Shown: in pieces, positions 1 to 64,000 of the stretch
Layout of the letters: the number at the start of each line of letters is the position of its first letter
How positions within the stretch are numbered: the stretch's first letter is position 1
Source of the DNA: Fodinibius salicampi
GTDB lineage: Bacteria; Bacteroidota; Rhodothermia; Balneolales; Balneolaceae
DNA length: 64,000 bases
Assembly (NCBI RefSeq): GCF_039545095.1
Contig: NZ_BAABRS010000001.1
Location: forward strand, 434,001-498,000
Direction of reading: 5' to 3'
The notes under the pieces: model-generated
The model's input: only the letters and a program-made list of their open reading frames with translations
Database searches by the model: none
Told to the model about the DNA's origin: nothing
Program-made: the position numbers and the translations under genes

Positions 1-624
1 GCCATTGAATCCACAGGTATTGCTTCTTTTGTGAACCGGGATGTACTACAGCTGAGTGATGGCGAGCGGCAAAAGGTGATGATTGCCCGTGCTTTGGCCC
101 AGGATACCCCGGCCATGTTACTGGATGAGCCCACAGCCCATCTCGATTTGCCCAATCGGGTAAGTATTATTCGCTTGTTGAGGAAACTCTCGCATAATAC
201 TCAGAAAGCGGTACTCTTTTCGACCCATGAGTTGGACTTAGCGTTAAAGGCTGCTGATCATTTATGGCTCATTAGTCTGCAGGGAGAAGTTATTACCGGA
301 ACCCCGGAAGACCTCGTCTTGGATGGGACTTTTGAGTCGGTATTTGAAAAGGATAGCTTTGTCTTTGATCGGGCTACCGGTTCTTTTAAGCTGCACGAAC
401 CATCCAAAATGCCTATTTATTTGTATGGAAATGAAGTAGGGGTGTTCTGGACACGGAGAGCTTTGGAACGTGCGGGCTATAAAGTGAAAGAATCAAATGG
501 GGCCGGACTGGAAGTAAAGGTGCAGCAATCTGATGATGGGTTCCAGTGGATTGTAACTGAAAAAGGAAAGGGGCACCGGAAAGATTCTGTTCAGCATTTG
601 TTATCGCTCCTCCATGATTTATAA
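1..624 (+). CDS. ABC importer ATP-binding protein, cobalamin/siderophore type (5' end outside window)
   Basis: The reading frame is open from base 1, so this is the C-terminal 207 residues of a longer protein, and the GTG at 31 is not the true start. Visible are the signature LSDGERQ, a Walker B MLLDEP, a D-loop and the switch histidine in FSTHE. These belong to the ATPase that drives a FecCD/BtuCD-type importer. The roughly 100-residue tail after the H-loop is longer than in E. coli BtuD. The gene is directly followed by a cobalamin riboswitch and a BtuB-like receptor on the same strand, so B12 is the likely substrate. Iron-siderophore or heme cannot be excluded, since permease and binding protein lie outside the window. 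Confidence 0.9.
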   Translation, partial: AIESTGIASFVNRDVLQLSDGERQKVMIARALAQDTPAMLLDEPTAHLDLPNRVSIIRLLRKLSHNTQKAVLFSTHELDLALKAADHLWLISLQGEVITGTPEDLVLDGTFESVFEKDSFVFDRATGSFKLHEPSKMPIYLYGNEVGVFWTRRALERAGYKVKESNGAGLEVKVQQSDDGFQWIVTEKGKGHRKDSVQHLLSLLHDL

Positions 625-749
625 ATCACTAGCAAGGAGTAGGTATAAGCAAAGTGATACGCATTTATTTATGGTTAAGGAAATTTTAAGATAGAAAATT
701 AAGTTTCATTTTATCCATAAACGCCCTACTTTTCCTACGCTCTTTGAAA

Positions 750-942
750 TAGTGTGTTGGTTTCCGCCAGCTGGCGGATGAAAAGGGAATTCCGTGCTCC
801 GTATCAAGTTTTTGAACGGAAATTCGGAAGCTGTACCCGCAACTGTAAATCCATGCAAGTGATGTCTCCAACCTTTTGCCACTGTCCGCCGAATAGCGGA
901 TGGGAAGGCCGGACATCAGGATGAGCCAGAAGACCTGCCATA
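750..942 (+). ncRNA. Cobalamin (AdoCbl) riboswitch
   Basis: Conserved blocks occur in the expected order: a GGTTTCCGCC/GGCGGATGAAAAGGGAA arm at about 755-789, the core CCCGCAACTGTAA at 836-848, GCCACTG at 878-884, and the B12 box GAGCCAGAAGACCTGCC at 923-939. It ends about 55 bases before the btuB-like start and should repress the receptor operon when B12 is plentiful. No clear intrinsic terminator lies between the B12 box and the start codon, so control by ribosome-site sequestration is more likely (inference). The stretch 625-749 before it shows no gene and no clear promoter. Confidence 0.93.
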
Positions 943-997
943 CAATTTCTATTTCTTGAGAAACTTTCGGGAGTTAAAGTTTCTGCGAGGACATTTT

Positions 998-2923
998 ATG
1001 ACCCAATTATATAAACAAATCAGTACAGCTGTTTTATTCTGTACGTTCTTATTTCTTTATCAGGCAGCCTATGGCCAGACTATAGCTGATACACTTCAAT
1101 TGGAAGAAATTGAAGTAGTGGCTACCCGTATACACCAGCCTTTAATCTATCAGCCCACGAATGTAGAAGTGACTGATTCTTCGCGCCTCAGTCTTTTAAA
1201 GGGACAGTCTATAGGAGAAGTGATAGCCATGGAGTCTTCTCTGTTTATCAAAGAGTACGGGCCGGGCGGCATGTCTACGGCCTCTCAACGGGGACTTTCT
1301 TCCGAGCAGATACAGGTGCTTTGGGAAGGCGTTCCTATCAATAGTCCTACGCTTGGGCAAACAGATCTTTCGCTATTGCCCGCCAATATTTTTTCGGAGA
1401 TACAATTGAGCTCGGGAACGCCAAGCACAGCTTTTGGTGGGGGAAGTTTGTCCGGCGCACTCTATTTGCGATCTGATTGGAATGCCGGGAAATATTTTTC
1501 TGCTCGTCAAAGGATTGGGTCATATGGGCAATGGCAATCCTCAATGGAAGGACACTATAGTACTCAAGAACTCCAGGTTTCGGTGCACAGCATGTACGAC
1601 TACTCTGAAAATGATTTTGAGTATTATAACCGAGCCTATAACCGAACGGAAAAGAGAGAGCATAACCGCAGTAAAGGCGTTAATGTAATGGCTTCGGTAG
1701 GTAAAGAATTAAACAATGGACATTGGAAATCTGTTTTTTGGGTGGCTGACAAAGATAATCAAATTCCGGGATCTATTTTAAAAACTGACAGTAAGAGCCG
1801 TCAGGAAGATCAAGCTCTTCGCTGGTTAGGTACCTATGAACGTAAGCTTGGGAATGCAGAATTTTCGTTTAAGAACTATTTAAGTCGTGTGGAGCTGAAC
1901 TATTTTGATCCGGACACAGATACCCGAAGCTTTAGTACCAATAAGCGCTGGATGGTCAGTTCCGATCTGAAATATCCTGTTGCTGAACAGTTGTTATTGA
2001 AAGGAGAGATCAGTGGAGCATTGACGGGTGTGACCTCCAATAACTATGTGACTGATAAAAGCCGTAGTCAGTTTAGCATGCTTGCCAATCCGGAAGTGAT
2101 GCTGGTGGACCACAGGTTAAGGCTATATCCGGCATTGCGAATGGATGCATACAATGATTTTGGAACTGTAGTCAGCCCTTCATTGGGGATAAATTATGAG
2201 TTGTTTCCTGATAAGCTTTTTCTGCGGGGACAGCTGAGCCGGGATTTTAATCCGCCCACTTTTAACGCGTTGTACTGGGGACAAGGTGGAAACCCAAATT
2301 TGAAAGCAGAGCGAAGTAACACCGGCGAAGCAGGTATTATAATAACTCCGCGAAAATTTTTGGGTGTATCTTCCATTAGATTAACGGGCTATTACAGTAA
2401 GATCAGTAATGGCATCCGCTGGTATCCCGGGGATGATGGTATCTATACGCCATCTAATGTAGAAGAGCTAACTACAAAAGGAATAGAAGCCGAAATTGAC
2501 AATAGTTATTTGATTTCCCCAGGCTGGCAATTGAATATTCAACAATCGGGTATCCTAAACCGCACAGAGATAATGACTCCTCGTTTTCCCGGTGATGAGG
2601 CTGTTGGGAGCCAGCTACGGTATACTCCGCAGTGGAAATATAACGGTACCCTCAGCTTACAAAAAGATATTTTTAAGGCTCTCATTCAGTATCGCTGGGT
2701 TGGTCGGCGATATACGACTGATACCGAAGACCTGCGTGATTCACTCGATCCTTATCAGGTATTGGATGTGAGTGTACAAACCCAAAAACAACTGCAAGCA
2801 TTGGAGCTTACATTACAGGCAGGAGTTAAGAATCTCCTGGATACCAATTATGAGATTATTCAGTGGTACGCCATGCCTCAACGAAATTTTAGTTTATCAT
2901 TAACAGTAACTTATCATTTATAA
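998..2923 (+). CDS. TonB-dependent outer-membrane receptor, BtuB-like
   Basis: The protein is 641 residues long. It has a signal peptide ending near AYGQ, then an N-terminal plug (EEIEVVATR TonB-box-like start, GPGGMSTASQRG) and a long beta-barrel ending in an aromatic-rich strand (NFSLSLTVTYHL). I chose ATG 998 over an upstream TTG at 956. The ATG follows a GCGAGG stretch and gives a standard signal peptide, while the longer version adds 14 charged residues. The cobalamin riboswitch directly upstream makes a corrinoid the probable ligand. The next gene, 10 bases downstream, encodes a surface beta-propeller lipoprotein, as in Bacteroides BtuB-BtuG pairs. The ligand assignment rests on context, not on the barrel sequence. 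Confidence 0.9.
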   Translation: MTQLYKQISTAVLFCTFLFLYQAAYGQTIADTLQLEEIEVVATRIHQPLIYQPTNVEVTDSSRLSLLKGQSIGEVIAMESSLFIKEYGPGGMSTASQRGLSSEQIQVLWEGVPINSPTLGQTDLSLLPANIFSEIQLSSGTPSTAFGGGSLSGALYLRSDWNAGKYFSARQRIGSYGQWQSSMEGHYSTQELQVSVHSMYDYSENDFEYYNRAYNRTEKREHNRSKGVNVMASVGKELNNGHWKSVFWVADKDNQIPGSILKTDSKSRQEDQALRWLGTYERKLGNAEFSFKNYLSRVELNYFDPDTDTRSFSTNKRWMVSSDLKYPVAEQLLLKGEISGALTGVTSNNYVTDKSRSQFSMLANPEVMLVDHRLRLYPALRMDAYNDFGTVVSPSLGINYELFPDKLFLRGQLSRDFNPPTFNALYWGQGGNPNLKAERSNTGEAGIIITPRKFLGVSSIRLTGYYSKISNGIRWYPGDDGIYTPSNVEELTTKGIEAEIDNSYLISPGWQLNIQQSGILNRTEIMTPRFPGDEAVGSQLRYTPQWKYNGTLSLQKDIFKALIQYRWVGRRYTTDTEDLRDSLDPYQVLDVSVQTQKQLQALELTLQAGVKNLLDTNYEIIQWYAMPQRNFSLSLTVTYHL

Positions 2924-2933
2924 ATTCTCGATT

Positions 2934-3992
2934 ATGAAAATTAGATACATTCCCTTATTACTTTTGATAACAGTGACCCTGAGTTCCTGCCTGGGGGACA
3001 ACGGAAATAATCCTGATCCACTTGAGCTTGCAACCGTTTATGTTAGCAATGAAGGAAATTTCAGCGATGCAAACGGCACCATTACAAGTTACGACCCCAA
3101 ATCCGGAAGTACCTTGAAGGCCGCTTTTGAAGATGCTAATGGTCGGCCTCTTGCTGGTATCATTCAATCTGCTAAGATACGCGGCTCTCGAATGTATATC
3201 GTGCTCAATGAAGCTAATAAAATAGAAATCGTTGATGTAAGATCGTTGGAAAGCATTGGAACTATTGAGATGTCAACGACTCCAACAGATTTCGAGATTC
3301 TTACTGAACAGGTCGGTTATGTAAGCAATCTTTACGATGGAAGCATTTCGATAGTGGATCTGGAAAACTTTGAGGAGACAGATGAAGAACGAATTTCCGT
3401 CGGCTCCCAGCCCAGAAGCATGGTCCGAATAGGAAATTTTGTTTATGTCGCCAACAGCGGCTCCGGTGATGATCAAACTGTAACGGTCGTTAATGGAAGC
3501 AACGATACCGTCGAAGAAACTATTGAAGTAGGGGCTGGACCTACGGAGATTGCAAGAGATACTGGTAATCGCTTGTGGGTGGTGTGTAAAGGAAAAATAG
3601 CCTATGATGAAAACTGGGAGCGCGACCCGGAGAATGATATTCCCGGTAGTGTCCATATCATTGACGGTCAAACAGCTACCGTTATAGATTCTATAGAAAC
3701 CGGAGGGCATCCTACGGGTATTGCCCTCAATAATAATGGAGCCGAAGCTTATTTAATAGACGAGGTGTTATCCGCGATCAATATGAATACGTTTGAAATA
3801 AAAGAGGATACCCTCATTGATCGTACTTTCAGCAGCATTGAGTATATGCCTACCGAAGGCAGACTTTATGTCGGAGACAGTAAGGGATACAGTCAGAATG
3901 GACAGGCAATTGTTTATGAACTAGACGGAACAGCGATAGATTCTTTTAGCGTAGGTATTGCACCTAAAGCATTTCACTTCATAGTGAACTAA
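2934..3992 (+). CDS. YncE-like beta-propeller surface lipoprotein, BtuG-like
   Basis: 352 residues. The N-terminus is a lipoprotein signal with lipobox LSSC (Cys19), followed by a flexible D/N/P stretch. The rest is built of propeller repeats of the YncE/DUF5074 type (YVSNEGN, GYVSNLYDGSISIVD, VYVANSGSGDDQTVTVV, PTGIALNNNG). The acidic residues after the Cys fit export to the cell surface in this phylum. The gene is 10 bases downstream of the BtuB-like receptor and under the same riboswitch. In Bacteroides, BtuG is a surface beta-propeller lipoprotein that binds B12 very tightly and caps BtuB, so an equivalent role is inferred here. A generic YncE-like stress protein is the alternative. Confidence 0.82.
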   Translation: MKIRYIPLLLLITVTLSSCLGDNGNNPDPLELATVYVSNEGNFSDANGTITSYDPKSGSTLKAAFEDANGRPLAGIIQSAKIRGSRMYIVLNEANKIEIVDVRSLESIGTIEMSTTPTDFEILTEQVGYVSNLYDGSISIVDLENFEETDEERISVGSQPRSMVRIGNFVYVANSGSGDDQTVTVVNGSNDTVEETIEVGAGPTEIARDTGNRLWVVCKGKIAYDENWERDPENDIPGSVHIIDGQTATVIDSIETGGHPTGIALNNNGAEAYLIDEVLSAINMNTFEIKEDTLIDRTFSSIEYMPTEGRLYVGDSKGYSQNGQAIVYELDGTAIDSFSVGIAPKAFHFIVN

Positions 3993-4049
3993 GTATCGTA
4001 AAATTATCGGCGACAAAATGCCGAATGCTAGTATAGCAGAATAGATATA

Positions 4050-4092
4050 AGAGTTCCGGGGAGGGAAGCCTGCCCGGAACTCTTTATTTTTT
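4050..4092 (+). terminator. Intrinsic terminator after the receptor operon
   Basis: A perfect 11-bp stem (AGAGTTCCGGG at 4050-4060 with CCCGGAACTCT at 4073-4083, 12-base loop) is followed by TTTATTTTTT. It lies between the propeller gene and the DUF71 gene. Either DUF71 has its own promoter in the remaining 40 bases, or it depends on read-through. Confidence 0.85.
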
Positions 4093-4131
4093 ATAGCATC
4101 CAGATTCAACACAGTCAGAAGTCATTAATAA

Positions 4132-4851
4132 ATGGAAAAAGTGATATTTAATTGGAGTGGAGGAAAAGACTCCTCTTTGTGTTTGCTCAAACTCCTGGAA
4201 AGTGATCAGTATGATATTTGCAGGCTGTTGACTACCGTGAATCAGGAGAAAGGCCGCGTTTCCATGCATGGAATCAGGGAAGAGCTGATTCATTTACAGG
4301 CTGGGCAAATTGGCATTCCGCTTCATTGTGTAATGTTGCCCGATCAGCTTGATATGGAACAGTACGACCGTATAATGTCCGAGTCATTGCAGGCGTTTAA
4401 AAGAGAGGGAGTCCATCTTGGAGCTTTTGGAGATATCTTTTTGGAAGACCTGCGCAAATATCGCGAAAATAAGCTCAGAGAGATTAATGTGGAAGCAATT
4501 TTTCCTTTATGGAATAAAGACACTGATCGGCTGGCCCGAGAGTTCATCGACTTGGGATTCAGAGCCATAATTGTTTCTGCCGATGGTCGGAAACTTGATG
4601 CCTCATTTGTGGGCCGCGAATTTGATCATCAGTTCTTAAAAGACTTGCCGGAGGGAGTTGATCCCTGCGGAGAAAACGGGGAGTTTCATTCTTTCGTTTT
4701 TGACGGTCCGATATTTAAAGATCCCGTTTCATTTGAGAAGGGGAAGCTTGTTGAGCGAAGCTATGAAGCACCCGGTGATTCAGCCTATTCTTTTTCCAAT
4801 CGACCAGCTCAAGGATCTTCTTGGTTTTTAGATTTGTTGCCGGACAACTAG
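4132..4851 (+). CDS. DUF71/COG2102 ATP-pyrophosphatase (diphthine-ammonia ligase family), B12-linked type
   Basis: 239 residues forming one adenine-nucleotide alpha-hydrolase domain. The PP-loop SGGKDSS is at residues 9-15, and the family-typical GENGEFHS motif is near the C-terminus. In eukaryotes and archaea this family makes diphthamide on elongation factor 2, a modification bacteria lack. Comparative genomics has linked a bacterial branch of DUF71 to B12 salvage through gene neighbourhood. Here the gene sits between a riboswitch-controlled B12 receptor operon and B12-dependent nrdJ, which fits that branch. The reaction may be ATP-dependent amidation of a corrinoid intermediate (inference). 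It lacks the RidA-like C-terminal domains of the eukaryotic enzyme. Confidence 0.85.
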   Translation: MEKVIFNWSGGKDSSLCLLKLLESDQYDICRLLTTVNQEKGRVSMHGIREELIHLQAGQIGIPLHCVMLPDQLDMEQYDRIMSESLQAFKREGVHLGAFGDIFLEDLRKYRENKLREINVEAIFPLWNKDTDRLAREFIDLGFRAIIVSADGRKLDASFVGREFDHQFLKDLPEGVDPCGENGEFHSFVFDGPIFKDPVSFEKGKLVERSYEAPGDSAYSFSNRPAQGSSWFLDLLPDN

Positions 4852-4893
4852 TTGATAGGGGATTACAAAGCATTAGCTACCTCCCTCAAAGAG

Positions 4894-4989
4894 TTATCCA
4901 CAATTAAAATGCGCGAGAAAATATAATTTCTTAGGAATTGGTCTATAGGTGGCTAAAAATTGTGGATAACTTCCCCATTTTGTGGAAAA
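4894..4989. promoter_or_regulatory. Cluster of three DnaA boxes upstream of nrdJ
   Basis: TTATCCACA at 4894-4902 (plus strand), TGTGGATAA at 4961-4969 (minus-strand box, perfect) and TGTGGAAAA at 4981-4989 (TTTTCCACA on the minus strand, fits TTWTNCACA). They lie 18 to 113 bases upstream of a candidate promoter for nrdJ. DnaA is known to control ribonucleotide reductase transcription in E. coli and Bacillus. An origin of replication is the alternative reading. Confidence 0.7.
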
Positions 4990-5006
4990 GTAATTGGGTT
5001 TTTTAC

Positions 5007-5036
5007 TTGCTCCAAAGTTGCAGTCCGTTATATTTA
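5007..5036 (+). promoter_or_regulatory. Candidate nrdJ promoter, Bacteroidota type
   Basis: TTG at 5007-5009, a 19-base spacer and TATATTTA at 5029-5036. This matches seven of eight positions of the TAnnTTTG -7 element with usual spacing. It would give a leader of about 85 bases before the nrdJ ATG. Confidence 0.45.
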
Positions 5037-5129
5037 ATTATAGAAAATGTGGAGTTATTAATTGTTTTATAAATCCCTTCTACAACGCAGGTAAGTAATA
5101 ATTATTAGTCAAGTAACTGGAGAAATTAT

Positions 5130-8100
5130 ATGAAATTTACACGCTTTTATACTCAGGATGATTGGGAAACCCCATTCGGGGACATGAAATTTGAGAGCCG
5201 GAAATCGGAGATTAAAAATCCGGACGGCTCAATGGTTTTTTCGATGGATGAGCTAATTGTACCTGAAGACTGGTCGCAGGTATCAACAGATGTGATAGCT
5301 CAGAAATACTTTCGCAAAGCCGGAGTCCCCAAAAAGACTAAGAAAGTCAAGGAAAAGGGAGTACCCAAATGGTTGCAGCGTTCCGTACCTGATGAAAAGG
5401 CGATGAAAGATATTCCCGAGGATGAGCGTTTTGGCGGAGAGGATGATAGTCGCCAGGTATTTCATCGTCTGGCGGGTTGCTGGACCTATTGGGGCTGGAA
5501 GCATGACTACTTTGATTCGGAAAAGAATGCAAAGGTATTTTATGATGAACTGTGCTATATGCTGGCAAACCAGATGGCGGCTCCAAACAGCCCGCAGTGG
5601 TTTAATACCGGCTTGCACTGGGCTTATGGCATCAACGGGCCGTCGCAGGGACACTATTATGTCGACGGGAAGTCCGGAGAGCTTAAGCGCTCGGAAGATG
5701 CCTATACCCATCCACAGCCGCATGCATGCTTTATCCAGAGCATTGATGACAACCTCGTGAATGAGGGCGGTATTATGGATCTGTGGGTACGGGAGGCCCG
5801 CCTCTTTAAATACGGATCCGGAACAGGCAGCAACTTTTCCAAAATTCGCGGTGAAGGAGAACCTCTGAGCGGCGGCGGAAAATCTTCCGGTCTGATGAGT
5901 TTTCTCAAGATTGGAGATAAGGCGGCCGGTGCTATCAAATCCGGTGGTACGACACGTCGTGCGGCCAAGATGGTAACGCTGGATCTGGATCATCCTGATA
6001 TTGAAGAGTATGTAAACTGGAAGGTGCGCGAGGAGCAAAAGGTCGCTTCTATTGTAACAGGATCCAAAATCCTTGAAAAGCATCTCAAGAAAATTATTAA
6101 GCTGTGTAATAAGCCGGTGGAGATTGACGGGCGTACCTTCAACGGGGCGGTCAGCCGTGATCCTCTGAAAAACAAGGAGCTCGGAAAAGCAATTAAAGAA
6201 GCGAAGGAAGACCAGGTGCCGCTGAATTATATTGAACGCGTCGTTCAGCTGGCTGAGCAGGGCTTTACGGATCTGGAGTTTGATACATATGATACTGACT
6301 GGGATTCAGAGGCTTATCGTACGGTGAGTGGACAGAATTCCAACAATTCGGTCCGTATTCCCAATAAGTTTATGAAGGCCGTCAAAAATAATGACGAATG
6401 GAACCTGTATTGGAGGACTGAAAAACGTAATGCTGAGAAAGAGGGCAGAGAACCAGAGCCCTGCAAGAGTATGCCGGCGCGTGAACTCTGGGACGATATC
6501 GCCAATGCGGCCTGGGCATGTGCTGATCCGGGAGCGCAATACCATGATACGATTAATGAATGGCATACTTGTCCCGAGGACGGACCCATAAACGGTAGTA
6601 ATCCCTGTTCGGAATATATGTTCCTGGATAATACGGCCTGTAACCTGGCTTCACTGAACCTGATGAAGTATTTTAAAACGGATCAGTGTCAGGAATTTGA
6701 TGTGGAAGCGCTTCGTAATGCTTCCCGTTTGTGGACAGTTGTGCTGGAAATTTCAGTGCTGATGGCCCAGTTTCCCTCCAAAGAGATCGCAGATCTTTCT
6801 TATAAGTATCGCACGCTCGGTTTGGGTTATGCGAATATAGGCGCGGCTCTGATGGTTCAGGGCGTTCCCTATGATAGTCCCGAAGGTTGTGCGATTGCCG
6901 GTGGGCTGACTAGCATCATCCACATGAATGCTTATGCGACCAGTGCGGAGATGGCAAGTGAGTTGGGGACCTTTGAACGCTATGAAGCAAATAAAGAACA
7001 CATGCTTCGTGTGGTTCGCAACCACAAGCGAGCGGCTTTCAATGTGGATCCCGATGAGTATGAAGGGCTTACCGTCAAGCCGATGGGTATTGATGCGAAT
7101 GAATGTCCCGACAACCTGTTAAAAGCGGCACGGGAAGACTCCAAAAAGGCCGTAGAAATGGGTAAGGAACATGGCTACCGCAACGCCCAGGTAACGGTTA
7201 TTGCACCGACCGGAACGATCGGTCTGGTTATGGACTGCGATACTACCGGCATTGAGCCCGACTTTGCCCTGGTGAAGTTTAAGAAACTGGCCGGCGGCGG
7301 ACACTTTAAGATTATAAATCAATGCGTGCCCAAGGCGTTAGAGAACTTGGGTTACAGTCCCAAAGAGCGTAAGGAAATCATTAATTATGCAAAAGGATAC
7401 GGCACGCTGGACGGTTGTCCGCATATTAATGAGGAGAGCCTGCGCGAGAAAGGCTTTGGTGATAAACAACTTGAAGCCATTGAGGAAGCGCTGCCCAGTA
7501 GTTTTGAAGTGAAATTCGCTTTTAACCAATGGACGCTCGGCGAGGATTTCTGCAAGGAAGAGCTCGGACTTACAGATGAGCAGCTTGCTAATCCGCAATT
7601 TGATATACTCAAGCATCTCGGGTTCACCAACGAGGAGATCAGGGAAGCTAATAATTATGTGTGTGGAACCATGACCGTAGAGGGCGCTCCGCATCTGAAA
7701 GATGAGCACCTGCCGGTCTTTGACTGTGCTAATCGATGTGGACGTATCGGAACACGGTACATCAAACCCGGCGGACATATCCGCATGATGGCTGCTGCAC
7801 AACCGTTTATTTCCGGCGCTATTTCAAAAACGATCAACCTGCCGAACGAGGCCACCGTAGAAGACTTCAAGGATGCCTATATGGATTCCTGGGAGCTGAT
7901 GCTCAAAGCCAATGCGCTTTATCGCGATGGATCAAAGCTGAGTCAGCCGCTGAATAGTCTCAGCGATGTCTTTGAAGACCTCGACGAAGAAGATCTGGAT
8001 GAGGAGACCGCGGAAGCTCAGAATAAGGTAGTTGAAACGGCTGAGAAGATTATCCATAAGTATGTGGCTGATCGTCAGCGCCTGCCTAACCGTCGAAGCG

Positions 8101-8762
8101 GTTATACGCAGAAGGTGAAGATCGGCGGACAGAGTGTCTACCTGAGAACGGGTGAGTACGAAAACGGACAGCTAGGTGAAATCTTTATAGATATGCACCG
8201 CGAAGGCGCCGCTTTCCGAAGCCTGACCAACTGCTTTGCTATTGCAATTTCACTTGGACTGCAGCACGGGGTACCACTCGAAGAATTTGTGGATGCCTTT
8301 ACCTTTACCAAGTTTGAGCCCAGCGGAACCGTTAATGGAAGTCCGCATGTTAAGATGACGACCTCTGTTATCGACTATATCTTCCGCGAGCTGGCTGTAA
8401 CCTATCTCGGTCGGGATGATTTGGCTCATGTTCCTGCAGAAGATGTGATGTCGCGAAAAATGCGGCCTTCGGAAGAAGCCGAACAGGCCCGTGAAAAGGC
8501 CAAGCGCGTAGATCCAAAGCAGGCCCCTGGTACCGATGATGATAATGGTGAATCTGAGGAGCCAGAAACGGTGGTGCAATCACAACCGACGAAAAAGGCC
8601 CAGACTGCCGCAGATGACAACAGTTACCAGAGCGATTACGAGAAGGCGAAAGAACTGGGTTATACCGGCGACTCTTGCCCCGAATGCGGAAGTATGACGA
8701 TGGTGCGCAACGGCACCTGTCAGAAGTGTATTACTTGCGGGTCGACTACCGGTTGCTCGTAA
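5130..8762 (+). CDS. nrdJ: Vitamin B12-dependent (class II) ribonucleotide reductase
   Basis: 1210 residues, the long class II form. It reduces ribonucleotides to deoxyribonucleotides using an adenosylcobalamin-generated thiyl radical. Visible are the N-terminal substrate-site region ([23 protein letters not shown]), the active-site N-x-C-x-E motif in GSNPCSEY, the barrel motif VIAPTGTIG, a C-terminal TSCPD domain ([23 protein letters not shown]), an acidic linker, and a terminal zinc ribbon with redox cysteines (CPEC, CQKC, CGSTTGC). GGAG at 5119-5122 supports the ATG. No allosteric ATP-cone is evident at the N-terminus. Three DnaA boxes precede it, and B12 acquisition genes lie immediately upstream, so supply and use of the cofactor are clustered. 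Confidence 0.97.
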
Positions 8763-8822
8763 ATAAAATTAATCATGGCGAGCCTTTTAAACTTGCCGTG
8801 TTCTGATACTTAACTTAATTAC

Positions 8823-8862
8823 AAAAGCCCCGACAGATATATGCTGTCGGGGCTTTTATCAT
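8823..8862 (+). terminator. Intrinsic terminator of nrdJ
   Basis: A perfect 14-bp stem (AAAAGCCCCGACAG at 8823-8836 with CTGTCGGGGCTTTT at 8844-8857, 7-base loop), GC-rich in the core and ending in T's. Placed 60 bases after the nrdJ stop. Confidence 0.9.
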
Positions 8863-8892
8863 AGTTTAATTTTTAAAAAAAGACTTATTACA

Positions 8893-9078
8893 ATGGCACC
8901 TTTTGGCGGGATGGAAATTATAACAATGTTACTCATCTTCTTATCACCGTGGCTAATTGTGATCGGTTATTTTCTTTGGATTGGAGCCAAGATCAGCCGT
9001 ATTGCAAAAGCCCAGGAAGATCATAGCAAGCATTTGGAAGAGATTATTTCATTGCTTAAAGAGGAAAAGTTGTATTAA
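8893..9078 (+). CDS. Small single-pass membrane protein of unknown function
   Basis: 61 residues. One hydrophobic segment at about residues 8-30 (MLLIFLSPWLIVIGYFLWIG) is followed by a charged, probably helical tail rich in K, E and H. The layout resembles many small membrane proteins of this phylum, but I do not recognise a family. It starts 31 bases after the nrdJ terminator, so it is probably transcribed on its own. The ATG at 8911 is an alternative start. Coding character is supported by the clear amphipathic tail and by lack of overlap with another gene. Confidence 0.55.
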   Translation: MAPFGGMEIITMLLIFLSPWLIVIGYFLWIGAKISRIAKAQEDHSKHLEEIISLLKEEKLY

Positions 9079-9106
9079 CAAATGCCCCTATACTCAAGGT
9101 GTTCCT

Positions 9107-9688
9107 TTAATTTACCCGGCAACAAATAATGATACCGGTAGCCCATGCTAAGCGGCATACATTGAGATGTGAGTATTCATTAAGTGTCTTCAAAAGTTTT
9201 TTCACCTTTTTTTCATGTCCCTCGGGCCAGTTTTGCTGGGGACTCATATCATCGATTATGTAGAATCCTCCAACGTTAAGCAGATCCAGGGTTTCATCCA
9301 GCAAACTATACTTACCCGGCCAGGCATCCGCGAAAATCAGATCATAATAATTGGGCTGTGCCTGCCTGATAAAATCTCCTCCATCACAGTTGTGAAATGT
9401 AAGGCGTTTATCATGCCCAAGATGTCGCCGGGCAATTTCAAGGACTGTATTATCATTATCAACTGAGTCGAGCAGCGAAGACGGATGCATGCCGGAGAGA
9501 AGCCAGGCTGTCGAAAGCCCCGTCCCGGTTCCCAATTCAAGGAAACGTCCACCGGGTTTGGAGCTAACGAGTGTACGCAACAGTGATCCTGTTTTACGTT
9601 CAGAAGGCATCGTAAAGTCACTCTTTTTAGTATCCTGTTCAATGGACTTGAGGGCCTCTGGAATTTGTTGGAATGCAGTATCTTTCAT
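9107..9688 (-). CDS. Class I SAM-dependent methyltransferase, O-methyltransferase-like
   Basis: 193 residues. The SAM-binding motif LELGTGTGLST is near residue 51, motif II SVDND follows, and motif IV DLIFADAWPGKY resembles the catechol O-methyltransferase family (COG4122). The substrate cannot be told from the sequence. It is transcribed toward the small membrane protein gene (convergent, about 28 bases apart) and lies 266 bases downstream of the menaquinone operon on the same strand. It is not MenG/UbiE by sequence. Confidence 0.85.
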   Translation of the reverse strand: MKDTAFQQIPEALKSIEQDTKKSDFTMPSERKTGSLLRTLVSSKPGGRFLELGTGTGLSTAWLLSGMHPSSLLDSVDNDNTVLEIARRHLGHDKRLTFHNCDGGDFIRQAQPNYYDLIFADAWPGKYSLLDETLDLLNVGGFYIIDDMSPQQNWPEGHEKKVKKLLKTLNEYSHLNVCRLAWATGIIICCRVN

Positions 9689-9742
9689 AATGTAGCTGTT
9701 AATTAAGTGCTAGCTGATGGAACATAATCCTTGTTGCTACCG

Positions 9743-9782
9743 CGAAGTACCCAATATCTCTATCCCGATATAGGGTACTTCG
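9743..9782. repeat. Inverted repeat in the gap between menB and the methyltransferase gene
   Basis: CGAAGTACCC at 9743-9752 pairs with GGGTACTTCG at 9773-9782, with an inner ATATC/GATAT extension. There is no T-run on either side, so it is not a standard terminator. It could be an RNA processing or end-protection hairpin for the men transcript, or an operator. The rest of 9689-9954 shows nothing recognisable. Confidence 0.5.
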
Positions 9783-9954
9783 GGGTAGGGAAGTTATCTA
9801 TATCAGGGAAGGACCCAGCAGAAATACTATTCGGTGCCTGAGTAGATGGTAGCGATGAAGTAGATCTGACCCATTTAGAATTGTTGCAATACTATATCTT
9901 CAAACACGGCTAGTATCAGAGACTTGCCGAATTTTATATGACCTTTAATAATTA

Positions 9955-10788
9955 CTAACCAATCCAGGGGTAATTATCCCAGTTCGGCTTTCGTTTTTCC
10001 AAAAAGGCATCGCGTCCTTCTTCAGCTTCATCCGTCATGTAAGCCAGTCGTGTAGCTTCGCCGGAAAATACCTGTTGGCCTACCATGCCGTCATCCACTA
10101 AATTGAAGGCGTATTTGATCATTCGTATTGCAGTGGGACTTTTTTCCAGGATCTCCTGCGCCCACTGATAAGCCGTTTCTTCCAGTTCTTCATGGGGAAC
10201 GACTTCGTTTACCATGCCCATATCAAAAGCTTCCTGGGCAGAGTAGTTACGCCCCAAAAAGAATATTTCCCGTGCCTTTTTCTGCCCTATTTGCCGCGCG
10301 AGCAGGGCAGAGCCATACCCACCGTCGAAGCTAGCTACGTCGGCATCGGTTTGTTTGAAAATAGCGTGTTCTTTACTGGCCAGCGTTAAGTCACAAACTA
10401 CGTGGAGACTATGTCCGCCGCCGACCGCCCAGCCGGGAACTACGGCAATCACCACCTTGCCCATAAAGCGGATAAGCCGTTGCAGATCAAGCACATTGAG
10501 GCGCGGCGTTCCGGCATCATCCTTGTAGCCGGCTTTCCCGCGTACGTTCTGGTCGCCGCCGGAGCAAAACGCCCATTTTCCGTCTTTGGGAGAAGGCCCT
10601 TCGCCGGTAAGTAAAACCACGCCTATATTTTGATCTTCTCGCACATTCAGAAAGGCCTCCTGTAGTTCAAAGAGCGTTTTGGGACGGAAGGCATTGCGGA
10701 TTTCAGGTCGGTTAATAGCGATGCGTGCCACGCCGTTCGATTTTTTAAAAGTGATGTCGTCGTATTTTTTAACCGTTGTCCAGTTCAT
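9955..10788 (-). CDS. menB: 1,4-dihydroxy-2-naphthoyl-CoA synthase
   Basis: 277 residues, crotonase fold, usual MenB length. It closes the naphthoquinone ring from o-succinylbenzoyl-CoA in menaquinone synthesis. Typical MenB features are the CSGGDQNVRG stretch in the oxyanion-hole region, PGWAVGGGHSLHVVCDLTLAS, TDADVASFDGGYGS and the C-terminal RKPNWDNYPWIG, which separates MenB from other crotonases. It is the last gene of menF-menD-menH-menB, 13 bases after menH. Downstream genes menC, menE and menA are not in the window. Confidence 0.97.
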   Translation of the reverse strand: MNWTTVKKYDDITFKKSNGVARIAINRPEIRNAFRPKTLFELQEAFLNVREDQNIGVVLLTGEGPSPKDGKWAFCSGGDQNVRGKAGYKDDAGTPRLNVLDLQRLIRFMGKVVIAVVPGWAVGGGHSLHVVCDLTLASKEHAIFKQTDADVASFDGGYGSALLARQIGQKKAREIFFLGRNYSAQEAFDMGMVNEVVPHEELEETAYQWAQEILEKSPTAIRMIKYAFNLVDDGMVGQQVFSGEATRLAYMTDEAEEGRDAFLEKRKPNWDNYPWIG

Positions 10789-10801
10789 AATTATTCGTGA
10801 G

Positions 10802-11626
10802 TTAGTCTAAAGTAAATTTATTGATAAATTGATTTATGGTATCCGCAAACTGTGTGGGATTATCCAGGTGGACCCTATGACCGGCTTTGATGGATTGAAA
10901 CGTAGTATTGGGAAATTGTTTCTCCAAATAGCGGTTTATGCGCTGGTATTTCTTATCCGCTGTACCAGCTATTAAAAGAACCGGTAAATCCAGTTGTTTG
11001 ATATCACTGCAGGCCGGAGTCATTGATCCGGTACCAAATCCTCGTAAGGAAGCTGCCAGACTGGTGGGCGATTGGGCCAACTGAATCTGGTGATACTCCT
11101 GCATTAACGATTTATTAACAGACACAGGAGACTTAAACAAATCTAACTCTTTCCATCTGGATATAAAATGCTGGAAATCGGTTTCAATTTGATTCGCTCT
11201 TTTGTTGTCGGTCTTTATTCGCTCCTTACGTTTCGCTGGATCAGTGATTCCACAGGTAGTGCTTTCCAATATCAGCCCTTCAAACTCCCCGGATGTATGG
11301 AGTGCCGTTTTCAACGCCAGTCTTCCGCCCATGCTATAGCCGTGGATATATAATTTTTCTACCTCAAGGTGATTTATGAAAGCTTTAATGTCGGCTATTT
11401 GGTGTTGCTCATCATAGCGATATTCGGATGCAGGTTTGGATGATTCTCCATAGCCGAGCAGATCAAGAGTTACGGGATTACAAAAACTACGCAGATCGTC
11501 CATCAGATGATTGAACACACGATGATCGCCCATAAAGCCATGGAGCATCAGCAGGAAGGGGAGCCCTGCTTTTTGCTGATGGATGCAATAGGTATAATTT
11601 TGCTGATTGAGTTCAATGGTTTCCAT
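10802..11626 (-). CDS. menH: Alpha/beta hydrolase, probable SHCHC synthase
   Basis: 274 residues from the ATG at 11626, which follows the menD stop by 2 bases. Longer forms run back into menD. Alpha/beta-hydrolase motifs: LLMLHGFMGD near the start, a nucleophile elbow GYSMGGRLA, an aspartate in LLIAGTADKKY, and a late histidine in AGHRVHLDNP. MenH eliminates pyruvate to give 2-succinyl-6-hydroxy-2,4-cyclohexadiene-1-carboxylate. The name rests mainly on its position between menD and menB. Confidence 0.9.
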   Translation of the reverse strand: METIELNQQNYTYCIHQQKAGLPFLLMLHGFMGDHRVFNHLMDDLRSFCNPVTLDLLGYGESSKPASEYRYDEQHQIADIKAFINHLEVEKLYIHGYSMGGRLALKTALHTSGEFEGLILESTTCGITDPAKRKERIKTDNKRANQIETDFQHFISRWKELDLFKSPVSVNKSLMQEYHQIQLAQSPTSLAASLRGFGTGSMTPACSDIKQLDLPVLLIAGTADKKYQRINRYLEKQFPNTTFQSIKAGHRVHLDNPTQFADTINQFINKFTLD

Positions 11627-11628
11627 AA

Positions 11629-13329
11629 CTAGAAATTCCAAAGTTTCTTGCGGAGCGCCATGGAAGCATCCGAATTCGTACGGCATTCGATAACCGAGAG
11701 ACGAGGGTGCCGCTCTTGCCATTTCTGGAGATCAAATTCCCATAAGGCTGAAAGATCAGCAATCTGGTGGTAGTCAATACCGTAGGATTGTACCAATTGC
11801 TGGATATCAGCAGATTGCGGCGTTTCGAAATACTCTTCAAAATAGTCTTTATGCTTTTTGATCGGAAGCATCCGGAAAATGGAACCTCCACTATTATTGA
11901 CCACAACAATAGTTAGGTTTTGGGTTACCATTTTATGGTTCAGCAGGGCATTTGTATCGTGCAGGAATGCCAGGTCACCAATAAAAAGGATTCCCGGTTT
12001 TTGAAGGCCGGCACTCAGGCCAATGGTGGTGGAGATCACTCCGTCAATGCCGCTGGCGCCCCGGTTCAGAAATAGCGGGTGCCGGTTGACATTCCGGCCA
12101 AAAAGTTGGATATCCCGCGCGGGAAATGAGTTGGATACGGCAATGAAATACTCATCTCCGCATTGAGGAAGCAACTGATGAAACAGGTGTCCATCAGTTA
12201 GTTCTGCTGTTTCATTAATATTCTTTTTAAGGTAATTTCTAAAACTGTAATCTGTTTTTTTCCACTGATTAATCCACTCTTTGTTATCCGAATGATTTAC
12301 TTGCTCAATAGCAATGGGGCGACCTAGCCAGGGGAGATGCCTGCTTCCGGCAAAGGTGGCATCCTGCCAGTCAGTGGTACTTGCAAAATGGAAATGGTGA
12401 TCGGTATCCCAATTTCGGAGCGCCAGTTCAACTGCTTTTGACGTAGGCTGGAAGCCAAAACGCAGTATTAAATCGGGCTGTAAATTATTCCGGACATCGG
12501 AACTCTTCAGAAATCCCGCAAAGCCATTGATAGCATAGTCAGTTTCAGCAGTTGATTCGGAAAGTACGGGACAGTCTAATTGTTCGGCCAGACTGGCAAT
12601 AGATTGGGTATCATCTTCTGGAGCAAGGGGACCGATTATGATAAGTGGCCTGGAGCTGGATGCAATAGCTTTTTGAACGCCATTTGGCAAGTGATAAATC
12701 TCTTGGCGGAATTGTGTTAAGGTACTAGTGTTCACAGTTGTTTCCCGGTTTTCCTTTTCCGTTTCTTTTACAAAATCGGGTGTGGGTTCGAGGGGTTTTC
12801 GGAAAGGAAAATTAAGATGTACGGGTCCCCGACGTTGCTGTGAAATACCTGCCGATTGACGGGCAAGCATTTTCAATCGTTTAAGGTCTTTTTCGTCAGC
12901 ATGTGGTTCTCCCACTTCATGAAAGAAGACCGGGTAATCTCCAAACAATTTAATTTGATCGATAGCCTGGTTGGCTCCCGTTGACCGTAAATGCGGGGGA
13001 CGATCAGCAGTGGCAATAATAAGTGGAACACCCGATTGGCGGGCTTCTATAACAGCCGGGTAATAATTAGATGCGGCGGTTCCGGAAGTACAAACAAGTA
13101 TCGCAGGTTTGCCCGTGGCCTTTCCTATGCCCAAAGCAGTAAAGGCTGCCGATCGTTCATCCAAAATAATATGTTTTTGCAGCTTTGGATGAGCCGCTGC
13201 AGCCATGGTAAGGGGAGTGGACCGTGAACCCGGGGAAATAACCACATGACGAACCCCGGATGTCAACAGGCTGCGAATAAAAATCGTAGCCCAGTAAAAC
13301 GAAATGTTTCTTGTTTCCAGATCAGTCAT
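11629..13329 (-). CDS. menD: SEPHCHC synthase (thiamine diphosphate enzyme)
   Basis: 566 residues, normal length. It adds the succinic-semialdehyde unit of 2-oxoglutarate to isochorismate. N-terminal ThDP region HVVISPGSRSTPLTMAA with the usual GSRS, then VLVCTSGTAASNYYPAV, a central domain, and a C-terminal cofactor region NRGASGIDGVISTTIGLSAG followed by FIGDLAFLHD and NNSGGSIF. I place the start at ATG 13329, overlapping the menF end by 8 bases, in preference to a TTG at 13335. The overlap suggests translational coupling. Confidence 0.95.
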   Translation of the reverse strand: MTDLETRNISFYWATIFIRSLLTSGVRHVVISPGSRSTPLTMAAAAHPKLQKHIILDERSAAFTALGIGKATGKPAILVCTSGTAASNYYPAVIEARQSGVPLIIATADRPPHLRSTGANQAIDQIKLFGDYPVFFHEVGEPHADEKDLKRLKMLARQSAGISQQRRGPVHLNFPFRKPLEPTPDFVKETEKENRETTVNTSTLTQFRQEIYHLPNGVQKAIASSSRPLIIIGPLAPEDDTQSIASLAEQLDCPVLSESTAETDYAINGFAGFLKSSDVRNNLQPDLILRFGFQPTSKAVELALRNWDTDHHFHFASTTDWQDATFAGSRHLPWLGRPIAIEQVNHSDNKEWINQWKKTDYSFRNYLKKNINETAELTDGHLFHQLLPQCGDEYFIAVSNSFPARDIQLFGRNVNRHPLFLNRGASGIDGVISTTIGLSAGLQKPGILFIGDLAFLHDTNALLNHKMVTQNLTIVVVNNSGGSIFRMLPIKKHKDYFEEYFETPQSADIQQLVQSYGIDYHQIADLSALWEFDLQKWQERHPRLSVIECRTNSDASMALRKKLWNF

Positions 13330-14779
13330 ATTCAAAAGCCGAGAGCATGGGTCTCAATTTCAAATTGGTTTCTTCCCATTCCGATTGGGCGTCAGAGTCT
13401 GCAACAATTCCGCATCCTGCAAAAAAGTGCGCATGGGTGCCGTTTAAAAGTCCACTTCGGATGGCTACAGCAAATTCTCCGTTACCGCTGCCGTTAAGCC
13501 AGCCTATGGGACCAGCATACCATCCCCTGTCAAAATTTTCAAACTCTTTTATATGAGGAGCGGCCTCTTCCCAGGGATAGCCGCCAACGGCTGGTGTAGG
13601 ATGGAGTTGTTGCAGCACCGACATAACATTAACATCAGGCTTGAGGTCAGCACGTATGGGAGTATATAGGTGTTGCACATTGGAAAGCTTTTTAACTTTG
13701 GGTTGCTCCTCCCTGTAAACAGTATGTGCCAGGGATTTGAGTCGTTGTTCTATATCGCGTACTACAAATTGGTGTTCCTTCTGGTTCTTTGAACTAAAAG
13801 AGAGATTCTGTGCCAAAGCTGAATCCTCTTCGGGGGTTTGTCCCCGCTGTATACTTCCCGCCAAGGCTTCGGTAAAAAGTTTGCCGTCTTTAAAAGAGGC
13901 CAATTTTTCTGGGGTAGCTCCCAAAAAAGTGTGATCTTCATCTTGGCGAACAAGAAAGCAGCTGCAATTGGGATATTGCTCTCTTAGCCGGGAAATGAAT
14001 CTGACGGCCGATTGTTTCGATTCGTAGGGCACGGAAATCTGTCGGGCAAGTACGATTTTTTGGAACTTCTGTTCATCAATAAAATCGACGGATCGATTTA
14101 CGGAAGTTTCCCACTCCTTGTAATTGGGGCTTGATTCCGGGAAGGAACGGTTATTTTTATATTCTGAGTCTCTCGGACTGTTGTTTTCTGAATTGAAAGA
14201 CTGCTTTTTGTCCGGTACGTTCTCAATCCGCCGGATAACTTCTTGATGCAGTTCATCAGGGTTGTCAAATGTATCCAAGTGAAAGGTCAGTGTCAGAAGA
14301 GTATGCTCAGAATCTTGCACTATCAGCCATTTGGGTACCACTAGGGATGCAGCTTCAAAAGAGTCCCATAGCGGTTGCTGCATTTCATCAAAAAAAGAGA
14401 ATCCCCCTAAAAACATGAGTCCCGCGCAGGGATGAGAAAGAGCTGAAAAAGTTGCAGTAGAAGATATAACTTCCTGTTGCTGTTCCTGAATATCTGAAAA
14501 CCGGTCGGTGCCCGCAGACGAAAGTTTTATAAGGCTTTCCCCGGCAACAATTGAAAATTGTTTTGAAGGTTGTTCCCAATAATAGCAGAAACCTTCTTGT
14601 TTATATACCGAAGACAGGAGGGAAAGGGGATCGGTATTGTCAACAGGAAAAGTAAATACAGCTTGTTGTATACTCGGCTGTTGAAATAAATCTTTAATAA
14701 ATTCTTTCAGGTGTTGATCGGCCTTTTGTGCCGAATCTAACGCCAAAACGGGTATGGTTGATTTTAAATCGGTATCCAT
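13322..14779 (-). CDS. menF: Isochorismate synthase
   Basis: 485 residues. The C-terminal chorismate-binding domain is clear: KIVLARQ, FLGATPEKLASF, LAGSIQRGQTPEED, LHPTPAVGGYPWEEA, FDRGWYAGPIGWLNGSGNGEFAVAIRS. The N-terminal 200 residues are less conserved, as in other MenF proteins. It converts chorismate to isochorismate, the entry to the menaquinone branch, and is the first gene of the minus-strand men operon. An anthranilate or aminodeoxychorismate synthase is ruled out by the HPTPAVGG region and by its neighbours. Confidence 0.95.
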   Translation of the reverse strand: MDTDLKSTIPVLALDSAQKADQHLKEFIKDLFQQPSIQQAVFTFPVDNTDPLSLLSSVYKQEGFCYYWEQPSKQFSIVAGESLIKLSSAGTDRFSDIQEQQQEVISSTATFSALSHPCAGLMFLGGFSFFDEMQQPLWDSFEAASLVVPKWLIVQDSEHTLLTLTFHLDTFDNPDELHQEVIRRIENVPDKKQSFNSENNSPRDSEYKNNRSFPESSPNYKEWETSVNRSVDFIDEQKFQKIVLARQISVPYESKQSAVRFISRLREQYPNCSCFLVRQDEDHTFLGATPEKLASFKDGKLFTEALAGSIQRGQTPEEDSALAQNLSFSSKNQKEHQFVVRDIEQRLKSLAHTVYREEQPKVKKLSNVQHLYTPIRADLKPDVNVMSVLQQLHPTPAVGGYPWEEAAPHIKEFENFDRGWYAGPIGWLNGSGNGEFAVAIRSGLLNGTHAHFFAGCGIVADSDAQSEWEETNLKLRPMLSAFEYD

Positions 14780-14926
14780 AAAGATTACAACTGAAGAATA
14801 ACTTTCAGAACTTTCAATAAAAATTGAAAATAACTTATTCTTCCGTAAATGTCATCCTTATTTAGCAGAGAAGTGTCTCAACGAATAAAACAATTACTGG
14901 ATAGCCAATAATCGGTAAGTTTAAAA

Positions 14927-15202
14927 CTATTTGGCCTCGTCTGCCTCGTTCGATTCAAATGGATTGTAAATGCCGTATTCTGAGGGATCATATTCGGCCA
15001 ATGCAAAAAAATGTTTCCATGCTTCTTTGCTGTTGCCATTTTCGTCAACCCAGTTAGGGTGACTCTGTTTGATGAGACCAACGGCACGCTTGGCGTATTC
15101 AATGCGTTCCTCCTCATCTTTAATGCGTGGGAGGGAGGCGATCATGCGATCCAGATTTGAACCGCAATCAAAATCTTTAGGTTTCTTTTGTTCTATAAAC
15201 AT
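14927..15202 (-). CDS. Small DUF4290-like protein
   Basis: 91 residues, soluble. The pattern CGSNLDRMI, then IKDEEERIEYAKRAVGLI, then a tryptophan-containing HPNW and KHFFALAEY, and finally YNPFE resembles the Bacteroidota-specific DUF4290 family (YGRNIQKM ... REERN ... LWDHL ... YPYE). The biochemical role of that family is unknown. It is 147 bases upstream of menF on the same strand and divergent from the following PLP enzyme gene. Confidence 0.7.
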   Translation of the reverse strand: MFIEQKKPKDFDCGSNLDRMIASLPRIKDEEERIEYAKRAVGLIKQSHPNWVDENGNSKEAWKHFFALAEYDPSEYGIYNPFESNEADEAK

Positions 15203-15356
15203 GCTTTAAGGATAAAATCTATTTTTTGTTTGCAAAGAAGATAAGACGCTTGGCCATCGAAATAAAGAGGAATTCGGTGGATTTCCACAAAATCCCTATA
15301 TTATGGAATAATTTCCTAAATAAATTGAACATTAATTTAAGCTCAGAAATTGTCGG

Positions 15357-16340
15357 ATGTACTATAACTCAATACTGGAAACAATCGGTAATACGCCCTT
15401 AATAAAGCTGAATAATCTAGCTGATGATCTTCAGGGGACGGTTCTTGTTAAAGTTGAATACTTTAATCCGGGCCATAGTGTAAAGGATCGTATCGGATTA
15501 AAAATGATTGAGGATGCAGAAAAAGAAGGATTGATCGAGCCTGGCGGGACCATTATTGAAGGTACTTCCGGCAATACCGGAATGGGATTAGCATTAGCTG
15601 CCGTAATCAAAGGATATGACTGCATTTTTACAACGACCGATAAGCAAAGTAAAGCAAAACTTGATATGCTGAGGGCCTTGGGAGCTGAAGTAAAAGTATG
15701 CCCTACAGATGTAGAGCCCGATGACCCCCGGAGTTACTATTCCGTAGCAAAAAGGCTAAGCGAAGAGATACCAAATTCCTATTATCCCAACCAGTACGAT
15801 AATCCCAGCAATACCCAGGCTCATTATGAGACAACAGGTCCTGAAATATGGGAGCAAACAGAGGGAAATGTAACCCATTATGTTGCAGGTATGGGTACCG
15901 GAGGAACGATTTCTGGCACTTCAAAGTATCTGAAGGAGCAAAACGAAGATATCCAAACGATAGGGGTAGACAGTAAAGGATCGGTTTATAAAAAGTATTT
16001 TGAAACAGGCGAATTCGATAAAGATGAGATTCATCCCTATCTGACTGAGGGAATTGGAGAAGATATTATTCCCGAAAACATGGATTTTGATCTTATTGAT
16101 GCAGTTATGCAGGTAAATGATGAAAATGCATTTATTACGACCCGCAAGCTGGCACAAGAAGAAGGCTTGTTTGTGGGGGGATCCTGCGGCGCAGCGGTCT
16201 ATGGAGCCTTAGAATATGCCCGTTCCGGAGATTTTGGTGAAGATGATTTGATGGTGATTATATTACCCGACAGCGGAACCCGGTATGTATCTAAAATATT
16301 TAACGACAAGTGGATGCAAGAAAAAGGGTTTCTGGATTAA
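15357..16340 (+). CDS. PLP-dependent cystathionine beta-synthase / cysteine synthase
   Basis: 327 residues, fold-type II. TIGNTPLIKL opens the protein, the PLP lysine lies in HSVKDRIG, the phosphate and carboxylate loop is EGTSGNTGMGLALAA, and a glycine loop AGMGTGGTISGT follows. The sequence, including GLKMIEDAE, ALGAEV, YDNPSNTQAHYETT and the end ILPDSGTRYVSKIFNDKWMQEKGF, is closer to the catalytic domain of cystathionine beta-synthase than to typical CysK. It lacks CBS regulatory domains. It could condense serine with homocysteine or O-acetylserine with sulfide. Confidence 0.9.
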   Translation: MYYNSILETIGNTPLIKLNNLADDLQGTVLVKVEYFNPGHSVKDRIGLKMIEDAEKEGLIEPGGTIIEGTSGNTGMGLALAAVIKGYDCIFTTTDKQSKAKLDMLRALGAEVKVCPTDVEPDDPRSYYSVAKRLSEEIPNSYYPNQYDNPSNTQAHYETTGPEIWEQTEGNVTHYVAGMGTGGTISGTSKYLKEQNEDIQTIGVDSKGSVYKKYFETGEFDKDEIHPYLTEGIGEDIIPENMDFDLIDAVMQVNDENAFITTRKLAQEEGLFVGGSCGAAVYGALEYARSGDFGEDDLMVIILPDSGTRYVSKIFNDKWMQEKGFLD

Positions 16341-16359
16341 ATTACCATATCCAAAATCT

Positions 16360-18453
16360 ATGCGCTTTATTACCCACAGTATTTTGTTGATGGGGATTGG
16401 GCTCTTATTTGGGGTTTCAAATATTAATGTCCAAAATTTTGAGCGCAGTGTAGCTGTTCTTGAAATAAATAACGAGCAAACCGGCAACCCGGATCTAGCC
16501 AAGACATTATCTGTCAGGTATATGGCGGAGGTTGCCGGTGTTCCGTTTGAGATAACTCAAAATTTTGAACGAGCTATTGAGCACTCAGTGCTTATTGCCA
16601 CGGAGGGATTTAATGAAACAAACCTTTCCAACGTAGAACGGGATATACTTAGAAATTATGTCGATAATGGAGGAGTGTTAATATCACCTAATTTTAAGGA
16701 TTCCAATCTTTTTGATGTCTTTGGGATTCATAATGAAGAATATTCGCGAAGCCGAAAGTCGATCACTTTTGAGGTAGATGAGTTTGATCAGATTTATCAG
16801 CTATTTAATGAGCCACGGGAAGAACAAGTTCCTTTGGGAAGCCAATCTACTGAAAATGTGATTTTAAGCAGGGCCTATTTTCAGGACGGCGCTGAAATTT
16901 TGGCAACGTTTGATGATGGCAATCCTGCTATAACCCGCAATAGTTATGGAGAGGGCTATGCATATGCTATTGGTATTTCTTTTCGAGATGTTATTGTAAG
17001 GAATCAGCTGGGGCTGGATTTTTCGGCCAACAGGGATTACTCTAATGCTTTTGAGCCTGGAGCTGATGTCTATTCGCTTATGTTACGAGGTATATTTGCA
17101 GAACACATTCCCTTTTTGGTTTGGAAACATACTTCTCCCTCAAATACCAGTTCCTCTGTAATTCTCACGCATGATGTGGATAGCGAAAGCAGTATGAAGG
17201 TTATGAATCGATTCGCCGAATTTCAAAACGGTCGCGGGATAACTGCCACTTATTTTATCACTACGCATTATATTCATGATGCTCTTGACGGTGACTATTA
17301 CACTGCATACAGAGATTCTATTGCAAAGCTTGACGAACAAGGGCAGAACATTGGAAGCCATGCTGTAGGTCATTTTCCAGATTTCGATAATCTCCCCGTT
17401 GGCAATCTGGGCGAAACTAAATCAAGCTATAATCCTACACACAGTAATGGAGAAACACAGGGCGCCACATTAGCCGGAGAGCTGGAGGTTTCGAAAAATC
17501 TTTTAAGTCAGGATGCATCTCAGGATCAGAAAATCCAATCATTTCGGGCACCTCACCTGTTGTTCCACGACAAGTTGATTAATATGCTTGATACCCTGGA
17601 TTATAAATATAACTCAACCTTTTCGGCTAACAACATTATGACCTCTTTTCCCTATTACAGTTTGAAGGACCGGTCTTTTTCCGGGGAGGAGACGGGATTA
17701 CTTGAAATACCGCTTACTATTTCTGATGTGATTGACGGGGAATTTGACGGGAATAATTATGAAGAGGTAGTGAGTTTATGGTTAGAAGTAACAAAAAAAT
17801 ATGATGCAAATTCCTCACCGACTGTTTTATTAATACATCCAAACAGGGATTATAAATTGAGGGCTTTAAAGAATTATTTGGATCGCTTACCTCCGGATAT
17901 GGGTATTGAATCCATTGAGTCGTTTGGGCAATTCTGGAATCAAAGAAATAAAGTTCGTTTTGAAAGTTATTTAGAAAACAATACTCTCAATATTCACTTG
18001 TTAAACAAAGTTCCGGAATTTAATAGGATCTCATTCAAGATAGAAAATGGGATGGAGTTGGATGAAGTACACGTGTACGATACAGAAGGTAGTCAGTTAT
18101 CGCTTCAATCTGAGCAATCAGATAATGGCTCTCTTCTGGTTTATACAATGCAAGAATCAGATGAGACCTCCGAATCCGATAGCTTACCAAAGCCGGTTGT
18201 TTTATACCCAAATTATCCCAATCCTTTTAGTGGCACAACCACAATACCTTATGACTTAAAAGAAGATTCGAATGTTACTTTGGAAATATATACCATACTG
18301 GGAGAGAAAATAGTGGTATTAGTTGATGAAGATCGGGAAAAAGGACCTCATTGGGTAGATTTTAATGCAGAAAATCTTTCAAGTGGCATATATTTATATA
18401 AGCTTAAGGTAAATTCATACGTAGGAACTGGAAAGCTAACTTTAATTAAATAG
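16360..18453 (+). CDS. Secreted NodB-type polysaccharide deacetylase-like protein with type IX sorting tail
   Basis: 697 residues from ATG 16360; an upstream in-frame start at 16285 would overlap the previous gene and spoil the signal peptide. After the signal peptide, residues about 30-250 look like a glutamine-amidotransferase-like (Rossmann) domain. The deacetylase part has the metal motif HDVD (His271, Asp272, Asp274) and H-x3-H in SHAVGH (His334, His338), then FRAPHL and LLIHPN. The last 85 residues are a type IX secretion C-terminal domain (YPNYPNPF, LSSGIYLYKL, GKLTLIK). The acting sugar is unknown; surface glycan or peptidoglycan remodelling is plausible. Confidence 0.83.
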   Translation: MRFITHSILLMGIGLLFGVSNINVQNFERSVAVLEINNEQTGNPDLAKTLSVRYMAEVAGVPFEITQNFERAIEHSVLIATEGFNETNLSNVERDILRNYVDNGGVLISPNFKDSNLFDVFGIHNEEYSRSRKSITFEVDEFDQIYQLFNEPREEQVPLGSQSTENVILSRAYFQDGAEILATFDDGNPAITRNSYGEGYAYAIGISFRDVIVRNQLGLDFSANRDYSNAFEPGADVYSLMLRGIFAEHIPFLVWKHTSPSNTSSSVILTHDVDSESSMKVMNRFAEFQNGRGITATYFITTHYIHDALDGDYYTAYRDSIAKLDEQGQNIGSHAVGHFPDFDNLPVGNLGETKSSYNPTHSNGETQGATLAGELEVSKNLLSQDASQDQKIQSFRAPHLLFHDKLINMLDTLDYKYNSTFSANNIMTSFPYYSLKDRSFSGEETGLLEIPLTISDVIDGEFDGNNYEEVVSLWLEVTKKYDANSSPTVLLIHPNRDYKLRALKNYLDRLPPDMGIESIESFGQFWNQRNKVRFESYLENNTLNIHLLNKVPEFNRISFKIENGMELDEVHVYDTEGSQLSLQSEQSDNGSLLVYTMQESDETSESDSLPKPVVLYPNYPNPFSGTTTIPYDLKEDSNVTLEIYTILGEKIVVLVDEDREKGPHWVDFNAENLSSGIYLYKLKVNSYVGTGKLTLIK

Positions 18454-18461
18454 AAATTGAT

Positions 18462-18782
18462 ATGTCTGACAAAAGCAGTAACCTGAAAAAAGGTCAGATA
18501 GAAATAGAATTGCCCGACGAAGAGGCAAGTGGAACGTATTCCAACTTAGTTATGATATCACACTCTGCCTCTGAATTTATTTTGGACTTTATCTCCGTAA
18601 TGCCCGGACGCCCGAAGGCAAAAGTGGTAAAGCGAATGGTCCTCACTCCGGATCATGCAAAACGTCTGGTCAATGCGTTATCTGAAAACATTAAGCGGTT
18701 CGAAAGCGAAAACGGGACGATATCAAATGATGATCAGATTGATGTACCCTTTAATTACCGGGGACCGACACCTGAAGCATAG
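18462..18782 (+). CDS. DUF3467 family protein
   Basis: 106 residues, soluble. It contains the DUF3467 pattern: YSNLVMISHSASEFILDFI, MPGRPKAKVVKRMVLTPDHAKRL, and a C-terminal helix ALSENIKRFE. Function is not known for the family. It begins 8 bases after the deacetylase gene and 15 bases before the M23 peptidase gene, so it looks like the head of the envelope and ATP synthase run, or a bridge between the two. Confidence 0.85.
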   Translation: MSDKSSNLKKGQIEIELPDEEASGTYSNLVMISHSASEFILDFISVMPGRPKAKVVKRMVLTPDHAKRLVNALSENIKRFESENGTISNDDQIDVPFNYRGPTPEA

Positions 18783-18797
18783 CCTATTGAAGACATC

Positions 18798-19661
18798 ATG
18801 CTAGATTTTTTAAAACAGCTTTTTAATAAGAAGGAGCGGGATTTAACCTTTGTATTATTTGATGACCGCGAGCCTGATCCTTCCTCCAGCTATCGTTTTA
18901 AACCGGTTAAGATATTCTATCTTATCGGTGGAATGTTATTAACAGTAGCCGTAGGGGTATTTCTGCTGCTAAAGTTTACCCCGATAGCTGGTTTGTTTTT
19001 TTCCCAGACTGAAAAGGAGTTACGAACACAGGCTATTGAAATTGCCCAACAAGTTCAGATGCTCCAGGATTCTTTGGAGGTACGTAACGAGCAGCTTCTC
19101 CAGTTAAAAGAGGTGATAGCAGAAGGACAGGATACGGTCTTTGCCGTGAACCAATCACGGAGCGAAGCAGAAATTCCAGAAAATGAAAAAAGTTCGGAAC
19201 TTTCAAACTTTTCGCAAGTACACACTATGCAGGATACCTTATTGGCAAAGAACGAAGTTGTTCTTTCCGATATATTTGAGAATAAACCGGAATTTCCAGT
19301 TGGCTATCCGTTGGAAGGAACCATCACACGAGAATATGATCCTGGAAAAGGTCATTTCGGTATAGATATTGCTACCCGAGAGGGTAGTGCATTCGCAGCA
19401 ATTGCAGACGGTGCTGTTATCAATCAAAGTTGGACTTTAAATTACGGATGGGTATTATACATACAACATAGTAATGATATAGTTACCGTCTACAAGCACG
19501 CTGCAAGTGTTTCTAAATCTATAGGTGATATTGTTTTAAAAGGTGATGTGCTTGGCACTGCCGGGAATGTCGGTATTATAAGTTCGGGTCCTCATTTACA
19601 TATAGAAATCTGGAAAAATGGTGTTCCTCAGAATCCTAATTCTTATCTCATAAATTTGTAA
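18798..19661 (+). CDS. Membrane-anchored M23 metallopeptidase
   Basis: 287 residues. A cytoplasmic N-terminus, one transmembrane helix at about residues 40-62, a coiled-coil region (EIAQQVQMLQDSLEVR), then a LytM/M23 domain. The zinc ligands are intact: H and D in HFGIDIA and HxH in GPHLHIE. It should cleave peptidoglycan cross-links in the periplasm. It is 8 bases upstream of a bactofilin gene; M23 peptidase plus bactofilin pairs are known to act together in cell-shape control (for example LmdC/BacA), so this pair probably does so too. Confidence 0.9.
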   Translation: MLDFLKQLFNKKERDLTFVLFDDREPDPSSSYRFKPVKIFYLIGGMLLTVAVGVFLLLKFTPIAGLFFSQTEKELRTQAIEIAQQVQMLQDSLEVRNEQLLQLKEVIAEGQDTVFAVNQSRSEAEIPENEKSSELSNFSQVHTMQDTLLAKNEVVLSDIFENKPEFPVGYPLEGTITREYDPGKGHFGIDIATREGSAFAAIADGAVINQSWTLNYGWVLYIQHSNDIVTVYKHAASVSKSIGDIVLKGDVLGTAGNVGIISSGPHLHIEIWKNGVPQNPNSYLINL

Positions 19662-19669
19662 ACAGCTTT

Positions 19670-20173
19670 ATGTTTAATAAAAAGAACGACAATCAAAATA
19701 ATATGAGTTCTAATAACAACAAACCCAATAGTCCCTCAGTTAATATGATTAGTGAAGGCACAACATTAGAAGGTACGCTTAAAACTAAAAGTGACGTCCG
19801 TGTTGCCGGTACCGTAGACGGAGAGGTTAATGCGAAAGGAAAAGTCATTATCTCTTCAACGGGCAATATTAAAGGAAATATTGAAGCAGTTGATGCGGAT
19901 ATTGCCGGCCATGTGGATGGTAAAATAAAAGTTACCAATAAACTTGTTTTACGAGATTCGGCCGAGATTGAAGGTGATATCTATACTGAAACACTATTAG
20001 TAGAAGAGGGTGCCCAAATAAATGGTGAATTCCATATGACCCAAGAAGGCAGCAGTAGTGGTAGCAATAGTAAGAAATCTACGATAAATGGCCTGACGGG
20101 AACAAAGTCAAAAACGAATTCAAAAGATAAAAAAGAAGACAAGGATAAGGAGACTAAAACTCAAAAGAAGTAA
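19670..20173 (+). CDS. Bactofilin (polymer-forming cytoskeletal protein)
   Basis: 167 residues. A short disordered N/S-rich head (residues 1-25), then a right-handed beta-helix core with hydrophobic repeats (TTLEGTLKTKSDVRVAGTVDG, GNIKGNIEAVDADIAGHVDG, AEIEGDIYTETLLVEEGAQING), then a K/T/D-rich tail. Bactofilins assemble without nucleotides into membrane-associated filaments and recruit peptidoglycan enzymes. The adjacent M23 peptidase is the likely client. The next genes are atpZ and atpI. Confidence 0.93.
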   Translation: MFNKKNDNQNNMSSNNNKPNSPSVNMISEGTTLEGTLKTKSDVRVAGTVDGEVNAKGKVIISSTGNIKGNIEAVDADIAGHVDGKIKVTNKLVLRDSAEIEGDIYTETLLVEEGAQINGEFHMTQEGSSSGSNSKKSTINGLTGTKSKTNSKDKKEDKDKETKTQKK

Positions 20174-20185
20174 TTATCTCCCATA

Positions 20186-20401
20186 TTGAGCAAACAAAAT
20201 TTTCTTGCCGAGTATATTAGGTATGTCTCTTTGGGGATAGAGATAGCCGGGGCCCTTGCTATACCTATATTAATTGGATATTGGCTCGACAGTTATTTTG
20301 ATTTGGCTCCCTGGCTTTTGCTGACTGGCTGTTTGGTGGGCATTTTAAATATTTTTGTGATGATTTTTAAGCTTAACAGGCATTTTAATCAGAAGTCTTA
20401 A
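20186..20401 (+). CDS. atpZ: AtpZ/AtpI-type small membrane protein
   Basis: 71 residues, two transmembrane helices (YVSLGIEIAGALAIPILIGYWL; APWLLLTGCLVGILNIFVMIF) with the glycine-rich first helix and YWLD turn of AtpZ proteins. These proteins precede F1Fo operons and have been linked to c-ring assembly or Mg2+/Ca2+ transport. The start is a TTG at 20186, as no ATG lies upstream in frame. Confidence 0.85.
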   Translation: MSKQNFLAEYIRYVSLGIEIAGALAIPILIGYWLDSYFDLAPWLLLTGCLVGILNIFVMIFKLNRHFNQKS

Positions 20402-20410
20402 CGTGTAGCG

Positions 20411-20797
20411 TTGGCTGGAAAAACTTTTCGCAGGGTCTTTGTTCTATTCTTATGGGTGAGCCTGTTTATCTTAGTTTGTATTGCTCTGCTCTCATATTTC
20501 CTTTTTTATCCTGCCTTTTGGATGATAGTAGGAGCGAATGTACTTAGTTTCATTTTTGTCGGATCAAATTTCATTATTGTTAAGAACTTCAGGAGAAAGC
20601 CCCATAAAGTATTTTACCGACATTTCCTTATTGTTTTGTCCCTCCGCTTTATTATAGTGCTGGTAGGATTAATCCTTATTTTACAGACTATAAAATTTCA
20701 TCAAATTTCCTTTACAGTTAGTTTTATAATTTCTTATATTCTCCATTCTGTAATTGAGATTTTTTCAATCAACAAAATACTGCAAACTGACAATTAA
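20411..20797 (+). CDS. atpI: ATP synthase protein I-like membrane protein
   Basis: 128 residues, four predicted transmembrane helices. It starts at TTG 20411, 9 bases after atpZ, and ends 7 bases before atpB. Sequence similarity to known AtpI proteins is weak, as is usual in this phylum; position and topology carry the call. AtpI acts as a chaperone for c-ring assembly in other bacteria. Confidence 0.7.
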   Translation: MAGKTFRRVFVLFLWVSLFILVCIALLSYFLFYPAFWMIVGANVLSFIFVGSNFIIVKNFRRKPHKVFYRHFLIVLSLRFIIVLVGLILILQTIKFHQISFTVSFIISYILHSVIEIFSINKILQTDN

Positions 20798-20804
20798 AAA
20801 GTAA

Positions 20805-21839
20805 ATGCTACAGGCCTTTCGCCGCGTACTCGTTACCTTATTGATTTTCTTATTTGTTGCTTCTTCTGTAAAAGCCGCACAGGCAGATGAGGAGGATTCA
20901 GGTTCTGTTATTGATGTTATGGGAAAGGTGGTTGATCATCATTATTTTGCTTTGCCCGGATATGAGTTGCAGTTACCTCGTATTATGTTAGTGGACGGAG
21001 AGTGGCATTTTTATTCAAGTACCGGGGCGGCTCTTAATTCGGGAGATTTTGTTGAAGAAAATGGAGTACTGGTTCCATCCAATGGGAACGAAGTTACATT
21101 GGATATGTCAATCACTTCTCATTTAGTTTATGTATGGATTGGTATCGGACTGACTCTCTGGTTGACTATTGCTATGGCTCGTCGGTATAAAAGGGGACAG
21201 GGACGAAAGACAGAGCCAAAAGGCTGGTTTCAAAATCTATTTGAGGTTGTATTTGTATTTGTTCAGGATGATATAGCGAAGCAAAATATTTCCAATGATA
21301 AATATCGAAAATTTGTTCCTTATCTATTTGCCGTTTTTGTAGCCATCACTTTTATGAATCTTTTCGGGCTCTTACCGTGGGGAGTTACGGCAACGGCTGA
21401 TATAACGGTTACGGCTATTTTGGCATTTATTACTTTTGTATTAACACAGTGGAATGGCTCGAAGGACCACTGGGAGCATGTCTTTTGGTTTCCCGGAGTT
21501 CATCCTCTGATGCGTATTATTTTAACTCCTATTGAGATTATCGGTCTTTTTACCAAGCCTTTCGCCCTGGCCGTACGTCTGTTTGCAAACATGCTTTCTG
21601 GTAAGATTATGATTATTTGTATTCTGGGGCTGATCTTCATCTTTGCTGATATCTTTGGTTCAATTGCAGGAATAGGAGTTAGTTTCTTGTCTGTACCACT
21701 GACAGCGGTATTGTATATACTGAAGGCATTTGTCGGGATTTTACAAGCTTATATTTTCACACTGCTTTCCGCCGTGTTTATTGGGATGGCAGCAGCAGAG
21801 CACGAGCACCATGAGGAAGGAATTGAGGCTCATGCTTAA
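20805..21839 (+). CDS. atpB: ATP synthase Fo subunit a
   Basis: 344 residues. It has a cleavable-looking signal peptide ending near VKAAQA and an extracytoplasmic domain of about 85 residues before the usual helices, a form common in Bacteroidota and longer than E. coli AtpB. The essential arginine lies in FALAVRLFANMLSGKI, and the C-terminal helix LQAYIFTLLSAVFIGMA is typical. It forms the proton half-channels facing the c-ring. A His/Glu-rich tail (EHEHHEEGIEAHA) closes the protein. Confidence 0.95.
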   Translation: MLQAFRRVLVTLLIFLFVASSVKAAQADEEDSGSVIDVMGKVVDHHYFALPGYELQLPRIMLVDGEWHFYSSTGAALNSGDFVEENGVLVPSNGNEVTLDMSITSHLVYVWIGIGLTLWLTIAMARRYKRGQGRKTEPKGWFQNLFEVVFVFVQDDIAKQNISNDKYRKFVPYLFAVFVAITFMNLFGLLPWGVTATADITVTAILAFITFVLTQWNGSKDHWEHVFWFPGVHPLMRIILTPIEIIGLFTKPFALAVRLFANMLSGKIMIICILGLIFIFADIFGSIAGIGVSFLSVPLTAVLYILKAFVGILQAYIFTLLSAVFIGMAAAEHEHHEEGIEAHA

Positions 21840-21888
21840 TATTTTTCACTCATACATACTTATTAATTCAAATAACAACTAAACATAA

Positions 21889-22116
<228 letters not shown>

Positions 22117-22147
22117 ATGATAATAATTATTATATAATCATCGAATC

Positions 22148-22663
22148 ATGATGCTATTATTGGCAGGTGGAGGTGGAATCCTCTCATTTAACGGGGGGTT
22201 CGCTATATGGGTACTTATAAGTATGATCATCTTTCTATGGATCATGGGTAAGTATGCCGTTCCTCTTATTATGGATGCTCTGCAGGAACGTGAAGAACGG
22301 ATTAAAGATTCATTGGAATCTGCTGAGAAGGCACTTAACCGTGCCGAGCAAATTTCAAAGGATAATGAGAAAGCTCTTCGGGAAGCGGAAAAGAAGGCTC
22401 AGGAGATTCGTAAAGAGGCAATACAAGAAGCTGAGATGCTTCGTGCTGAACGAATTGAAAAGTCTAAGAAAGAGGCAGAAGAGATGATTGCCCAGGCTAA
22501 AAAAACCATTGAGCAAGAAAAGGAACGTGCGCTCATGGAACTTCGGGATGAAGTTGTTCACCTGGCCGTGCAGTCGGCATCTAAAATTATTGATGCAGAG
22601 CTTGACGAAAAGAAAAATAGCAAGCTCGTGGAGAGCTTTATCAAAGATATCTCTAAAAATTAA
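22148..22663 (+). CDS. atpF: ATP synthase Fo subunit b
   Basis: 171 residues. One N-terminal membrane helix (GFAIWVLISMIIFLWIM), then a long charged helix rich in E, K, A and R (residues about 45-150) that dimerises as the peripheral stalk. The start is ATG 22148, with a second ATG in the next codon. It starts 32 bases after atpE. Confidence 0.95.
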   Translation: MMLLLAGGGGILSFNGGFAIWVLISMIIFLWIMGKYAVPLIMDALQEREERIKDSLESAEKALNRAEQISKDNEKALREAEKKAQEIRKEAIQEAEMLRAERIEKSKKEAEEMIAQAKKTIEQEKERALMELRDEVVHLAVQSASKIIDAELDEKKNSKLVESFIKDISKN

Positions 22664-22668
22664 GGTAT

Positions 22669-23217
22669 ATGCATACAACCAAAGCAGCCACAAGATATGC
22701 AACGGCCCTCTTGGGGGTAGCCAACGAACGAAATGAACTGGAAGAAATACTTGAAGATATCCGGTTCATTCATAATACGTTAAATGATTCTAGTGAATTG
22801 GTTACTTTTTTGAAGAGTCCCGTTATTAAGTTTGATGACAAAACGGCTGTATTGGATAAGCTTTTTTTTGATGAGATCCGGGAGGCTACAAAGCTTTTTT
22901 TAAAGCTTTTATCGCGTAAAGATCGTATTAATCTGCTGGATCAGATTACCACTGCCTTTATAGCTCAATATAAAAAACAGGTCGGCATTATTACGGTTAA
23001 TGTGTATGTGGCCGAAGAGCTGGCAGATGAACAACGGGAGTTGTTGCATCAGAAGCTAGAGGAAAAAACCCAGAAGAAAGTAGAGATGGATATCAGCCTG
23101 GATAAATCATTGAAAGGAGGAATGGCTATCCGAATCGATGACACAGTAATTGATGGTACGGTTAAACATCAATTGGAACAGCTGGAAGAATCACTGCTTT
23201 CATCTACTGTAGAATAG
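22669..23217 (+). CDS. atpH: ATP synthase F1 subunit delta
   Basis: 182 residues, OSCP/delta family. N-terminal helical domain (TKAATRYATALLGVANE) and C-terminal domain with KKVEMDISLDKSLKGGMAIRIDD and DGTVKHQLEQL, the family signature. It joins the peripheral stalk to the top of F1 and begins 6 bases after atpF. Confidence 0.95.
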   Translation: MHTTKAATRYATALLGVANERNELEEILEDIRFIHNTLNDSSELVTFLKSPVIKFDDKTAVLDKLFFDEIREATKLFLKLLSRKDRINLLDQITTAFIAQYKKQVGIITVNVYVAEELADEQRELLHQKLEEKTQKKVEMDISLDKSLKGGMAIRIDDTVIDGTVKHQLEQLEESLLSSTVE

Positions 23218-23250
23218 AAATCAAATACGTTTTAAATTACAATATAAGCA

Positions 23251-24867
23251 ATGAGTCAAGTAAGACCAGACGAAGTATCAGCAATATTACGCAAGCAATT
23301 ATCCGGTTTTGAAAGCGAAGCGGATGTCTATGATGTTGGAACTGTTCTCGAAGTAGGGGATGGTATTGCCCGCGTCTATGGCTTGTCCAAAGTACAGGCC
23401 GGAGAACTTGTCGATCTTCCTGATTCTAAAGATGAAGATGGAAATACCGTTCGAGGCATGGTTTTAAACCTCGAGGAAGACAATGTGGGAATTGTACTTT
23501 TTGGTCCTACTAGTGCTGTGGAAGAAGGCGCCACCGTGAAGCGGACCAAGGATATTGCTTCTATTAATGTGGGGGATGGTCTTTTAGGGCGCGTTATTGA
23601 TCCACTGGGACGTCCCCTTGATGGAAAAGGACCTATCTCCGGAGATACTATTCGTGTCCCTCTTGAACGAAAAGCTCCGGGTGTTATTTACCGAGAACCG
23701 GTTAAGGAACCCTTGCAGACTGGAATTAAAGCTATTGACTCACTTATCCCAATTGGACGGGGCCAGCGTGAGCTGATTATTGGTGACCGCCAGACCGGAA
23801 AAACTTCGGTAGCTATTGACACCATTATAAATCAGAAACAAACACAGGATACGGAAAAACCGGTACATTGTATTTACGTAGCGGTTGGACAAAAAGGATC
23901 TACGGTTGCAGGAATTGCTAAAGCTCTTGAAGATCATGATGCCATAGACTATTCCACTATTGTTTCTGCACCCGCCAGTTCCACGGCTCCCATGCGATAT
24001 ATCGCTCCATTTGCAGGAGCAGCAATTGGGGAGTACTTCCGTGATACAGGCCGGCATGCACTAGTCATTTTCGATGATCTTTCGAAACAGGCCGTTGCTT
24101 ACCGGGAGCTTTCACTACTGTTGAAACGACCGCCTGGACGGGAAGCTTATCCTGGTGACGTTTTTTATCTGCACAGCCGGCTTTTGGAGCGTGCTGCTAA
24201 AATAATTGATGATGATAAGATTGCCCGGCAAATGAATAATATTCCGGAGCAATTAAGGCCGAAAGTTAAAGGCGGTGGATCTCTGACTGCTTTGCCGATT
24301 ATTGAAACACAGGCTGGCGATGTTTCTGCGTATATTCCGACTAACGTTATTTCTATTACAGACGGACAGATATTTCTTGATACGGATCTGTTTAACTCCG
24401 GTGTCCGTCCCGCTATTGATGTAGGGACCTCGGTATCTCGTGTAGGTGGTTCTGCTCAGGTTAAATCCATGAAAGACCTCTCGGGTACTATGAAGCTGGA
24501 CTTGGCCCAATATCGTGAGCTTGAGGCATTTGCTAAGTTTGGATCTGATCTTGATCCTGCCACTCAGCGACAATTGAAGCGTGGAGAGCGAACGGTTGAA
24601 CTGTTGAAACAGGATATTTACCAGCCTCTTGCGGTGCAAGAGCAAATTGCATTGCTTAAGATAAATAGTGAAGGATTGCTGGATGAATTGGAAATTGATC
24701 AGGTTCAGGAATTTGAGGCCGAATACCTCGAGACAGTGAATGTTAAATTTGATGAAAAAATGACTGAACTGGCAGAATCCGGTAAGCTTAGTGATGAGTT
24801 TGCTGACAAGTTATTGAATACTGCTCAAACAATAATTGATCAACTTACAGCTACTGAGAACTCTTAA
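23251..24867 (+). CDS. atpA: ATP synthase F1 subunit alpha
   Basis: 538 residues. P-loop [24 protein letters not shown], the arginine-finger region [14 protein letters not shown] and the alpha-type [14 protein letters not shown]. It forms the non-catalytic nucleotide sites of F1. Slightly longer than E. coli AtpA. It ends 3 bases before atpG. Confidence 0.98.
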
Positions 24868-24869
24868 AC

Positions 24870-25760
24870 ATGGCGAATCTTCGCGACATACGAAACCGGA
24901 TAGAATCCGTTAAAAATACGCGGCAGATTACGAAGGCCATGAAAATGGTTGCTGCCGCTAAATTGCGAAAGGCTCAAGATAGAATCATTGAGACCCGCCC
25001 CTACGCTTCTAAAATGAAGCAGATTGTAGGTCGGTTGGTTCAAAATGCTTCTGAAGATCACGAGCTTCTCAGAGAGCCGGAAAGCCGTAATGAGGTTTTG
25101 TTTATTATTATCGGTTCCGATCGGGGCTTGTGTGGTGCTTTCAATAACAATCTGTTTAAGGTTATTGGAAAAAAAATTGAGGAAGAATATGCAGAACAGA
25201 GGTCGAACGATTCCCTTTCTCTTGTTTGTATCGGACGAAAAGCAATCAAGCATTTTGGCAAGCGTAAGTATAATATTATAGCTGAATATCCTAACTTCTT
25301 TGAAGATGTTCAATTTGCCCAGGCTTCAGAAATTATGAAGTGGGTCATTAAAGAATATACGTCTGGTAAGTATGATGAAGTAAAGCTGGCTTATAATGAA
25401 TTTAAATCAGTTATTGCTCAAGAGCGTATAGTCGAATCTGTTTTACCTATTGACCCGACTTCACTGATTGATGAAGAAATCAGTGATCAGCCTGAAAGAG
25501 AATATATTTATGAGCCGGATGTAGATAGTATCCTGAAAGAATTATTACCTTCCCACTTGAATTTACAGTTATGGAAGGCTATTCTTGAATCAAATGCAGC
25601 TGAGCAGGGGGCGCGAATGACCGCAATGGATAACGCTACCGAGAATGCAAACGAGTTGCAGGAAGATCTTGAACTTGAGTATAACAGGGCGCGTCAGAGT
25701 GCTATTACAACTGAAATTTCAGAAATTATTTCAGGTGCACAGGCGCTGGAGAATGCATAG
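24870..25760 (+). CDS. atpG: ATP synthase F1 subunit gamma
   Basis: 296 residues. Conserved N-terminal coil RNRIESVKNTRQITKAMKMVAAAKLRKAQ, central GSDRGLCGAFNNN, and C-terminal coil GARMTAMDNATENA ... YNRARQSAITTEISEIISGAQAL. This is the central rotor shaft. It is the last ATP synthase gene here; atpD and atpC do not follow, and a tRNA gene lies next. Confidence 0.98.
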   Translation: MANLRDIRNRIESVKNTRQITKAMKMVAAAKLRKAQDRIIETRPYASKMKQIVGRLVQNASEDHELLREPESRNEVLFIIIGSDRGLCGAFNNNLFKVIGKKIEEEYAEQRSNDSLSLVCIGRKAIKHFGKRKYNIIAEYPNFFEDVQFAQASEIMKWVIKEYTSGKYDEVKLAYNEFKSVIAQERIVESVLPIDPTSLIDEEISDQPEREYIYEPDVDSILKELLPSHLNLQLWKAILESNAAEQGARMTAMDNATENANELQEDLELEYNRARQSAITTEISEIISGAQALENA

Positions 25761-25782
25761 ATAAATTTATTGTTAAGATACT

Positions 25783-25869
25783 GGAGGGATGGCAGAGTGG
25801 TCGAATGCGGCGGTCTTGAAAACCGTTGAGGCCTTATGGTCTCCGGGGGTTCGAATCCCTCTCCCTCCG
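25783..25869 (+). tRNA. tRNA-Ser(UGA)
   Basis: 87 bases. The acceptor stem GGAGGGA/TCCCTCC has discriminator G at 25869. Anticodon loop TCTTGAAAA gives anticodon TGA. A long variable arm (typical of tRNA-Ser) precedes the T-arm GGGGGTTCGAATCCC(T). The CCA end is not encoded. Confidence 0.97.
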
Positions 25870-25881
25870 CTCTGATAAGGT

Positions 25882-25916
25882 ATAGCCTCTTCCATTAGGG
25901 AGAGGCTATTTTTTAT
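25882..25916 (+). terminator. Intrinsic terminator after tRNA-Ser
   Basis: ATAGCCTCT at 25882-25890 pairs with AGAGGCTAT at 25901-25909 (10-base loop) and is followed by TTTTTTA. It may end both the tRNA and the ATP synthase transcript. Confidence 0.85.
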
Positions 25917-25981
25917 TAAATAAAAAGAGATGGACAAACGTTTATCAATCGAACTTCTCATTGAATAGATACTTCACCGCT

Positions 25982-27370
25982 ATGAAGAAAACTACCTTTG
26001 TTTTAGTATTACTTTTATTCTTCTGTTCGTATGGAACTTTTGCTCAGGATACCGTGCGGGTATCAATGCAGGAATTTATTGAGCGGGGAATTGAAAATGC
26101 CTCACAACTTGATTATGAACAGCAAAAAATACATTTAGCCGAGAACCAGATTGACCAGGTAAATGCCAAACGTTATTTGCCTTCATTTGAATTTAGTACC
26201 CAGCATGGAGTAGTGCCGGGTGTTGTTAGTCAACGCGATGATTTGAGTGAAGATGAATATTATTTGGATCCAAATCTTAAAAATGACTGGGAAGATTGGG
26301 CGGTATTTACCCGGGCCGAAGTAAGTGCGGCGCAACCTCTTTTTACTTGGGGAGCGCTAAGTAATGCTGTAAAAGCAGCCAAATCAGCTGCAGTAGCGGC
26401 AAAAGAGCAGTTTGAACAGCAAAAATCGGATTTGGAAGTTCGTTTAATAGAGCTTTACCAAAGCCATATCTTGACAAATGAAATTATGCGATTGCTAGAG
26501 GAAGCAACTAATACTATTAAGGATATCGAGAAACAGCTTGAAGAGAAACAGGAGGAGGGAGCTGAAGATTTTGATGAATCTGATTTTTTTAAGTTTAGAA
26601 TTTTTAAATCGGAATTCGCCAGTCGGGCGGCTGAAGTTCGGGAAAGCGCACAAATGACACGTCGAATATGGAACTATGTGTTACAGGCAGGAGAAGATAC
26701 ACTTTTTATTCCGGAGGAGTCATTTTTGGATCCTGTTACCGGGGAATTAAGGGAATTTGATTACTACCGGATGAATGCCGTTAGTAATCGTTCAGAAATA
26801 AAAGCGATCGAAGCGGGGATGAATGCGGCTGAGTATGGTTTGGAAGCTGAAAAGAGTAGAAACTATCCCGCACTGGTTCTTGGTATGTCCGGAAGTTTTG
26901 CCAATACTCCCAATCGGCCCCGCCAGAGCAATCCCTTTATCATTAACAATGCCAACTACCTTTCAGCATCATTTGGCTTAATTATACGACAGAATCTGGA
27001 TTTTTTAAGTATGAATGCTAATGTAGAGCGAAGGCAGCTACAATATCGCCAGACAAAATATTTAAGGGAGGCGGCCGTTGATGGTATTGAATTAGAACTT
27101 AATGAGGCTTATAAAAATGCCTCACTTTCAAAAACTAAAGTGGAGAACACCGATGAAGCTCTTCTAATTAGCAAGAAGTGGCTTCGTCAGGAACAACTGG
27201 ACTATGATTTTGACATAGGCAATACCAAAGATCTGATTGATGCCATGAAGAAAGAACTTGAACTGAGAGTACAAAAAAGGCGTGATATCTATGATTTTAA
27301 TACGGATATGCTTGAATTACATCGTAAGTCCGGTTTGCCGTTAACACCAATTTTTAATAATGAAGATTAA
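25982..27370 (+). CDS. TolC-family outer-membrane efflux protein
   Basis: 462 residues from ATG 25982 (a TTG at 25961 adds seven residues before the signal peptide). Signal peptide ends at YGTFAQ. The body has the two-fold alpha-helical barrel repeats of outer-membrane efflux proteins (AAQPLFTWGALSNAVKAAKSA in the first half; the second half has LIIRQNLDFLSMNANVERRQLQYRQ). No lipobox is present. The gene is immediately followed by an MlaC/Ttg2D-like periplasmic protein, so the pair may export a lipid or hydrophobic compound. The inner-membrane partner might be the MMPL exporter at 34312. Confidence 0.88.
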   Translation: MKKTTFVLVLLLFFCSYGTFAQDTVRVSMQEFIERGIENASQLDYEQQKIHLAENQIDQVNAKRYLPSFEFSTQHGVVPGVVSQRDDLSEDEYYLDPNLKNDWEDWAVFTRAEVSAAQPLFTWGALSNAVKAAKSAAVAAKEQFEQQKSDLEVRLIELYQSHILTNEIMRLLEEATNTIKDIEKQLEEKQEEGAEDFDESDFFKFRIFKSEFASRAAEVRESAQMTRRIWNYVLQAGEDTLFIPEESFLDPVTGELREFDYYRMNAVSNRSEIKAIEAGMNAAEYGLEAEKSRNYPALVLGMSGSFANTPNRPRQSNPFIINNANYLSASFGLIIRQNLDFLSMNANVERRQLQYRQTKYLREAAVDGIELELNEAYKNASLSKTKVENTDEALLISKKWLRQEQLDYDFDIGNTKDLIDAMKKELELRVQKRRDIYDFNTDMLELHRKSGLPLTPIFNNED

Positions 27371-27989
27371 TATGAAGTTTTTTAAAAATTATTTCCGCAT
27401 ATCACTCATTGTATTATTAGGTATACTTTTTGTGCAACCCGTAGATGGATGGGCGCAAAGAGATGTTTCAGACATCAAACAGCTTTTCGAAGAACGGGAT
27501 CGGGAAATTAAGGCCTTATTGGGGCCTAAAGGAACCGAGTATACTGATGAGCAACGGGAGAAACTCAAAAATATAATCAACGGGAATATAGATTATGGAG
27601 AAATGGCTCAATTCGCTCTGGGAGATACTTATGATGAGTTGTCCGCTGATAAACAAAATGAATTCGTCGATCTATTTTCAACGATCATTCGTGATCAGTC
27701 ATTAAATAAGCTGGATATTTATCGTGCAAAAGTAACCTACGAAGATATAACGGTAGAGGGAGATAGTGCTTTTGTAAGTACTATTGCGGAAATGGATAAG
27801 GTCCGTACGCCTGTAGGTTACGAACTGGAGTATGAAGAGAAAAACGGTACGCAGCAGTGGGTGGTAACAGATATGATTATTGACGATGTATCAACAGCTG
27901 GTTCTTATCAGCGACAGTTTCAGAGAATTATTCGCAAGAAAGGGTTTGATTCACTTATGGAGACGCTCCGTAAACGGGCAGCCCGATAG
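27360..27989 (+). CDS. MlaC/Ttg2D/HpnM-like periplasmic lipid-binding protein
   Basis: 209 residues. Signal peptide, then the MlaC-type domain: NGNIDYGEMAQFALGDTYDELSADKQNEFVDLFSTIIRDQ and a C-terminal IIDDVSTAGSYQRQFQRIIRKKGFDSLMETL. This family carries phospholipid or hopanoid-like lipids between membranes. The ATG at 27360 overlaps the TolC gene end by 11 bases; ATG 27372, 1 base after the stop, also gives a complete signal peptide and may be the real start. No MlaE/MlaF permease genes are nearby. HpnM-HpnN-type pairing with the MMPL protein at 34312 is a possibility. Confidence 0.87.
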   Translation: MKINMKFFKNYFRISLIVLLGILFVQPVDGWAQRDVSDIKQLFEERDREIKALLGPKGTEYTDEQREKLKNIINGNIDYGEMAQFALGDTYDELSADKQNEFVDLFSTIIRDQSLNKLDIYRAKVTYEDITVEGDSAFVSTIAEMDKVRTPVGYELEYEEKNGTQQWVVTDMIIDDVSTAGSYQRQFQRIIRKKGFDSLMETLRKRAAR

Positions 27990-28056
27990 GACAGAGAGGT
28001 TTTAAAATTTGACAAGAATAGTTGTATATTTAGCCCAAATTATATAAAAACTGTCT

Positions 28057-29079
28057 ATGCTAAGGTCTGTCCAAAAGAAAAATCTAGCTCCTGAGGGGTA
28101 TATATATACAACTTACGGCCATCCAAAATATCTTAAGCACGCCGTTGCTTCGGTTATTTCGCTGAGACGCTATGATGATGAGCGACCCGTTGCCCTTGTT
28201 TGTGAAGAGAAGCATAAAAGGATACTCGAAGAGCGTAATTTAAGTGGCATCTTTGATCTAATTCATATTATGTCACCGGAACATGCTTCCATCGTGGGAT
28301 TTAAGCATAATATCCATGAATATATGTTCTTCGAGCGGAATATGTATTTGGACAGTGATATTATTTGGTGTAAAAACCCGGATTCTTTATGGCAGTCCTT
28401 TAAGCCCCATCCTTTTACTATCACAGGAACCCAAGTTTCAGATAATTTCTTTGGGGGACCGAAAAATATTGGGATTATAGCAGATATTATTTTACGTCGT
28501 CGCCGCCGTACGCTCAATCATTTTGGCCTGACTTATTTGAGTCGCGTCCAAACGGGTATGATCTATGCACAGGATTTTACTCTTACCAAAAAAGTATGTG
28601 ATTTTGCCCAGAAAATGCTCAATCGAAAAGATGAGACTCACTTTCGAAGCAGAACATTGGAACAGGGCCGCAGTGAAGAATCTTGCGAGTGGAGTATGGC
28701 TATGGCAATGTCGAAACTGAACTTGCCGGTTTATCCCTGGCTACAGGGACATACCAGTCCACAACTGGATTATATAGGGGATTTAACCTCACATGATGAT
28801 GACTTTGAATATGTAGTATGCAAATACTATTGTGATAGCTTTGTATACAATTTACGGGGATTAAAGATTAAATGGCTGAGAAGATTTCTGATAAAATTAT
28901 TTTCGCTTATTCCTGGAAAAGGTGACTATTTAGAGACCACCCCTTACTGCCTGCATTTTGGATGGTATCATCAAAAAAAGCCGTTTTTTGCTTTTGCCGA
29001 TAGAATGTGGAATGCCCTTAAAAAAGAGAAATTCAGCAGCCTGATAGAGGGGAAGGATCGCTTGGTAAACTACGGTTAA
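28057..29079 (+). CDS. Glycosyltransferase, GT-A fold (GT8-like)
   Basis: 340 residues, no membrane segment at the N-terminus. YIYTTYGHPKYLKHAVASVISLRRY at the start and RNMYLDSDIIWCKNP (a DxD motif) are typical of nucleotide-diphospho-sugar transferases acting in surface-glycan assembly. The C-terminal 130 residues with repeated aromatic pairs have no family I can name. It opens the glycan island; the Wzi-like gene follows 4-13 bases later on the same strand. Confidence 0.65.
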   Translation: MLRSVQKKNLAPEGYIYTTYGHPKYLKHAVASVISLRRYDDERPVALVCEEKHKRILEERNLSGIFDLIHIMSPEHASIVGFKHNIHEYMFFERNMYLDSDIIWCKNPDSLWQSFKPHPFTITGTQVSDNFFGGPKNIGIIADIILRRRRRTLNHFGLTYLSRVQTGMIYAQDFTLTKKVCDFAQKMLNRKDETHFRSRTLEQGRSEESCEWSMAMAMSKLNLPVYPWLQGHTSPQLDYIGDLTSHDDDFEYVVCKYYCDSFVYNLRGLKIKWLRRFLIKLFSLIPGKGDYLETTPYCLHFGWYHQKKPFFAFADRMWNALKKEKFSSLIEGKDRLVNYG

Positions 29080-29092
29080 CCTATTGATCAAT

Positions 29093-30526
29093 ATGGACCA
29101 ATGTTCTTATCAGATATATGGTATCATTCTATCATTTTTTTTAATTCTTTTCCTTGCTGATGTTTGTCAAGCTCAGCAAGAGAAGGTAGAATATGGACTT
29201 GAAACATCGGCTTATCTGGGCTTATCAGAAGCACTTCCTTTTTGGCTGTATGCTAATACAGATGGAAGGGTTGATGCTTCCTCTTCTAACTTTATAAATC
29301 GATTTTATAGCACTTATTCCGTTTCTAATAGTTCAGAAGAACTTCATTTTAGGAGTGGATTCAATATGAACGGGCGGATTTCTCAGCAGACTGCACTTTT
29401 CTTTACCCAGCTTTTTGGTGAACTGCGCTACAAGGGAGTGGCTTTAAAAGGGGGGCGATATTATGATCCTATTGGGCTAAATGATCGTGAGTTATCCATG
29501 GGTTCGATGATGGTTAGTCGGAATGCCACACCTGTACCAAAAATTCGTTTGGGTACGGCAGGTTTTGCCCATATACCCGGAACCCGGGAACGTCTGGAGC
29601 TAGATGTGATGATGAGTCACGGCTGGTTTACGGATGATCGTCATATTGACGGGCCCTACCTGCACCAAAAATATTTTTATCTTAAATATAATCATCCTCG
29701 GTTTGACCTGACCGCAGGTGCTATACATAACGTCATGTGGGGAGGCACTCACCCACGGTTTGGGGAACTTCCATCGTCTTTTTCAGATTTTCTAAGAGTA
29801 GTGAGTGGCAAAGCAGCAATAGGGAATAATGCACCCGCAAATGATACTGCCAATGTCATTGGGAATTCGGTAGGAGCTTACGATTTTAAAGCCGGTATTA
29901 ATTTTACCCATTTTCGCCTTAAAGTCTATCGGTTGTTCTACCTCGAGGATAAGGTTGCCTTGCGGTTTCGAAGCCCGTGGGATGGTATATGGGGCGCAGG
30001 AATAGAATTTGATGACCAGGAAGGGATTGTTACTGAACTCCTATGGGAACATATGAATACCAAACGTCAAAACTCATGGATAGGAGATCCCCCGGGAAGG
30101 TCGGGATACTATCACAATGGTGTTTATCGGTCGGGTTGGTCTTACGAGGGTAGAGTTTTAGGAAATCCATTATTATTAATTGGACCTAATGAGCACTTTG
30201 AGGGGAGGGGAGAGATATCAAATAATATGATTGTGGCCCATCATATTGGGCTACAGGGAAAGCCATCAAACCGGTTAAGTTATAAAGCCTTTTTCACCTA
30301 TTCGCGCAATTATGGTACAGTCATTATGCAAGGGGAAGAGCCACCCTATACGCCATTGGAAGAATTGCGGATAGATCAATATTCAGTTCTGTTGAGTGGG
30401 TCATATAAGTTAATTCCAGAGCATAGAATTAGTGCTATTGCTGCTGTTGCTGCAGACATTGGAGAACTCTACTCAGAAAATAGGTGGGGAATGCAGGTGG
30501 GACTAAAGTTGGATTTTGGAAACTGA
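29093..30526 (+). CDS. Wzi-like capsule-assembly outer-membrane protein
   Basis: 477 residues from ATG 29093 (a TTG at 29084 adds three). Signal peptide ends near VCQAQQ. The beta-barrel body has the capsule assembly Wzi family pattern: EALPFWLYANTDGR, FTQLFGELRYKGVALKGGRYYDPIG, MVSRNATPVPKIRLGTAGF, DLTAGAIHNVMWGG and a terminal GLKLDFGN strand. Wzi proteins hold surface polysaccharide at the outer membrane. It is adjacent to two glycosyltransferases and a sulfotransferase, so the polymer is probably modified with sulfate (inference). Confidence 0.88.
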   Translation: MDQCSYQIYGIILSFFLILFLADVCQAQQEKVEYGLETSAYLGLSEALPFWLYANTDGRVDASSSNFINRFYSTYSVSNSSEELHFRSGFNMNGRISQQTALFFTQLFGELRYKGVALKGGRYYDPIGLNDRELSMGSMMVSRNATPVPKIRLGTAGFAHIPGTRERLELDVMMSHGWFTDDRHIDGPYLHQKYFYLKYNHPRFDLTAGAIHNVMWGGTHPRFGELPSSFSDFLRVVSGKAAIGNNAPANDTANVIGNSVGAYDFKAGINFTHFRLKVYRLFYLEDKVALRFRSPWDGIWGAGIEFDDQEGIVTELLWEHMNTKRQNSWIGDPPGRSGYYHNGVYRSGWSYEGRVLGNPLLLIGPNEHFEGRGEISNNMIVAHHIGLQGKPSNRLSYKAFFTYSRNYGTVIMQGEEPPYTPLEELRIDQYSVLLSGSYKLIPEHRISAIAAVAADIGELYSENRWGMQVGLKLDFGN

Positions 30527-30566
30527 TCGTCATTTGACGATTCCGATTTGACTGATACGTCTCAGA

Positions 30567-31397
30567 TCAAAATTGTATTGACCGATAAGGAAAATCAGCA
30601 ATATTTTTTTCGATGTATTTTTGGTCCTTATCAGGCAATAGATCAAATTTCTTAGAGCTGGACAGTTGGGCTGAAGTATTCTTCTTTTTCCATTTTTCTT
30701 CCTCTTTAATAAGTGTAGAGGCGGTTTCATGGTATGACTGAATCATCACCGGATAATAGGGAAGTCCTGTCTTTTTACAGAAAGCCTTAAGTACTACTTC
30801 AGGCTCGCTTACCAATTGTTCATAGGATATAAATAGATGCTTTTGCGAACCTAAATATTGCTTCGAATATTTTGTGCTTCTATTCCACCAGTAGACACAC
30901 TTTTCGATAGATCGCTCCCCGCCCCATTGCTCAGGATGCTTTTGGGTGGCAAAGTACATGCTTGAAACAACCTCTTTCCCTTTCCTGATGATATGGATAA
31001 ACCTGCTATCTGGATCAGCTTTTGATATTAGAGAAATGTAGCGCAAGTGACGGGGGGTTTTTTCCAACCAAAAAGCCGAATTTTCTTCCGCAAGGTGATT
31101 CGCTAAGCGGTCAATATTTTCCAAAATAACATTAACCCATGCAGCGGATCTGAAAATTACGGATTTTGGTTGGAATACTTGTTCTCTGTTAAGTCCCAGA
31201 TCTATCATGCTTCTAAGCAAAACAGAGCGGGAGGTCGATCCATAGATTTTTAAAAATCGTAAGACTGGATTTACCGGAATAGTGTGCGACAATAGGTGTG
31301 TTTCCGGAAAAGAAATGACCTTTGGATGAGAACTTAGCATACTTTGTAATAAAGTAGTTCCAGAACGGGGGCATCCAACCAGAAATAACCTTTGCAT
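30567..31397 (-). CDS. Sulfotransferase family protein
   Basis: 276 residues. The N-terminal PAPS 5'-phosphosulfate loop LVGCPRSGTTLLQSML, a 3'-phosphate site with RFIHIIRKGKEVVSS and a basic, helical C-terminus are the features of sulfotransferase (P-loop) enzymes. It would move sulfate from PAPS to a sugar or amine acceptor. It lies head-to-tail with the next minus-strand glycosyltransferase and converges on the Wzi-like gene. Confidence 0.85.
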   Translation of the reverse strand: MQRLFLVGCPRSGTTLLQSMLSSHPKVISFPETHLLSHTIPVNPVLRFLKIYGSTSRSVLLRSMIDLGLNREQVFQPKSVIFRSAAWVNVILENIDRLANHLAEENSAFWLEKTPRHLRYISLISKADPDSRFIHIIRKGKEVVSSMYFATQKHPEQWGGERSIEKCVYWWNRSTKYSKQYLGSQKHLFISYEQLVSEPEVVLKAFCKKTGLPYYPVMIQSYHETASTLIKEEEKWKKKNTSAQLSSSKKFDLLPDKDQKYIEKNIADFPYRSIQF

Positions 31398-31476
31398 TAT
31401 TATTATTTGAGTGTTTTAGCTAATCGTGATTAAGCATGAGCTATCAGGGTTATGATAACAAGTTTGCTTATCTGCT

Positions 31477-32274
31477 TTACAATAATTCCAGTTGTCTGGA
31501 GTCATTTATATAGTGCTGAAATGCTTTTTCTGCTTGTGGAGGAAGAGAAAACTTCGGATGACTGAAAAGGTCTCCTTTAATTTTTTTATACCAGAGATAA
31601 AGAATTGCGTCTTTTGGGTTGTTTCGGATACGTCTTAAAAAGTGATTCTTTCCCCAGGTGTTTGATCCGTGATAGCACCGAATGCATAAGTAAGAATATT
31701 TGTCGGGAAGTTGTAAATAGCGTTTTTCCATCCACTTTTCTAAATATACCGTGTCTTCAGCTCGTTTTGTATGGGGATATTTGATGTCAAAATTTGTCCG
31801 GTGCATAATGCTTCCCGGAACCCCGTTGGGTAGATGTCCAATATAGGGCTGGTTCTTATATGGCTCTACGTTCAGATGCATTAGTGTGCCGGAAAGACAG
31901 CAGGCGTCATACCCTTTAAGGAGTGTGTTAACCTGTTTTTCAATTCGTTCGGGATGGTACCAATCATCGTCATCCCACTGGGCTATGAACTGTCCTGTTG
32001 CTTCTTTCAATGAAAGATTCCTCAGCTTGCCCAAAGTATTGTCAGGTTTGGAAGGGAGTTTTACATAGTTTAGTTGTGAAGAGGGCAGAACTTGCAATAC
32101 ATCATGCAGATCTTCCTCTCCATCATCTACAATGATTAATTCCCTGTTGGGGTATGTCTGCTTCCGATAGCATTCAATAGAACGTTTAACCAATTCCTTC
32201 CGGTCAGCTGTAACCATTACGCAACTGACTTTCGGTAGAGATGAATCTATAGTTTTGTTATTGTTCTTTTGCAA
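31477..32274 (-). CDS. Glycosyltransferase family 2 protein
   Basis: 265 residues. GT2 core: PKVSCVMVTADRKELVKRSIECYRKQTYPNRELIIVDDGE, then the DxD region FIAQWDDDDWYHPERIEKQ. The C-terminus has FHPKFSLP-like and aromatic patches without a known domain. It starts with a TTG at 32274; an in-frame ATG exists only inside the conserved core (VMVT). Soluble and probably peripheral. Part of the minus-strand half of the glycan island. Confidence 0.85.
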   Translation of the reverse strand: MQKNNNKTIDSSLPKVSCVMVTADRKELVKRSIECYRKQTYPNRELIIVDDGEEDLHDVLQVLPSSQLNYVKLPSKPDNTLGKLRNLSLKEATGQFIAQWDDDDWYHPERIEKQVNTLLKGYDACCLSGTLMHLNVEPYKNQPYIGHLPNGVPGSIMHRTNFDIKYPHTKRAEDTVYLEKWMEKRYLQLPDKYSYLCIRCYHGSNTWGKNHFLRRIRNNPKDAILYLWYKKIKGDLFSHPKFSLPPQAEKAFQHYINDSRQLELL

Positions 32275-32340
32275 AGTAATTGTAATCTATTTTTTTGGTA
32301 AATAATGACTGCTATAGAAAGATTTTCTTTAATCTATTCT

Positions 32341-33324
32341 TTATTCATTTGAATCTTTAAAATCGGATAATGTTTCCATGTTTTTTTGAGGTTCCGGAAC
32401 GACGTCACTTTGTTTAGATAGATTTGACAATCCAAAAGCTGCAACATTACCTATCTTATTCAGCGCACTTTTTGCCAGCATAATACCGGCAATTGATTCT
32501 TCGGCAACGGCCAAATCACCTGCGATGCTAATACTAATACTTGCAAAAATAAGATCGCGATTCGGCAGAAAGGGTATGCGAGAAAGAATGATTTCGATTG
32601 CTAAGTACGTAAACCATATGTACAGTGGAATATCGGGAAGTACAATTATATACATGAGCAAGTTAACGGTTTGTACCAGTAACAACCGTACCATTTGAAT
32701 ACCAAAAATCTGATAAGCTGTCTTTATGGGCATTGAAATGACATAGTGCCGAAATTTGACGAAAATAAAAATGATGAGTACTAAAAAGAGTCCTCCCCCT
32801 ATAAAATACATTTGGTTTTGATTAGCGATCCATTCCATAATTTTTATCTGGTCAGTAAAAAGAAAAATGGAAAGCAGGGCGATTGAAAGAAGGGTAGAGG
32901 CAACAGAGGAGATTATGTTATTGTCTTTAATGATTTTAAAAATCTCCGATCCCGATAAATCGAGAGTATTTTTTGCCCAGGCAAAGAAGTAAAATTCTCC
33001 AGAATAGCCTAAGACATCCTTATTATAAACTCGTTTTACCAAAAAGACTGGAATGGACCTAAGAGAATCAAATTTCCAGGTAAGTCGATAAATAAGCACT
33101 TCAAAGAGAGGGAGCTGGAAAAAGAGAAAAAGAAAAAGAATGTAAAATAACGGTTGGCTGGGAAAGGATTGCCAAACTTTAAGCCAGCCTATTTTGTTCA
33201 GCTCATAAATCAGCCATACTAATACACCGACATTAATAAGATGCTGACTCCATTTAAGAATCAACTTGCCGCGCTCTGTTTTGAAAAACTCAGTTATTTT
33301 ACCTGTTAACGAACTAAAACTCAT
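32341..33324 (-). CDS. Polytopic membrane protein, lysylphosphatidylglycerol-synthase/flippase-like (UPF0104-like)
   Basis: 327 residues from ATG 33324 (a TTG three codons earlier is less likely). Seven or eight hydrophobic segments: LINVGVLVWLIYEL, FYILFLFLFFQLPLFEV, SVASTLLSIALLSIFLF, MYFIGGGLFLVLIIFIFV, VRLLLVQTVNLLMYIIV and a further pair. The arrangement resembles the LPG synthase transmembrane region family, whose members act as lipid or glycan-lipid flippases. The sequence is too diverged to name a family firmly. Its location beside glycosyltransferases suggests a transport or topology role for a lipid-linked glycan. Confidence 0.5.
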   Translation of the reverse strand: MSFSSLTGKITEFFKTERGKLILKWSQHLINVGVLVWLIYELNKIGWLKVWQSFPSQPLFYILFLFLFFQLPLFEVLIYRLTWKFDSLRSIPVFLVKRVYNKDVLGYSGEFYFFAWAKNTLDLSGSEIFKIIKDNNIISSVASTLLSIALLSIFLFTDQIKIMEWIANQNQMYFIGGGLFLVLIIFIFVKFRHYVISMPIKTAYQIFGIQMVRLLLVQTVNLLMYIIVLPDIPLYIWFTYLAIEIILSRIPFLPNRDLIFASISISIAGDLAVAEESIAGIMLAKSALNKIGNVAAFGLSNLSKQSDVVPEPQKNMETLSDFKDSNE

Positions 33325-33491
33325 TTTTATCAAGTATGGCTATTGCTTAATTTAGGCGGCTAAATATACAGTATATTTTCGTGAGTATTTAATTCAATAA
33401 GTATTTGACCTAATAGATAAGAATTTTTCGTAGGCAAGATTAGAGCATACTATTCGTTGATAAGAGAAATGAATATTGATAAAAATCATTT

Positions 33492-34253
33492 ATGAGAAAA
33501 GCTACCGCTATCACTATTATCCTACTTTTAACGTTTCATTATTCAAATGCCCAGAGTAGGAGTAGTAACAGGATGTTGGAAGAAGGCCATATTCTTGAAA
33601 ATTTTGAAAACGATGAAATCGGGACATTGCCACATAAGTGGTATAACCAAAAAGGGGAACAATCAGTCACTGAATTCTCCGAGGAAGAGCGGGAAAAATA
33701 TAAATATGAGGTTGTAAAAGGAAGGGGGGGCAATAAGTATTTAAAATATAGCGGCCGTCGTGCAATGCATTTGAGCCTTCCATTAATTAATAAGGATCGT
33801 GAAAATATTTATGGCATTAATATTTTTGAAACGCCTATTCTTTCCTGGAAGGTACGTGCATACAAACTTCCTGAAAATGCCCGGGAAGACGATGATAGCT
33901 ATAATGATTCCGTTGCAAGTATTTATGTGGCGTTTGACATGGGACGAGTGGCCTTAGTGAAAAAAGTACCCAAAACCATACGATATACCTGGAGTTCTAC
34001 ATTGGAAAAAGGCACAGAACTTTCTAAGTTTTTTGGTAATCAAAAAGTGGTAGTAGTAGAATCAGGAGATGAACGCACAGGAAAATGGATTACCTTTAAG
34101 CGTAATATTGTAGAAGATTATCGACGATTATTTGGTGATGACCCGCCTAAAAATCCAATAGCTATTCTCATCCTAAGTGACGGTGACAGCACTCATTCCT
34201 GGGCTGAAGCCGATTACGATGATATTAAACTATTGCCCGAGCAGACTAAATAA
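33492..34253 (+). CDS. DUF3047 family periplasmic protein
   Basis: 253 residues. Signal peptide ends near NAQSRS. The domain pattern matches DUF3047: ENFENDEIGTLPHKWYNQKG, YLKYSGRRAMHLSLPL, TPILSWKVRAYKLPENARED, SIYVAFDMGR and an acidic end with DSTHSWAEADYDDIKL. Enzymatic residues are not recognised; a beta-sandwich lipid or ligand binder is likely. It lies 58 bases upstream of the MMPL exporter, with which it probably forms a transport unit. Confidence 0.82.
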   Translation: MRKATAITIILLLTFHYSNAQSRSSNRMLEEGHILENFENDEIGTLPHKWYNQKGEQSVTEFSEEEREKYKYEVVKGRGGNKYLKYSGRRAMHLSLPLINKDRENIYGINIFETPILSWKVRAYKLPENAREDDDSYNDSVASIYVAFDMGRVALVKKVPKTIRYTWSSTLEKGTELSKFFGNQKVVVVESGDERTGKWITFKRNIVEDYRRLFGDDPPKNPIAILILSDGDSTHSWAEADYDDIKLLPEQTK

Positions 34254-34311
34254 ATATGATTAAAATGATTAACTTCATCGCTGATTTGTAAAATCTGATT
34301 TTCGACTGTTA

Positions 34312-36816
34312 ATGGAAAAGATCCTACACTTTTTTCGTCCTCTAATAAAACTAAATTATAAGTATCCTTTTTGGATCGTTGGCATAACGGTACTGTTGGC
34401 TGCTGTATTGGGGAACTACGCCGTACAGCTCAAAATAGATACGGACCTTGCGAACCTATTGCCCAAAAGTAATCCCCATGTTAAAGCACTGGAAGAGTTG
34501 CAGGAAACAGTTGGAGGTGAAACACCAATGGAAGTGGCGATCAAGTCTCCCAGTTTTGAGGATAATAAACGGTTTGCCGAGGATTTAATATCTGAAAGTA
34601 TGGAGCTGAGGGATACTCCTCGTAACCGCCAATATTTTGAACGTGTTGTGTTTCATAAGGAAACTTCTTTTCTCAGAGATAATGCGCTCTATTTTGCCAA
34701 TCCTAATGAGCTTAAAGATATTAAGTCGTATCTCAAAGATGAGATACAGTCCGCTAAAGAACAGGCAAGTCCGTTCTTTGTGGATTTTGAAGAGGATGAT
34801 GAAGAGGAATTAAGTGAAGAGCTAAGTGATTTTGAGGAAAGCTATGAATCGCTCATTCCCTCTGAGTATCCCATCAGTCCGGATAGTACGGTTATGATGT
34901 TCCAGTTGTTGCCTACCGGCTCTAAGAGTAATCTCAGCTATCTGAGGAGCATGTTTGCATCTTATGACTCCCTTGTAACGGAAATGAGTCCCGAAAGCTA
35001 TAATAGTGAAATGGAGGTTCGATATGGAGGGCGGCTTAAACGGCATCTTTCGGAAATTGATTCTATCATGGGGGATGTTTTTAAAAGTTTTGCATCGGGC
35101 ATTTCGGGAGTTATTCTTCTGGTGATGTTCTACTTCTCCATTAAAAAGTACATAAACTATCGAAGAGGAGATGCCGAAGAAAAGGAACATCAGCTTTGGG
35201 AACATCTTATTCGAATGCCGGTTCCTGTTGTAGTCATCGGCCTTCCCCTGATTATCAGTCTGGCATGGACGTTTGGGATCACCTATTTCGCATTGGGAAC
35301 TCTAAATACCATGACCTCTGTATTATTTGTCATCTTATTTGGGATGGGTATTGATTATGGGATTCACTTTTATGCCCGTTATATCGAATTTCGTTCGAAA
35401 GGAAAATCGATTTTAGATGCCCTCCATGAAACGTATGATAATACCGGTTCGGCTATTGTTGTAAGCGGACTTACTACCGCTTTTTCACTGTTTGTGCTTA
35501 TTATCGCACGGTTCCGGGGGTTCTCAGAGTTTGGCTTTATTGCAGGATCAGGCATTATATTGGCATTAAGTTGTATGCTTTTTGTTCTGCCTGCCTTGCT
35601 TGTAATATGCGAGCGCTGGAATTGGATACTTCTCAATACAAACAGCAAAGCCTATGAGTCGTCAAGCACTACATTATTTACGCGATTTCCGATGGCACGG
35701 TCAATCGTATTATCGGGACTTTTGGTAGTCTTAGCCGTTGGGATAAATCATCAGCATTTGGGTTTCCAGTATGATTTTGGGGAGCTCGAGCCAGAATTTC
35801 CAGAGTATCAGGCTTTCATTGAATTGTCAGGAGAGGTTTCTCAGTCAAATAAGCGCAATCCAGCCTATATTTTGGCGGATAATCAGCATCAGGTGTTGGA
35901 TATTTTGGAGAAAATCCGCCACAAGATGGAAACGGATACAACCAGTCCTACCATTCTGGATGTTGAGGCACTGCCGGAGCGTTTTCCCCCGACGGAAGAG
36001 GGAGCGAATCAAAAGTTAAAGGAAATAGCAGAAATTCGTGAGCTGTTAAACGATCCTTTTATCAGAGAACAGGATGATCCTCAGCTGAATAAACTCCGCC
36101 GTGCTGCTCAAACCAAAACTCGGTTACATATTGATCAAATACCAGACTATTTTAAGAGTCAGTTTGTCACAAAAGAGGGAGAAATAGGCAACTTTGTGAT
36201 CGTTTACCCAAGTGTTGGTCTTTCAGATGGAGAAAAATCGATTGCCTTTAAGGAGGATATTGGTAAAATAACGCTAGATAGTGGAGAAACTTTTTATGCT
36301 GCCAGTACTTCTATCATCGCAGCAGAAATGCTTGATCTGATGCGCAGTGAAAGTCCTTATATGGTAGGAGCTACCTTTTTGGTTGTATTCCTTCTGATGC
36401 TTGTTTCCTTTCGTTCTTTTCGCTGGGCTATAATAGCAATGCTTCCGCTGGTTGTAGGACTCGTTATATTATTCGGAATAATGATGTTAACGGGCATGAT
36501 GTTTAACTTCTATAATTTAGTGGTATTACCTGCTATACTTGGAATTGGCGAGGATAACGGCGTGCATCTGGCTCACCGCTTCAGGGAAGAGGGGGGGAGC
36601 ATGTGGGAGGTGCTTTCAAGTACGGGACAGCATGTCACGGTTGGCTCACTGACTACTATACTTGGATTCTCAGGCCTTTTGTTTACCTCTCATCCGGGAT
36701 TGCAATCACTGGGGAGTATGGCGGTTATCGGTATAGGAATGACCTTGGTAACGGCGTTGACATTTCTGCCGGCCTTGATACAATGGCTTGAAGACCGTAA
36801 TTGGATTTACTACTAG
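34312..36816 (+). CDS. MMPL/RND-superfamily exporter, HpnN-like
   Basis: 834 residues. Two-fold RND-like layout: a first membrane helix after FRPLIKLNYKYPFW, a large periplasmic domain (residues about 55-260), then helices with FGMGIDYGIHFYARYIE (conserved GxDYG) and VVSGLTTAFSLFVL. A second periplasmic domain (about residues 495-690) and a second set with GIGEDNGVHLAHRF and VGSLTTILGFSGLL follow. MMPL/HpnN proteins move hopanoids, fatty acids or glycolipids across the periplasm using the proton gradient. The acidic stretch EEDDEEELSEELS (near residue 160) is unusual. The downstream trkH gene is convergent. Confidence 0.88.
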   Translation: MEKILHFFRPLIKLNYKYPFWIVGITVLLAAVLGNYAVQLKIDTDLANLLPKSNPHVKALEELQETVGGETPMEVAIKSPSFEDNKRFAEDLISESMELRDTPRNRQYFERVVFHKETSFLRDNALYFANPNELKDIKSYLKDEIQSAKEQASPFFVDFEEDDEEELSEELSDFEESYESLIPSEYPISPDSTVMMFQLLPTGSKSNLSYLRSMFASYDSLVTEMSPESYNSEMEVRYGGRLKRHLSEIDSIMGDVFKSFASGISGVILLVMFYFSIKKYINYRRGDAEEKEHQLWEHLIRMPVPVVVIGLPLIISLAWTFGITYFALGTLNTMTSVLFVILFGMGIDYGIHFYARYIEFRSKGKSILDALHETYDNTGSAIVVSGLTTAFSLFVLIIARFRGFSEFGFIAGSGIILALSCMLFVLPALLVICERWNWILLNTNSKAYESSSTTLFTRFPMARSIVLSGLLVVLAVGINHQHLGFQYDFGELEPEFPEYQAFIELSGEVSQSNKRNPAYILADNQHQVLDILEKIRHKMETDTTSPTILDVEALPERFPPTEEGANQKLKEIAEIRELLNDPFIREQDDPQLNKLRRAAQTKTRLHIDQIPDYFKSQFVTKEGEIGNFVIVYPSVGLSDGEKSIAFKEDIGKITLDSGETFYAASTSIIAAEMLDLMRSESPYMVGATFLVVFLLMLVSFRSFRWAIIAMLPLVVGLVILFGIMMLTGMMFNFYNLVVLPAILGIGEDNGVHLAHRFREEGGSMWEVLSSTGQHVTVGSLTTILGFSGLLFTSHPGLQSLGSMAVIGIGMTLVTALTFLPALIQWLEDRNWIYY

Positions 36817-36829
36817 ATTCTTTCTCTAT

Positions 36830-38332
36830 TTATTGCTTCCAGAAGGCCGGAGTAAAAATAAGTAGAACGGTAAATAGCTCAAGGCGACCGATCATCATCA
36901 TAAAGATGAGAACCCACTTTCCGATATAAGGTATTTGGGCATAGTTATCAGTTGGGCCAAATTCTCCCCAACCGGGGCCAATATTCCCAAGGCAGGCGAT
37001 GCTGGCTCCAATAGCTGATTCCAGGTCAAAGCCCATAGTTGCAATTATAAAAGCTCCCAATCCAAAAATAATCAGATAGAGGACAAAAAAACTTAGAACT
37101 GTGCGTTGGATATGATGATCGATGGTTTTATCACCTATTCGGATAGGAAGTACGGCCTTTGGGTGAACCATCTGTTTGAATTCTCTGAAGGTATTGCGGA
37201 TAATAATCAGCCATCGGATCATTTTTACTCCGCCACCGGTTGAACCGGCACAACCCCCGGTAAAAAAGAGCAGAAAAAGGAAAACGCTGCCCAGGGAATA
37301 CCAAAGTTCATAGTTATCAGTACCGAAACCGGTGGTAGTAACAATAGAAACAACCTGAAAGGAACCGTATCGAAGAGCATCGCCCACAGAATATTCGTTG
37401 AAAAGCCAGAGAGAAAGACTAACGATAAAAATACTTATCAGTGTAATAAGCGTATAGAAACGGGTTTCTCGATTGTTGAAAAAGGATTTTATGTCCCCGC
37501 GAAGAAGACGGAAATGCATGGCAAAGCTAATACCTGCCAGAAACATAAATAAAGTGATAACAGAGTCGATATAGACCGAATCAAAGGCCTGAATGCTAGC
37601 ATCTTTGGTTGAAAAACCTCCGGTAGCAAGGGTAGCAAAAGCGTGATTAATAGCTTCAAACCAATCCATCGATGGATGTACCCATAAGAGTAAAAACTCC
37701 AAGCCTGTAAAAGCGACATACACCTCCCAGAGAAGTTTGGCTGTTTCCTGTATGTGAGGTGTAAGTTTATCTGTGGTAGGCCCAGGGGACTCCGCCCGGA
37801 AGAGCTGCATTCCACCTACCCCTAAAAGAGGGAGTATCGCCAGAGTGAGCACAATAATACCCATGCCACCAAGCCAGTGAGAGAGTGATCGCCAAAAAAG
37901 AATGCTCATGGGCAGGGATTCGATATTAGGATTGAGAAATCCACTGCTTGTTTCTCCTCCAAAGATGGTGGCACCGGTAGTTGTTAAACCACTCATGGTT
38001 TCAAAGACGGCATCGGTATAGCTGGGCAAAATACCGGATATCACAAAGGGCAGGGCACCCACCAGCGACAGGAAAAGCCAGGTAAGGCTTACTACCAGGA
38101 ATCCTTCCCGAATGCGTAACTCTTCTTCGGGTTTAAAAAAGTAATAAAGTGCTCCCCCCAAAATAAAGGCGATAGAAGCGGAATAAAGGAAAGTGTGCCA
38201 AATCCCCTCATCGTAAATGAGATCAATAAACATGGGAGCCAGCAGGGCAAAGCCTAAATAGAAAATAAAAGCACCCAAAATTCCCAAAACGTTAAGGAAG
38301 TTAATATGGGGATGCCTGAAACGATTAGCCAT
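36830..38332 (-). CDS. trkH: Trk-type potassium uptake channel
   Basis: 500 residues, about ten membrane segments. Pore-loop selectivity motifs of the Trk/Ktr family are visible: MSGLTTTGATIF, LATGGFST, VSIVTTTGFGTDN and IACLGNIGPGW. It forms the K+ channel and works with the regulatory TrkA encoded directly downstream of it in the reverse order (trkA lies upstream in transcription, 12 bases away), so the two are one operon. Confidence 0.95.
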   Translation of the reverse strand: MANRFRHPHINFLNVLGILGAFIFYLGFALLAPMFIDLIYDEGIWHTFLYSASIAFILGGALYYFFKPEEELRIREGFLVVSLTWLFLSLVGALPFVISGILPSYTDAVFETMSGLTTTGATIFGGETSSGFLNPNIESLPMSILFWRSLSHWLGGMGIIVLTLAILPLLGVGGMQLFRAESPGPTTDKLTPHIQETAKLLWEVYVAFTGLEFLLLWVHPSMDWFEAINHAFATLATGGFSTKDASIQAFDSVYIDSVITLFMFLAGISFAMHFRLLRGDIKSFFNNRETRFYTLITLISIFIVSLSLWLFNEYSVGDALRYGSFQVVSIVTTTGFGTDNYELWYSLGSVFLFLLFFTGGCAGSTGGGVKMIRWLIIIRNTFREFKQMVHPKAVLPIRIGDKTIDHHIQRTVLSFFVLYLIIFGLGAFIIATMGFDLESAIGASIACLGNIGPGWGEFGPTDNYAQIPYIGKWVLIFMMMIGRLELFTVLLIFTPAFWKQ

Positions 38333-38344
38333 AAAGAATACTGC

Positions 38345-39694
38345 TTATTTAAATAGCGACGTTATTTTATCAACAGCTTCAGGAAGACAGAAAACGATGA
38401 CACGATCATTGGCTTGTATTTGCGACTGTCCCGTTGCAATATTAGCTGAGCCATTTCTCAAAATACCACCAATTACACACCCATCGGGAAAGCGAATTTT
38501 GTGGATGGGTTTCTTGACTACCTTTGAATTTTCTGCGGCCTGTAATTCAATCACTTCTGCCTTAATACCCTGCAACGAAGTTACTGAGATGACTCGTCCT
38601 TCTCGTACGTGCCGGTGTATTTCATTAGAGGCTGCCGACTTTTTATTGATTGCAGCATCCAATCCAATAGTCTGACTGAGGGGGATATAATCTGATTTAG
38701 AAACTAGCGCTACGGTCTTTTTAACTTCAAGATGTTTGGCCATCAGGCAGGAAATAATATTTGATTCCTCGTCGTCAGTAACGGAAATAAAAGCGTCAGT
38801 ATCCGTTATTCCCTCTGTGGCCAGAAGATCTGGATCCGTTGGATTTCCATTGAGCACAAGTACATCTTTTAGCTCCTGCGCTAACTCTATTGCTATATCT
38901 TCGTCAGGTTCAATAAGTTTTATGTTCCATTTTTTATCTTCTTGACTTAAAATACGAGCAATGATAGCTCCAATGGGAGTTCCTCCAGCAATCATTACGC
39001 GGTTAAGCTCAATATCAGGCTTGCCGGTTGTTTCAATGATTTCAGGAATAACATTGGTTTTGGAAATGATAAAAAGCTGATCATATGCCTGTATTTTTGT
39101 TGTTCCATTGGGAATGATAGTCAGATCTTTACGCCAGATTGCAACTACCCGGAAAGTAAGGTTCGGAAATGCCTCGGCATATTCTGTCAAAGACTTTCCA
39201 ACAAGGGGAGATTGCTTCCCAATACGGAGTCCGATCAATTGCATGCGACCATCCGCAAGATTGATTAGGTCACTGGCAGATGCTCGCTTGATAAGTCGTA
39301 TGATTTCTAAAGCTGCGCTTCGTTCAGGATGGATCAGTACGTCAATACCCAAATCAGTGGATTTTAAGGGGGCATTGGGACGGGATAACTCTTCACTTCG
39401 GACCCGTGCGATAACAAGCTCTACACCTAGTCTCTTACTCATCATAGAGGCGATCATATTGACTTCATCAATACTGGTCACCGCAATGAGAATATCAGCA
39501 TCTTTAATACCGGCCTCTACAAGATCTTCCGCGGAGGTGGCATTTCCCTCGAAACACAGAACATCAAGGTTTTCAGTAACTTTGGAGAGGGCTTCTTTAT
39601 CTCGGTCTAATACTATTACGTCATGATTTTCTTTCGACAACAGGCTGGCTAATTCATATCCGATTTCGCCAGCGCCAATTATAATAATTTTCAA
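38345..39694 (-). CDS. trkA: Trk potassium-uptake regulatory protein
   Basis: 449 residues, two RCK halves. Each has a Rossmann NAD motif (GAGEIGYELASLLS at residue 7; IAGGTPIGAIIARIL near residue 234) and a TrkA-C domain. It gates TrkH by nucleotide binding. The start is a TTG at 39694 with GAAGGAG on the coding strand eight bases upstream, so the TTG is well supported. First gene of the trkA-trkH operon. Confidence 0.95.
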   Translation of the reverse strand: MKIIIIGAGEIGYELASLLSKENHDVIVLDRDKEALSKVTENLDVLCFEGNATSAEDLVEAGIKDADILIAVTSIDEVNMIASMMSKRLGVELVIARVRSEELSRPNAPLKSTDLGIDVLIHPERSAALEIIRLIKRASASDLINLADGRMQLIGLRIGKQSPLVGKSLTEYAEAFPNLTFRVVAIWRKDLTIIPNGTTKIQAYDQLFIISKTNVIPEIIETTGKPDIELNRVMIAGGTPIGAIIARILSQEDKKWNIKLIEPDEDIAIELAQELKDVLVLNGNPTDPDLLATEGITDTDAFISVTDDEESNIISCLMAKHLEVKKTVALVSKSDYIPLSQTIGLDAAINKKSAASNEIHRHVREGRVISVTSLQGIKAEVIELQAAENSKVVKKPIHKIRFPDGCVIGGILRNGSANIATGQSQIQANDRVIVFCLPEAVDKITSLFK

Positions 39695-39908
39695 AGTAGA
39701 AACTCCTTCATTTTTTTACAGAAGTACGCTAAAAGTCGATAAGTAGAATTAGAATTGCAACATTATTTAATAATTTAAGAGATTGCGAATTCTAAATAAG
39801 ATAGCCTTAGTTGGAAGTTTCGTCCAAGCTTGTTTTTTTAGTAACTTAGTGCGATTCTTAGGCGCAACTCCAGCCAATTTAAAATGAAAACCTGTAGCCA
39901 CACCATCC

Positions 39909-41291
39909 ATGATCGTTGATCTGTTAAAACCCGAATTTGATGAGCTGATTGAGGCCAAGGATTGGGTCGCTCTTAAAGATATTTTAAATGATGTGCCCGC
40001 TGTGGATGTAGCGGAATTGCTTGAAGAGTTAGATAATGAGATAGCCATAGTTATCTTCAGACTATTAAAAAAGCAGAAGGCCGCTGATGTCTTTTCTTAT
40101 CTCAGTTCCGGGAAGGGAATGGATCTTCTGAATTTATTTACGGCTCAACAGCTTAGCGAGGTAATGTCTAACTTAGAACCTGATGAGCGGGTATCGCTCA
40201 TGGAAGAACTGCCCGGACATCTGACCCAACGGTTGATGAATTCCATGCAGACCAAAGACAGAAAACAGGTTCAAAAATTGTTGGGCTACCCGGATGAGAG
40301 TGTAGGTCGCCTGATGACGCCGCGCTACGTAAAAGTTCGCAAGGACTGGAGTATCCAAAAAGCAATGGATCATATCCGAAAGTTCGGACAGAGTGTGGAA
40401 ACAGTGAACGTGATTTATGTAGTGAATGAGGATGAGCGACTGATTGATGACCTGCGGTTGAATCAGCTTATTCTTGCTAATCCGGAGAATCCCATATCTT
40501 CCCTGATGGACGAGAGCTTTGAAGCTTTAAGTGCTTTTGATGACCAGGAGGATGCGGTAAAAATGCTCAGTAAATACGACCGCGTAGCGATGCCAGTGGT
40601 AGACTCGGATGGAATATTGGTGGGCATTGTAACGGTGGATGACGTTATAGATGTGGCCGAAGAGGAAACCACCGAGGATATGCAGCTGATGGCTGGTATG
40701 GATGTGTTGGATGATTACTATTCTCAAACGACTATATTTGAGATGGTAAAAAAACGTATCGGTTGGCTGGCATTTTTGTTTGTGGGCCAGCTCTTTACAG
40801 CCACTGCAATGGGAGCCTACGAAAGCGTTATTGCCAATGCGGTCTTTCTCTCGCTGTTTATCCCTATGATTATTTCCACTGGTGGTAACTCTGGAACTCA
40901 AGCTGCTACCCTGATTATCCGGGCTATTTCTACAGATGATATTGACTTGGGAGAGTGGCTTAAAGTACTCGGCCGGGAATTGTTGTCAGGATTGATGCTT
41001 GGATTAATAATGGCTGTCATAGGATTTTGTGTGATAGTAAGCTGGGGCTTTGTGACCACCGGGGGGTTAACCGAAGAGCTTGTACTAAGTGCTCTGGTTG
41101 TGGGACTCAGCTTGATTGGGGTCGTTTTATGGGGCAATCTCAGTGGATCTATGCTACCGTTTGTACTTTCAAAAATGGGCTTGGATCCCGCCGTGACCTC
41201 TGCTCCTTTTGTATCAACATTAAGTGATGTAACCGGAATTATTATTTATTTTTCCATTGCCATTGCCTTACTTGAAGGCGTGGTGTTATAA
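39909..41291 (+). CDS. mgtE: MgtE magnesium transporter
   Basis: 460 residues. N-terminal MgtE_N domain (residues about 20-135; EELDNEIAIVIFRLLKKQKAADVFSYL), two CBS domains (PDESVGRLMTPRYV; DQEDAVKMLSKYDRVAMPVVD), then five membrane helices with the PMIISTGGNSGTQAATL ion-pore motif. It imports Mg2+ and is gated by Mg2+ on the cytosolic domains. No M-box riboswitch is seen in the 214 bases upstream. Confidence 0.97.
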   Translation: MIVDLLKPEFDELIEAKDWVALKDILNDVPAVDVAELLEELDNEIAIVIFRLLKKQKAADVFSYLSSGKGMDLLNLFTAQQLSEVMSNLEPDERVSLMEELPGHLTQRLMNSMQTKDRKQVQKLLGYPDESVGRLMTPRYVKVRKDWSIQKAMDHIRKFGQSVETVNVIYVVNEDERLIDDLRLNQLILANPENPISSLMDESFEALSAFDDQEDAVKMLSKYDRVAMPVVDSDGILVGIVTVDDVIDVAEEETTEDMQLMAGMDVLDDYYSQTTIFEMVKKRIGWLAFLFVGQLFTATAMGAYESVIANAVFLSLFIPMIISTGGNSGTQAATLIIRAISTDDIDLGEWLKVLGRELLSGLMLGLIMAVIGFCVIVSWGFVTTGGLTEELVLSALVVGLSLIGVVLWGNLSGSMLPFVLSKMGLDPAVTSAPFVSTLSDVTGIIIYFSIAIALLEGVVL

Positions 41292-41321
41292 CAAGAATTA
41301 AAACTGTAAGGACAAAAAGAT

Positions 41322-42170
41322 ATGAGACAATATTTAGATCTGGTTCGCAGTGTACTGGAGAACGGAGTTAAAAAAGAAAACCGGACCGGTATTGATACGA
41401 TTTCAAATTTCTCGGAATTCTATAAGATAGATTTATCAGAAGGATTTCCTCTGTTGACAACCAAGAAAGTATATTTTCGGTCGGTAATTCTGGAGTTGCT
41501 CTGGTACCTCAGGGGAGAAGATCATATACGCTGGCTGAGAGATGAAAACGACTGTCACATCTGGGATGACTGGGCTGATGAGGATGGACAGGTTGGGCCC
41601 ATTTATCCAGTGCTATGGCGACGGTTCCCCTATCATGAAGAGGAGGAAATACGCTTTGAAGGGGATGCTTCACATATTTGTAAAACGGTTTGGATAAAGA
41701 AAGAATTTGACCAGGTGCAGCGTGCCATCGATATGTTAAAAGAAAATCCCAATAGCCGCCGGATAGTAGTTAGTGCCTGGCACCCGGGATTGTTAAAGAA
41801 GATGGCGCTGCCGCCTTGCCATCTAATGTACATTTTTAATGTAGCTGACGGGAAGCTTAACTGTCATCTCACACAGCGATCCGGAGATATAGCCCTGGGA
41901 ATTCCTTTTAATTTGGCCTGCTATTCGGCACTGACCATGGCTATTGCTAATGAAGTGGGACTGGAATACGGGACTTTTGCCCATACCATTGTCGATGCTC
42001 ATATCTATGAAAACCATGTTGAAGGTCTCAAAGAGCAATTAGAGCGGGACCCCCGGGATCTTCCGAAGCTTAATATCGCTGACAAGCCGGTTGATGAGCT
42101 GGAGTTTGAAGACTTTACGCTTGAAGACTATAATCCACATCCTTCCATAAAATTTGAAGTAGCAGTATGA
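41322..42170 (+). CDS. thyA: Thymidylate synthase
   Basis: 282 residues. Arginine and catalytic region: NRTGIDTIS, then PCHLMY with the nucleophilic cysteine, and QRSGDIALGIPFNLACYS, with DAHIYENHVEGLKEQLER near the end. It methylates dUMP using methylene-tetrahydrofolate and yields dihydrofolate. The gene follows mgtE by 30 bases and overlaps folA by ATGA, so translation is coupled. Confidence 0.98.
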   Translation: MRQYLDLVRSVLENGVKKENRTGIDTISNFSEFYKIDLSEGFPLLTTKKVYFRSVILELLWYLRGEDHIRWLRDENDCHIWDDWADEDGQVGPIYPVLWRRFPYHEEEEIRFEGDASHICKTVWIKKEFDQVQRAIDMLKENPNSRRIVVSAWHPGLLKKMALPPCHLMYIFNVADGKLNCHLTQRSGDIALGIPFNLACYSALTMAIANEVGLEYGTFAHTIVDAHIYENHVEGLKEQLERDPRDLPKLNIADKPVDELEFEDFTLEDYNPHPSIKFEVAV

Positions 42171-42637
42171 CTCTTGCCGCTATTGTTGCACATGATCCGA
42201 ACCTGGTAATCGGCCGGAAAGGAGAATTGCCCTGGCATTATTCAAAAGACCTGAAATATTTCAAGAAGGTAACGATGGGACATCCCATTATTATGGGAAG
42301 AGTAGTGTTTGAAGAGTTAAATGAAAAGCCGTTACCCGGTCGTGAAAATATTGTATTAAGCAGGTCGCGTAACTATGAGCATGTGCCCACTTTTAATGCC
42401 ATAAAAGGTGCCTTGGATTATGTAGCGGATGAAGATATTGCCTTTGTTATTGGGGGTGCCGAAGTTTACCGGCAGTTAATGCCCAAAGTGGAAAGATTAT
42501 TTGTAACCGAAATCCACGAGGAGTACCAAGGGGATACCTATTTCCCTGAATATCGGCATGAAATTGGCTCCATATGGAGAGAGAGAAAACGTGACACTCA
42601 TTCGGAGCTGAGTTTTGTAGTGTATGAGCGGATTTAA
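42167..42637 (+). CDS. folA: Dihydrofolate reductase
   Basis: 156 residues. VAHDPNLVIGRKGELPWHYSKDLKYFK, MGHPIIMGRVVFEEL and IGGAEVYRQLMP match DHFR; the usual KTFES of the NADPH site is replaced by VVFEE. It reduces the dihydrofolate released by ThyA. The start overlaps the thyA stop by 4 bases. Confidence 0.96.
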   Translation: MTLAAIVAHDPNLVIGRKGELPWHYSKDLKYFKKVTMGHPIIMGRVVFEELNEKPLPGRENIVLSRSRNYEHVPTFNAIKGALDYVADEDIAFVIGGAEVYRQLMPKVERLFVTEIHEEYQGDTYFPEYRHEIGSIWRERKRDTHSELSFVVYERI

Positions 42638-42655
42638 GGGTACTTAAGAAATCAA

Positions 42656-43912
42656 TCATACTTCAATGGATTTCAGATGCACCACATAAGGCTTAATTAC
42701 GGGTTCAGTGAGGGCAATAATATTTTGGGTGTCTGCTGCTTTGGAAAACTCTACTGCTTTGTCCTTTTCTTCTAAAATCCAGATTCCTTCATTTTCATAG
42801 CGATAGGCCTCGCTGTAACTTTTGTCAAAGGAAAAATAATACTTAGTGGCTTCATCACTGTAAGGTAGGTTCCGTTCTTTTAAAACTTTTTTGGTCTTTT
42901 CTCTTACAACTCCTTTTAAATTATTCGACGGATTTTTTTCTAAAAAAGTAGTACGGAACAGAGCCCGGGATTGGAACCGCTGGCAGAGATCAGATAAAAT
43001 AGGATCATTTGAATGCTGCCAATATTTAATACTTTGGTAGATATCATTGTCATCCAGTTGGAGATACTTCTGAAGTACCGTTGACGAAATCCCTTTCTTG
43101 GCGCTTGGCCTTTTTTCGAGAAAGTATTTTAGAGCGGGAGAGGGATGATATAGCTTTTCATTATCATCGATGAGCATCCGAACCCGGCGGAATATCTGGT
43201 GAAGCAGTTTATCCGCACTCAGAACTGTTTTATGCAAGTACACCTGCATATACATAAGGCGGCGTGCCAGTATGTAATTCTCAATAGCATAAATACCTTT
43301 TTTCTCAATAACGATATTTCCTTTATATACCCGCATGGTTTTAAGAATGCGTTCAATGCCCACTGATCCTTCATAAACAGAGGTGAACACGCTGTCACGT
43401 TTGAGATAGTCAAGCCGATCAATATCCAACTGTGAGGAAATTAATTGATTGAGGAACGGCTTTTTAGGATACTGGTCTGTAAATATTTTAATGGCCATAT
43501 CCAGCGCTCCATTCATTTCCTTATTGAGCTTACGCATTACGGCCAAGGTCATCATTTCGTGATGAAAATCCTTGATCAAATTAAATTCCAGCGTATGGGA
43601 TAATGGGCCATGTCCGATATCGTGCAGTAAAACAGCAATCAATGTCCCTTCATATTCGGCGGGACTTATAGTCGTATCTTTTTCGCGAAGATTATTGAGT
43701 GTACGTTGCGCTAACTCCATTGCTCCCAAAGCATGGGTAAAGCGGGAATGCTCCGCGGCTGGGAATACCAGGTAGCCGAGCCCCATCTGTTTAATGCGTC
43801 GCAGCCGCTGTATATACGGATGGTCAATCAAATCCAGGATAATTCCTTTGGGTATGGTTATAAAACCATGAATGGGATCATTAAATATTTTATACTGCGT
43901 ACTTTTATCCAT
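42656..43912 (-). CDS. HD-domain phosphohydrolase, dGTPase/SAMHD1-like
   Basis: 418 residues. Metal-binding H...HD...D: HSRFTHALGAMELAQ, then VLLHDIGHGPLSHTLEF, and the later QLDIDRLDYLKRDS. YKIFNDPIHGF at the start and the whole organisation fit the COG1078 family of HD phosphohydrolases, related to dNTP hydrolases. The in vivo substrate is unproven. It is convergent with folA (18 bases between ends); a link to nucleotide pools is plausible but not shown. Confidence 0.9.
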   Translation of the reverse strand: MDKSTQYKIFNDPIHGFITIPKGIILDLIDHPYIQRLRRIKQMGLGYLVFPAAEHSRFTHALGAMELAQRTLNNLREKDTTISPAEYEGTLIAVLLHDIGHGPLSHTLEFNLIKDFHHEMMTLAVMRKLNKEMNGALDMAIKIFTDQYPKKPFLNQLISSQLDIDRLDYLKRDSVFTSVYEGSVGIERILKTMRVYKGNIVIEKKGIYAIENYILARRLMYMQVYLHKTVLSADKLLHQIFRRVRMLIDDNEKLYHPSPALKYFLEKRPSAKKGISSTVLQKYLQLDDNDIYQSIKYWQHSNDPILSDLCQRFQSRALFRTTFLEKNPSNNLKGVVREKTKKVLKERNLPYSDEATKYYFSFDKSYSEAYRYENEGIWILEEKDKAVEFSKAADTQNIIALTEPVIKPYVVHLKSIEV

Positions 43913-43955
43913 AAATATACTGTGTGGAACTCTGTTTTTAGAGCTGTTTGATTAA

Positions 43956-44405
43956 TTAAGAATCCAAGATTTCCTTGGGAAGGAAAAGCTTTTCTCGCTG
44001 ACTAATATCAGGAAGTTTACTTGGGCGTTGCTTGTTGAGATCGAACCAAACCCCATGGGCTTCGGCTACGGAGACCAGGGTTTTATCCTCTTCCGTGTAG
44101 ATCGCCTGAAAACTAGATATACTGGTATTTCCGGTTGACCGGATGCCTGTCCCAATTAATAGTTCCCCGGGATATTCTGCAGGATTTACAAAATTAATTC
44201 TAATGTTAGCCAATACAAAGCTAAAGCCTTCATCCAGTTGATTGGAAAATTCGGGGACACGTTGAATAAATTTAATGCGGGCTTCTTCGTAGTAGGTACT
44301 GAAAAGAGCATTGTTTACATGATTAAGTGGGTCCAGGTCACGGAATCGAATGGGAATAGAAGTCCAATGAGGAAATAAGTTTTGCTGGTAAGCAGGTTTA
44401 AGCAT
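43956..44405 (-). CDS. Hotdog-fold acyl-CoA thioesterase (YbgC/FadM type)
   Basis: 149 residues. Catalytic-region signature RFRDLDPLNHVNNALFSTYYEEAR and VNPAEYPGELLIGTGI are typical of the 4-hydroxybenzoyl-CoA thioesterase family. It hydrolyses acyl-CoA thioesters; chain preference is not predictable. It follows the HD protein gene's upstream end by 43 bases on the same strand, so the two may be co-transcribed. Confidence 0.9.
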   Translation of the reverse strand: MLKPAYQQNLFPHWTSIPIRFRDLDPLNHVNNALFSTYYEEARIKFIQRVPEFSNQLDEGFSFVLANIRINFVNPAEYPGELLIGTGIRSTGNTSISSFQAIYTEEDKTLVSVAEAHGVWFDLNKQRPSKLPDISQREKLFLPKEILDS

Positions 44406-44556
44406 CTTGTAAGTAAAACTCAGAATTATGAAAATTTAAAATGAAGGAAGTTAGATAATTTAACTAAATATAGCATTGAGAAAAAATGGACAAGGACTGG
44501 CCTAAAATATCTGGAAGGAATAATTTATGGGATCATAATGGATTGTTTATATTCAG

Positions 44557-44564
44557 TACCTTTG
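44557..44564 (+). promoter_or_regulatory. Candidate -7 promoter element of the M42 peptidase gene
   Basis: TACCTTTG, a full match to the Bacteroidota TAnnTTTG element, 31 bases before the ATG at 44596. A TTTG at the expected -33 spacing is not present, so this is tentative. Confidence 0.35.
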
Positions 44565-44595
44565 AAAACAAACTACTAAGTCTGAAAGAAAAGTC

Positions 44596-45672
44596 ATGAT
44601 GGATAGGCAAGAACAAGAATTTTTAGAAGAGTTATTAATCACTCCCAGTCCCACAGGTTTCGAATCGCAAGGGCAGAAGGTATGGAAGAAATACGTAGAA
44701 CAGTTTGCGGACAGTGTAGAGGCAGATGCCTACGGCTCGGCTTGTGCCAAGCTTAACACTAGTTTTGACGTAGTAACTGTGATGCTGGAAGCACATTGTG
44801 ATGAGATCGGAATGATTGTACAGCATATTACGGAAAATGGGTTTGTGTATATAAACAAATTGGGAGGAAGTGATTCTACTATTGCTCGGGCAAAAAGAGT
44901 CAATATACACACCAAAAAGGGAGTGGTATCTGGAGTTATTGGTAATACGGCTATTCATCTGCAGGACAAAAAAAACGGTGGAGGAAAGCAACCGGCCTGG
45001 AAGGATATTTATGTTGATATCGGTGCACAGAGCCGCGAGGAAGCGCTGGAAATGGTTCAGGTTGGTGATCCTATTACCTATGCCGATGAATACGAATACC
45101 TCTCGGATGATATCCTGTCAGGACGAGGACTGGACAACCGCATCGGCGGATTTATGATAGCCCAGGTACTTCGGAAGTTAGAAGAACGTCGGGATGAGCT
45201 GAATGTTAATGTTGTGGCGTTAAATTCTGTTCAGGAAGAAATAGGGGGTTATGGTGCGCGGATGATGAGTTATCGCATTGATCCGGATATGGCTTTGGTA
45301 ACGGATGTAACCCATGCCACGGATACGCCAGGTATTAAAAATAAGGAACATGGATTGGTAAAATTAGGAGAAGGGCCCTCACTGCAACATGGCGGGGCGA
45401 ACCATCCTAAAATTGTGGAATACCTGGAAGAGATCAGCGAACAAAAAGAAATTTCCATTCAACATGAAGCTACCAGCGTGCGTACCGGAACAGATACCGA
45501 CAGTATTTTCTATCAGAAGACAGGTATTCCCAGTGCTCTTATTTCGTTACCACTCCGCTATATGCATTCACCAGTAGAGACAGCATCACTAAAGGATTTG
45601 CACTCTCTAGTTGACCTGATGACCGAGGCTGTGCTCTCTATGGAACCCGATCAAACATTTCAGGTCTTTTAA
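44596..45672 (+). CDS. M42-family metallo-aminopeptidase
   Basis: 358 residues. The di-zinc ligands of the family are visible: EAHCDEIG (His and Asp), GRGLDNRIGG (bridging Asp), NSVQEEIGGYGAR (catalytic Glu pair), VTDVTHATDTP and, near the end, the last ligand in RYMHSPVETAS. M42 peptidases (PepA/FrvX/TET) cut N-terminal residues from peptides as large complexes in the cytoplasm. No signal peptide. Two ATG codons occur in a row at the start. Confidence 0.93.
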   Translation: MMDRQEQEFLEELLITPSPTGFESQGQKVWKKYVEQFADSVEADAYGSACAKLNTSFDVVTVMLEAHCDEIGMIVQHITENGFVYINKLGGSDSTIARAKRVNIHTKKGVVSGVIGNTAIHLQDKKNGGGKQPAWKDIYVDIGAQSREEALEMVQVGDPITYADEYEYLSDDILSGRGLDNRIGGFMIAQVLRKLEERRDELNVNVVALNSVQEEIGGYGARMMSYRIDPDMALVTDVTHATDTPGIKNKEHGLVKLGEGPSLQHGGANHPKIVEYLEEISEQKEISIQHEATSVRTGTDTDSIFYQKTGIPSALISLPLRYMHSPVETASLKDLHSLVDLMTEAVLSMEPDQTFQVF

Positions 45673-45677
45673 ATTAA

Positions 45678-45710
45678 AATAGCCTGTTCCCGATAATGGA
45701 ACAGGCTATT
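45678..45710. terminator. Bidirectional terminator between the M42 and FAS1 genes
   Basis: AATAGCCTGTTCC at 45678-45690 pairs perfectly with GGAACAGGCTATT at 45698-45710 (7-base loop). The T-rich flank is better on the minus strand. Placed between convergent genes, it can serve both. Confidence 0.8.
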
Positions 45711-45741
45711 AATGTTATCCAAGGAAGCAGGAAACCTTTAT

Positions 45742-46632
45742 CTATTCTTTAGAGGGCACTTCCAGTATGGTATCGATAATGTGAACTACTCCGTTATTTC
45801 CTTCAATATCAGCTGTACTGACGGTTGCCTCTCCATTAATGATGATATTCTCTCCATCGATTTCAACCGTCAGTTCTTCTCCGCTGAGAGTTTCATAGGT
45901 TTGCGAAGAGCTAAAATCATCAGACATTAATTTCTGAGGTACAACGTGATACTCAAGGGCATCCTGAAGTGTTGCATCTTCAAAGGCTTCATCCTCCGGG
46001 GCAAAGACGGTATAGTTTTGTGTGGTGTCTGCAAGATCAGCTTGCAAATCAGCATCAGATAAAGCACTATCCAGACTGTCAAGTTGGTAGCGTTTGGAAA
46101 TAAGTCCCGCCGTATGAAGATAAGAGTCGGGGAGCATAACTTTATTAATCTGGTAGATAACCCCATTGTCTGCTCCCACGCTGGCAAGGAGTTGCCCACT
46201 ATTTACAAAAGAGCTGTCTGTTCCTACCTCAAAATAGAGATCATTACCCTGCATGCTTTCAATACGTTCTTGGGTATCCACATTATTGAGATCAACCACC
46301 TCTTCTACGATATGATAGGAAAGGACCTCAGTAAGTTCTTCTTCTGAAAAAGAAGAAAATGTTCCTTCCGGAAGCTCATCAAAGGCCTCTTCGGTTGGAA
46401 TAAGAACGGTAAAAGGACCTTCATTCGCAATCGTAGAATCGAGTTCTGCTTCGTCTGTCTCGCTTAAATAGCCCACAAAAGTATCAAATTCGGAGTAGGA
46501 TTTTGCTTCTTCAAGTAAATTTCCCGGTGCCTGATTGGGATTTGAGCTATCCAGACAGGAAGTAAGAACGAATGAACAAATAAATAGGATAATAGGTAGA
46601 TGTAAAAGAGATAAAGTGTTGTTCTTTTTCAT
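45742..46632 (-). CDS. Lipoprotein with two fasciclin (FAS1) domains
   Basis: 296 residues. Lipoprotein signal with lipobox LTSC (Cys26), an N/P linker, then FAS1 domain 1 (TFVGYLSETDEAELDSTIANEGPFTVLIPTEEAFDELP) and FAS1 domain 2 (DSALSDADLQADLADTTQNYTVFAPEDEAFED). Both carry the H2-type ends with YHIV/YHVV and GNNGVVHIID. FAS1 domains mediate adhesion to surfaces, matrix or other cells. Expected in the outer membrane. Confidence 0.92.
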   Translation of the reverse strand: MKKNNTLSLLHLPIILFICSFVLTSCLDSSNPNQAPGNLLEEAKSYSEFDTFVGYLSETDEAELDSTIANEGPFTVLIPTEEAFDELPEGTFSSFSEEELTEVLSYHIVEEVVDLNNVDTQERIESMQGNDLYFEVGTDSSFVNSGQLLASVGADNGVIYQINKVMLPDSYLHTAGLISKRYQLDSLDSALSDADLQADLADTTQNYTVFAPEDEAFEDATLQDALEYHVVPQKLMSDDFSSSQTYETLSGEELTVEIDGENIIINGEATVSTADIEGNNGVVHIIDTILEVPSKE

Positions 46633-46752
46633 AATAATATAAAGTGTGTACTAAAGATTAGGGTTTCATTTCCTTTTAAGGTTTATAATACACACCCTTT
46701 GATGAGTATAACTATTATGATCTCTCTCTATATCGATTCCTGAGTTTTTCAA

Positions 46753-47682
46753 TCAGCTAATAGCTTTTCGAATCCTGTTTTCAAGGGCAGGAATCAACGG
46801 ATGATCTTGTGATTGGGTAAACCGTTCAATGGCTATCGCTTTATACCCTTCATAATCAGCTTGGCGGAAACGGTCATAAAGTTCACGGGCAAATTTTTTA
46901 AAGTCTCCATCATATTCTATGATATTGTTACTTTTTTTATTGGCATTATGGCTGTGGAGCAGATAAAGTATATCCGGATTATTTAACTGACCTTCCTTAT
47001 TCAACCATTTTACCTTTGCATCCGGAGAATAATGAGAATATTTAGTACCCGGACTTTTAGGGGTTTCCTCAGATTGGTTTCCTTTATTACGATGAATCTT
47101 TTTACCTATCGTATCCTCAATTTCTTGAATAGTGACCGCTCCCGGACGATAAATGAGGTAGGGCTCTTTTGAAACGTCAAGGACCGTTGATTCTAATCCA
47201 ATGGCTGTTTCGCCGGCATCAATTACCGGGAAGTCTTCCCCAAAGTCCTCCCGTACGTGTTGGGGTTTCGTGGGGCTGGGCTTCCCGGAAGAGTTGGCGC
47301 TGGGAGCTACCAGAGCCCCTGTATTTGCGATAAGCTCTTGTGACAGAGGATGGCTGGGCCAGCGGATGGCTACCGTATCAAGCCCGGCAGTTACCAGGTC
47401 TAGTACTTCAGATTTCTTTTTAAAGATGAGGGTTAGTGGACCCGGCCAAAATTTTTGAATAAGTTTTTGGGCGTCTTCCGAAACGTCATCGGTAAATTCA
47501 TGAACCATAGATGTACTCGCTACATGAACAATCAATGGATTATCGGAAGGACGTCCTTTCTGAGTAAATACCTTTTGAACGGCACTCGGATTCCATGCAT
47601 CTGCCCCAAGACCATAAACTGTCTCAGTGGGAAAGGCAATGAGTTCTCCCTTTTTAATTAATTGTATATATCGATCAAGCAT
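46753..47682 (-). CDS. L-threonylcarbamoyladenylate synthase (Sua5/YwlC)
   Basis: 309 residues: an N-terminal YrdC domain (GELIAFPTETVYGLGADAW, KGRPSDNPLIVHV, WPGPLTLIFKK, ATRAP-equivalent LVAPSANSSGKPSPT) and a C-terminal Sua5 domain, a length typical of Sua5 and not the short YrdC/TsaC. It makes threonylcarbamoyl-AMP from threonine, bicarbonate and ATP for the t6A37 tRNA modification. The start overlaps the mfd stop by 8 bases. Confidence 0.93.
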   Translation of the reverse strand: MLDRYIQLIKKGELIAFPTETVYGLGADAWNPSAVQKVFTQKGRPSDNPLIVHVASTSMVHEFTDDVSEDAQKLIQKFWPGPLTLIFKKKSEVLDLVTAGLDTVAIRWPSHPLSQELIANTGALVAPSANSSGKPSPTKPQHVREDFGEDFPVIDAGETAIGLESTVLDVSKEPYLIYRPGAVTIQEIEDTIGKKIHRNKGNQSEETPKSPGTKYSHYSPDAKVKWLNKEGQLNNPDILYLLHSHNANKKSNNIIEYDGDFKKFARELYDRFRQADYEGYKAIAIERFTQSQDHPLIPALENRIRKAIS

Positions 47683-50600
47683 AACTTACTTCTTTAGTGT
47701 ATGCAGATGATATTTCCTTTAGAAACTTTGCGGCTGCTTCCGGATCCGGAATTTCGTGAATGACAAACCGTACCTTGTCATCTTTTTGAACGACTTTGAA
47801 TTTATTCTCAGCCTCCTCTTGCAGTGTTTTTAGTAATTTTTGGAAGCGTTCTCCATAGAATTCTTCTCCAAGGTCCGAATCGTGCTTAGGACACTCCATC
47901 CACATCCGGTTGGACCGGATACGTACTTTCGTAATGAAAAGTCGTGAAGCAAAAAGCTTAATAACCGTTGCCGTAATGAGGTTCTGTGTAGCTTCGGGTA
48001 CGGGTCCAAAGCGATCTTTTATCTCTTCCTTCCAATCACGAATCTCTTCCAGCTGTTGAGCACTGGCCAGTTTCCTATAAAGATTAAGCCGTTCGACACT
48101 GTCAGATACATAATTACTTTCAAGCAGAGCCGGCAAATCAAATTCCACCTGAGTTTCGGGAAGCTCCAGGTCTACTTCAACATCACTGAAAACGTCGCTG
48201 AATTCTTGTTCTTTAAGTTCTCTAACTGCATCATTGAGAATTTTTTGATAGAGATCAAATCCTAAGTCGTTAATAAAACCACTCTGTTCGGCTCCAAGGA
48301 TATCTCCGGCACCGCGAATGTCCAGATCGCGCATGGCAATATTAAAACCGGAGCCCAGATCAGAAAACTCTTCTAGTGCCAACAGGCGTTTGCGAGCATC
48401 ATCAGTAAGGGTTTTGATCTCGGGAGTAATCAGGTAGCAAAATGCTTTGCGATGTGATCGTCCCACGCGTCCCCGCAACTGGTGAAGTTCTGCCAATCCG
48501 AAATGGTCGGCGCGGTTGATAATCATGGTATTGGCATTTGAAATATCTATACCGTTTTCTACAATATTTGTGGAAACGAGAACGTCAAACTTGTGCTCAT
48601 AAAAATCTTCAATAATCTTTTCGAGCTTATTGGAACTCATTTGTCCGTGAGCAAAGCGAACGCGAATATTTGGGACAAGCTGTCGTACCATATTCGCAGT
48701 TTCTTCAATATTTTTAACCCGATTATGGATGAAAAATACCTGTCCGCCGCGAGATACTTCCTGACTGATGGCATCTCGAAGGAGATCCTCATCAAAGCTG
48801 TGTATTTCGGTTTCAACCGGTTGGCGGTTAGGCGGTGGGGTGTTGATAATACTAAGATCACGGGCACCCATAAGAGAAAACTGAAGTGTTCTTGGAATGG
48901 GTGTAGCTGTCAGGGTGAGTACATCCACCGTCGCCCGGTATTCCTTAAGTTTTTCTTTAGTAGACACGCCAAAACGTTGTTCCTCATCTACAATAAGCAG
49001 GCCAAGGTCATCGAACTCCACATCTTTGGATGTCAGGCGATGAGTCCCAACGACAATATCAACCTTTCCCTCTTTTAATTTGTTGAGTGTCTTTTTCTGC
49101 TCCTTTCGGCTCCGGAAACGGGAGAGCACGTCAATAGAAACCGGAAATTCTTTCATTCTTTTTTTTAGGGTCTTGTAGTGCTGGTCGGCCAGGATGGTAG
49201 TAGGAACTAACATAGCTACTTGCTTGTGGTCCATGACCGCTTTAAAAGCGGCACGCACGGCTACTTCTGTCTTTCCAAAGCCTACATCACCACATATCAG
49301 TCGATCCATGGGCGTATCGGTTTCCATATCTGATTTTACAGCCTCGATGGCATCACGCTGGTCCGGTGTCTCTTCAAACTCAAAACGAGCCTCCATTTCC
49401 GTTTGCCAGGAGTTGTCATTCGAATAAGCATAAGCATCCTGTGCCTTTCGTTTGGCATAGAGCTTAATAAGATCTCTGGCAATATCTTTGACCTTCTTTT
49501 TGGTCTCAGCCTTTTTGCGTGCCCAGCGTCCCGAGCCCAGCTTATTGATGCGCGGCTGGGTACCTTCCTTTCCCGAATATTTCTGGATTTTATGGAGGCT
49601 TGAAACATTTACATACAGAAGGGAATCTTCTTTGTACTCGAGTACAACCGATTCCTGCTCTACACCGCGGACCTTAATATTTTTAAATCCTCTGAATTTT
49701 CCAATACCATAATCTACATGTACCACATAGTCCCCTATATTGAGATCCCGAAGCTCTTTTACTGAAATACTGCTGCTGACAGACTTGCGCCGGCGGACCT
49801 TGGGACGGTGGTAGCGGTTAAAAATCTGGTGATCGGTATAAACGGCCAGTCCTTGTTCTTGCAATAGGAATCCCTGGTGGAGCGTCTCTACCGAAAGGTG
49901 ATATCGAAAATCCTTCGATGGTTCACCCAGCAGTTCTTCAAAGCGGTCGCGTTGCCCCTCGTTATCACATAAAATATAGGTATCGTATCCCTGCTGGCTT
50001 AATTCCTGAATATCTTCCCGAAGCAGCTTAATGCTTCCGTTAAAATCGGGTTGTGGTCGGGCATCCAGCCGGAAAGACCAGTCCATTTGTTTATTACCGG
50101 AAAATCCACCCAGGCAAAGATGAGCGCACCCCTCAACAGACTGTTTAAATTGATTGGGATCTACAAAAAGTTCCTCTGGCGGTAATGTATTTTCGGTGGA
50201 TTCAATTTGTTCATACTCCTGTACAGCCTGTTCAAAATGCTCGTTGAATTCTGTCTGGATGAGTGACTGATTGATCATTAAGACGAGCGTATCATCCCCA
50301 AAATAGGAGAGGAGCCCCTTTTTTGTTCCTTCATCCAGGTTGGTTGCGTCCGGAACAAGACGGACCGTATCCAGAAAAGAGACAGAGCGTTGTGAGTCGG
50401 CATCGAATTCACGGATCGAGTCGACCTCATCACCAAAAAACTCCAGCCGAATGGGATATTCTCCTGAATAGGGGAAAACATCCATAATTCCACCCCGATG
50501 AGCAAATTCACCTGGCTGACTGACAAATCTTACCGGATCGTATTTTTGGTTGACCAGTGTTTCCTTAAGTTCATCAATATTGACTGAATCTCCATTTTGG

Positions 50601-51025
50601 ATAGTGATAGAAGCATCTGAGAAAACACTCGGTGATACAATTTTCTCAAACAAGGCGGGAACGGATGAAACCAGTACAGACCTTGAACTGTCCTGTATAT
50701 TTTCAAGTACTTCTGAGCGCTGAACAACTACCGAGCTATTGGTGATTTGCTGGTCATCATAGGGCTTATGTCCGGTGGGGGGAAAGTAGTTCGTGTTTGA
50801 TAGCTGAAGTGCATCCAAATCTCCCTTCATGAATTCAGCCGATTCAGTATCTGGATGGATGACGACAATCCGGTCATATTTTTCGGCTAAACGGGCAACT
50901 AACAGTGCCGGGGTTGATCCGACAAAATGATTGAGAGCCAAGGTATTACGCTTGCTGATATTTTTCTTTAGCTCTTGCCAGGGAATCTGGCCGGAAAACG
51001 TTTTAAGTACAGACTGTAACGCCAT
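47675..51025 (-). CDS. mfd: Transcription-repair coupling factor
   Basis: 1116 residues, usual length. N-terminal UvrB-homology region, an RNA polymerase-interaction domain (LRDLNIGDYVVHVDYGIGKFRG), a superfamily 2 helicase with GDVGFGKTEVAVRAAF, DEEQRFG, TATPIPRTLQ and ENGIDISNANT, and a C-terminal TRCF domain. It removes stalled RNA polymerase and recruits UvrA. Transcribed ahead of the Sua5 gene; the 153 bases upstream to the VWA gene hold no gene. Confidence 0.97.
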   Translation of the reverse strand: MALQSVLKTFSGQIPWQELKKNISKRNTLALNHFVGSTPALLVARLAEKYDRIVVIHPDTESAEFMKGDLDALQLSNTNYFPPTGHKPYDDQQITNSSVVVQRSEVLENIQDSSRSVLVSSVPALFEKIVSPSVFSDASITIQNGDSVNIDELKETLVNQKYDPVRFVSQPGEFAHRGGIMDVFPYSGEYPIRLEFFGDEVDSIREFDADSQRSVSFLDTVRLVPDATNLDEGTKKGLLSYFGDDTLVLMINQSLIQTEFNEHFEQAVQEYEQIESTENTLPPEELFVDPNQFKQSVEGCAHLCLGGFSGNKQMDWSFRLDARPQPDFNGSIKLLREDIQELSQQGYDTYILCDNEGQRDRFEELLGEPSKDFRYHLSVETLHQGFLLQEQGLAVYTDHQIFNRYHRPKVRRRKSVSSSISVKELRDLNIGDYVVHVDYGIGKFRGFKNIKVRGVEQESVVLEYKEDSLLYVNVSSLHKIQKYSGKEGTQPRINKLGSGRWARKKAETKKKVKDIARDLIKLYAKRKAQDAYAYSNDNSWQTEMEARFEFEETPDQRDAIEAVKSDMETDTPMDRLICGDVGFGKTEVAVRAAFKAVMDHKQVAMLVPTTILADQHYKTLKKRMKEFPVSIDVLSRFRSRKEQKKTLNKLKEGKVDIVVGTHRLTSKDVEFDDLGLLIVDEEQRFGVSTKEKLKEYRATVDVLTLTATPIPRTLQFSLMGARDLSIINTPPPNRQPVETEIHSFDEDLLRDAISQEVSRGGQVFFIHNRVKNIEETANMVRQLVPNIRVRFAHGQMSSNKLEKIIEDFYEHKFDVLVSTNIVENGIDISNANTMIINRADHFGLAELHQLRGRVGRSHRKAFCYLITPEIKTLTDDARKRLLALEEFSDLGSGFNIAMRDLDIRGAGDILGAEQSGFINDLGFDLYQKILNDAVRELKEQEFSDVFSDVEVDLELPETQVEFDLPALLESNYVSDSVERLNLYRKLASAQQLEEIRDWKEEIKDRFGPVPEATQNLITATVIKLFASRLFITKVRIRSNRMWMECPKHDSDLGEEFYGERFQKLLKTLQEEAENKFKVVQKDDKVRFVIHEIPDPEAAAKFLKEISSAYTKEVSYA

Positions 51026-51178
51026 GAAAACAGGTAAAAATGAAAATTTGTTTTCTCTAAATCACTAAACAAAGGTAAGGATTAAAACCGTTCTTTTTGA
51101 AGGATTTTTAAGTAATGGATTGGATACGAACAGCTTTGCTTCTTAACAGGTGAATGTCAAACAAACAAGAAGTTTAGG

Positions 51179-52171
51179 TTACTCCACAGCATTTCTGAAG
51201 ATAAGGCGATCAGAAACGATAGACAGTATAAACAGGAATACAGCTGGAAGCAGGAATCGGGGATAAAGATCCTGATAATCAGTATAAATAATTTCTTCTA
51301 TCTCGGTTTTTTCAAGCTCATTAATCTGGTCATAAATTTCCTGCAGGTTTTCGGTATCAGTGGCGCGAAAATAATTGCCGTCCGTCATATTGGCAATTTC
51401 AGTGAGCATCTCTTCATCAATGTTTACTTCCACATTTTGATAGCGATTGCCAAATATGGGATCCTGTACAGGATAGGGAGCTGTGCCCCGGGTTCCGGCT
51501 CCAATGGTATAAATCTTTATGTTGTGAGATAGAGCCAGTTCTGCTGCGGTAACGGGATCAATTTCTCCGGAATTATTTTGTCCGTCGGTTAATAGAATGA
51601 TAACCTTACTCTCGGCACGGCTTTCCTTGAGGCGGTTGACAGCGGTAGCAATGCCCATACCAATTGCTGTTCCATCTTCCACCACTCCCATTTCAACTTC
51701 ACCGAGTAACCGATTTAACAAATCGTAGTCCAGGGTGGGGGGGACCGCCGTGAAGCTTTGCCGGGCAAAAAGCACCAACCCTATGCGATCGGAAACACGC
51801 TGGTCAATGAAATCACTTGCTACATTTTTGGCTGCTTCCAGTCGATTGGGTTTCAGATCTTCCGCTTTCATTGAAGTAGATATATCAAGCGTAAGTACGA
51901 TATCTATCCCTTCGGCATTACGTTCCACCGTAGTATTTTGGTATTGGGGACGTGCCAGAGCACAGACGACCAGAATAAAAGCAATGCATTGAAATAACGG
52001 GGCAAGATAGATGCCGTAGTTTTTCCAACTTCCGGATAGCTCACTGAGGGTGGAAGTATTTGAAAAGGTAAGAGTAGGGTTACGGTTACCTAAATATTTC
52101 CAAAGCTGATAACCAATGACTGGTATCAGTAATAGAAGCAACCACAGCCATTGTGGATTAGCCCAACTCAT
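51179..52171 (-). CDS. VWA-domain membrane protein, BatA-like
   Basis: 330 residues. Two N-terminal membrane helices, a von Willebrand A domain with intact MIDAS (DISTSMKAEDLKP; the later GTAIG and LLTDGQNN), and a C-terminal helix ending LLPAVFLFILSIVSDRL. BatA-type proteins of the aerotolerance (Bat) operons sit in the membrane and bind metal through the MIDAS. It overlaps the BatD-like gene upstream by ATGA. Confidence 0.92.
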   Translation of the reverse strand: MSWANPQWLWLLLLLIPVIGYQLWKYLGNRNPTLTFSNTSTLSELSGSWKNYGIYLAPLFQCIAFILVVCALARPQYQNTTVERNAEGIDIVLTLDISTSMKAEDLKPNRLEAAKNVASDFIDQRVSDRIGLVLFARQSFTAVPPTLDYDLLNRLLGEVEMGVVEDGTAIGMGIATAVNRLKESRAESKVIILLTDGQNNSGEIDPVTAAELALSHNIKIYTIGAGTRGTAPYPVQDPIFGNRYQNVEVNIDEEMLTEIANMTDGNYFRATDTENLQEIYDQINELEKTEIEEIIYTDYQDLYPRFLLPAVFLFILSIVSDRLIFRNAVE

Positions 52172-53196
52172 GCTTCTACCTCTTGCTGATTTTGTCGTTC
52201 TTTATGTTCTTCTCGTTCAGCTTCGACTCGTGATTGATGCTCGCGACGCATATGTTCAACCCGGGGAGCGTCAATTTCTTTGGCACGTTCCAGGAAATTA
52301 TAACCTTTTTTCAGGGCGCGGCCCGCTTGCTCTTCGGTGGGAGTAAAATTAGCAAACTTGACCATATCAGCCTCCTGCAGTACGGCGCGGGTATCATCAA
52401 TGAGGGTATAGTCAATAGACCGGGATCGGAGTTTTTGAAGGATCTCGGTACTGGTCAATTCCAGAGCCCGGATCTGGTGCAGCTCCTCAAAATAACGGCG
52501 TATAGCATCTCCCAGTTCTGTATAGAATATTTGAAAGTCCTTGGTTGAAGATAAATCCATTTGTTCCAGCCTGTTTATATCTTTTTCCAACACTTTAAGA
52601 GGATTGATAAAAGGCTTCGGTTTAAATGGTTGAGGTTCTACTATTGTCTCTTCTTTCTCTTTTTTTGTTAAGTAGTAATACAGGAGAAAACCTACTATCA
52701 AAAGCAACAGAAAGCCTATAATATAAGGCCACCAGGCCGCAGCAAAATCGTAGATTGGTTTAAGAGGCCGAAGTGATTCATCTTCTTCTGCCAGAACACT
52801 GCTGAATTTTATGGGGACAGGGTTTGTATAGACCGTTGTTGTATCTTCCTCGTTTATCAAAAGGACCGGAAGAGGTGAGAGTATGGTATCGGAAGTTGCA
52901 AAAAATTGCAGATCGTAGGAGATGCTATCTTTAAAAGAAGATACCTGGAATCGGGACTGGGAGCGGATTTCGAAGTTAGATGAAAAATTGGCACTGTCGG
53001 GGAAAGTGATTCGATCGTAATCCTCGTCATAATTGACGGTAATAGAAAAGTTGAATCTATCTCCAACTTTTAAAGAATCAGCACTCGTGTACTCTTTAAC
53101 GGTTTGACCAGAGCTATTTAAGGTAATCCCCGTAAAAAGCCAAAGTAATAATATTCTTTTAAAAAGTTTTCCGTAACCCACCGAATTGATATGCAT
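52168..53196 (-). CDS. BatD-like membrane protein (oxygen-tolerance family)
   Basis: 342 residues. Signal peptide (to about residue 30), an immunoglobulin-like ectodomain, one membrane helix (WWPYIIGFLLLLIVGFLLYYYL, residues about 150-172) and a cytoplasmic helical C-terminus including GDAIRRYFEELHQIRALELTSTEILQKL, the pattern of BatD/DUF4381 proteins. The tail is unusually charged (HMRREHQSRVEAEREEH). Coupled to the VWA protein by a 4-base overlap. Confidence 0.82.
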   Translation of the reverse strand: MHINSVGYGKLFKRILLLWLFTGITLNSSGQTVKEYTSADSLKVGDRFNFSITVNYDEDYDRITFPDSANFSSNFEIRSQSRFQVSSFKDSISYDLQFFATSDTILSPLPVLLINEEDTTTVYTNPVPIKFSSVLAEEDESLRPLKPIYDFAAAWWPYIIGFLLLLIVGFLLYYYLTKKEKEETIVEPQPFKPKPFINPLKVLEKDINRLEQMDLSSTKDFQIFYTELGDAIRRYFEELHQIRALELTSTEILQKLRSRSIDYTLIDDTRAVLQEADMVKFANFTPTEEQAGRALKKGYNFLERAKEIDAPRVEHMRREHQSRVEAEREEHKERQNQQEVEA

Positions 53197-53352
53197 TAAT
53201 TGGTACTAAAAACAGAGATAATAACCTTTAAAAACAATCATTTATTGCATCGGCGCTCAAAATAGAAAAAATCTTTCCATTCGGAAAAACTTATTATGAT
53301 TTTAGGATTTGCTAAAAGTCATTTTTTGTGTGCATAAAATTATTAAAAATGG

Positions 53353-53360
53353 TATATTTG
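53353..53360 (+). promoter_or_regulatory. Candidate -7 promoter element before the M23 lipoprotein gene
   Basis: TATATTTG, a full match to TAnnTTTG, with TTTG at 53325-53328 (24-base spacer, somewhat long). It lies 39 bases before the ATG at 53399 and inside the longer reading frame that begins at 53309, supporting 53399 as the true start. Confidence 0.45.
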
Positions 53361-53398
53361 AGTGTTTTAAAATCAAAAAAATAAGAGTACAGCATTTT

Positions 53399-54733
53399 AT
53401 GATAAGGGCATTTTCTTTAGGGCTTCTCATGATAACCATTCTATGTTCTTGCTCGAAGGAACCGAAGAAGGCGAGCCCGGTAGAAGCTTCTTCAGTAATT
53501 CAACCAGAAGATACCGTTAAGGCTTTAGAATTGGAAGTTGATGAGTTTGGTTTACCTATTGCCAGTGTCGAAATCGAGGAGCATACGATAGAGCGAAATG
53601 AAAGTCTTTATGTCATTTTTGACAAGCTTGATTTTGATCCCCAAGAGATATATTCAATCAGCGAAAAGGCAAAAAAAATAATTGATTTCAAGAAAATTCG
53701 TCCGGGACAACGGTACCGCACTTATTTTAAAGAAGATAGCACCGAAGCACTTTCGCATTTGGTCTGGCAGCCTAATTCAATGGAATATGTGGTTTTTGAC
53801 TGGAAACAGGATTCGCTGAATATATATAAAGCCGCTCGCCCTCTTTATACCAAAACTGAAGTTACCTCTGGAGTTATCAATAACTCGTTATATCAAACTA
53901 TCAGTCACGCTGGGGGTAGTCAGCTTCTGGCCCATAAATTGTCTCAGGTTTTTGCCTGGCAAATTGATTTTTTTAGCATTCGTAAAGGAGATAGCTTTAA
54001 GACACTTTATGAAAAAAAGTATGTTGACGATGAATTTTATGGAACTGGAGATGTTTTAGCCGCTCAAATAGAGCATAGGGGGGAGCTATTCCGCGCTTAC
54101 TATTTTTCCGAAGATGGAGTAGAAGGCTATTACACAGAAGAGGGGGAAAGTGTGCAAAAAGCTCTGTTGAAAGCTCCTTTTGAGTATGACCATCGCATTA
54201 GTTCACCTTTTTCGAAGAACAGAATGCACCCTACTTTAAACAGGCGCCGCCCACATAACGGTGTTGATTATGCTGCACCCAGGGGTACTCCTGTACTTTC
54301 AACTGGTGATGGAACGGTAACAAGAGCCGGATACTATGGAGCCAGCGGTAATATGATTCGGGTAAAGCATAATAAAACATTCGAAACCTCTTATTTGCAT
54401 CTCAATGGATTTGCTAGCGGGGTACATGCCGGTGCCAGAGTAGAGCAGGGACAAGTTATAGGATATGTGGGAACGACCGGTCGCTCAACCGGACCGCACT
54501 TGCATTATGAAGTTAAAAGAAATAGCCGTGCCATTAATCCATTAACGATGGATTTACCTTCCTCAGAATCCATTCCTGATAGCTTAATGGATGACTTTAA
54601 GGTAGTTCGAAATGCCTTTGATCGTCAACTGAATCAAGTGCAGCAGGATACTGCTGAAACTGACCGTCCTGTAATTACTTTGAATGATACCTTCATTAGT
54701 AACGATGCATTCGACGTCGGAAGAACGCGATAA
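53399..54733 (+). CDS. M23-family metallopeptidase lipoprotein
   Basis: 444 residues from ATG 53399; the upstream ATG-less extension to 53309 is rejected because it contains the candidate promoter. Lipobox LCSC (Cys18). An OapA/LysM-like N-terminal part (NESLYVIFDKLDFDPQEIYSI) precedes a middle domain and an M23 peptidase domain with zinc ligands in HNGVDYA and GPHLHYE. Probably a peptidoglycan cross-link hydrolase or regulator at the outer membrane. It lies in opposite orientation between the BatD and DUF58 genes and overlaps the DUF58 gene tail to tail by 38 bases. Confidence 0.9.
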   Translation: MIRAFSLGLLMITILCSCSKEPKKASPVEASSVIQPEDTVKALELEVDEFGLPIASVEIEEHTIERNESLYVIFDKLDFDPQEIYSISEKAKKIIDFKKIRPGQRYRTYFKEDSTEALSHLVWQPNSMEYVVFDWKQDSLNIYKAARPLYTKTEVTSGVINNSLYQTISHAGGSQLLAHKLSQVFAWQIDFFSIRKGDSFKTLYEKKYVDDEFYGTGDVLAAQIEHRGELFRAYYFSEDGVEGYYTEEGESVQKALLKAPFEYDHRISSPFSKNRMHPTLNRRRPHNGVDYAAPRGTPVLSTGDGTVTRAGYYGASGNMIRVKHNKTFETSYLHLNGFASGVHAGARVEQGQVIGYVGTTGRSTGPHLHYEVKRNSRAINPLTMDLPSSESIPDSLMDDFKVVRNAFDRQLNQVQQDTAETDRPVITLNDTFISNDAFDVGRTR

Positions 54734-55571
54734 GGGGACGGATATAGGACGCATTTGTCTCAACCTCGATCATGTCGATTTTTCTGCGCAGGGATTGATT
54801 ACGCAATTCTTCTTTTTGTTGCCGCCGTTTTCTGCGATATTCATTACGAACTTTTTCACTAGAGGTATCTACTAAGATTTCTTCTCCCGTTTCAGCATCT
54901 TTTAAAGGAATAAGTCCGAGATTGGGAAGATCATCCTCCAGTTTATCATTGATAAATATATTTACCAGATCGTGTTTACGGTTTGTTATTTTCAGCTGGC
55001 GATCATACTGATTATCCTGAAAATCACTGGCTAGAATAATAATAGCCCGCCGGTTTAGCAGGCGATTAATGTAAGACAGGGCCTCACTAATATCCGTTCC
55101 ATTTCCCTCTGGTTCAGTTGTGAGGAGTTCTCGAATAAGACGAAGTACATGTAGCCGACCTTTTTTAGGGGGAATTACTTTTTCAATTTCATCTGTGAAA
55201 AGTACCAATCCAACCTTATCGCCATTCTTAATGGCGCTGAAAGCAAGAACTGCGCATATCTCTATGGCAAGTTCCATTTTACTCTGACCCCGACTTCCGA
55301 AAACACCACTTGGGGATATATCAACGCACAACATGAGGGTTTGCTCTCGTTCCTCTTCAAATTTTTTAATGAAAAGATCTCCCGTTCGGGCTGTTACATT
55401 CCAGTCAATCTGGCGAATATCATCACCATATATATACTCTCGAACCTCGGAAAATTCCATACCCCTTCCTTTAAAGGCCGATTGATATTCACCTCCGAAA
55501 ATACTGTTAACCATTCCTTTTGTCCGTATTTCAATTTTACGGACTTTTTGAAGTATTTCTTTTGAAATCAT
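54696..55571 (-). CDS. DUF58 family protein of a Bat/MoxR-type cluster
   Basis: 291 residues, soluble. The DUF58 signature is at GRGMEFSEVREYIYGDDIRQIDWNVTARTG, followed by a VWA-like part (LCVDISPSGVFG, a degenerate MIDAS, and GDKVGLVLFTDE). These proteins are normally encoded between a MoxR ATPase and Bat VWA genes; the MoxR gene is not present in the window. The end overlaps the convergent M23 gene by 38 bases. First visible gene of its transcript. Confidence 0.88.
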   Translation of the reverse strand: MISKEILQKVRKIEIRTKGMVNSIFGGEYQSAFKGRGMEFSEVREYIYGDDIRQIDWNVTARTGDLFIKKFEEEREQTLMLCVDISPSGVFGSRGQSKMELAIEICAVLAFSAIKNGDKVGLVLFTDEIEKVIPPKKGRLHVLRLIRELLTTEPEGNGTDISEALSYINRLLNRRAIIILASDFQDNQYDRQLKITNRKHDLVNIFINDKLEDDLPNLGLIPLKDAETGEEILVDTSSEKVRNEYRRKRRQQKEELRNQSLRRKIDMIEVETNASYIRPLIAFFRRRMHRY

Positions 55572-55751
55572 ATCGAAGTAAATTGTTTTATCTGAAGATC
55601 AAAGGATACAAGAAATCGGTCATTTTTAAAAGACAAACCTATTATAACAAGCAGGAAATGGTAATAATATCGTAATACATGGGTAACTTTAGGTTTAATA
55701 TAAAATGTTCTTTTTAAACAAAACTAATTGTTATGGTAAATAAATAGTTAA

Positions 55752-56012
55752 ATGATTATTGGCAGTAAGTTTAGCAGAAAATACCATCAGCTGTTAATAA
55801 AAATAGGAGAGCTTTCGCTGGGAAAAATAAATAAGGAAATATCCGTAAAGAATTTAAATTCAGACCTGGATATGGATAGAACAGAAATTAAAAATGCTTT
55901 GGAATATCTGGAAGAATTGGGATATATCCATATTAAAACCATAGGAGGTCCTTTATTGTATGGCCATATTACAATAACGGAATCAGGACTTCAAAAATAT
56001 CACAGCCTGTAA
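55752..56012 (+). CDS. Small winged-helix-like protein
   Basis: 86 residues. Helix-helix-turn-helix spacing followed by a beta wing: VKNLNSDLDMDRTEIKNALEYLEELGYIHIKTIGGPLLYGHITITESGLQKY resembles small winged-helix DNA-binding domains (DtxR/MarR/phenazine-type). No family is named. The gene is flanked by 180-base gaps on both sides with no recognisable features except an AT-rich stretch. Regulator of a neighbour (for example ald) is possible, not shown. Confidence 0.6.
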   Translation: MIIGSKFSRKYHQLLIKIGELSLGKINKEISVKNLNSDLDMDRTEIKNALEYLEELGYIHIKTIGGPLLYGHITITESGLQKYHSL

Positions 56013-56193
56013 CTATATGATATTTCGTTGGGTTTATATTTTGATGAGCATGACTAAAACTTTTCCAAAAAAATACCTACCTTTATCACAAAATTTTCTG
56101 GTTTATTAAGATAACCGTTTTTTAAAAATCAGCCTCTTCCTGAATTGGGAAGCAACTCATCAAAATGAAACTCTAAATTTAATATTCACATCC

Positions 56194-57306
56194 ATGATTA
56201 TAGGTGTACCCAAAGAAATAAAGACTCATGAAAATCGCGTTTCCCTACTACCCGGAGGGGTATTGAAGTTAGCAAAACATGGACACGAAGTCTTAGTCGA
56301 ACAGGGGGCCGGAGAAGGCAGCGGGTTCTTTGACAAACAGTATGAAGACTCGGGTGCTACCATTATGGAAGATATTGATGAGTTATGGGAGCAATCAGAT
56401 ATGATTATGAAGGTCAAGGAACCCATAGAAGTAGAATACCCGAGAATGAGGGAGGGGCAAATTATTTTTACTTACTTCCATTTTGCTGCAAGTGAGGCTC
56501 TGACAGAGGCTGTAGCTAAATCCCGAAGTATTGCTATTGCATATGAAACCGTTGAAGAAGAGGACGGTACGCTGCCGCTCTTGGTTCCAATGAGCGAAGT
56601 GGCCGGACGAATGGCCTCGCAGGAAGGCGCAAAATTTTTGGAAAAACCTGAAGGGGGGAGAGGTATTTTACTCGGAGGTATTCCAGGAGTTAAACCAGCC
56701 AATGTTATGGTGCTCGGCGGCGGAATTGTGGGTGTTAATGCTGCAAAAATTGCCGCCGGAATGGGGGGCAATGTAACCATTATGGACATTAGTATGCCAC
56801 GATTACGTTATTTGGATGATGTTATGTCTAAGAATGTAGATACCATGTTTTCGAATGAAGCTAACATCAGAAGTATGCTTCCGCATGTGGATATGATAAT
56901 TGGAGCGGTACTCAAGCCCGGGGCCAAAGCGCCTCATCTTATTACCAGAGATATGCTATCGGAGATGCAAAAAGGAACGGTATTGGTAGATGTTGCAATA
57001 GACCAAGGAGGATGTTTTGAAACTTCCAAACCTACGACGCACGATAATCCCGTCTACAAGGTAGATGATGTGGTACATTACTGTGTTGCTAATATGCCGG
57101 GTGCTGTTCCCTATACTTCTACACTGGGATTAACAAATGTAACCCTTCCATATGCTGTTTCTCTTGCGAATAAGGGCTGGAAACAGGCTTTGAAGGATGA
57201 AGAAGAGCTTCAAAAGGGACTAAATATTGTGGATGAAAAAATTGTGTACAAGCCGGTTGCAGAAGCATTTGATATGGAATATACTGCAATTGAAGAGGTA
57301 CTGTGA
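56194..57306 (+). CDS. ald: Alanine dehydrogenase
   Basis: 370 residues. MIIGVPKEIKTHENRVSLLP opens the protein, MKVKEP and YFHFAAS carry substrate residues (Lys and His), then the NAD-binding VLGGGIVGVNAAKIAAGMG, and C-terminal NMPGAVPYTSTLGLTNVTLPYA. It interconverts alanine with pyruvate and ammonia using NAD+. The length and motifs separate it from the PNT alpha subunit. Confidence 0.96.
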   Translation: MIIGVPKEIKTHENRVSLLPGGVLKLAKHGHEVLVEQGAGEGSGFFDKQYEDSGATIMEDIDELWEQSDMIMKVKEPIEVEYPRMREGQIIFTYFHFAASEALTEAVAKSRSIAIAYETVEEEDGTLPLLVPMSEVAGRMASQEGAKFLEKPEGGRGILLGGIPGVKPANVMVLGGGIVGVNAAKIAAGMGGNVTIMDISMPRLRYLDDVMSKNVDTMFSNEANIRSMLPHVDMIIGAVLKPGAKAPHLITRDMLSEMQKGTVLVDVAIDQGGCFETSKPTTHDNPVYKVDDVVHYCVANMPGAVPYTSTLGLTNVTLPYAVSLANKGWKQALKDEEELQKGLNIVDEKIVYKPVAEAFDMEYTAIEEVL

Positions 57307-57309
57307 TGA

Positions 57310-57360
57310 GATGAAATAGGGAGCCATAATATTTCATCAAAGAACTTTGGCTCACTTTTT
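57310..57360 (+). terminator. Terminator-like region with two competing stems after ald
   Basis: GAGCCA (57321-57326) pairs with TGGCTC (57348-57353), followed by ACTTTTT. A second stem, GATGAAAT (57310-57317) with ATTTCATC (57331-57338), interleaves with it, so the two pairings form either alternatives or a pseudoknot. The terminator reading is favoured by the T-run. Confidence 0.5.
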
Positions 57361-57488
57361 AATCAGTTCTTATTCTTTTAAGAGGGATTCTCTGTAAAAT
57401 GAGGTTAAAATTATGGGGATAAAATAAATTGTTAACTGAGCGGTTATAATATATTGATAACCATAATGATAGGTTATTTGTAATCCGG

Positions 57489-57515
57489 TTGACAACTTGT
57501 TGATAAGTATTTTTG
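57489..57515 (+). promoter_or_regulatory. Candidate parA promoter
   Basis: TTG at 57489-57491 (within TTGACA) and TATTTTTG (TAnnTTTG match) at 57508-57515, spacer 16 bases, ending 68 bases before parA. Short inverted repeats GATAACC (57456-57462) and AGGTTAT (57471-57477) lie just upstream and might be an operator. Confidence 0.35.
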
Positions 57516-57583
57516 TTTACCATAAGACATCCCATTATATTTTCGAGACATTAGAGTAATAATCGTTGTAACAGACATTTCAT

Positions 57584-58384
57584 ATGGGTAAAGTAATTTC
57601 CATTGCCAATCAGAAAGGAGGGGTTGGTAAAACTACTACAGCTATTAACCTTGCTGCCAGCCTTGCAGCGATTGAGCATACTACTTTAATCATAGATATT
57701 GATCCCCAGAGCAATACGACTAGCGGATTGGGAATTGAGTCGAAAACAGTAAATAATTCTGTTTATGAAATTATGGTTGGAGGGGTGGAAGCAGAGGATG
57801 CAATTCGTGAAACAGAACTTCCTTTTTTAGAGATTATACCTTCCCATATTAATTTGGTAGGGGCTGAAATAGAAATGATAGATCGTGAGCGCCGCGAACG
57901 CATCCTGGAAAAAGCGATTAGTGGTTTAGAAGAAAAATATGATTTTATAATTATTGATTGTCCTCCTTCATTGGGGTTGCTTACTATTAATGCTCTGACA
58001 GTTTCAGATTCTGTTATAATTCCGGTCCAGTGCGAATATTTCGCCCTAGAAGGATTAGGTCAGTTATTAAACACTATTAAGATCGTACGTCAGCATTTGA
58101 ATACTGAGCTGGAGATAGAAGGGGTCTTGCTGACGATGTTCGATACGCGCACCCGTTTGTCCGATCAGGTGGCCGATGAAGTAAGGAAATATTTCGAAGA
58201 TAAAGTTTTTGAGGCGGTAATTGCACGAAATGTGCGGCTGGCAGAAGCGCCAAGCTTCGGCAAACCGGCTTTGTTATATGATTCAACCAGTCGTGGTGCA
58301 AAGAACTACCTTGCATTGGCACGTGAGATCATCCATCGGAATAAGAATTTATTTAAAAATAGTCCTGTTTTTGCAAACAGTTAG
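57584..58384 (+). CDS. parA: Chromosome-partitioning ATPase
   Basis: 266 residues. Deviant Walker [15 protein letters not shown] near residue 12, Walker A-prime [10 protein letters not shown], and Walker [13 protein letters not shown] identify a ParA/Soj ATPase. It moves ParB-parS complexes on the nucleoid. The absence of an N-terminal DNA-binding helix points to the chromosomal (Soj) type. parB follows after 12 bases. Confidence 0.97.
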
Positions 58385-58396
58385 GAAGGAGTAATT

Positions 58397-59326
58397 ATGG
58401 CATCTAAAAAAGTTTTAGGGCGGGGTCTTGGTGCTTTCTTTCCAGAGTATGATGAAGACAAAGACCAAAAGGGAGAAAAGAATCAGGAGGGTGCGCCGGA
58501 TAAATCTGCGTACGCTACACCAGAGCAACGTGTAAATGTAGTTTTGGAAGTTCCTGTTGATAATATTCGTCCAAACCCTCATCAACCTCGTAAGGAATTT
58601 AATGAAGAACGTCTTCGGGAATTAGCCCAGTCTATTGAAGAACATGGGTTAATACAGCCTATAACAGTACGCTATATCGGTGAAAAGAGGTTTGAGCTGA
58701 TTAGTGGTGAACGGCGGCTTCGCGCTTCAAAGCTAGCCGGAATTGATAAGCTGCCTGCATATATTCGGGAAGTGAGCGATGATGATGTTATTTCGTACGC
58801 TCTTATTGAAAATATTCAGCGGGAAGACCTGAATCCTATTGAAGTAGCTATGGGATATCAGCGTTTAATTGAAGAAGCGGAATTCACTCAGGCAGAAGTT
58901 GCTGAACAAGTGGGTAAAAACCGATCTACTGTTGCTAATATGCTTCGACTGCTTAATTTACCGCCTTTTATACAAGCGGCTTTACGTGATGAAAGTCTCT
59001 CAATGGGACATGCACGAGCATTGCTTGCGGTTGAGGATCCCGAAGATCAGAAAGCTATTTTTAAAAGAATTATTGATAAAGGATATTCGGTCAGAAAAAC
59101 GGAGAAAGCAGTTAAGGCATTATCAAAGGACAAAGAGAAGTCAACTTCTCAAAGCTCTGATGACCAACAGAGTGCTTTTTTAAAAGAAATATCAAATAGG
59201 CTTCGGAGCAAATTAAGTACCAAGGTCAATATTAAGTCCAAAAAGAATGGTGGTGAAATACGTATTGAATACTATTCGGATGAGGAGCTTGATCGGCTGC
59301 TGGAGTTGTTTGAGAAGCTTTCTTAG
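58397..59326 (+). CDS. parB: Chromosome-partitioning protein ParB (Spo0J-like CTPase)
   Basis: 309 residues. ParB N-terminal CTP-binding domain: IRPNPHQPRKEF, ELAQSIEEHGLIQPITVR and the GERRLRASKLAG box; HTH region AEVAEQVGKNRSTVANMLRLL; C-terminal dimerisation domain after a charged linker. AGGAAGGAG precedes the ATG by six bases, one of the clearer ribosome sites in the window. parS sites were not recognised nearby. Confidence 0.97.
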   Translation: MASKKVLGRGLGAFFPEYDEDKDQKGEKNQEGAPDKSAYATPEQRVNVVLEVPVDNIRPNPHQPRKEFNEERLRELAQSIEEHGLIQPITVRYIGEKRFELISGERRLRASKLAGIDKLPAYIREVSDDDVISYALIENIQREDLNPIEVAMGYQRLIEEAEFTQAEVAEQVGKNRSTVANMLRLLNLPPFIQAALRDESLSMGHARALLAVEDPEDQKAIFKRIIDKGYSVRKTEKAVKALSKDKEKSTSQSSDDQQSAFLKEISNRLRSKLSTKVNIKSKKNGGEIRIEYYSDEELDRLLELFEKLS

Positions 59327-59945
59327 CCTGCTTGTTCTTCTCTTGGGGTTTGTGCTGCACGCATCAGCCCAGCAAACGGACAATTATTCTTCTCTTTCGA
59401 TAGATCGATTAGAGAAAAGCCGCCATTTGCACATTGATGGTCGCATTCAGGAGCAAAATTCGGCTAATGATACGTTACCATCTCCTAAGAGTGTCATGTA
59501 CAAATCAATGATCATTCCGGGATGGGGACAGATAACAAATAAACAAATTTGGAAAGTACCTATTGTTTATGGTCTGTTAGGGGGGCTGGCCTGGTATAGC
59601 AGTGATCTTACAAAGCGTTATCATGATTATAGAGCAGCTTATTATAATTTGCATCCACAAACAGACGAAGATCAGCGATTTGGACCAACACCTGATTATA
59701 TTCCGGAAACCGCTAATTTGGAGCAGTTAAAAACCATCAGAAATACCTATCGTAACAGGCGCGATATGGTATATATCGGCATCGCCCTTGCCTATGGTTT
59801 AAATATTGTGGATGCATATGTATTTGCACATATGCGCTCCTTTGATGTATCTGATGATTTAAGTATGCGAACGCGTATTCAACCTTCTCTTACTGCTCAG
59901 GCAACACCGGGAGTTACACTTTCGATAGATTTTATAACTAAATAG
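59280..59945 (+). CDS. DUF5683-like membrane protein
   Basis: 221 residues from ATG 59280. The reading frame extends to an ATG at 59247, and a TTG at 59310 is also possible. All give a signal peptide ending at ASAQ; the start overlaps parB by 47 bases with ATG 59280. The segment KSVMYKSMIIPGWGQITNKQIWKVPIVYGLLGGLAWYS and the later YRNRRDMVYIGIALAYGLNIVDAYVFAHM are the DUF5683 signature (a small two-helix domain of Bacteroidota). Function unknown. Probably envelope, co-transcribed with parAB. Confidence 0.8.
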   Translation: MRSLIGCWSCLRSFLSLLVLLLGFVLHASAQQTDNYSSLSIDRLEKSRHLHIDGRIQEQNSANDTLPSPKSVMYKSMIIPGWGQITNKQIWKVPIVYGLLGGLAWYSSDLTKRYHDYRAAYYNLHPQTDEDQRFGPTPDYIPETANLEQLKTIRNTYRNRRDMVYIGIALAYGLNIVDAYVFAHMRSFDVSDDLSMRTRIQPSLTAQATPGVTLSIDFITK

Positions 59946-59956
59946 AGACTGGAAAA

Positions 59957-60658
59957 ATGACCAATAAAAAAGATGAAAAGTTAAGTGTGCCCGAGAATTT
60001 TGAAGACACTCATCACGATGATGTCTGGAGTGTTTTCAAGATTATGGGGGAATTTGTAGAAGGATATGATAAGCTTTTTAAAATTGGCCCCTGTGTTTCT
60101 ATCTTTGGTTCTGCACGAACGTCAGTAGAAGGGAAATACTATGAGATGGCCCAGTATACTGCACAAAAAGTAACAGAGCAGGGTTTCGGAGTTATAACAG
60201 GTGGTGGACCCGGAATTATGGAGGCCGCCAATAAAGGAGCACAAGAAGGAGAAGGGAAATCTGTTGGTCTGGGGATTACTTTGCCCCATGAGCAGGGGTT
60301 GAATGCATTTGTGGATAATGATTATGTCATTAACTTTCACTATTTCTTTGCTCGAAAGGTTATGTTTGTTAAATATGCACAGGGATTTATTGTATTTCCG
60401 GGTGGGTTTGGAACACTCGATGAGTTTTTTGAAGCATTAACCCTTATCCAAACAAAGAAGGTTACCGCGTTCCCCGTCGTTTTAATAGGAACAGAATATT
60501 GGAAGGGATTGGTTGACTGGATTGAAAATACTATGATAGAAAATGGTACCATTTCAAAAGGAGATTTAGACCTCTTTCATCTTACCGACGATCCGGATGA
60601 AGCAGTCAATATTATTTGTGAATTTTATAAGGAACATACGTTACAACCCAATTTTTAG
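59957..60658 (+). CDS. LOG-family (TIGR00730) nucleotide phosphoribohydrolase-like protein
   Basis: 233 residues. Rossmann fold with the LOG motifs GGGPGIMEAANKGA and PGGFGTLDEFFE. The family hydrolyses N-glycosidic bonds of nucleoside 5'-monophosphates (cytokinin activation in plants, nucleotide salvage or PpnN-like stress roles in bacteria). It is 12 bases after the DUF5683 gene, in one run with parAB. Confidence 0.92.
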   Translation: MTNKKDEKLSVPENFEDTHHDDVWSVFKIMGEFVEGYDKLFKIGPCVSIFGSARTSVEGKYYEMAQYTAQKVTEQGFGVITGGGPGIMEAANKGAQEGEGKSVGLGITLPHEQGLNAFVDNDYVINFHYFFARKVMFVKYAQGFIVFPGGFGTLDEFFEALTLIQTKKVTAFPVVLIGTEYWKGLVDWIENTMIENGTISKGDLDLFHLTDDPDEAVNIICEFYKEHTLQPNF

Positions 60659-60872
60659 GGGATAAAGAGGTTGACTTATTGAAATGAAACTTTTTCTTTT
60701 TATGAGGCTTTAAAATAATAAGTAGTAGAAATGTCCGTTTTAATAATGGAAAAGAGAATATTGTTTAATATCAAAAGAAATTTATAATAAAAGCGTACAG
60801 TAATGAGTTTTACTTTTAAATAAATAGTTTAATTCATTACATTGATCGCGTTTAATACTCAACCAAAACAGG

Positions 60873-61892
60873 ATGACCATGAAGTTGCTTAAAAATAGCG
60901 TTACAACACTGTTACTGGGTCTGTTTATCATTGGCTTAGTTTCAAATGTTAATGCACAAGATAAACGAAAGGCCGTTGAAACTTATAATCAAGCCTTGGA
61001 ACTCATGAAAGCGAGTGAGTATCAACAGGCTATAACCCAGTTTAATAATGCTCTTTCGCAGGCAGAGGCACTTGGGGAAGAAGGGCAAGACATTATAGAA
61101 CGGGTGCATAACCAATTGCCGGCTGCTAATTTTGAATTAGCTAAAAATGCATACCGTAATTTCCAGAATGATAAAACAATTAGTAACCTGGACCGGGCTA
61201 TTGAAGCTTTCCGCCAGGCTGCTGAAGTAAGCGAGGAGTATGGGAATGAACAGATAGCGGAAAAAGCGCCAAATATTATTACCCAACTAATGTACAACAA
61301 GGCATTGGTGCAATATCAACAGAAGGAGTTTGAAACGGCAATGGCAACGCTCGATGAAGTAATAGAGCGTAATGCCAATTATGCCAAAGCTTATTACCAG
61401 AAAGGTATTGTAGCAAAAAATATGGATGGACGCAGCTTGGACGAGGCCCTTGGTTTCTTTGATAAAGCCGCTGAAGTAGGTAATGAAGTCGGAGATAATC
61501 AGATCGTAACTCGTGCTCAAAATGCAGCTGCGGAAGAGCTCGTTTATCAGGGATCTCAGGCTGTACAGAATAGCAATTATAATCAGGCTCTAGAATATTT
61601 AAACAGAGCTTTGGATTATAATTCTGAATCAGCAACCGCTTATTTTCGCTTGGCCGAGGCATATAATGGACAGCAAAATTGGCAGCAGGCTGCTGAAGCC
61701 GCTCAAAAAGGACTTGATCTCAGCAATGGTGGACGTACCGACAATGCTAAGTTCTATTTTACTTTGGGTACTGCCTACCAGGGAATGGGACAAAAGAACG
61801 AAGCCTGCGGCGCCTTCGAAAATGCATCATACGGCTCGTTTAAATCCTCCGCAGAACACAAAATGGAATATGAGCTTAAGTGTGATAGTTAA
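60873..61892 (+). CDS. Secreted tetratricopeptide-repeat protein
   Basis: 339 residues. Signal peptide ends at VNAQDK. TPR motifs are clear at the start (AVETYNQALELMKASEYQQAITQFNNAL), in the middle (FETAMATLDEVIERNANYAKAYYQKGIVAKNM) and near the end (ATAYFRLAEAYNGQQNWQQAAEAAQKGL). A periplasmic scaffold is expected; no partner is indicated by the neighbours. The second ATG two codons downstream is an alternative start. Confidence 0.85.
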   Translation: MTMKLLKNSVTTLLLGLFIIGLVSNVNAQDKRKAVETYNQALELMKASEYQQAITQFNNALSQAEALGEEGQDIIERVHNQLPAANFELAKNAYRNFQNDKTISNLDRAIEAFRQAAEVSEEYGNEQIAEKAPNIITQLMYNKALVQYQQKEFETAMATLDEVIERNANYAKAYYQKGIVAKNMDGRSLDEALGFFDKAAEVGNEVGDNQIVTRAQNAAAEELVYQGSQAVQNSNYNQALEYLNRALDYNSESATAYFRLAEAYNGQQNWQQAAEAAQKGLDLSNGGRTDNAKFYFTLGTAYQGMGQKNEACGAFENASYGSFKSSAEHKMEYELKCDS

Positions 61893-61921
61893 TTAAGTAC
61901 CTCTAATTACTTTTATCTTAT

Positions 61922-61958
61922 AAAAAGGCTTCTGATTCTATTCAGAGGCCTTTTTTTA
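61922..61958 (+). terminator. Intrinsic terminator after the TPR gene
   Basis: AAAAAGGCTTCTGA pairs with TCAGAGGCCTTTTT (one mismatch, short loop at 61936-61940), followed by more T's. Confidence 0.8.
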
Positions 61959-62066
61959 TAGATGCTATTCTGTATTTGCATTTTTCTTTTATGTAAGCAG
62001 AGCTTTGGCTATTTTCTTTACTAAATTTTTGTCATAAACTAATAAATACTACCGGGATTTTAACTG

Positions 62067-64000
62067 ATGAGTCAAACTACTACCAGTTCTTTGGATGAAC
62101 TTTGCGTCAATACAATAAGAACCCTTTCAATGGATGCCGTACAGGCGGCTGAGTCTGGCCATCCGGGTATGCCTATGGGAATGGCCGACGCTGCTTATGT
62201 GCTATGGACAAAATTTCTAAAACATGATCCGGCCCACCCCGATTGGTATAATCGCGACCGTTTTGTTCTTTCAGCGGGTCATGGGTCAATGCTGCTTTAT
62301 AGCCTGCTTCATCTTACCGGATATGATGTGCCCTTGGAAGAGTTAAAAAACTTTCGCCAGTGGGGAAGCATAACCCCTGGTCATCCAGAAGTACATCTTA
62401 CTCCAGGTGTTGAAACAACTACTGGTCCGCTGGGACAAGGATTTGGTACGGGAGTAGGTATGGCCATGGCTGAAGCTCATTTAGCAGCGAAGTTTAATAA
62501 AGAGGGATATGACATAACTAATCATTTCACCTATGGTATTGTTAGTGATGGTGACTTGATGGAAGGTGTATCGCAAGAAGCAGCTTCCATGGCCGGGCAC
62601 ATGAAGTTGGGCAAACTGATCTACCTTTATGATGATAATGAGATCTCTATCGATGGGAGTACGGATTTGGCTTTTACCGAAGATGTTGAAAAACGCTTTA
62701 AAGCAAACAAGTGGCATACTATCAAGATTGATGGCCATGATCATGCTGCTGTAGAAGAAGCCATAAAGGAAGCTCAATCGGTTACTGATAAGCCCTCCTT
62801 AATTTGTTGCAGAACTCATATTGGATTTGGTAGTCCGAATAAGCAAGATAAGTCAGCCGCACACGGAGCACCGCTTGGTGAGGAGGAAATAGTAAAGACC
62901 AAGGAAAATTTGGGATGGGAGAACAAGGAAAAATTCCATGTACCTGAAGATGCATTGAATCATTTTCGGAAGGCAAAAGAGCAGGGAGCCAAAGCATATA
63001 AGGAGTGGACGGATAGCTTTGCAGAATTTGAAAAAGTGCATAGCGAAGAAGCTAAAGCCTTTAAATTAGCTGTTGAACGTCAACTGCCTGATGATTTTGA
63101 AAGTTTTTTACCTGTTTTTGAACCGGACGAGAAGGGAGTGGCTACGCGTAAAGCCTCGGGTACTGTGATTCAATCTTTGGCCGCCAATATTCCACAGCTC
63201 ATCGGAGGTTCAGCAGATCTGACAGGAAGTACCAAAACCTGGATGGATGATTTTGGTATTTTTGATTCTTCAAATTACGGAGGCAAAAATATTCACTTTG
63301 GTGTTCGTGAACATGCAATGGGAGCCGCTGTAAATGGAATGGCGCTTCATAAAGGGGTTATACCTTTTGGCGCCACATTCTTAATTTTCTCTGATTATTG
63401 CCGACCTGCTCTACGAATAGCCGCCCTGTCTCATATTCCTTCCATAGTTGTTTTTACCCATGACAGTATTGGGCTCGGCGAAGATGGCCCTACCCATCAG
63501 CCTATTGAGCATTTGGCGTCTTTGCGTGCTATGCCTAATGCACTGATACTACGTCCCGCTGATGCTAATGAAGTAGCCTGGGCCTGGAAGGCTGCACTGG
63601 AGCATACCGATGGTCCTTCCTTGCTGGCATTAACCAGACAAAGTCTGCCGATATTTGAACGTACGGATGCTAATTCCGCCCAAAATACTACTAAGGGAGC
63701 GTACATCCTGGCTGATTCCGAAAAAGATCAGCCGGATGTGATCCTGATGGGCAGTGGCTCTGAAGTTCAAATTGCGATGGAAGCCAAATCCCTGCTTAAT
63801 GAAGAAGGCATTGACGCACGGGTAGTAAGTATGCCATCCTGGGAGCTTTTCCGTAAGCAGGAAGATGCTTATAAACAAAAAGTGCTGCCGAAGGAGGTAA
63901 CCGCCCGTGTTTCTGTAGAAGCAGCTGCTACTTTTGGCTGGCAGGAATGGGTTGGACATGAAGGTACTGCCCTCGGCATTAATCATTTTGGAGCTTCTGC
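62067..64000 (+). CDS. tkt: Transketolase (3' end outside window)
   Basis: 644 residues visible from ATG 62067; the frame is open to the window end, so only a few dozen residues are missing. It transfers two-carbon units in the pentose phosphate pathway. Thiamine-diphosphate region: [17 protein letters not shown], then [24 protein letters not shown]-type [15 protein letters not shown], and in the pyrimidine domain [53 protein letters not shown]. Conserved Glu and His residues are present. The preceding 174 bases contain the TPR gene terminator. Confidence 0.97.

Follow-up and report, generated by a model that had tools for sequence, protein, structure and literature searches.

Conserved DnaA-type boxes at the promoter of the class II ribonucleotide reductase gene nrdJ in Balneolaceae

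Results

The nrdJ locus of Fodinibius salicampi

The DNA analysed here, referred to as the window, is a 64-kb stretch (64,000 nucleotides) of the Fodinibius salicampi genome. It includes nrdJ (5130..8762, + strand, ATG at 5130), which encodes a B12-dependent (class II) ribonucleotide reductase (RNR) of 1210 aa. The product matches NCBIfam NF005736 over residues 1-1210 with 2001.8 bits (cut-off 1737), as a full-length class II enzyme, and its closest titled relatives, from Balneola and Balneolaceae, are 77-78% identical. Upstream of nrdJ lie a cobalamin riboswitch (740-956), the BtuB-like TonB receptor that it precedes, for which B12 receptors are the best match (with a score under that family's cut-off), and genes for a beta-propeller protein and a Dph6-like ATP pyrophosphatase.

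A riboswitch in the nrdJ leader itself was considered and rejected. The riboswitch at 740-956 is the only one in the window above the Rfam threshold, and the nrdJ loci of nine relatives gave no plausible Rfam match (E up to 5). RNAalifold, applied to 14 nrdJ leaders of related genera, returned four pairs with zero double-sided changes, so that a conserved RNA fold in the leader is not supported. A conserved ACTTCTTTAGGAG ... GTACGCCA-ATG arrangement was seen in nrdJ leaders of five other genera (g4, g6, g10, g13 and g18), where it is strongest; none was found in the genus of the window, and the arrangement shows no covariation and no plausible Rfam match in the sampled loci.

Boxes and promoter elements upstream of nrdJ

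Three DnaA boxes precede nrdJ. The distal box, TTATCCACA (4894..4902, + strand), is inverted with respect to the other two and lies 67 bp from the next. The proximal pair consists of TTATCCACA (4961..4969, - strand) and, 20 bp from it with an 11-bp gap, TTTTCCACA (4981..4989, - strand). Past the second box by 17 nt is a -33/-35 promoter element, TTG (5007..5009, + strand), and then a -7/-10 element, TATATT (5029..5034, + strand), in the arrangement TTG-N19-TATATT; the longer TATATTTA occupies 5029-5036, 19 bases after the TTG. A first-pass annotation of this DNA had described three DnaA boxes, 96 bases end to end, and a TTG-N19-TATATTTA promoter ahead of nrdJ, and all of these elements are where it placed them.

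The pattern TTWTCCACA occurs at four sites in the window, three of them inside the 96-base cluster. The fourth is a lone TTATCCACA at 60310-60318. There are 50 one-mismatch matches, while shuffles average 41.5 (s.d. 7.0) and reach 50 in 7 of 100 cases. Since such sites are not clearly enriched in the window, isolated sites mean little and only the cluster counts. Genome-wide, F. salicampi carries 85 copies of TTATCCACA, versus 31 of the reversed control pattern.

Conservation of the pair at nrdJ within the family

Regions upstream of nrdJ (up to 420 bp) were taken from 55 of 58 genomes; the set leaves out G019 (3′ part of nrdJ only), G031 (weak matches only) and G047 (no match). All 33 Balneolaceae genomes in which the 5′ end of nrdJ is readable have the pair TGTKGATAA-N11-TGTGGAAAA, and so does one genome of another family, G035. 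The first-pass annotation had named absence of the boxes in relatives as an outcome that would count against it, and the opposite was found. A further box, upstream of the pair and within 420 bp, is seen in 30 of the 33. Its position differs by genus. In 11 of 12 genomes of the same genus as the window it is inverted and 65-68 bp above the pair (as TTATCAACA in G009), and in the twelfth, G005, it lies 98 bp upstream; in 18 of the 21 other family genomes it lies 161-199 bp above the pair, mostly in the orientation of the pair.

An alignment of 34 rows, comprising the 33 family members and G035 and selected for holding the pair, gives mean pairwise identities of 0.98 and 1.00 for the two boxes, 0.46 for the spacer and 0.31 for the 60 bp upstream. 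When each genus is represented by a single genome (20 genomes), the corresponding values are 0.97, 1.00, 0.42 and 0.33. The second box is TTTTCCACA in 34/34 rows and never TTATCCACA; the first tolerates TTATCAACA. The promoter is held in register with the pair: TTG lies 16-17 nt past the second box in 33/34 rows, and TATATT lies 38-39 nt past it in 31/34, at 30 nt in one row, and was not found in two. The pair and its distance to the promoter appear to be conserved under selection, in upstream DNA whose flanks are unconserved.

A chance clustering of 9-mers might be entertained, given how common single one-mismatch sites are in the window (50, with a shuffle mean of 41.5). The 33/33 conservation already refutes it, as do the 84 perfect boxes in the 55 nrdJ upstream regions versus 0.30 expected from dinucleotide shuffles, and the 20-bp pair, which appeared in 0 of 11,000 shuffles of these regions. 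We consider the probability of chance negligible.

Genome-wide specificity of the pair

A relaxed form of the pair, TGTKGAWAA-N11-TGTGGAAAA, has 48 matches in 55 genomes, and its reversed control pattern has 0. Matches were assigned by comparing coordinates; G034, which has the pair, and G056 and G057 are outside this search. RNR operons account for 39 of the 48, with 33 at nrdJ (32 in the family, plus G035) and six at class I operons (G002, G003, G004, G006, G010 and G029). Promoters resembling that of nrdJ, located elsewhere, account for another four (G004 has two, G006 and G032 one each). The remaining five lie at other places, including one 3′ of nrdJ (G017) and one at the dtd locus (G042). 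A match in G033 is upstream of gyrB (recognised by eye), in the opposite orientation, and two matches, in G014 and G017, adjoin one kind of gene, which we take to encode purine nucleoside phosphorylase.

The four nrdJ-type promoters found elsewhere, L166 (G004:C16), L167 (G004:C32), L168 (G006:C1) and L299 (G032:C4), each combine the pair, TTG and a TA-rich -10, and precede putative short transcripts. At L166, L167 and L168, inspection by eye shows the promoter to be followed by hairpins and a tiny ORF. Two of the four loci adjoin defence-type genes (Pycsar PycTM/PycC; MazG_C, ThsB-like TIR and Nmad2).

Boxes at nrdJ outside the family

Three other families of the same order (f3-f5) carry 22 perfect boxes at nrdJ in 19 genomes, versus 0.07 expected, and 13 of the 19 have at least one perfect box within 400 bp of nrdJ. 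These 19 are the genomes with a genome-wide box count; G056 and G057 have boxes but no count. Boxes with an 11-bp period (2-bp gap) occur at nrdJ in 7 of 21 f3-f5 genomes (G040, G043, G048, G049, G050, G052 and G057); both are perfect in G050 only, and the six others have degenerate members. None of the listed boxes was found upstream of nrdJ in two of the 21, G036 and G054. A search for the 20-bp pair in f3-f5 gave no match at nrdJ, the sole match being that at dtd in G042. The 20-bp pair is a trait of the family of the window plus G035.

In 14 regions from other families of the class, which we take to be Rhodothermales and in which NrdJ differs in length, TTWTCCACA occurs within 450 bp of the start in 7; six of the seven sites are upstream of the start, and since the starts were guessed mechanically and are uncertain, these regions are not counted as support. 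Among 80 nrdJ loci, nine have TTWTCCACA in the upstream 400 bp: four from Balneolaceae, one from Nitrospinaceae and four with single sites. The last four, in three alphaproteobacteria and Plesiocystis, are distant, beyond -280. Ignavibacteria-labelled nrdJ loci among the 80 have zero TTWTCCACA in the upstream 400 bp. The two boxes of the Nitrospinaceae locus, L061, are TTTTCCACA and TTATCCACA, with a spacing of 21 bp; this parallel is isolated and phylogenetically remote from the order of the window.

A similar element at the class I operon

Thirteen genomes have a class I RNR match in an open frame of ~800 aa, of which 12 were examined, leaving out G035. A cobalamin riboswitch lies upstream of nrdA in 12/12 (for example G000:C1:642435-642640; operons L274-L285). 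Between riboswitch and nrdA, nrdB is found in ten of the 12; in G028 and G030 its motif is unmatched, though the distance leaves room for it. In five genomes (G000, G003, G004, G006 and G007) metE stands at full spacing between riboswitch and nrdB. Four genomes (G001, G002, G010 and G011) seemingly lack metE or have a shortened copy, and in them the riboswitch is still ahead of nrdBA.

Upstream of the riboswitch, TGTGGAAAA starts 41-43 bp before it in 11 of the 12 operons, and G028 has TGTGGAGAA. A partner box, more or less degenerate (e.g. TGTTGACAA, TGTTAACAA), can be seen by eye ~20 bp further up, and TTGACA, also by eye, lies 7 nt past the box in ten of these 11 operons (G030 being the exception). 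At nrdJ the box and the -35 are 16-17 nt apart, roughly one helical turn further than at the class I operon. With the last box in common and a similar helical phase, nrdJ and the class I operon seem to be built on a single operator design. In the wider class and phylum, a survey of 23 class I nrdA loci, which would miss operons that begin with another gene, found TTTTCCACA in 5/23 and TTATCCACA in 0/23.

The replication origin lies elsewhere

The first-pass annotation left open that the boxes mark a replication origin, pointing to an AT-rich stretch at 5029-5090, and proposed a GC-skew analysis. This alternative did not survive. That stretch is 76% A+T versus 68% across the whole intergenic region, and so is only mildly richer. 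Of 17 sampled 20-kb stretches of contig C1, the ten between 0 and 780 kb have a positive GC skew and the seven from 900 kb onwards a negative one; nrdJ, at 439 kb, has positive skew on either side. In the one-contig relative G069, nrdJ lies at 3.33 Mb, within the negative arm and ~1.1 Mb from the skew switch. Finer sampling puts that switch at the 955-kb boundary, with skew values of -0.089 before it and +0.054 after it. This is where dtd starts (955,347, minus strand), and DnaA boxes stand next to it at 955,634 and 955,705; of the stretches after the switch most are positive and five slightly negative (down to -0.027). No switch was seen at nrdJ in the sampled stretches of either genome. In F. 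salicampi, 287 bp at the dtd locus contain TTATCCACA four times and TTTTCCACA twice, six boxes altogether, and dnaA is located away from both this probable dtd-linked origin and nrdJ. Despite the three boxes and the 76% A+T stretch, we reject the nrdJ upstream region as oriC, with next to no probability left for it, since there is no skew switch at nrdJ, box clusters at dtd make a better candidate, and dnaA is elsewhere.

The probable oriC lies between dtd and the next gene at L120 (G000:C5:184066-184352), G069:C1:955347-955713 and L318 (G042:C75). The motif TTATCCACA-N3-TTWTCCACA was dropped as an origin mark, as it occurs in 4/28 genomes only.

Candidate regulators

A profile search placed NrdR above cut-off in 0/55 genomes, versus 9/14 control genomes, and an NrdR site at nrdJ was rejected for this reason. 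Weak matches of 20-25 bits occur in seven of the 55, and five of them overlap class I NrdA frames, presumably through an ATP-cone shared by NrdR and NrdA. DnaA is present in 26/26 genomes searched, with GGRDHSTVIHA kept in its C-terminal region in all 26, and all 26 also have TTATCCACA in the 450 bp ahead of the guessed dnaA start. Two copies at 97-99 bp spacing are seen in 24 of the 26 (one of the two is TTATCAACA in L213); L224, where the contig starts close to dnaA, has one TTATCCACA within the 450 bp. The boxes at nrdJ are the same 9-mers as those at dnaA and at the probable dtd origin (an origin inferred from skew in one relative). With NrdR not found, and DnaA present with TTATCCACA at its own gene, DnaA is the economical candidate regulator.

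Discussion

Here, we describe a conserved arrangement of boxes and promoter at nrdJ which, on comparative grounds, is probably the operator of a DnaA-regulated RNR promoter; we put the probability of this at roughly three in four (0.76). DnaA control of nrdJ had been proposed in the first-pass annotation. That part of the proposal gains from phylogenetic footprinting, with pair and promoter distance retained at nrdJ across the family (33/33), and its origin alternative is lost. We infer DnaA as the binder, activation as its effect, and coupling of dNTP supply to initiation as the outcome. DnaA would bind the two head-to-tail boxes, 20 bp or about two helical turns apart, just above the -35. 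In the genus of the window, the inverted high-affinity box ~67 bp further up would anchor it. The proximal pair may fill as DnaA rises, with the distal box possibly as an anchor, and nrdJ transcription would be tuned to the amount of DnaA or to its bound nucleotide. The pair is upstream of the -35, without overlap and in similar helical phase in both operons, which makes activation at a moderate level of DnaA, or contact with or recruitment of RNA polymerase, a better fit than simple occlusion. The sign of the effect at nrdJ is uncertain, because in E. coli DnaA can either activate or repress nrdAB.

Several observations count against this reading. The gap at the pair is 11 bp, versus 2-3 bp in E. 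coli; TTTTCCACA is invariant in the second box and TTATCAACA is tolerated in the first; and the class I partner boxes are degenerate. Changes of the TTTTCCACA, TTATCAACA, TGTTGACAA and TGTTAACAA type hit positions that are usually kept in DnaA boxes, and another protein with a similar site is conceivable for that reason. The pair is also limited to the family and G035, the nrdJ upstream regions of G036 and G054 show none of the box forms listed, and four nrdJ-type promoters stand before other putative transcripts.

It is also possible that a dedicated RNR regulator other than DnaA, standing in NrdR's place, reads the tandem TGTKGAWAA, a sequence that resembles DnaA boxes. The near-exclusivity of the pair to RNR operons (39 of 48 places) is in line with such a protein, as are the fixed TTTTCCACA of the second box, the tolerance of the first for TTATCAACA and the still more degenerate class I partners. 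However, in the same genomes TTATCCACA is also found at dnaA, and the probable origin carries both 9-mers; other families, too, have perfect TTATCCACA boxes at nrdJ, in varied arrangements, some with the 2-bp gap of known DnaA double boxes. We regard a dedicated regulator as unlikely, though it is the alternative to be taken most seriously. A second alternative assigns the boxes to replication timing, as a site of DnaA titration or reactivation (datA- or DARS-like) that stands before nrdJ by happenstance. The boxes are perfect and clustered, and theirs is one of several such clusters in the genome. Yet the nearly constant promoter distance and the recurrence at the class I operon tie the element to RNR transcription and not to a position on the chromosome. 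In G043 nrdJ is ~33 kb from dnaA (if the single contig is circular), but in G069 it is ~1.1 Mb from the point where the skew switches. A titration site seems to us improbable.

If DnaA does act at nrdJ, its reach may be wider. The element also precedes the class I operon, where the cobalamin riboswitch comes after it, so that DnaA could set the amount of reductase and B12 the class that is used. Whether DnaA now fills the role of NrdR in this order, with one operator design on nrdJ and the class I operon and a B12 riboswitch choosing the class, is in our view an even call. If it has, replication initiator status and B12 supply would together set dNTP production. DnaA is likely the main transcriptional regulator of dNTP supply in this lineage, and the nrdJ element suggests a tie between DNA-precursor supply and the replication initiator. 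If this is true, a distant lineage evolved or retained a link between dNTP supply and the initiator. A class II RNR with a DnaA-type operator and no recognisable NrdR would offer a clean natural system for asking whether DnaA sets the amount of RNR, and the two-operon layout, with a shared element and a riboswitch on one operon, presents a clear and testable two-input logic.

Control of RNR by DnaA is known from other systems. It is shown for the class Ia enzyme of E. coli, indicated by binding for the class III enzyme and proposed for Caulobacter (PMC11317965, PMC8203912). Like nrdJ here, E. coli nrdAB has DnaA boxes in its promoter region, three in number, and is activated or repressed depending on DnaA amount and nucleotide (PMC8203912). 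The E. coli enzyme is of class Ia, whereas nrdJ encodes a class II enzyme in a lineage without NrdR above cut-off. The geometry also differs. E. coli DnaA prefers double boxes with a gap of 2-3 bp, a 2-bp gap being equivalent to an 11-bp period, and the nrdA double box has a 3-bp gap (PMC11317965), in contrast to the 11 bp of the Balneolaceae nrdJ pair. At nrdJ, the gap is 11 bp in this family and 2 bp in the 7 of 21 f3-f5 genomes mentioned above, six of them with degenerate members. E. coli nrdD, bound by DnaA upstream in ChIP-seq (PMC11317965), is a second RNR class with DnaA upstream, and differs in being class III with no link to B12. In a literature search with partial coverage of full texts, we found no paper linking DnaA to nrdJ. 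The best reading of the sequence comparisons is a conserved RNR promoter under DnaA control that resembles E. coli nrdAB but serves a class II enzyme, in a lineage with no recognised NrdR.

The NrdR system provides a second point of comparison. NrdR boxes are 16-bp palindromes 15-16 bp apart and, as here, one operator is common to several RNR classes per genome (PMC12176259). The nrdJ element, by contrast, consists of 9-bp repeats, and NrdR exceeds the cut-off in 0/55 genomes. Streptomyces combines a class II nrdJ with a class Ia operon under a B12 riboswitch, and its NrdR reportedly binds the promoters of both RNR operons. The likeness lies in the B12 riboswitch on the B12-independent reductase, which here is the class I enzyme (12/12 operons examined). 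The difference lies in what the two operons have in common: NrdR in Streptomyces, and here, instead, a shared DnaA-type element.
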